The notes under the pieces were generated by a model. That model did not search any database. It was not told the origin of the DNA and saw nothing but the letters and a program-made list of their open reading frames with translations. A stretch of 20,027 nucleotides of DNA from a virus. The position numbers and the translations under genes are program-made. This document shows, in pieces, positions 1-20,027 of this stretch. Within the stretch, counting starts at the first letter, position 1. Each line of letters begins with the position of its first letter. Where the stretch lies: IMG/VR virus record IMGVR_UViG_3300036715_002971, positions 1-20,027 of that record; one strand, given 5' to 3'.

Positions 1-1
1 G

Positions 2-970
2 AGCGCTCCAGCAAATGCTGCTAAAGATTTCACTCTTTCAGTTCGAGCGATGTTTCCAAGTTCTCACTCAGTAAGTGATTCTAGCCATCGCGTAATTTTT
101 GGTGTAGGTCCTGACCCAATTACATCGGCTCAAGTTGGAAATTCTGCATACATTGGTAGAGCCTCGAACGATCTTGTCGGTTATTTTAACGATGGAACCC
201 ACAACATCACAGCGACCATTCCAAGTTTCTTTACCAACTACGCTGACAAGACAACGCATATCACATTGGTCAATTCTTCAGGGTTCCCATTGTTCTATAT
301 AAACGGTGTTACAGCAGAGACAGTAATAACAAGCACTCTTGGAGTCGGACAATCTATTGCAGGAATTAGCTCAAGTTATGTTGTAATGGGCCAAGCTCGT
401 AGCACTTACAATAACGCCTGCACAATTTTTGAAGCTCAAATTTGGAACAGAGCTCTCGCGTCGTCAGGTTCACTAGAAGCATTCTTTGCTGGTCCAAGAG
501 CGGATTCTTCGTTGATTACGTCGTATCTTCCAACAAATCTAAATCCAGAACCTTCTCAGTGGCTCGATGCTCGTGGCCGCTATCATTTGATTCTACCAAC
601 AGCTGGAGCGATTACAACAAATCCTTCTAAGGAATTTAACTTGAGATTTGCTGTATCTGCTTCCGGTTATTTGGGTAATGGTTCGGCTCGAGACATTCTC
701 CCAACGAACTACGTTTTGACTTCATGTGTTGTATCATCGAGTGCTAAACCTTTACTTACAATTGGTTCTTCTGTGTCTACACCAACAACCGGTTCAAGCG
801 GAACCGGATCATATTATAACAATCGTGTAGCTTGGGTAAGCGCATCTTATGGTATTAACACACTTGACATTCTTCCACTGGGAGCAGCTCATTCTGACAA
901 GACTCTGTTTGTGAGTATGTCGGGAGACAATGTTTGCTCGTTTGATTTCCAAGGTTACATTAGAGATTAA
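2..970 (+). CDS. Tail-fibre-like protein, LamG-like domain plus fibre C-terminal domain (5' truncated)
   Basis: The reading frame is open from base 2 to a TAA at 970, so the start lies upstream of the window; 322 residues are visible. The first ~160 residues resemble a laminin-G/concanavalin-type jelly roll: a sugar-binding-like beta domain with the late signature [20 protein letters not shown], which recalls the LamG W-N-R-A-L-s motif. Residues ~180-322 look like a phage tail-fibre C-terminal beta domain, with FNLRF, SGYLGNG and [10 protein letters not shown]. The likely role is surface or glycan recognition on the virion. It runs straight into three further appendage genes, with 5 bases to the next ATG. 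Domain assignment is from pattern memory; no catalytic residues are recognised. Confidence 0.75.
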
Positions 971-975
971 ATAAA

Positions 976-3258
976 ATGACAAACGGATTACCAAGCCACG
1001 GCAGCCCAGAAAATAACGTTTACGGTATAATTGGAACTGTCCTTTTTACCGATGAAGGTAAATCGTATATCAAGCAATTGAACGATACTCTGAACACAGG
1101 TTGGTCAGAAATTCCAGCTCCAGAAAGAGTTCAATTTGAGAGTCTGTCACTTACTTCCGTTTCACAATTTGGAACAAGTTCTGCTGACTCACCAAATTTG
1201 CAGTTTCGTTTGTTGAGCGGAACCGCTATCGTTAGGGTCGATGTAGTATGTAATACGGGCGGATATGTTTTTACTCCTTCACGTCCATTGTGGGTTCAAT
1301 TCGATTCAGCATCAGCCGTTACAACGACATCGGGTTCTTCACTATCCTTCGTAACATCTGAATTTGGTGGAGGCTGGTATTCAGTCCGAACAAGCTGCCA
1401 AAGTGATGAAAAAATTAATTTGACAATCACGGTCACTAAGGTTGGAGGATACGGTCCACAATTTACATCAGCCCAAGCCTACGCAAAAATCAATTCTAGC
1501 AACACCATGTTGCTTCAGGTATATAATACCAATCAATTTTCTACCGGTAAGGCTCGTTTCTATGATTCGACCAACAACTATCTTCCAGTATCAAGTAATC
1601 CAAATTACTCATATGACCTAAACGGTGATGTAGTGAATAACTACGCAAGTTTTACAGGCGGCGGCCAAATTAATTGTTTGGGTAGGTCTAATATCGGTAG
1701 CGATATTATTGGACTACTTGAAATCGTTGATTATAACGCTGACAGCCTATCAACGCCTACGGTTTATCCATCCAAGGGAAATAGCTATACAGCATCTATT
1801 TGGTCAAATGGTCTTTCTCTATTTTCAAACACCTACACCGAATTATCAGCTACATCTTCTACAACTCAGTTAAGAAATTTGAATGAAGATTTTTCTATCG
1901 TAGAAACTGTAACCGTATCTGGAGGCCCAACATCGATTTCATTCACTGCTTCAGCTACTCCAATCACAGCATCGACGGTGATTGTCATTCCTGCAAGTAG
2001 TTCAATTTCGGTGATTTCGTCTTACAATGGAACGGCTGGTATTGCGGCTGGAGCGCCTAGAGTTCTTACTGCAGCTTCAAATGTAGGAAATTGTAATTAT
2101 CAACAATTCATCTACCCAGCGTCTACGCCAACGCCTACGCCAATCCCACCGACGCCAACACCTACCCCAACTCCAATTGGTTCAACACCTACCCCAACTC
2201 CAACTCCAACTCCTACAGCTGGACCTTCCTCTACACCTACCCCAACGCCGACTCCTACAGTAGCACCAACAGCCACCCCTACTCCTACGCCTACACCTGT
2301 TCCAGCCTTTACCTTTACGTCGGCTATATTCACCGCTTGGTCATACGGAACAGCGTATAATATAAATGGAACAGGCGCTCGCATTCCAAATAATTACGCT
2401 GCGGGATTTGAACTGACGGGAACAGCTGGAGCAACAACCGTTCAGGTCGTTGTTGAAGATGACGCCGGAGGTGCGTTCTCCAACGCCGTCATTGTAAGTG
2501 TCTTGAAGAATGGTTCAATCATTCGCACCGACACCGGAACAGGCCCATACACATACAATCTAACAACATCCGAAATCACGGATGGAGCTGGAATAAACGT
2601 GGAAGCTCACTGCGGCTCACAAAACTACAGTCCAAAAGTCCGTGTAACTGCTACAAAGTCTGGTCCAGGTTTGTTTAACGATTCTTCGATGAGATTCACC
2701 GGAAAGAATTGGTCAGGAGGTGGTGTTGGATTGGATGGACAAATTACTCTCGTCGGAGTTCCAATGGGCTGCAGCATCCCTTATTCAGCTGTTGTTGATA
2801 ATACGATGGGCGGATACGCTAAAACATGGACAAGTTCTCTTCCAGCCACGGTATTACAATACAACGTAAATCTTGATGGAACATCTCCAAATGGAACTGT
2901 TCGAACCAATTTTAATCCAACAGGAACTACCATTACATTCTACGCTAGTCGCACAACAGAAGGTGAGTCTGATTTGGAAATTGATACATCGGTTATTTCC
3001 CCAGCAAATCCAGCAGCACCGACCTACACACTTACGACAGCTGAGCTCGGTTCAGGAAATACAACGGGTGGAGGAAGTAAGACAGCCGGAACCTATCCTA
3101 CCATCACCGGAACAGGCACCGGTGGAGAGACGTTTGACCATTGGGATTCCACTGGCGCAGGCGTCAACAATACAAACGACATCACGGATTCTAGCTCATC
3201 GACTACAACAGTATTCGTGGATGGTCCGAAGACTGTTACAGCGACTTTCACTCCATAA
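976..3258 (+). CDS. Mosaic virion appendage protein (A-B-PT linker-C-InlB repeat)
   Basis: A 760-residue protein whose N-terminus has the phage fibre attachment pattern: SPENNV, then a Gly, then Y-I-K, then NTGW (residues ~10-43). This pattern is common in tail-fibre and appendage proteins that attach to the particle. Domains in order: A (1-~235), shared with the next gene; B (~246-380, starting IGLLEIVDY), shared with the gene after that; a (Thr-Pro)n linker (~383-444); a unique beta-rich region C (~445-680); and a bacterial-repeat/InlB-B-like domain (~683-760) with [13 protein letters not shown] and KTVTATFTP. No signal peptide or catalytic motif is visible. Start ATG 976 follows the upstream stop by 5 bases with only a weak upstream GAG, so coupling is likely. 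Probable structural protein involved in host contact. Confidence 0.8.
2121..2306 (+). repeat. Degenerate Thr-Pro coding repeat, linker 1
   Basis: An imperfect tandem of 6-base units of the type CCNACN encodes about 62 residues of TPTPTP interrupted by short spacers (IG, AGPSS, VAP). It separates domain B from domain C of the 760-residue protein. Wobble bases vary widely, so the protein repeat is conserved more strictly than the DNA repeat. Confidence 0.9.
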
Positions 3259-3262
3259 TTAA

Positions 3263-4360
3263 ATGAGCCTAGGCCTACCAAGTTACAATGAGCCAGAAAA
3301 TAATGTTGATGGAGTTAAAGGTAATTCTATCAGCACAGTTTCTGGAAATGCTTACATAAAGCATTCTGGTGAATTTACAAATACGGGATGGGTAAAGACA
3401 CCAACAGCTCAGGTTCTTCAATTTGAAAGCGTGTCAATGACAGCAAATTCTCAGTATGGGGATTCTGCGAATGACGCACCAACATTAAAATTTGTCATTC
3501 CATCTGGAAATGCTATCGTTAGAGTTGACGTTTCAATTAGCGGTTACACCTTTGGTGTTGGTCACGAATTGGCAATGTGGGTAGATAATAGTTCGGTTGT
3601 AACTCAAAACTCTGGAAGTTTGTGTAGCTATATTACAAAGACCTTATACGCCGGAATCCACACTGTTCGGTGCACGGCTCGTAGTAGTCAGAAAATTCCA
3701 ATGACTATCACCGTTACTAAAGTTGGCGGAATGGGAGGCCAGTTTACCAATGCTCAAGCTCTTGGTAAAATTGGACCAAATGACCCATTACTGTTAAGAA
3801 TTTATAACACAAATTCTTATGGTAGAGGAAAAGCTCGTTTCTTTGACGTAACGAATCAAATTCAACCGTCAGGAAGTAATCCAAATTATAGTTTTAATCT
3901 ACAGACAAATACAACAAGCAATAGTTGTGTATTTTCAGCCGGTGGAGAAAAGGTATTTTCCGGTCTATCGCTTGTTGCGGCTCCTGCAGCGACCCCGACT
4001 CCTACTCCTACGCCGACTCCTACTGCGACACCTGTTCCAACAGCCACACCTACAGGAGCTCCAACAGCCACGCCTACTCCTACACCAACGCCAACGGCAA
4101 CGGCTACCCCTACGCCTACACCGGTGCCTACACTTTTCCACCTTTCCGTTAATGGTGGACAGCCTGGAATAGCTGGAACATCCGGTGTTGGATACTACGC
4201 GGCTGGAACGGTTGTTCCAGTAAGTGCTACGATAGCAGATGGATATACATTTTTAGCTTGGTCAGATGATGTAAGTTACTTACAAAGTGGTCAGTTCACA
4301 AATCCAAATACAATCTTAATGCCAGCTCTTGATATTGGTATCACTCCAACAACTTCATAA
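3263..4360 (+). CDS. Mosaic virion appendage protein (A-PT linker-InlB repeat)
   Basis: A 365-residue protein. Residues 1-~240 are paralogous to domain A of the upstream 760-residue protein: both have [44 protein letters not shown] and SNPNYS/F. A (Thr-Pro)n linker follows (~243-290), and then a bacterial-repeat/InlB-B-like domain (~292-365) with LSVNGGQ, GYYAAGTVV and YTFLAWSDD. It therefore lacks domains B and C of its neighbour. ATG 3263 is 4 bases after the preceding TAA, with no clear Shine-Dalgarno. Likely a virion fibre or decoration protein made with its neighbours. Confidence 0.8.
   Translation: MSLGLPSYNEPENNVDGVKGNSISTVSGNAYIKHSGEFTNTGWVKTPTAQVLQFESVSMTANSQYGDSANDAPTLKFVIPSGNAIVRVDVSISGYTFGVGHELAMWVDNSSVVTQNSGSLCSYITKTLYAGIHTVRCTARSSQKIPMTITVTKVGGMGGQFTNAQALGKIGPNDPLLLRIYNTNSYGRGKARFFDVTNQIQPSGSNPNYSFNLQTNTTSNSCVFSAGGEKVFSGLSLVAAPAATPTPTPTPTPTATPVPTATPTGAPTATPTPTPTPTATATPTPTPVPTLFHLSVNGGQPGIAGTSGVGYYAAGTVVPVSATIADGYTFLAWSDDVSYLQSGQFTNPNTILMPALDIGITPTTS
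3991..4131 (+). repeat. Degenerate Thr-Pro coding repeat, linker 2
   Basis: Tandem CCNACN-type units encode about 47 residues of TPTPTP with interspersed Ala, Val and Gly. They link domain A to the InlB-like domain of the 365-residue protein. The unit type matches the linkers in the two neighbouring genes, so inter-gene recombination is possible. Confidence 0.9.
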
Positions 4361-4361
4361 T

Positions 4362-5732
4362 ATGAACAACGAATACATTGGACTTATTGAAGTAACAGAT
4401 ATTGGAGGAGTATTCTCCACCAATCCAACAGCTCAATCAACAGCTACAGAATTGCCAATTTATTGGTTGGGTGGATTTTCTTCCACAAACGATAATTTTT
4501 CACAAAACGTAACGAGTTCAGCCGTCAAATATCTTTACAACCCAAACGATTTTTCGGTAAACGTTAATTACAAATTGACTGGAACTCCTTTGACTGATAG
4601 CACATTTTTATCAGGTTCTCTTATTTCAAATTCAGCCGGGTCAATTGGACCAAATCGGTATACACCAATTACCGCTTCGTATAACGGAGCGGCTGGTCTT
4701 GGTTTCCAAACATTGTCTATCAGTTCAAGTGTTTCTTTGGTGACATACACTCAAAACGTAATAGTTGGAGCTCCTCCTACGCCAACACCTACGCCAACTC
4801 CAACAGCTACTCCTACTCCTACGCCTACACCAACGGGAATTGCCCCTACCCCTGCACCTTCTGTATACCATCTTTCCGTCAACGGAGGACAAGCGGGAAT
4901 CATTGCTTCACCAACACAACCTGATGGTGGTGCTGGTTATTACTCTCCAGGAACAATTGTTAATGTGAGCGCAGGTATTGCTTCAGGATATGTGTTCAAC
5001 GCTTGGTCTGATGATATTGGATACCTTCTGGATGGTCAATTTGCAAATCCAAATAGAATTTTGATGCCATCTACGAATATCGGAATAACCCCGACAGCTG
5101 TTCTAATTCCTGTTGATTTTCAATTTACATACATTTCGGCTACCGGAAACACTTACTTAGGTGGCAACAACAATCTATCTATTACAGTTCAACCAAATGC
5201 ATCGGCCGACGTAGGATTGTTAATTGACTTAACCGCTGATAGCGTTATTTCTCCAAGTCATTCTGTAACAATTATCCTAAAGGATGTTGTATCAAATTCT
5301 ACAATTTGGTCTACGACTATTACAACTGCTATTTTGGTAACTAACAGTATTAATTTACCGACAGCAAATAACAAGTATTCTCTCACAATTAGCGCTGCTC
5401 ACAGTTTACCAAATACTGTATTCGCTTCTGTTTCGAGAACGGGTGGCGGAAATTTTGTATATGGTTCCGCTCAATGTGTGATAGATTTAACAAATGCTGC
5501 AAGCTGCAATGTCAGCGGAATACCAACGAATTCAACGTATCATTATAATATCAGAAATGCTACATACACTTCTCACAACTTTGATTCCTACACAATTGTA
5601 GATTCTACCGGAACAAAATCAATGACAAGTGTAGGCGACGGTGTAGGAGCAGCACCCGCTTACAGTATCGGTTATATTGAAATTGTTCCATTGTCGGTAG
5701 GATTCTCCCACCCAACACTATCACCATCGTAA
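4362..5732 (+). CDS. Mosaic virion appendage protein (B-PT linker-InlB repeat-unique C-terminus)
   Basis: A 456-residue protein. An in-frame TTG lies upstream at 4329, but ATG 4362, one base after the previous TAA, is the better start: it begins MNNEYIGLIEV, aligning with domain B of the 760-residue protein (IGLLEIVDY). Domain B (~1-137) is followed by a (Thr-Pro)n linker (~137-167) and an InlB-like domain (~168-247) nearly matching the previous gene's (LSVNGGQ, GYYSPGTIV, FNAWSDD, ILMP, IGITPT). A unique beta-rich region (~248-456) completes it. It lacks the SPEN..NTGW attachment domain A, so it may need a partner for attachment, perhaps the preceding protein. No enzymatic motif is seen. Confidence 0.8.
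   Translation: MNNEYIGLIEVTDIGGVFSTNPTAQSTATELPIYWLGGFSSTNDNFSQNVTSSAVKYLYNPNDFSVNVNYKLTGTPLTDSTFLSGSLISNSAGSIGPNRYTPITASYNGAAGLGFQTLSISSSVSLVTYTQNVIVGAPPTPTPTPTPTATPTPTPTPTGIAPTPAPSVYHLSVNGGQAGIIASPTQPDGGAGYYSPGTIVNVSAGIASGYVFNAWSDDIGYLLDGQFANPNRILMPSTNIGITPTAVLIPVDFQFTYISATGNTYLGGNNNLSITVQPNASADVGLLIDLTADSVISPSHSVTIILKDVVSNSTIWSTTITTAILVTNSINLPTANNKYSLTISAAHSLPNTVFASVSRTGGGNFVYGSAQCVIDLTNAASCNVSGIPTNSTYHYNIRNATYTSHNFDSYTIVDSTGTKSMTSVGDGVGAAPAYSIGYIEIVPLSVGFSHPTLSPS
4771..4860 (+). repeat. Degenerate Thr-Pro coding repeat, linker 3
   Basis: A short tandem of CCNACN-type units encodes about 30 residues, mainly PTPTPTP with a few Ala, Gly and Ile. It connects domain B to the InlB-like domain and is the shortest of the three linkers. 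Confidence 0.9.
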
Positions 5733-5738
5733 TTATAT

Positions 5739-5769
5739 CAGTTTGAGTTTATATAGAGTTTCAGTTTGA
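5739..5769. repeat. 8-bp direct repeat CAGTTTGA in intergenic spacer
   Basis: CAGTTTGA occurs at 5739-5746 and again at 5762-5769 in the 62-base spacer between the appendage genes and the glycan cassette. GTTTA near 5747 and TAAAC near 5770 also form a weak inverted repeat. This may be an operator or simply AT-rich spacer. Confidence 0.4.
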
Positions 5770-5793
5770 TAAACAGCTCGATTTGGTTATATA
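5766..5793 (+). promoter_or_regulatory. Putative sigma70-like promoter before the glycan cassette
   Basis: TTGATA (5766-5771), a 16-base spacer, then TATATA (5788-5793). The predicted start of transcription lies near 5800, at or after the ATG codons at 5795 and 5801. If real, it would make an almost leaderless message or serve an internal start. The match is good, but the geometry relative to the gene is odd. Confidence 0.35.
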
Positions 5794-5794
5794 T

Positions 5795-7060
5795 ATGGGA
5801 ATGGAGATTACACCAAACGATAAAATATTCGTCCAAATTGCCTCATATCGAGACCCTGAACTTGTTCCAACCATCCGAGACTGTATTGCTAAAGCCAAAT
5901 ACCCAGAGAATCTAACTTTTGGCCTCTGTTGGCAACATGATGAAACTGAGACGTTGGGAGAATTTGCCACCGACACACGCTTTCGTGTAGAAGACCATCA
6001 CTACTCTAAGAGTCAGGGTTTAGGTTGGGCCCGTAGTATTACAAACAAACTTTATGCTGGGGAGAAATATACTCTACAATTAGACAGTCACCACAGATTT
6101 GTCAAAGATTGGGATATGATACTTCTCGAAGATTATTCTCAGGCCCTATTGGTTTCAAAAAAACCAATTATCACAACATATTGCACCCCATTTGACACAA
6201 AAGAACCGATAGAAAAAGCTGGGCCTGTTCCTTGTTTGATGGCACAGTATGAATTCAGCAGCGATAAACTTTTGATGAGCAGACCAAGCTATATCACGGA
6301 TTACAAGACCAGAAATACCGTTATTCGTGCCCGCACCCTTTCTGGACATTTCTATTTCGTTTCTGGAGATTTTATTAAAGAAGTTCCATATGACCCAGAC
6401 ATTTATTTTGGTGGTTATACAGAAGAAACAACTATGAGTGTTCGAGCTTACACGAGTGGATATGATTTTTTTAGTCCATATAGAATGTTGATGTGGCACG
6501 AATACACAAGAAACTACCGTGTCAAACATTGGGACGACCACGGTATCAAAAGTGAAACACAAAAAACAAGCGGAGAAAGAGACATATTCGCTCGGCACAA
6601 AACTCGTCAAATTTTTGGACAAGACGATTTTAAAATCGATTTAGGAAATTTTGGGTTGGGAATCGTGAGAACCCTACACGATTATGAGGTTTATGGGGGA
6701 TTTAACTTTTCAAAGTGCCTCATTCAAGACTATACCTTGTTAGTAAAAGAACCACCCAATCCGATTGATTGGGAGGAACAATTCAAGAAAATCAAAAAGA
6801 AAATGACCGTCTCTTGGGACATCGAGCATTTCAAAGCGGAAGATGAAGGTGGTTTTGATTTTATCACATTTGGTGTATTAGACAAGTTCTTCACAAACAT
6901 CGTAAGGTTTGATTTTAAACCACACACCCATCCAAACATATTCAATTACAGCCAGAATTCTATTGAGGTAGAACTGATGGGAGATCATCCAGCCGAATCT
7001 TTAGTAATGTATGCTTTTAAGAAAGGTAACTGGTGTAAACGATACGAAAAGAAATTATGA
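5795..7060 (+). CDS. Glycosyltransferase, GlcNAc-transferase family (GT60/Skp1-transferase-like)
   Basis: A 421-residue protein starting at ATG 5795 (an upstream in-frame TTG at 5783 and ATG 5801 are alternatives). The N-terminus, IFVQIASYRDPELVPTI followed by AKAKYPENLTFGLCWQHD, is characteristic of the PF11397 'glycosyltransferase (GlcNAc)' family, which includes the eukaryotic Skp1 hydroxyproline GlcNAc-transferase. The acidic metal/nucleotide-sugar site is LQLDSHHRF (D97-S-H99). A later conserved stretch runs FGGYTEE then WHEY. It has no signal peptide or membrane segment, so a cytoplasmic enzyme is expected. It follows the Thr-Pro-linker proteins and precedes further glycan genes, so a protein acceptor is plausible though unproven. 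No clear Shine-Dalgarno precedes it. It ends in an ATGA overlap with the next gene. Confidence 0.85.
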   Translation: MGMEITPNDKIFVQIASYRDPELVPTIRDCIAKAKYPENLTFGLCWQHDETETLGEFATDTRFRVEDHHYSKSQGLGWARSITNKLYAGEKYTLQLDSHHRFVKDWDMILLEDYSQALLVSKKPIITTYCTPFDTKEPIEKAGPVPCLMAQYEFSSDKLLMSRPSYITDYKTRNTVIRARTLSGHFYFVSGDFIKEVPYDPDIYFGGYTEETTMSVRAYTSGYDFFSPYRMLMWHEYTRNYRVKHWDDHGIKSETQKTSGERDIFARHKTRQIFGQDDFKIDLGNFGLGIVRTLHDYEVYGGFNFSKCLIQDYTLLVKEPPNPIDWEEQFKKIKKKMTVSWDIEHFKAEDEGGFDFITFGVLDKFFTNIVRFDFKPHTHPNIFNYSQNSIEVELMGDHPAESLVMYAFKKGNWCKRYEKKL

Positions 7061-7662
7061 AAACAGTTTATAAACTATATGTGAAAGAATCTCCGCTTGG
7101 ACTGAAATATTTGGGTGTCACCAAAAACGATCCGATAGAGTATCTTGGTAGTGGATTGTTGTGGCAGAGACATTTAAAAAAACACAAACTAAAATCGAAA
7201 AATATAAAAACTAAAGTTTTGCTTGAAACCGAAAACAAGAATGAGTTGATAAAAAAAGGAATCTATTTTAGCAACTTATTTAATGTGGTGGAAAGTGATG
7301 AATGGGCAAACCTCAAAGTTGAGTCTGGTGAAGGCGGAAGCTTACCTTGGTCAGAAGAAAAAAAACGTCAATTTGGTGAAAAAAGAAAAGGAAAAAAGAA
7401 TCCATTTTATAGAGGAAAACTAAGCGAAGAACACATGGCTGTAATAAAAGATAGATGTGGAAAGAAAAACCCCGTGGCTCGATCTGTAGAACAAATTGAC
7501 ATCAACAGCGGAAAAGTCATTAAAATATTTGAAACTATTAGAGAAGCCTCAAAATCAATAAAAGTTTTACATTGTAGAGTGTGGGCTGTCTGCAACGGAA
7601 ATTTATCAAGAGAAGACAACTATCTAACTTCCGGTGGATATGTTTGGAGATATACAAAATGA
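7057..7662 (+). CDS. Free-standing homing endonuclease-like protein with NUMOD3 and NUMOD1-type modules
   Basis: A 201-residue basic protein. The N-terminal ~90 residues (YKLYVK, GLKYLGVT, YLGSG, WANLK) match a phage module usually annotated as a putative homing endonuclease; I cannot assign its nuclease fold with certainty. Residues ~110-130 (KGKKNPFYRGKLSEEH) are a NUMOD3-type DNA-binding motif. Residues ~143-201, with VEQID, then IFETIREASKSI and ending GGYVWRY, resemble NUMOD1. Its start overlaps the upstream stop (ATGA at 7057), and its stop overlaps the next start (ATGA at 7659). It is likely an intruder lodged between two glycosyltransferase genes without disrupting translation. Confidence 0.8.
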   Translation: MKTVYKLYVKESPLGLKYLGVTKNDPIEYLGSGLLWQRHLKKHKLKSKNIKTKVLLETENKNELIKKGIYFSNLFNVVESDEWANLKVESGEGGSLPWSEEKKRQFGEKRKGKKNPFYRGKLSEEHMAVIKDRCGKKNPVARSVEQIDINSGKVIKIFETIREASKSIKVLHCRVWAVCNGNLSREDNYLTSGGYVWRYTK

Positions 7663-8825
7663 GAATAGCTTTTATTTTGATTGGAAACAGTAGGCGTAGT
7701 AATTTTTTAACTGGTGACACAATACGATCCGGTGGCGGGGGAGCTTCCGGCACCGATACCAGCACCATACTCATTGCTGAACATTTAGCATCCGTTGGAC
7801 ATGAAGTTGTTGTTACGAGCGATTCTTTGGAATCACCCTTGATGGAAAAATATACAAGAGAAGGTAAGTCCTTGATTCACGGCGAAAAAATTCGAAAAGT
7901 AATTTACACGAACATAAATTTTGACGGTGTAGAAAATAAAAATTTTGACATTCTTATCAGTAGTCTTTGGGTCAAAGATTATGACAAACTTCCCATCAAA
8001 GTTACAAAGGCGATTATTTATTGGTGCCACATGCAATGGTGCTATTCAATAGACGAAATCGTTGAATATGTTAAAAAAAATAATCTCAAATTAGCCTTCG
8101 TTAATATTTCTAATTGGGAAAAGTCACACACCCAAGGCGTCATCGATCACGCAGCACGTGCTGTTGGAAACGTGACTCAGGTTCTCATCCCCAATCCAAT
8201 TATGACTGATGAGATTGAAAAAATCTTGGCACTCAACTTACCAAAAAAGAAACACAAAGTAGTGTTTCATGCCTCATGGGCAAGAGGCGGTAATGTAGCC
8301 ATACAAACTGTTCGTGACCTTGGTTGGGCAGATGCAGAGTTCCATGCGTTTGACTACTTGATGACAATTCACGCACACAATGACCCATATTTTAACATTC
8401 ACATGGGAGTGGATAAATGGACACTGTTTCGTCATATAGCAGAAGCTGAATATTTCATTTACCCTCTCTATACACCTTATACCGATGTCCACAAGGATAC
8501 TTTTTCATGTGTAGTAGCTGAAGCACTGGCATTTGGGACAACGGTTGTCACGTATCCTGTGGCAGCTCTTCCAGAATATTACGGACCATACTGTGAGTGG
8601 GCCGATTTTCCAATGGGAGTTGATGTGGAAAGATTGAAGAAAGATGCTCTGACGAAGGAAACTAAAATGGATACAACAGCTCCACTTGTTAAAAAGATTC
8701 AAGAGCTCGAAGCGAACCCTGAACTTCGTCTCATTAAACTACCACTAGCTTCACGCTACATCCTTGACAGCTTTAACGTTCCTAAGATCGGTGGTATGTG
8801 GGAGAGTTTCATCAATGAACTTTGA
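7659..8825 (+). CDS. Glycosyltransferase, GT4-like (GT-B fold)
   Basis: A 388-residue protein. ATG 7659 is chosen over an upstream in-frame codon because it begins MRIAFILIG, has GGAG eight bases upstream and overlaps the previous stop as ATGA. The N-terminal Rossmann half has a Gly-rich loop (GGGGASGTD) followed by AEHLASVGHEVVVTSD. The C-terminal half has VVFHASWARGG, then the typical acidic E-x7-E-like donor site DTFSCVVAEALAFGTTVVTY followed by ALPEYYG. The donor and acceptor are not predictable. Its partners in the cluster are a GlcNAc-transferase-family protein upstream and UDP-galactopyranose mutase downstream (11-base overlap), so it may act on the same glycan, perhaps as a galactofuranosyl- or other hexosyl-transferase. 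Confidence 0.8.
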   Translation: MRIAFILIGNSRRSNFLTGDTIRSGGGGASGTDTSTILIAEHLASVGHEVVVTSDSLESPLMEKYTREGKSLIHGEKIRKVIYTNINFDGVENKNFDILISSLWVKDYDKLPIKVTKAIIYWCHMQWCYSIDEIVEYVKKNNLKLAFVNISNWEKSHTQGVIDHAARAVGNVTQVLIPNPIMTDEIEKILALNLPKKKHKVVFHASWARGGNVAIQTVRDLGWADAEFHAFDYLMTIHAHNDPYFNIHMGVDKWTLFRHIAEAEYFIYPLYTPYTDVHKDTFSCVVAEALAFGTTVVTYPVAALPEYYGPYCEWADFPMGVDVERLKKDALTKETKMDTTAPLVKKIQELEANPELRLIKLPLASRYILDSFNVPKIGGMWESFINEL

Positions 8826-9900
8826 TTACATCATTGTTGGAGCCGGATTATTTGGAGCCACTTGCGCTCACGAACTTCATAAGGCGGGGAAAAAGGTTTT
8901 GGTTATCGAATCTAGGAAGCACATTGGTGGAAATTGTTACACCGAAAATCGTGATGGTATAAATCTTCACGTTTATGGTCCGCACATTTTCCATACAAAC
9001 GACGACGAAGTGTGGAAGTGGATTAATCAGTTCACGGAATTCAATAATTTTGTTTACACCCCCATTGCCAACTACAAGGGAAAAATGTATTCTCTTCCAT
9101 TTAACATGTGGACATTTAATCAGCTTTGGGGATGCACTACACCAGAACAAGCGAAGAATATCATCAAAAATCAATCTCTCCACATCGAAGACCCAACCAA
9201 TCTTGAAGAACAAGCTATTAAATTAGTTGGAAAGGAAGTGTATGAGAAACTCATCAAAGGTTATACAGAAAAGCAATGGAAAAAACCTGCGACGGAATTA
9301 CCCAAAGAAATCATAAAGAGATTGCCGGTTCGTTTTACTTACGACAACAATTACTTCAATGACAAGTATCAAGGTATTCCGATTGGGGGTTACACCAAAA
9401 TTTTTGAGAAGTTGTTGGCGGGGATTGATGTTCGTTTGGACACGGATTTTTTCAAAACAATCCTTCCATCCCACAACAAGATAATTTATACCGGCCCAAT
9501 TGATAAATTTTTCAATTACAAACACGGACCTTTAGAATACAAGACAGTTCAATTAGAGCACCTACACGTAAAAGTGCCAAACTTTCAAGGAGTAGCTTGT
9601 GTGAACTATACTGATTCAGAAACAGCTCACACGAGAACCATTGAACACAAGCACTTCGAAAAATTGGATACTCCTACGACATGGGTAAGCTGGGAAACTC
9701 CCGTAGCGTATGAACCAGAAAAAACAGAACCGCTGTATCCGGTCAATGACAAGGTGAACACCGAAATCTATAACAAGTATGCAGCGGAAACTGTTACGCG
9801 AGAAGATGTTATTTTTGGCGGGCGACTTGGAGAGTATAAATACTATGACATGGCTCCGACTATCTCAAGCGCATTGAAGTGTGTAAAGAAATTATTATAG
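8815..9900 (+). CDS. glf: UDP-galactopyranose mutase
   Basis: A 361-residue flavoenzyme that interconverts UDP-galactopyranose and UDP-galactofuranose, the precursor of Galf-containing glycans. ATG 8815 starts MNFDYIIVGAG and overlaps the upstream gene by 11 bases; a GGGAGAG stretch lies about 8 bases upstream. Visible family motifs: the FAD dinucleotide-binding loop GAGLFGA (9-15), E32 at the end of beta-2, IGGNCY (37-42), GPHIFHTN (55-62), and near the C-terminus GGRLGEYKYYDM, which carries the conserved active-site Arg region. Length fits bacterial Glf (~360-390). It is the last gene of the glycan cassette. In phage the Galf could modify virion proteins, DNA or the host envelope. Confidence 0.95.
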   Translation: MNFDYIIVGAGLFGATCAHELHKAGKKVLVIESRKHIGGNCYTENRDGINLHVYGPHIFHTNDDEVWKWINQFTEFNNFVYTPIANYKGKMYSLPFNMWTFNQLWGCTTPEQAKNIIKNQSLHIEDPTNLEEQAIKLVGKEVYEKLIKGYTEKQWKKPATELPKEIIKRLPVRFTYDNNYFNDKYQGIPIGGYTKIFEKLLAGIDVRLDTDFFKTILPSHNKIIYTGPIDKFFNYKHGPLEYKTVQLEHLHVKVPNFQGVACVNYTDSETAHTRTIEHKHFEKLDTPTTWVSWETPVAYEPEKTEPLYPVNDKVNTEIYNKYAAETVTREDVIFGGRLGEYKYYDMAPTISSALKCVKKLL

Positions 9901-9901
9901 G

Positions 9902-9929
9902 TTGACTTCGACAGTGGATGATGTAGTAT
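9902..9929 (+). promoter_or_regulatory. sigma70-like promoter upstream of the HD-domain gene
   Basis: TTGACT (9902-9907), a 16-base spacer, then TAGTAT (9924-9929). It lies directly after the glf stop and 66 bases before the HD gene, so transcription would start just before the 8-bp tandem repeat and place the repeat in the 5' leader. It matches a host housekeeping-type promoter, suggesting earlier expression of this block. Confidence 0.55.
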
Positions 9930-9940
9930 TTGTGAAAATC

Positions 9941-9993
9941 TAAATCACTAAATCACTAAATCACTAAATCACTAAATCACTAAATCACTAAAT
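9941..9993 (+). repeat. 8-bp tandem repeat TAAATCAC, six copies plus a partial copy
   Basis: Six perfect head-to-tail copies of TAAATCAC (9941-9988) are followed by a partial TAAAT that runs into the ATG at 9995. The array fills the leader of the HD-domain gene and leaves no Shine-Dalgarno. Copy number could vary by slippage and change spacing or binding. Confidence 0.95.
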
Positions 9994-9994
9994 T

Positions 9995-10669
9995 ATGTCA
10001 ATGACCCTCATAATGGGCTCAGAACTTTCTGAGTCAGATATAAACTCCAACTACGAAACTTTCATCGCCTTTTTGAAAGAAGTATTTACTGGAGACCGTC
10101 TTGAAAAACTCCTCAAGCTTTACGCCGAAGACCAATACGGACTCCGGCTCGCCACCGCTCCAGCGGCTGGTAAGATTCATTTCCATTATGCTCACACCGG
10201 CGGTTATTTACAACACATTGCTAACGTAGAGAAGGCGAGTCGAGGAACTGCCAAGCTCTACGAATTAATGGGTGGCACAATCGACTTCACAGAAGAAGAG
10301 CGCATTTTCGCTGCTCTTCATCACGACCTTGGTAAGCTTGGAAATGAGCAAGGTGAATACTACGTTCCAAATACCGATCAGTGGTCAATTACTAAACAAG
10401 GTAAGATGTTCAACCACAACCCAAAAACTCAGTTTTGGAACGTCACCGACAACGCTCTGTATGTTCTTCAACACAACCAGATCGTAACAACGTGGAAGGA
10501 ATGTCTTGCTATCAAGTTGTCTGATGGAATGTATGATGAAGCAAATTCTTTCTACTACAAGGGATTTAATCCTGACCAAGCTTTGAGAACATCGCTTCCA
10601 TACATCATTCACTCAGGAGACTTTCTTTCAGCACATGCCGAAACAGACCAATGGAGACGCACACTGTGA
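9995..10669 (+). CDS. HD-domain metal-dependent phosphohydrolase
   Basis: A 224-residue protein with the HD-superfamily signature: H74 in HTGGYLQHIANV, the H110-D111 pair in ALHHDLGKLG, and a C-terminal D209 in IHSGDF. This is the divalent-metal site of HD phosphohydrolases, which act on nucleotides, cyclic nucleotides or RNA ends; the order GG-x-L-x-H...HDLGK recalls YhaM-type exonucleases, but no OB domain is present. The substrate is unknown. ATG 9995 or 10001 could be used; neither has a Shine-Dalgarno because the tandem repeat occupies the leader. Its stop overlaps the next gene's GTG (GTGA). Probably expressed from the promoter at 9902. Confidence 0.8.
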   Translation: MSMTLIMGSELSESDINSNYETFIAFLKEVFTGDRLEKLLKLYAEDQYGLRLATAPAAGKIHFHYAHTGGYLQHIANVEKASRGTAKLYELMGGTIDFTEEERIFAALHHDLGKLGNEQGEYYVPNTDQWSITKQGKMFNHNPKTQFWNVTDNALYVLQHNQIVTTWKECLAIKLSDGMYDEANSFYYKGFNPDQALRTSLPYIIHSGDFLSAHAETDQWRRTL

Positions 10670-10986
10670 AGAGAGAAGGTAAAAACTGGGTGTGTTATTT
10701 CTACCCATTTACCTTAGATGGAAACCTTCTGTCATTATGGATAGGAAATGCTGAAACGGCGCGTTGGTCCGTCTATATCTCCGGACCCATTCATTCGATG
10801 TGGTTATTTCGAAACTCACTGTTCAGAGATATTGGGTTGTCTGCAAATCTAAACACAACCTCTGGTAGCACTTTTTTTCACGGAGAAAATCGACTACATC
10901 GATATAAATATTGGTGTTTGACCGCTCTATTCATCATTATCCCATTTCAATTGCGAGTGGGCCGATGCCAATACATCGAGGACTAA
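10666..10986 (+). CDS. Small hypothetical protein, rich in aromatic residues
   Basis: A 106-residue protein read from GTG 10666, which overlaps the HD-gene stop as GTGA and has GGAGA eight bases upstream. An in-frame ATG at 10651 lacks such a site, so GTG is preferred. No family is recognised. It is unusually rich in Trp, Tyr, Phe and Cys (for example WVCYFYPF and YKYWC) and ends in a hydrophobic stretch (CLTALFIIIPF) that could be a buried strand or weak membrane segment. It may be genuine, given its ribosome site and position, or the stretch may be degraded sequence. It is the only substantial + frame open across this interval. Confidence 0.5.
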   Translation: MKREGKNWVCYFYPFTLDGNLLSLWIGNAETARWSVYISGPIHSMWLFRNSLFRDIGLSANLNTTSGSTFFHGENRLHRYKYWCLTALFIIIPFQLRVGRCQYIED

Positions 10987-10989
10987 TTT

Positions 10990-11292
10990 ATGAAAACACC
11001 TATACACGAAGTTATTAAAGAAATCGAAACAGAGTTTGAATACTCCCAACGTTGGGATAAGCGCCGGCGCGAAAAGAATGAACCAGAAATCAATATGGAT
11101 GAAAATAAGCCAATTGAATCTTGGATTCTTTGGATGGAAGAATATTTGCATCGTGCTAGACACGAAGCGGCAATCAGCACGGACAAAACCGCGGCACTTC
11201 ACGAAGTTCGTAAAGTCGCCAACCTAGCAGTGGCATGCTTGGCCTATCGGGGGTGTCCGGTGAGGGAAACAAAGGTTGTCTCAACCACGTAA
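10990..11292 (+). CDS. Conserved phage-type small helical protein (MazG-like architecture suspected)
   Basis: A 100-residue protein. ATG 10990 has GAGG eight bases upstream and starts 3 bases after the previous stop. The sequence is nearly all helical and charged: an N-terminal helix (IHEVIKEIETEFEYSQRWDKR), then SWILWMEEYLHRARHEA, then ALHEVRKVANLAVACLAYRG. This arrangement (R-x-Q-x-x-W, M-E-E-Y..A, E-x-R-K-V-A-x-L-A-V) is seen in small phage proteins and resembles all-alpha MazG-type NTP pyrophosphohydrolases, but the full EExxE...ExxD metal set is not evident. Function is therefore uncertain. It is the last gene before the hairpin region and terminator. Confidence 0.7.
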   Translation: MKTPIHEVIKEIETEFEYSQRWDKRRREKNEPEINMDENKPIESWILWMEEYLHRARHEAAISTDKTAALHEVRKVANLAVACLAYRGCPVRETKVVSTT

Positions 11293-11376
11293 TGAGACTG
11301 GTGCTCCACACGGGCCAGTTTCCTCTACTGTAAAAAGAGGATGGTGGAGGGTAGTCCTTAAGACCACCCCTAAAAT
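11293..11376 (+). other. Hairpin-rich intergenic segment, possible structured RNA
   Basis: Several inverted repeats lie close together after the 100-residue gene. ACTGG pairs with CCAGT (11297-11319 region). CTCCAC (11304-11309) can instead pair with GTGGAG (11344-11349), enclosing CCTCT/AGAGG (11322-11340). GGGTAGTC (11349-11356) pairs with GACCACCC (11362-11369) around a CTTAA loop with one mismatch. No open frame is evident before 11456. It may be a 3' processing or stability structure, or a small RNA ending at the terminator that follows. Confidence 0.4.
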
Positions 11377-11407
11377 AACCCTCAACGAAAGTTGGGGGTT
11401 GTTTATT
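11377..11407 (+). terminator. Intrinsic terminator
   Basis: AACCCTCAAC (11377-11386) pairs with GTTGGGGGTT (11391-11400) around a GAAA tetraloop, ten pairs including one G-T. GTTTATT follows immediately. The stable stem with GNRA loop and T-rich tail fits rho-independent termination of the block starting at 9902. Confidence 0.85.
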
Positions 11408-11441
11408 ATAAACCGATTATCAGACGTTTATTGTAAGACAC

Positions 11442-11453
11442 TTATATTTATAG
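11442..11453. promoter_or_regulatory. TTATATTTATAG motif before the small basic gene
   Basis: The same 12-mer recurs at 19808-19819, and its core TATTTATA also occurs at 17132-17139. All three sites are just upstream of + strand genes. The reverse complement contains TATAAATA, the T4 late-promoter box, so the orientation of any promoter is unclear. Confidence 0.35.
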
Positions 11454-11455
11454 AT

Positions 11456-11599
11456 ATGGGAAGAAAAAAATTATACAAAACGGAAGAGGAACAAAAAAAT
11501 GCAAGAAGCAAGCGAAATAGACGATATTATGACAAGCACAAAGACGAACTCAACAGAGAAGCCATGCAAAGATACTGGAAAAAGATTGAGAAGAAATAA
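11456..11599 (+). CDS. Small basic helical protein
   Basis: A 47-residue protein starting at ATG 11456: MGRKKLYKTEEEQ followed by an Arg/Lys-rich helix with RRYYDKHKDELN and QRYWKK. Small proteins with this MGRxKxY...RYYxKxK pattern occur in viral genomes, but no function is established that I can name. The charge suggests nucleic-acid binding. It overlaps the downstream GIY-YIG frame by 101 bases in the +1 register. Its amino-acid pattern looks selected here, whereas the overlapping frame does not. No Shine-Dalgarno precedes the ATG, and the TATTTATA motif ends 3 bases before it. Confidence 0.55.
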   Translation: MGRKKLYKTEEEQKNARSKRNRRYYDKHKDELNREAMQRYWKKIEKK

Positions 11600-12338
11600 T
11601 GTCGGTGTTGGCGTGGTATATCGGGCAATATGTTCTGTGAATGGCAAAGTTTATATCGGCGTTACGTCTCAAAAATTGAGTGAACGAGTCCGAGACCATG
11701 TAAAATTATCTAAGAGAAGTAATCCAAAATATCTGTTTAACCGATCTATCAAAAAATATGGTCAAGAAAATTTTGTATTTTCTGAGATTGATACGTTTGA
11801 CACAATAGAGGAAAGAAATAAGAAGGAAGTAAAACACATCAAAGAACACAATTCATTTCATCTAACGGGCCGCGGATACAATATGACACTTGGCGGTGAT
11901 GGAAGTAGTGGGCATGTAAAATCTCAAGAAGCCATCCAAAAAATAAAAGACGCTAGAGCCAAACAAATGTTTAGTCAAGAGACGAGAAATTTGTGGTCAA
12001 AAAATAGAAGAGGAAAAAAGAGATCAGAAGAAACAAAAACAAAAATATCTAAATCAAAAATTGGTCATGTTGTTACAAATGAAACTCGAGAAAAATTGAG
12101 AGTAGCAAATTTAGGAAAAATAGCATCCAAAGAAACTCGATACAAAACATCGATGAGCATGATCGGAAAGAATAGAAAAATAATCTCAATTGAGGACATG
12201 AACACAATTGTTAAGTTGTATAAAACACTTGGATTACACAAAGTTCGGTTAGAATTGAAAAAATTGGGTATATTTATTAGTTCGGGAAGAATAAAACGAA
12301 ATTTACAAAACATCGGTATATACAGAACTAAAACGTGA
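11499..12338 (+). CDS. GIY-YIG homing endonuclease with NUMOD3-type repeats
   Basis: A free-standing endonuclease, 279 residues if read from ATG 11499, which has GAGGA eight bases upstream. The catalytic domain starts at ~38: GVVY (38-41) and VYIG (51-54) are the two halves of GIY-YIG, followed by the R63/R65 helix, catalytic E110 in KKEVKHI, and N128 in GYNMTLGGDG. Basic NUMOD3-like segments follow (RRGKKRSEETKTKISKSK, NETREKLR), with a possible helix-turn-helix near the C-terminus. The first ~34 residues lie in the alternative frame of the small basic gene and look non-conserved, so TTG 11586, GTG 11613 or a frameshifted fusion are alternatives. Its stop overlaps the next GTG. Confidence 0.8.
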   Translation: MQEASEIDDIMTSTKTNSTEKPCKDTGKRLRRNNVGVGVVYRAICSVNGKVYIGVTSQKLSERVRDHVKLSKRSNPKYLFNRSIKKYGQENFVFSEIDTFDTIEERNKKEVKHIKEHNSFHLTGRGYNMTLGGDGSSGHVKSQEAIQKIKDARAKQMFSQETRNLWSKNRRGKKRSEETKTKISKSKIGHVVTNETREKLRVANLGKIASKETRYKTSMSMIGKNRKIISIEDMNTIVKLYKTLGLHKVRLELKKLGIFISSGRIKRNLQNIGIYRTKT

Positions 12339-13627
12339 AATTGAAACACATATTGTTGGAAATTGATAAGGACAACGCGGCTCTGGAATATTTATCCGAT
12401 TTGGTGAAATCTGGTCCGTATAAAAATAAGGTATTTCTAGCCGGAGGAAGTCCTAGAGATATGCAACTGGGAATGTCCCCGAAGGATTTGGACGTTGTTG
12501 TGAAAGGAGACGTAAATGCCGGTATTGATTTTGCGACATGGGCGACTAAAGAAATTGAGAAAAGAACTGGAAAACCTGTTCATCCAACTGTAACGTTTCC
12601 GACTTATGGAACGGCAAAATTTACTCTCCAAGGCGTCACGTATCAAGGTCACGATTTGAGTGACATTGACGTTGAGTGCGTAGCTCCACGTAAAGAAAAG
12701 TATACTCCGGGAAATCGTAAGCCGGAAGTTTCGGGAGGAGAATTGGAAGATGACGTAAAGCGTCGGGATTTTACTGTAAACAGTCTTCTCCACGATTTGA
12801 CAACGGGAGAAACCCTTGACCTCACAGGAATGGGTAAAGATGACATCAAAGCCGGAATTGTTCGCACTCCTCTTAACCCAGATGTTATCTTCGGAGAAGA
12901 CCCACTGAGAATTTTGAGAGCTGCTAGATTCACCGCCAAATACAATTGGAAGTTGCCAATGTTCATGCTTCGTTCTATTAAGAAGAATGCTCGTCAACTC
13001 ACTAATATTTCGAAGGAACGCATCCATGATGAGCTCAATAAGATGCTTTTGACGGATTTTCCTTTCAAAGCGTTTCGTCTCCTACAAATCTTAGGATTGA
13101 TAAAATATACCTTTCCCTCGTTAGATGGACAGAGTTTGGAACACATGAAACTGATGAGCAAGTTACCAAAAGAACTTCAAATTAGATTGATTGCGGCACT
13201 GAAAAATGTCCCACCATCAAAGATACAGTCGGAGATGTCTTTGTTACGATACAATCTTGACAACATTAAAACTGTGGTGATGGTAGTTGACCGACTTTCC
13301 GACTTCTTGAAAAAAGTCCAAAATCTCTCTGACGACGACCTTAGACGTTACCGTATGGAAATACCTGACTATTTCCCTCTTCTTGTCACATATGCTTCAA
13401 TCTATGTTCCATCTGCAAACATTGGTGACATCAACGGAAGATATTCGGCACTATCATCAGAAATGACCGTAAATCCAATCCCTGTAACTGGAGCAGATTT
13501 GATTTCTATGGGACTCAAGCCTGGCCCAAATTTCAAGAAGTATCTCGACATGGTAAAGAATCTATATATACAGAACCCAAAAACGCCTAAAGACGATTAC
13601 TTGAAAGCTATCCACAACGCACTATGA
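12335..13627 (+). CDS. cca: CCA-adding enzyme (class II tRNA nucleotidyltransferase)
   Basis: A 430-residue enzyme expected to add or repair the 3' CCA of tRNA. Class II motifs visible: LAGGSPRD (35-42) with D51-L-D53 as the metal-binding DxD of motif A; IDVECVAPRKEKY (~111-123) supplying the third acidic position; RRDFTVNS (143-150, motif B); and EDPLRILRAARF (188-199, motif D, base-selecting). The helical C-terminal body/tail follows. GTG 12335 overlaps the preceding stop (GTGA) with no obvious Shine-Dalgarno. No tRNA gene is seen in this window, so it would serve phage tRNAs encoded elsewhere or host tRNAs. It could also act as a poly(A) polymerase, which this family cannot exclude by motif alone. 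The N-terminus MKLKHILLEI resembles that of the next gene. Confidence 0.92.
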   Translation: MKLKHILLEIDKDNAALEYLSDLVKSGPYKNKVFLAGGSPRDMQLGMSPKDLDVVVKGDVNAGIDFATWATKEIEKRTGKPVHPTVTFPTYGTAKFTLQGVTYQGHDLSDIDVECVAPRKEKYTPGNRKPEVSGGELEDDVKRRDFTVNSLLHDLTTGETLDLTGMGKDDIKAGIVRTPLNPDVIFGEDPLRILRAARFTAKYNWKLPMFMLRSIKKNARQLTNISKERIHDELNKMLLTDFPFKAFRLLQILGLIKYTFPSLDGQSLEHMKLMSKLPKELQIRLIAALKNVPPSKIQSEMSLLRYNLDNIKTVVMVVDRLSDFLKKVQNLSDDDLRRYRMEIPDYFPLLVTYASIYVPSANIGDINGRYSALSSEMTVNPIPVTGADLISMGLKPGPNFKKYLDMVKNLYIQNPKTPKDDYLKAIHNAL

Positions 13628-14001
13628 AATTGTCTGAGATATTACAGGAGATTCTTTCTCAAAATCCATTTTTTCAAGAAATTGATTCTCTCGAAAAAAG
13701 TCTTATACAAAAGTATCCACAGTTGAAAGAGCTAAAACTCGGAGGTAAGTCTGGAGTTTCTTTGTCAATTCACTCCATAAGAGTAAAAACTGAATATCAT
13801 GGTCAGGGAATTGGAACAAAGGTTTTGAATGACGTTAAAGAATTTGCTACAAGAAAGAGATTGCCCATCCTTCTCACTCCTGAGTCTGATCGTGGTAAGA
13901 AAGAAGCTCTACTCAAATTCTATAAAAATAACGGTTTTAAGAAGTGCACCGACCCTGAATTTACGAGCATGTTTGGAACGGTTTTCATGTGGAAACCTTG
14001 A
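13624..14001 (+). CDS. GNAT-family N-acetyltransferase
   Basis: A 125-residue protein, starting with an ATGA overlap with the CCA enzyme. The acetyl-CoA pyrophosphate loop is E57-Y-H-G-Q-G-I-G64, followed by a helix (TKVLNDVKEFA). The C-terminal half has ILLTPESDRGKK, then LLKFYKNNGFKK, typical of GNAT motif B (FY...GF). Substrate is unknown; candidates are protein N-termini, aminoglycoside-like molecules or aminoacyl compounds. The N-terminal 22 residues (MKLSEILQEIL) form an extra helix not needed for the fold. Coupling to the tRNA enzyme hints at a translation-related role, but this is inference. Confidence 0.85.
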   Translation: MKLSEILQEILSQNPFFQEIDSLEKSLIQKYPQLKELKLGGKSGVSLSIHSIRVKTEYHGQGIGTKVLNDVKEFATRKRLPILLTPESDRGKKEALLKFYKNNGFKKCTDPEFTSMFGTVFMWKP

Positions 14002-14037
14002 CCAATATATACGGAAAGTTGAGTCGGTTTTATACTT

Positions 14038-14886
14038 ATGTGGATGACATCATTCACATTTGATAGAGAGAAACTTTTTCCATATATACTGGGATTTTCA
14101 GCGTTGTTTGTTGCAGGAATCGCTGCCTTCTTTTCCGTGATGGGAATCGGAATGTTATTCAGTGGAGCAACATTTTCGGCTATTTTGATGGCGTCGTCTT
14201 TAGAGGTTGGAAAATTAACAGCAACAACCTTCTTGTATCGATATTGGAATAAGACCAAAAAATTTCTAAAGGTTTATTTAATTCTCGCCATCATAATGTT
14301 GATGGGAATCACTTCTCTTGGTATTTTTGGTTGGTTGAGCTCGGCATATCAGAGTTCAGCTTTGAACTATGAGATAAATCAACAGCAAATATCGGTAATG
14401 GTAGAACAGAGAGCACAGGCTCAGACTCAGGTTGTTTTATCTAAACAAAGAATCGATGATTTGATGGAGAGCCGTAGGACGCAAGAAAAGTCTCTGAATA
14501 GTTCGTTGACGAATGAATCTGTTATACAGAGCCCAGAACTTCTTCGAAAACTACAACTTCAAAATAACCAGCTGATGAGAGCGTCGGATGTTGACATCAG
14601 TAATGAAAAAGTTCGTTATACAAATTACATCGGAACTGTTTCAGAAATCGATACTAAAATTTCAGATGCTAAACTTGACGGCATCAAGTCCAAGGACGTT
14701 ATCACCTTCAAGTTTGTAGCCGACGCTATTGGCTTTGACCTAACAAAAACAGTCAAATGGTTTATTTTAGCAATCATTCTTGTATTCGACCCTTTAGCAA
14801 TCAGTCTTATCTTAGCTTACAACGTTGCTATATTTAAAGAACCATCGGTTGTTTCTACGGAAACAGAAGATGAAAAAAAAAAGTAA
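14038..14886 (+). CDS. Multi-pass membrane protein with periplasmic or cytoplasmic coiled coil
   Basis: A 282-residue protein from ATG 14038 (a second ATG is at 14044). Predicted membrane segments: ~13-37, ~39-55, ~76-100 and ~238-262. A hydrophilic helical region (~105-215) between segments 3 and 4 is rich in Gln, Ser and Lys and looks like a coiled coil. GKLTATTFLYRYWNK after segment 2 is a conserved-looking basic loop. Similar membrane proteins occur in myoviruses without a known function as far as I recall. The frame ends in an A10 run directly before TAA 14884-14886, and coding-like sequence continues in the -1 frame, so a longer product may be made. Upstream is a 36-base spacer with no firm promoter. 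Confidence 0.75.
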   Translation: MWMTSFTFDREKLFPYILGFSALFVAGIAAFFSVMGIGMLFSGATFSAILMASSLEVGKLTATTFLYRYWNKTKKFLKVYLILAIIMLMGITSLGIFGWLSSAYQSSALNYEINQQQISVMVEQRAQAQTQVVLSKQRIDDLMESRRTQEKSLNSSLTNESVIQSPELLRKLQLQNNQLMRASDVDISNEKVRYTNYIGTVSEIDTKISDAKLDGIKSKDVITFKFVADAIGFDLTKTVKWFILAIILVFDPLAISLILAYNVAIFKEPSVVSTETEDEKKK

Positions 14887-14946
14887 TTGATGTTGTGGAA
14901 TTCGTTTCTACACCGGAACCAATTCCACTCAAAGAAAAACTTCCGG
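14877..14946 (+). promoter_or_regulatory. Candidate programmed -1 ribosomal frameshift signal with H-type pseudoknot
   Basis: In the zero frame the heptamer A-AAA-AAG (14877-14883) is the same slippery sequence used in E. coli dnaX, and a stop TAA follows at once. After an 11-base spacer, GTGGAATT (14895-14902) pairs perfectly with AATTCCAC (14921-14928). The loop CCGGAA (14913-14918) pairs with TTCCGG (14941-14946), making a classical H-type pseudoknot. The -1 frame opens just after TGA 14871-14873, so the usable window coincides with the A run. Confidence 0.6.
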
Positions 14947-15047
14947 AACCAACGATTACGCCGACGCCAACTCCTATTCCTTTACAGGTTCCACCCAACG
15001 ACCACGGGCTGAGAGATCACGAAATCGCCCATTATCCGCGTGGATAA
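14883..15047 (+). CDS. Pro-rich C-terminal extension of the membrane protein in the -1 frame
   Basis: A slip by -1 on the A10 run (14873-14882) continues translation as V-I-D-V-V-E-F-V for 54 residues to TAA 15045-15047. Twelve of the 54 residues are proline, including [13 protein letters not shown], and it ends DHEIAHYPRG. The composition is protein-like and echoes the Thr-Pro linkers of the appendage genes. The only conventional start in this frame is GTG 14895, without a Shine-Dalgarno, so independent translation is less likely. An 11-A run instead of 10 would give one continuous frame, so a homopolymer sequencing error or a recent indel is the main alternative. Confidence 0.55.
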   Translation, partial: VIDVVEFVSTPEPIPLKEKLPEPTITPTPTPIPLQVPPNDHGLRDHEIAHYPRG

Positions 15048-15058
15048 CTTCTTATAAG

Positions 15059-15086
15059 TTGACAAAAACTTTGGTAACTGTATATA
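15059..15086 (+). promoter_or_regulatory. Strong sigma70-like promoter before peptide deformylase
   Basis: A perfect TTGACA (15059-15064), a 16-base spacer, then TATATA (15081-15086). Transcription would start near 15093, giving a leader of about 24 bases before the def ATG at 15117. This is the best housekeeping-type promoter in the window and suggests host-polymerase-driven expression of the def to sigma-factor block. Confidence 0.7.
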
Positions 15087-15116
15087 TGTTAGTAGTTAAT
15101 CACTCACATACATCGC

Positions 15117-15737
15117 ATGAAGTTTAAAATCGTCACTAATAAAGACCAACTCCACCGCCCAACATCTCCGGTTTCCTCCGTTGAAGAAGGAACGGAAATC
15201 GCAAATAAACTGATTGAAGCTCTTGATGAAATCAAATATGGTATCGGTTTATCCGCTAACCAAATTGGTATTCAAAAAAGTGTCTCCATCATTCGTATCA
15301 AGAAAGATGAGCCACCTCTCATTCTAATGAATCCTCAAATTACCGAGTATAGCCCTGAAAAGGTTATTTATTTAGAAGGGTGTTTGAGTATTCCGGGAAA
15401 AGCAGTAACAACATTTCGTTCAGCTAAGATTGTTGTGACTACCCTAAATCACGCTAATCCTCTTCCCTTTGGAGCAGATGTTATGCCTGTTACGAAGGAC
15501 TCAATTAACACCGATGATGGATTGGTTAAAGCAGTTTGTGTTCAACACGAGATTGACCACTTGAACGGAAGATTGATGATTGACCCGGGTATTCGTATCA
15601 TTCGGCCAGCTCAGATAGCACAAGTAAAACACGGACGTAATGATAAGGTGATGATTAGTAAAGGCGAAGATACAAAGTATTTAAAATACAAACACGCTCT
15701 TGAGCTTGTTCAGAATGAAGGATGGAAAATACTATGA
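15117..15737 (+). CDS. def: Peptide deformylase
   Basis: A 206-residue metalloenzyme that removes the formyl group from N-terminal formyl-methionine. All three motifs are present: GLSANQIG (44-51, motif 1), EGCLS (87-91, motif 2, metal ligand C89), and QHEIDH (143-148, motif 3, ligands H144 and H148, catalytic E145). The distance from C89 to H144 is 13 residues longer than between Cys90 and His132 in E. coli, owing to a segment around PLPFGADVMPVTKDSINTDDG. The C-terminal ~50 residues extend beyond the catalytic core. Deformylases are known in cyanophages and other marine phages. ATG 15117 has no Shine-Dalgarno. The stop overlaps the next gene's ATG. Confidence 0.95.
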   Translation: MKFKIVTNKDQLHRPTSPVSSVEEGTEIANKLIEALDEIKYGIGLSANQIGIQKSVSIIRIKKDEPPLILMNPQITEYSPEKVIYLEGCLSIPGKAVTTFRSAKIVVTTLNHANPLPFGADVMPVTKDSINTDDGLVKAVCVQHEIDHLNGRLMIDPGIRIIRPAQIAQVKHGRNDKVMISKGEDTKYLKYKHALELVQNEGWKIL

Positions 15738-15922
15738 GTGATCATTACGACCTTTTGTTGGAAATAAAAGAAACACTAAAATACGCTATCAAACACAAAG
15801 ACTGGTCAGATGTTTGTGAGATAGTAGAACAAATAAATGAAGAACTCGATATCGAGGAGAAGGTTGAATACGTTTCAGCTAGAGACCGAGACGAGGAGCT
15901 AAATGAGGAGGATGAATCGTGA
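15734..15922 (+). CDS. Small acidic hypothetical protein
   Basis: A 62-residue protein starting MSDHYDLLLEI at ATG 15734, in an ATGA overlap with def; another in-frame ATG at 15722 would add four residues. It is helical and strongly acidic towards the C-terminus (EELDIEEK, DRDEELNEEDES). No family is recognised. It sits between def and a small membrane protein, each joined by 4-base overlaps, so it is probably translated as part of the same operon. Confidence 0.65.
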   Translation: MSDHYDLLLEIKETLKYAIKHKDWSDVCEIVEQINEELDIEEKVEYVSARDRDEELNEEDES

Positions 15923-16170
15923 TTGAATACATTGTAATTGGATTGCTGTTGGCACTTGTCGGTGTATTAATCTATACCAACATAAATCTCCTCAATAAAC
16001 TCGAGGTTTACGAAGACTGGGTTGGCATGTTCAAAGGAGAAGTCGAAAAAGTTTATTTTCGATTAAAAGCAACAGATGAAAAGAATCTGTTTGAAAAAGA
16101 TGATGATGTTGGTTTTGTATTCAGTGAAATTCTTCGAATTACCGAAGAATTCAATCGTAAGGTTAAATAA
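15919..16170 (+). CDS. Small single-pass membrane protein
   Basis: An 83-residue protein from GTG 15919, with GAGGAGG starting about 13 bases upstream and a GTGA overlap with the preceding stop. Residues ~3-22 form one membrane helix (IEYIVIGLLLALVGVLIYTN), followed by a charged helical region ending with DDDVGFVFSEILRITEEFN. Short N-anchored proteins with a similar D-D-x-G-F-x-F ending occur near late sigma genes in marine T4-like phages, from memory. Function unknown. Two bases separate it from the sigma-factor gene. Confidence 0.75.
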   Translation: MIEYIVIGLLLALVGVLIYTNINLLNKLEVYEDWVGMFKGEVEKVYFRLKATDEKNLFEKDDDVGFVFSEILRITEEFNRKVK

Positions 16171-16172
16171 AA

Positions 16173-17090
16173 ATGGCTAAGAAACTTTCTAAGAAAAAAA
16201 AGGCGGTCAAAAAGAAAAACGCAGCAGCCAATCCGAAGAACAAGAAAAAAGTTCCGAAGAAGGTTTCTAACATTAAGAAACCAAGTAAGAAAAAGTTTGT
16301 CAAGCTTGAGATATGCAACACCCTTCCAATTGAAGCTAAAATAGTAACAGAAGCTCTAGTTGAAACTAGACCTGCTACAAAGGCTCCAAGAGTAAAACGC
16401 GGAACTGGAGCAATCATGTATTTCACAAAAGATACAGAGGACGCTATTGTTGCATTTAACACCACTCACGATCAGGCAGAAAAGAACAAAATCTACAACG
16501 AAAAAATCAGAGCTGCATTTGAAAAAATTGCTGAGAACATCTTTAATACTTTCAAATTCAGCTACAATGAGGTTAGTCCAATAAAGGTTCAAGAGGAAGC
16601 TGTATCTCATATGGTTGCTAACATGGAAAAATATGACCGTGAGAAGGGTAAGGCATTCAGCTACTTCTCAATTGTTGCAAAGCACTGGTTCATTCTTGAG
16701 AACAACAATAACTACCGCAGATTCAAGAAGCATACAAGCATCAGTGAACAACCGGGAGAAGTTGGAGAGTTTGTTGTTGAACCAGAACATCAGAAGCGTG
16801 AAAATGAAACGCGTGAGTTTATCAAACTGATGGTTGAGTATTGGGATAAAAATGTCGGCGACCATTTCACTAAAGATAGGGATTTGGATATTGCAAACGC
16901 CGTCATTGAAATTTTCAGAAACTCAGACCGAATTGATGTGTTTAATAAAAAGGCTCTCTATCTCTACATCCGTGAAATAGCTGGCTGCCAGACCCAACAC
17001 ATTACGAAGGTAATAAATCGAATGAAAGAACAGCAAAAAGCGATATTTGAGGAGTATTTGTCTAAGGGTTCCATTAATATCGACAATTAA
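16173..17090 (+). CDS. 55: Late-transcription sigma factor, T4 gp55-like
   Basis: A 305-residue protein. The central region resembles phage late sigma factors of the gp55 type: AFEKIAENIFNTFKFSY, then VQEEAVSHMVANMEKYDREKGKAFSYFSIVAKHWF and an Asn-rich stretch with NNYRRFKKH, matching sigma region 2 logic (core binding and -10 recognition). It would direct host RNA polymerase to late promoters, with the sliding clamp as activator in T4. It is much longer than T4 gp55 (185 residues): the first 44 residues contain 21 lysines, and the C-terminal ~120 residues are an added helical domain. An AAGG lies about 10 bases before ATG 16173. A terminator follows the gene. Confidence 0.85.
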   Translation: MAKKLSKKKKAVKKKNAAANPKNKKKVPKKVSNIKKPSKKKFVKLEICNTLPIEAKIVTEALVETRPATKAPRVKRGTGAIMYFTKDTEDAIVAFNTTHDQAEKNKIYNEKIRAAFEKIAENIFNTFKFSYNEVSPIKVQEEAVSHMVANMEKYDREKGKAFSYFSIVAKHWFILENNNNYRRFKKHTSISEQPGEVGEFVVEPEHQKRENETREFIKLMVEYWDKNVGDHFTKDRDLDIANAVIEIFRNSDRIDVFNKKALYLYIREIAGCQTQHITKVINRMKEQQKAIFEEYLSKGSINIDN

Positions 17091-17100
17091 TATAACAATC

Positions 17101-17136
17101 AACCCCTCCACCAAAACTTCGGAGGGGTTATTATTT
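17101..17136 (+). terminator. Intrinsic terminator after the sigma-factor gene
   Basis: AACCCCTCC (17101-17109) pairs perfectly with GGAGGGGTT (17121-17129), with an 11-base loop and a T-rich tail (ATTATTTATA). It ends the def to sigma-factor unit; the next ATG is only 14 bases beyond the stem. Confidence 0.9.
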
Positions 17137-17139
17137 ATA
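17132..17139. promoter_or_regulatory. TATTTATA motif before the baseplate block
   Basis: The octamer lies 3 bases before ATG 17143, the same spacing as at 11445-11452. It overlaps the tail of the terminator, so it could simply be the U-rich tract. The reverse complement is TATAAATA. Confidence 0.3.
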
Positions 17140-17142
17140 TAC

Positions 17143-17538
17143 ATGGAAAATGACTATGAAATATACAAAGGCAAAACCTTCGCGGGTATCTGCAAAGACA
17201 TTGTAAAAAACTCAGAAGATAAGAAGAATCAGGTCGACATACTGATTACAGATTTAAGGGGAATGATTAAAACTGTAGCCGATGCTATGATGATAATTCC
17301 TCTCCTAAAAGAATACTACGACATTGGTATTCGTAATGATGAACAGCTCATCAAATTGGCTGCTATTATCCAACGTATTATAAGTGGAAAGGTTTCGGAA
17401 GGAGAAGTCAACGGAGGACTCTTGACAGATGAAGAAAAGAAGCAATTGATGTCCGTTGTAGAAGCAACAGTTGCTGAAGTTTCAGTGAAAAAAGATACGG
17501 CTGAGGCTGTTGATAAGCTGATGAAGGAAAAGAAGTAA
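17143..17538 (+). CDS. Hypothetical helical protein at the head of the baseplate block
   Basis: A 131-residue protein from ATG 17143, with no Shine-Dalgarno apart from the GGAGGGG of the terminator stem, which is too far upstream. It is mostly helical: MENDYEIYKGKTFAGICKDIVKNSEDKKNQVDILI, then IPLLKEYYDIGIRNDEQLIKLAAIIQRII, then a Lys/Glu-rich C-terminus (VDKLMKEKK). No family is recognised. Its stop overlaps the start of the spike gene by one base (TAATG), which suggests coupled production and a possible baseplate or assembly role; this is inference. Confidence 0.75.
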   Translation: MENDYEIYKGKTFAGICKDIVKNSEDKKNQVDILITDLRGMIKTVADAMMIIPLLKEYYDIGIRNDEQLIKLAAIIQRIISGKVSEGEVNGGLLTDEEKKQLMSVVEATVAEVSVKKDTAEAVDKLMKEKK

Positions 17539-19082
17539 TGGCTTATTCAAAAAACAAACACCGTAATGAAAAGTTGGCTCAACAGGATAATTACCTGACC
17601 AGCAACCGTAATCTGACGCTTAGAAAGCCAGAGGCGTCTCAGTTTTATGAATTTGAACCTGGAATAGTATTAGACGTAATCCTTGACGAAAACCATCCAG
17701 AATTCAAAAACAAAACACTGGACGCAGATGATTATCCACCAAATGCGGACGGGTCAAGTCCTTCGTTCGATGACCCAAATTTTTCGTGGATTGGCCGAGC
17801 GAAGATAAGACTTGTTTACAGCCAGAATGGAACAGAAAAAGAACTTTTGGGATGGATTCAGCCTCTTGAAAACACCGGAATAACTGAGGTTCCTTTGGTC
17901 AATGAAGTTGTTGCCGTAGTAAGATATTTCAACACTTATTATTACACACGAAAGTTGAATCTAAAGTCAATGATTAACGCAAATGCTGACATCAATCTTG
18001 AAAGAGTTTATGGTTTGGTTGATGGAAATCACGAAGAAGATAGTATAGATTTTTATAAAGGCCCCCAATCAGAATTAGCTGCCAACAAGGTTGAACAAAT
18101 CAACGTTGGTGCTATTGGACGATATTTCAAATTCAATCATAAAATTCGAGCCCTTCAGAGATTTGAGGGAGATACAATAGTAGAGTCACGTTTTGGTTCA
18201 TCGATTAGATTTGGAGCATATGACGATAGCCGAAAAAATGATAGTGGATTGAATGACTATTCCGACTTCGGCGGGAATCCAATGGTTCTCATTCGAAATC
18301 GTCAGACACCAATTACCACAATTAGCGGAAACCCCGCAAAGTTCAATAAAGGTTACGTAGTGGAGGACATCAATAAAGACGGCTCTTCCATTCAAATCAC
18401 TTCGGGAAAGACAATCACAAAATTCGTTCCCACTATATCCACTTCAATTTTTCAGTCTAAAAAAACGAGTGAGCAATCTATATTTACTCCGAAAAAAATT
18501 ACATCGTTTGAGATTCCCGTATTAGATGGAGATCAAATCGTAATAAATAGCGATAGATTGATATTTTCTTCGAAGGCGGGAGAAACGTTACATTACTCAA
18601 AGAAAAGATACGCGATTTCAACCGATGAAGAATATACGGTTGATTCGAAAAAACAAATGGTGTTTACTTCTCGTGACAAATACACTGTCGATGTTGAGAA
18701 AGAATTGATATTGACATCAAATACTGTCGCCGCGATAAATGCTCCTAAGTTGTATTTGGGTGAACACGGTGATGTCAATGAGCCGGTTCTTCTTGGTAGA
18801 ACCACTGCGTTGTGGTTGAATACGTTGTGTAATTTTATGATTAACAACATTGACATTCAAATTGGATTGGCTCAAACAATGAGGAGCCATACCCATATTT
18901 CTGAATCGGGAACCACCGGAACATCCGCTGAGGATTCCGCTGAGCAAATAACATCATACATAGATTCTTTGGTTTCTACCAGAACCCAATTAGAAGAATT
19001 GCGTGATACATTACCAAGCACAATGAGCCGTAGAGTGTTTACGGTCGGTGGTGGCGGCGCTTTAGGAAAGGACGGAAAATAA
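17538..19082 (+). CDS. Baseplate central spike/hub protein, gp5/VgrG-like
   Basis: A 514-residue structural protein. AAGGA nine bases before ATG 17538 supports the start. Residues ~84-142 (WIGRAKIRLVY, GWIQPLENTG, VPLVNEVVAVV, YYYTRKLN) look like the OB-fold found in T4 gp5 and VgrG spikes. Residues ~215-250 have TIVESRFGSSIRFG. Residues ~333-428 are short alternating strands (QIVINSDRLIFSSK, YTVDSKKQMVFTSRDKYTVDV, ELILTSNTVAAINAPKLYLG), consistent with a triple-stranded beta-helix. EPVLLG and a helical C-terminal region follow. No lysozyme domain is present, unlike T4 gp5. It probably forms the cell-puncturing trimer at the baseplate centre. Confidence 0.8.
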   Translation: MAYSKNKHRNEKLAQQDNYLTSNRNLTLRKPEASQFYEFEPGIVLDVILDENHPEFKNKTLDADDYPPNADGSSPSFDDPNFSWIGRAKIRLVYSQNGTEKELLGWIQPLENTGITEVPLVNEVVAVVRYFNTYYYTRKLNLKSMINANADINLERVYGLVDGNHEEDSIDFYKGPQSELAANKVEQINVGAIGRYFKFNHKIRALQRFEGDTIVESRFGSSIRFGAYDDSRKNDSGLNDYSDFGGNPMVLIRNRQTPITTISGNPAKFNKGYVVEDINKDGSSIQITSGKTITKFVPTISTSIFQSKKTSEQSIFTPKKITSFEIPVLDGDQIVINSDRLIFSSKAGETLHYSKKRYAISTDEEYTVDSKKQMVFTSRDKYTVDVEKELILTSNTVAAINAPKLYLGEHGDVNEPVLLGRTTALWLNTLCNFMINNIDIQIGLAQTMRSHTHISESGTTGTSAEDSAEQITSYIDSLVSTRTQLEELRDTLPSTMSRRVFTVGGGGALGKDGK

Positions 19083-19083
19083 A

Positions 19084-19776
19084 ATGAGTGGACTGATTTC
19101 AAATATTCTAAAATCTGCTTCGACGGTTGCTCCATCGGCGACAAAAGTTGAGCCAGCTTTCAAGTCCGTGAACTCCAAAGTAGATAACGCTTCATCTGCA
19201 ATTGGCTCTGCTTCTTCCAAAATTTCCGAATCAACAATTTCGACAGTTGCTAGTGTTGATTCCACAACTTCTAAAGTAACGACCAAGCTCGAAGCCGCTG
19301 GAAAAGGTATTGATGGAATCGTTAAAGGGGCAACTGCTCCACTGGACAAATCTGTTTCTGGAATTACAAAAAAAATTGAAAGTTTCAAAATACCAGAATT
19401 CAAACTACCTCCAATAGCATTTCCATCATTAGCATTCCCGCTTATCAAGATACCAGTCATTCCATTTAAAATACCGAAAATACCTTCATTTCCTTTTCCA
19501 ACTCTACCAAGTTTACCAAAACTACCGAGCTTACCGAGTCTACCGAAATTGCCAAGTTTGCCAAAGTTGCCAGATGTCGCTGGAGAAATTAATAGAGTTA
19601 AATCTCAAGTATCTACAGAAATTGACACAATTAAATCTCAAACAACCGGTCAGGTATCCAACCAATTGAGCAATGTAACGGATGCCACATCTCAATTAAA
19701 ACAAGAAAAAAATAACATTGGCAATTTAAAAATGGCAAATATTCCCAAAATTCCATCTCCTCCGCCCGGCGGATGA
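19084..19776 (+). CDS. Pro-rich low-complexity virion-associated protein
   Basis: A 230-residue protein, one base after the spike gene's stop, with GGA seven bases before the ATG. Residues 1-~95 are Ser/Thr/Ala/Lys-rich and helical. Residues ~101-163 repeat hydrophobic-Pro steps (KIPEFKLPPIAF, IPKIPSF), ending in LPSLPKLP units. Residues ~165-215 form a second helical region (INRVKSQVSTEIDTIKSQT), and the chain ends IPKIPSPPPGG. The layout suggests two coiled regions joined by a stiff polyproline-like rod. No family is recognised; position suggests a baseplate or spike-associated part. Confidence 0.7.
   Translation: MSGLISNILKSASTVAPSATKVEPAFKSVNSKVDNASSAIGSASSKISESTISTVASVDSTTSKVTTKLEAAGKGIDGIVKGATAPLDKSVSGITKKIESFKIPEFKLPPIAFPSLAFPLIKIPVIPFKIPKIPSFPFPTLPSLPKLPSLPSLPKLPSLPKLPDVAGEINRVKSQVSTEIDTIKSQTTGQVSNQLSNVTDATSQLKQEKNNIGNLKMANIPKIPSPPPGG
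19498..19573 (+). repeat. Degenerate LPSLPKLP coding repeat
   Basis: Tandem 9-base units of the type CTACCRARY encode Leu-Pro-Ser/Lys steps (residues ~139-163 of the Pro-rich protein). DNA identity between units is moderate; the amino-acid periodicity is regular. Confidence 0.8.
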
Positions 19777-19807
19777 TGGTTTCAATTTTACAATAACCAA
19801 ACCTACA

Positions 19808-19819
19808 TTATATTTATAG
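19808..19819. promoter_or_regulatory. TTATATTTATAG motif before the last gene
   Basis: Identical to the 12-mer at 11442-11453. It ends 12 bases before ATG 19832 and its last bases merge with an AGGAAG ribosome site. As a + strand -10-like element, a start near 19824 would fit the downstream gene. Confidence 0.4.
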
Positions 19820-19831
19820 GAAGACATATAT

Positions 19832-20027
19832 ATGAATAAAAACGAACTAATCGAAATTATCCGCGAGGTAGTAAAAGCCGAACTTAGAAGCGCCGGCCCG
19901 ATGCTTGTGCGTGAAGCGTTGCTTGAATCTCTTCAAGGAAATACTGAAAAAACAATCGCTGAAACGTTTACTCCGACCCGCGTTGCACCTCCAAGAACAC
20001 TTGTTCCAAGACAGATTCAGGAAGTCC
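19832..20027 (+). CDS. Hypothetical protein, 3' truncated by the window end
   Basis: ATG 19832 has AGGAAG about 8 bases upstream. Sixty-five residues are visible: MNKNELIEIIREVVKAELRSAGP, then LVREALLESLQGNTEKTIAETFTPTRVAPPRTLVP. The N-terminal amphipathic helix followed by a Pro-containing linker resembles small proteins found after baseplate genes in T4-like phages, but no function can be given. The frame is open to the end of the window. Confidence 0.75.
   Translation, partial: MNKNELIEIIREVVKAELRSAGPMLVREALLESLQGNTEKTIAETFTPTRVAPPRTLVPRQIQEV

Follow-up and report, generated by a model that had tools for sequence, protein, structure and literature searches.

How did three neighbouring phage genes come to be built from the same protein modules: was one gene split by an inserted cassette, were two genes joined, or was a single gene duplicated and trimmed? 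The question is raised by genes g1 (976-3258, 760 aa), g2 (3263-4360, 365 aa) and g3 (4362-5732, 456 aa) in a complete IMG/VR viral record of 20,027 bases, referred to here as the window. They form a tight run downstream of a LamG-type protein, g0 (2-970), and the extent of the three appendage genes given in a preliminary description (976-5732) was correct. We place the start of g3 at ATG 4362, one base after the g2 stop codon; TTG 4329 was rejected as a start because both close relatives of this phage have an in-frame stop two codons upstream of the equivalent ATG. The features are as follows.

2..970, plus strand: g0, a LamG-type fibre protein of which the C-terminal part is present, the 5' end being cut off by the window; without PT linker or tip here
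976..1113, plus strand: g1 N-terminal anchor, aa 1-46; the same anchor of 44-46 aa stands directly before PT linkers in relatives
1123..1761, plus strand: g1 A-type (AD) beta domain, aa 50-262, homologous to A(g2) and, via bridging families, to D(g3); AF2 model
1705-1731, plus strand: g1 terminal strand IGLLEIVDY, aa 244-252
1783..2115, plus strand: module B of g1 (about aa 270-380), modelled as an Ig-like/PapD-like sandwich and matching B(g3) by hhalign (P 5e-13)
2116..2307, plus strand: g1 PT linker, from the sequence
2308..3024, plus strand: g1 module C; the C-InlB block recurs behind LamG-PT in L084 5923-8928 (E 3e-53)
3025..3258, plus strand: g1 InlB-like tip, subtype 1, with stop; sub-threshold for PF18998, the homologous L084 unit being above threshold
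3263..3400, plus strand: N-terminal anchor of g2, aa 1-46, sharing 46% identity with that of g1
3410..3973, plus strand: A-type domain of g2, aa 50-237, which lacks the terminal IGxxE strand
3974..4132, plus strand: g2 PT linker, from the sequence
4133..4360, plus strand: g2 InlB tip, subtype 2, with stop (Pfam PF18998 E 9e-8, above cut-off)
4358..4364, plus strand: g2/g3 junction, TAA T ATG, with a single base between stop and start
4377..4397, plus strand: g3 orphan terminal strand IGLIEVT, aa 6-12, right after the start codon; recognised by the AD-end profile, unfolded in the g3 model
4455..4766, plus strand: module B of g3 (aa 32-135), modelled as a PapD-like sandwich (Z up to 9.1) and matching B(g1) by hhalign (P 5e-13)
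4767..4865, plus strand: g3 PT linker, from the sequence
4866..5105, plus strand: g3 InlB unit, subtype 2 (Pfam PF18998 E 2.3e-7)
5106..5732, plus strand: g3 module D, A-type by profile comparisons and models, ending in IGYIEIVPL (5664-5690), with stop
5801..7060, plus strand: neighbouring PF11397 glycosyltransferase (Pfam E 2.3e-55), the handle for finding relatives

Module comparisons were run without the PT linkers. A(g1) and A(g2) shared 47% identity (E 4e-63; profile hhalign P 1.5e-52). The B modules of g1 and g3 were only 26-30% identical, and their profiles, B(g1,h1) versus B(g3,h3,k3) with orthologues from the relatives included, matched over 130 columns (P 5e-13). InlB units of g2 and g3 were 61-64% identical (E 1.6e-27), whereas the g1 unit represents a separate subtype with 25-28% identity to the other two. 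The units had been described as near-identical, which is true of the ILMP and IGITPT motifs, exact in g2 and g3, but not of the units as a whole. Against PF18998 (divergent InlB B-repeat; curated cut-off 23.6 bits), g2 (32.4 bits) and g3 (31.1 bits) passed, InlB(g1) with 20.5 bits fell below, and the homologue of the C-InlB block in locus L084 reached 28.4 bits. Thus, the same modules are indeed reused across the three genes. All of them are beta-rich and the linkers are of low complexity, so that generic similarity of beta proteins and low-complexity sequence, which the preliminary description had named as its own refutation, had to be considered; with the linkers left out and E-values down to 4e-63, the module alignments contradict this explanation and make it scarcely credible.

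The C-terminal part of g3 had been regarded as unique, which proved wrong: it is a divergent A-type domain, designated D, the third A-type domain in these genes. Compared by themselves, A and D gave P of only 0.0017-0.016. When bridging domains from loci L030, L031 and L033 were included, P was 5.5e-9, and with a domain from the L084 contig also added, it was 4.2e-11 over 182 columns; reversed-sequence controls gave P of about 0.3 to 0.5 (0.3 for the 182-column match), which likewise argues against generic similarity. A and D belong to one family. Profile comparisons detected no similarity of module C to A, B or D, and the possibility that C is a divergent A domain was rejected; C lies outside the A/D family.

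One short segment shared by g1 and g3, IGLLEIV/IGLIEVT, corresponds to the beta-strand with which A/D domains end. A/D domains found outside g2 and its orthologue h2 all end in a hydrophobic-hydrophobic-E-hydrophobic pattern, mostly opened by IG and followed by F..P or FDP. A position-specific profile of this end (AD-end), trained only on the ends of other A/D domains, scored 17.4-17.8 in g1, 23.5 in h1, 15.6 at aa 6 of g3 and 21.1 at aa 6 of k3, versus about -1.3 to 0.9 in g2 and 0.6 in h2; the A/D domain of the L084 contig, which was outside the training set, scored 21.3. Ranked against about 568,000 background windows, g1 stood behind 4 and g3 behind 3, so the segment is not generic beta sequence, in agreement with its earlier recognition as a shared element. 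The h3 motif was weak (7.7, behind 616 of these windows), but h3 still aligns with g3 and k3. The A domain is therefore complete in g1 and h1 and lacks the strand in g2 and h2, and an orphan strand is present at the N-termini of g3, k3 and h3; the other A/D domains (D and those of L030, L031, L033 and the L084 contig) all hold it in cis. A strand at the start of g3, together with an A(g2) that lacks it, places the cut inside A.

AF2 models were made on single chains of g1 A+B and of g3. In the model of g1 A plus B as one assembly, a prediction proposed in the preliminary description, IGLLEIVDY formed a confident strand (244-252, block pLDDT 86), followed by a hinge of low confidence and then by B. 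In the g3 model, aa 1-31 were unfolded and B spanned 40-135. The first sandwich of A (54-156) and that of D (255-361) both matched residues 47-167 of SIDT1 and also one and the same domain of 3afg, with Z of 6-9, a range in which chance matches occur too. Module B of g1 (VIA-align Z up to 7.2) and that of g3 matched the same SPD-2 domain of CEP192, and structural matches of B started after the motif, mostly at 269-281 in g1 and at 26-42 in g3. Foldseek matches for both models had weak TM-scores and served as a consistency check only.

Two contigs retained the arrangement. G001 (IMGVR_UViG_3300047678_000239) contains g0'-h1-h2-h3 in the same order as the window, and G002 (IMGVR_UViG_3300007523_000008) starts inside the g2 orthologue (k2), which is followed by the g3 orthologue (k3). 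Identity of A domains was 80% between g1 and h1 and 61% between g2 and h2, compared with about 41-47% for g1/g2-type pairs. Among trees of separate modules, which had been proposed earlier, the A tree was ((g1,h1),(g2,h2)), and the B tree set g1/h1 apart from g3/h3/k3. Since both trees part the g1 copies from those of g2 and g3, the duplication predates the divergence of these phages. The g2/g3 split is old and common to the relatives, and is no recent event in the phage of the window.

What follows the linkers differs among these orthologues. The tip of g2 is InlB, that of h2 is PKD-like and that of k2 is unmatched; after D, g3 has nothing, while h3 and k3 have two different extensions. The PKD-like label was assigned by eye: the h2 tip did not match curated Pfam PKD, and hit only the SprB repeat with 25.5 bits, under the cut-off of 28. 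The k2 tip had no profile match to the InlB or PKD-like tips, and profile comparison gave no support either for k2 as an InlB-like tip or for the k3 extension as a relative of the kt tip. A 2204-residue tail fibre of G001 ends in a PT linker followed by a tip of the same kind as that of h2 (37% identity, E 2e-16). In G002, the orthologue of this long fibre lacks the PKD-like tip and ends in a region similar by eye to a chaperone of the S74 type; the gene after it is small and has a PT linker and a Cys-rich tip. The long tail fibres of G001 (L018 6761-12001) and G002 (L027) have a common body, 69% identical in part, and different ends. InlB(g2) was 64% identical to the units of both g3 and h3, and thus no closer to the one in its own genome; recent copying of the unit from g3 to g2 within the window is not supported.

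The preliminary description had suggested that a PT-InlB cassette inserted between A and B split the gene, or that the two parts had been fused. We favour a split, on grounds of parsimony, although the cut lies inside A and not exactly between A and B. In the proposed scenario, g2 and g3 would derive from a copy of a g1-like anchor-A-B gene, interrupted just upstream of the last beta-strand of A by a PT-InlB cassette that would have brought in a stop codon and a new start codon. A single insertion step could then yield both g2 (A without its last strand, followed by PT-InlB) and g3 (starting with that strand). Our search for fused or split arrangements found no intact A-B gene outside g1 and h1, which leaves parsimony as the basis for the direction: the strand is in cis in other A/D domains, and its separation therefore appears to be the derived condition. 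The converse, in which the two-gene state is older and g1 arose when a gene like g2 (anchor-A) was joined to one like g3 (strand-B-...), would also place the g1/g3 homology boundary exactly at the g3 start codon, where it is found, and both states coexist in G001, the relative covering all three genes. However, the N-terminus of g3 is an A-type terminal strand that occurs in cis in every other A/D domain found, and such a start presupposes an earlier A-B gene. Formation of g1 by fusion could only have been a reversal, and we regard an older two-gene state as unlikely, with roughly one chance in a handful.

Combinatorial reuse of modules was borne out and extends beyond the three genes, as relatives have these modules on other carriers. 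With the downstream PF11397 glycosyltransferase as handle, 80 loci were obtained. In L030, L031 and L033, the 46-residue N-terminal anchor of g1 and g2 is followed directly by a PT linker and other domains; in L033, A/D domains occur behind the anchor or behind LamG. Another example is L084, in which the whole C-InlB block of g1 is present behind LamG-PT and InlB also occurs behind another LamG-PT, while a 597-residue gene of the same contig has the architecture anchor-PT-InlB-Ig-AD. The Pfam Laminin_G_3 match was weak in g0 and stronger in the complete orthologue h0, and g0 orthologues in five loci (L030, L031, L033, L079 and L084) bear PT linkers and tips. A stretch near the end of g0 (aa 285-300, window about 854-901) resembles the A/D terminal motif IGYIEIVPLSVGFSHP, with a low score that may be due to chance. 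Very glycine-rich PT-linked tips with GGGGGG runs were observed on several carriers (L030 204-1265, L031 472-1527 and L034 7194-8933). Other searches were negative: tblastn searches of 50,697 phage records with g1, A and the LamG fibre gave zero matches, a scan of genome contigs with g3 found no relatives, and viral scans returned nothing for g2 and only the G001 and G002 contigs for g1, A, g3 and B.

In total, we detected 13 cross-carrier module matches that were not mere linker, and most of them ran from linker to linker or to the end of a module. Homologous fragments thus occur on unrelated proteins (C-InlB on g1 and the LamG fibre, PKD-like on h2 and the tail fibre), and orthologues end in unrelated domains (g2, h2 and k2). 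These observations contradict an origin by tandem duplication of one gene followed by divergence and internal deletions, with passive linkers and no cassettes moved between carriers. The adjacency of the three genes and the separation of g1 from the g2/g3 copies by the A and B trees in both phages would fit such an origin, but the same tips are found on the LamG fibre, the long tail fibre and anchor genes, and orthologous genes bear unrelated tips; we consider it very improbable. A joint explanation appears probable instead, namely PT-linked modular appendages, exchange of modules between carriers, and a split of g2/g3 from a g1-like gene. PT linkers would act both as flexible protein spacers and as tolerant DNA joints, the module behind a linker being replaceable without harm to the part before it, and modules would pass from one carrier to another (anchor-type genes, the LamG-type fibre and the long tail fibre), both inside a genome and across genomes. 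A plausible route of this exchange is recombination at PT-coding DNA. Exact DNA shared between linkers amounted to 14-20 bases, with almost none in the rest of the genes; these stretches are too short to serve as proof of recombination sites and may reflect the repeat alone.

The PF11397 (GlcNAc) glycosyltransferase adjoins PT-linker genes far outside this clade. A PT-linker ORF was located within 300 bp of a PF11397 relative in 31 of 73 viral loci, and anywhere in the locus in 55 of 73. In the isolated phages XacN1 and RAS14, which have a distant relative of the glycosyltransferase, annotations show no fibre gene beside it. PT linkers are possibly O-glycosylated; a prolyl hydroxylase that might modify them was sought in three records, with zero PF13640 matches. 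Two likely homing endonucleases were also observed in the window, one between two glycosyltransferase genes (7057-7662, weak NUMOD1 match) and the other (11499-12338, GIY-YIG and NUMOD3-like repeats by eye) just upstream of a tRNA nucleotidyltransferase-like gene. The latter gene appears intact in L017 as well as at 12335-13627 of the window, and is truncated in G001 (L006 20205-20756), where it runs into NUMOD-like repeats.

Judging from their sequences, g1-g3 probably encode surface-exposed appendage proteins (fibre or decoration) of an uncultured phage, tailed and with a baseplate of the T4 type. Their placement on the particle is suggested by the anchors and by neighbouring baseplate genes (gp25-like and wedge-like genes are linked in L017), and the domain types together with nearby tail and baseplate genes point to a role of the tips in adhesion or receptor binding. 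Exchange of modules would presumably diversify what the particle sticks to. It is also conceivable, if rather doubtful, that the g3 strand IGLIEVT inserts into the strand-deficient A(g2), giving a split domain held by strand donation and a two-chain, two-tip appendage that stems from one gene. The locus appears to be nature's own test of cutting a gene within a folded domain; assembly of the two halves, if it still occurs, would show how a heteromeric appendage can arise from a cassette insertion in a single step. It also illustrates clearly a way in which phages may remodel their surface proteins, with unstructured PT linkers as generic joints and tips moving among unrelated carriers.

The g1-g3 genes are an instance of a known phenomenon, domain mosaicism of phage appendage proteins. 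Smug et al. (2023, PMC10684548) surveyed the domains of 133,574 phage proteins, among which receptor-binding proteins were a mosaicism hotspot; as in the genes described here, homologous domains occurred in varied arrangements, and phage proteins otherwise without relationship had exchanged N- or C-terminal portions. The text of that study does not mention linkers, paralogues or duplication, whereas our case involves PT-linker joints, exchange between several carriers in the same genome and a single break inside a domain. Text searches of the literature found no description of PT linkers as joints in phage fibres, which does not prove that none exists. Modular Ig-like/PKD/BACON adhesins of gut phages, whose display gave epithelial adhesion (Apjok et al. 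2026, PMC13370021), differ in domain content: the present proteins carry InlB-like, A/D-type and B-type domains on PT linkers, and are known from sequence, with no link to the gut. The InlB units of g2 and g3 resemble PF18998 (Flg_new_2) closely enough to pass its curated cut-off; in contrast to that family, each of them occurs singly, following a PT linker in a phage protein, and the g1 unit is below the cut-off. What this locus adds to known mosaicism is the use of PT linkers as joints shared by several carriers in the same genome, and an apparent cut within a folded domain that left a strand on the neighbouring gene; strand donation between g2 and g3, if true, would be new.

Follow-up and report, generated by a model that had tools for sequence, protein, structure and literature searches.

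Examination of a 20,027-nt stretch of DNA (positions 1 to 20,027 of the IMG/VR virus record IMGVR_UViG_3300036715_002971; hereafter the window) revealed a gene coding for a putative membrane protein, with an acetyltransferase gene and a peptide deformylase gene as neighbours. Four transmembrane helices are predicted from hydropathy and charge (residues about 12-34, 37-55, 75-102 and 237-264). The loop that joins the second to the third is positively charged, and the third and fourth are separated by a long helical hairpin. The AlphaFold2 model of the protein is all helical (pLDDT 80.8). These predictions suggest an inner-membrane protein of N-in/C-in topology whose coiled coil is periplasmic and whose tail is cytoplasmic. 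Searches of Pfam, NCBIfam and PHROGs returned no confident family (a weak Tetraspanin match, E=0.002, was below cut-off), Foldseek against the PDB found nothing below E=0.001 and helical-bundle resemblances only, and Rfam gave chance matches only. Elsewhere in the window, positions 976-5732 are occupied by neighbouring genes that carry PT/PTPTP repeats as well as divergent InlB B-repeat domains (Flg_new_2); the N-termini of the first two ORFs resemble each other. Homing-endonuclease-like genes at 7057-7662 (NUMOD1-like) and 11499-12338 (GIY-YIG with NUMOD3) sit among genes for a glycosyltransferase, a UDP-galactopyranose mutase and a tRNA nucleotidyltransferase.

The coordinates of the features at and around the end of the membrane protein gene are collected in the table. 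In its own frame the gene ends in GAA AAA AAA AAG TAA, the run of ten A (A10) being followed by a single G and then by the stop codon. This is the sole run of nine or more A or T in the window, and in those window genes that were examined, Lys-Lys-Lys is elsewhere encoded by a mix of AAA and AAG codons. The first-pass annotation had placed an A-AAA-AAG heptamer directly before the stop and a -1 frame opening at the upstream TGA and encoding 54 Pro-rich residues; both observations were confirmed. Since this TGA blocks the -1 frame upstream, a shift into that frame must fall inside the A run. Inspection by eye of positions 14850-14876 (tgtttctacggaaacagaagatgaaaa) for a Shine-Dalgarno-like stimulator found no AGGAG-like stretch.

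Table. Features at the 3' end of the membrane protein gene and downstream of it (window coordinates).
Feature	Position	Strand	Remarks
0-frame ORF, 282 aa	14038..14886	+	C-terminus of short isoform, EDEKKK
TGA closing the -1 frame	14871..14873	+	just 5' of the A run
A10 slippage run	14873..14882	+	same length in L001 and L002
A AAA AAG heptamer	14877..14883	+	abuts the stop, in phase; ribosomal slippery site if translation slips
0-frame TAA stop	14884..14886	+	straight after the run and G 14883; kept in L001 and L002
-1 frame tail, Pro-rich, 54 codons and stop	14883..15047	+	codons 14883-15044, TAA 15045-15047
8-bp stem	14895..14928	+	14895-14902/14921-14928; not conserved in L001 or L002
Second pseudoknot stem, 6 bp	14913..14946	+	14913-14918/14941-14946
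Conserved end of -1 tail, NDHGLRDHEIAHYPRG and stop	14997..15047	+	third-position-biased differences against L001 and L002
Peptide deformylase, downstream neighbour	15117..15737	+	similar gene start downstream in L001, L002 and L012

A protein search of IMG/VR identified two close relatives, L001 and L002, which are 73% and 68% identical to the window protein and form with it a clade of three members, each assembled separately. The gene end GAA-A10-G-TAA is exactly retained in both, and the -1 frame continues for 45 codons in L001 and 63 in L002. Thus a run of at least nine A or T on the coding strand is present at the frame junction, as A10, in all three sequences, and both run length and ORF arrangement (A10-G-TAA followed by a -1 tail) are conserved among non-identical homologues. 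The -1 tails of the relatives end in DNHGLRDHEI[YF]H[SA]PTR, the counterpart in the window being NDHGLRDHEIAHYPRG; the motif common to the three is NHGLRDHEI.H.P. A DNA pattern built on DHGLRDHEI had no match because the relatives have NHGL, and the corrected pattern matched L001 and L002 only. A tblastn search of the tail against phage records gave no match, and no relatives were found in genome contigs.

Comparison of the three tails shows that the -1 frame is under coding constraint. Differences over the last 16 codons and the stop, counted at first, second and third codon positions, were 6/3/12 between the window and L001, 8/3/9 between the window and L002 and 2/1/5 between L001 and L002; as they fall mostly at third positions, the -1 tail is read as protein. 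The conserved portion comprises the last ~16 residues, while the middle of the tail shows no conservation among the three sequences. The earlier suggestion of isoforms differing by a PTPTP tail is therefore upheld as regards a constrained tail in the -1 frame, but the PTPTP stretch is not part of what is conserved.

Downstream of the run, the 8-bp stem and the 6-bp pairing of its loop with 14941-14946 were found exactly where the first-pass annotation had drawn them. An equally stable H-type pseudoknot occurred in none of 1500 dinucleotide shuffles and none of 1000 codon shuffles of the downstream 90 nt, as scored with a simplified stacking score, and the pseudoknot is thus statistically real in its own sequence. 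The 8-bp stem alone is less exceptional (p=0.016 in the shuffle test), the spacer between heptamer and stem is 11 nt, longer than typical, and the minimum free energy fold of the window contains a nested hairpin in competition with the second stem. The structure comparison covered the window, L001, L002, L075, L153 and L077. No comparable pseudoknot or significant, well-placed hairpin was detected in L001, L002, L075 or L153, and a conserved pseudoknot was ruled out by its absence from the two closest relatives; at suitable spacing, a conserved downstream structure was not found, the pseudoknot of the window being absent from L001 and L002. The comparison with homologues proposed at first pass accordingly recovers the A10 run and the stop but not the pseudoknot. 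Since the run is kept where the pseudoknot is missing, the conserved element is A10, and among the sequences compared the RNA structure is an individual feature and the A run the shared one.

The wider family was collected by IMG/VR profile searches, two scans of which returned 79 and 80 loci, and by three single-protein searches, which added a few more. Most of the 139 distinct homologous ORFs carry a Pro/Glu/Lys-rich tail in frame, closed by short ends particular to each lineage, among them FFKQMFKL, RPSWLQ, NHFSF and RGMFSF. On a tree of 98 rows, the window groups with L001 and L002 in a single clade (SH-aLRT 95), and the sister of this clade, L012, is fused. Beyond this clade, a split that puts the tail in the -1 frame behind an A run occurs in four lineages, L075 (A9), L150 (A9), L153 (A10) and L077/L078 (A7), which implies at least five origins on the tree. 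The -1 tail ends of L075, L077 and L153 match motifs that relatives carry in frame (FFKKYFKLDA, FFRGYFKSY and GLFSF). Of the 7 split genes, 6 have a run of nine or more A, compared with 3 of the 91 other genes (Fisher p=5e-7, related rows not being fully independent). In the conserved protein core no such run was seen against 8.5 expected from codon shuffling, and in the tails 10 were seen against 12.6 expected; they are not in excess there because the tail is A-rich family-wide. The fused tail without a split is likely the ancestral state of the split form. Fused relatives lacking any run or structure had been named beforehand as evidence against recoding, and most of the family is of this kind, but recoding is not refuted here, since the tree places the fused state as likely ancestral.

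Several individual loci deserve mention. The loci at which the tail passes into the -1 frame at an A10 or A9 run are 2927-3640 in L153, 4727 in L150 and 3808 in L075; these three are single contigs, in which the homopolymer may have been miscalled or a frameshift may have arisen recently by mutation. In L150 the gene downstream has a start similar to that of peptide deformylase (by eye). At 3765-3850 of L077, an A7 run and GTTTAG are followed by an 11-bp hairpin ~5 nt past the run (p=0.007), with the canonical FFRGYFKSY tail in the -1 frame; L078 is 100% identical across 6.7 kb in a second metagenome. L077 is the family's best candidate for structure-aided ribosomal frameshifting. Runs of nine A also lie within in-frame tails, at 3902 in L012, 3800 in L043 and 4023 and 4448 in L005, where slippage could yield truncated isoforms. 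In the distant relative L142 an ORF of its own encodes the tail, its start overlapping the preceding stop as ATGA at 4666-4669, which suggests a reinitiation version of the same split. L017 and L018 were rejected as split genes, their genes ending simply without a terminal motif, and L130 and L139 were rejected on inspection.

We consider it very likely that the locus is programmed to make two isoforms by slippage on A10, whichever machine slips. Standard decoding would halt at TAA 14884 and yield the 282-aa protein ending in KKK. Slippage on the run, by the polymerase adding one A to the mRNA or by the ribosome stepping back one nucleotide, would produce the junction EKKKV... and add the 54-residue Pro-rich, cytoplasmic tail with its conserved end. 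Both isoforms may be needed at a set ratio, for instance as tailless and tailed subunits of one oligomer. Because the protein is identical whether the transcript gains an A or the ribosome slips by -1, the sequence does not separate polymerase from ribosome. A conserved A10 run alone is sufficient for RNA polymerase slippage, and the polymerase is favoured in the window clade because of the A10 run, its conserved length and the lack of a conserved structure or Shine-Dalgarno-like element; the pseudoknot would then be a lineage-specific booster.

Classical ribosomal -1 frameshifting on A AAA AAG, stimulated by a pseudoknot as in E. coli dnaX, differs from polymerase slippage only over which machine slips, the two-isoform outcome being common to both, and we regard it as possible but doubtful. 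The heptamer lies in the right phase beside the stop, the window pseudoknot outscored every shuffle, L077 bears its hairpin behind A7 only, and ribosomes are known to slide on iterated AAA (PMC4363877); indeed the A AAA AAG and pseudoknot of the window and the A7 and hairpin of L077 suit ribosomal frameshifting equally. However, four of the compared homologues have no comparable structure, the spacer is long, the upstream Shine-Dalgarno-like element is absent and A10 exceeds what the heptamer needs. Of the classical frameshift site drawn at first pass, programmed access to a conserved -1 tail behind A10-G-TAA is borne out, also by the convergent cases, whereas the pseudoknot does not stand as a general stimulator.

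A frameshift mutation, a phase-variable homopolymer or an assembly error, the true or recent genome carrying A11 and one fused frame, is improbable. Although indels are frequent in A runs, most relatives are fused and some split cases are known from single contigs, an identical A10 recurs in three separately assembled sequences 68-73% identical, with the constrained tail intact, and L077 and L078 agree between metagenomes. Translation of the tail as a separate small protein, with ribosomes reinitiating past the TAA (at GTG 14895 for the window), is more improbable still: GTG or TTG codons follow the stop soon after in the window, L001 and L002, and the overlap in L142 would suit it, but there is no Shine-Dalgarno sequence, neither position nor codon of the start is conserved, most homologues have the tail fused, and the conservation of A10 would be left without a cause.

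Slippage on A10 as proposed here has counterparts in known systems. Conservation of run length between homologues is the published criterion for functional transcriptional slippage (PMC1088944). In Citrobacter rodentium, transcriptional slippage of ~20% on the A11 run of tssM1 yields two forms of an inner-membrane protein, both of which are needed (PMC4256274). As in the window gene, a poly-A run lies shortly before a premature stop of an inner-membrane protein, an extra A gives a C-terminal extension and no stimulatory RNA structure is needed. In contrast to the window gene, tssM1 codes for an unrelated bacterial type VI secretion protein and its run, about 28 nt before the stop, was shown to slip by experiment. 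Homologues of dnaX use either route, ribosomal on A AAA AAG in E. coli and transcriptional on A9 in Thermus, as cited in two papers (PMC3711429, PMC1088944); they share the heptamer, and among them, too, one recoding event relies on the run alone in some versions and is assisted by structure in others, although dnaX recoding gives a shorter product whereas here a tail is added. The phage tail assembly chaperone G/GT (PMC5009743) is similarly a tailed-phage gene with a -1 C-terminal extension, but its product is a soluble chaperone and its neighbour the tape measure gene, whereas the window gene encodes a four-helix membrane protein and lies next to peptide deformylase.

The locus thus very likely adds a new phage gene family to those with conserved recoding of a known type. 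To our knowledge, the recoding cases described in tailed phages mostly concern tail chaperones and capsid or tail decorations. Here, split tails arise recurrently at A runs, beside fused relatives, in a membrane protein found across large phages. The chances are about even that lineages of this family have repeatedly moved a fixed tail to the -1 frame beyond an A run and so brought its ratio under control, through polymerase slippage or structure-aided ribosomal frameshifting depending on the lineage, under convergent selection for mixed oligomers. Such split proteins will be truncated by gene callers. The recurrence together with the fused relatives makes the choice between polymerase and ribosome slippage directly testable, and it would single out the tail as an element sensitive to dosage within an uncharacterised membrane complex of the phage.
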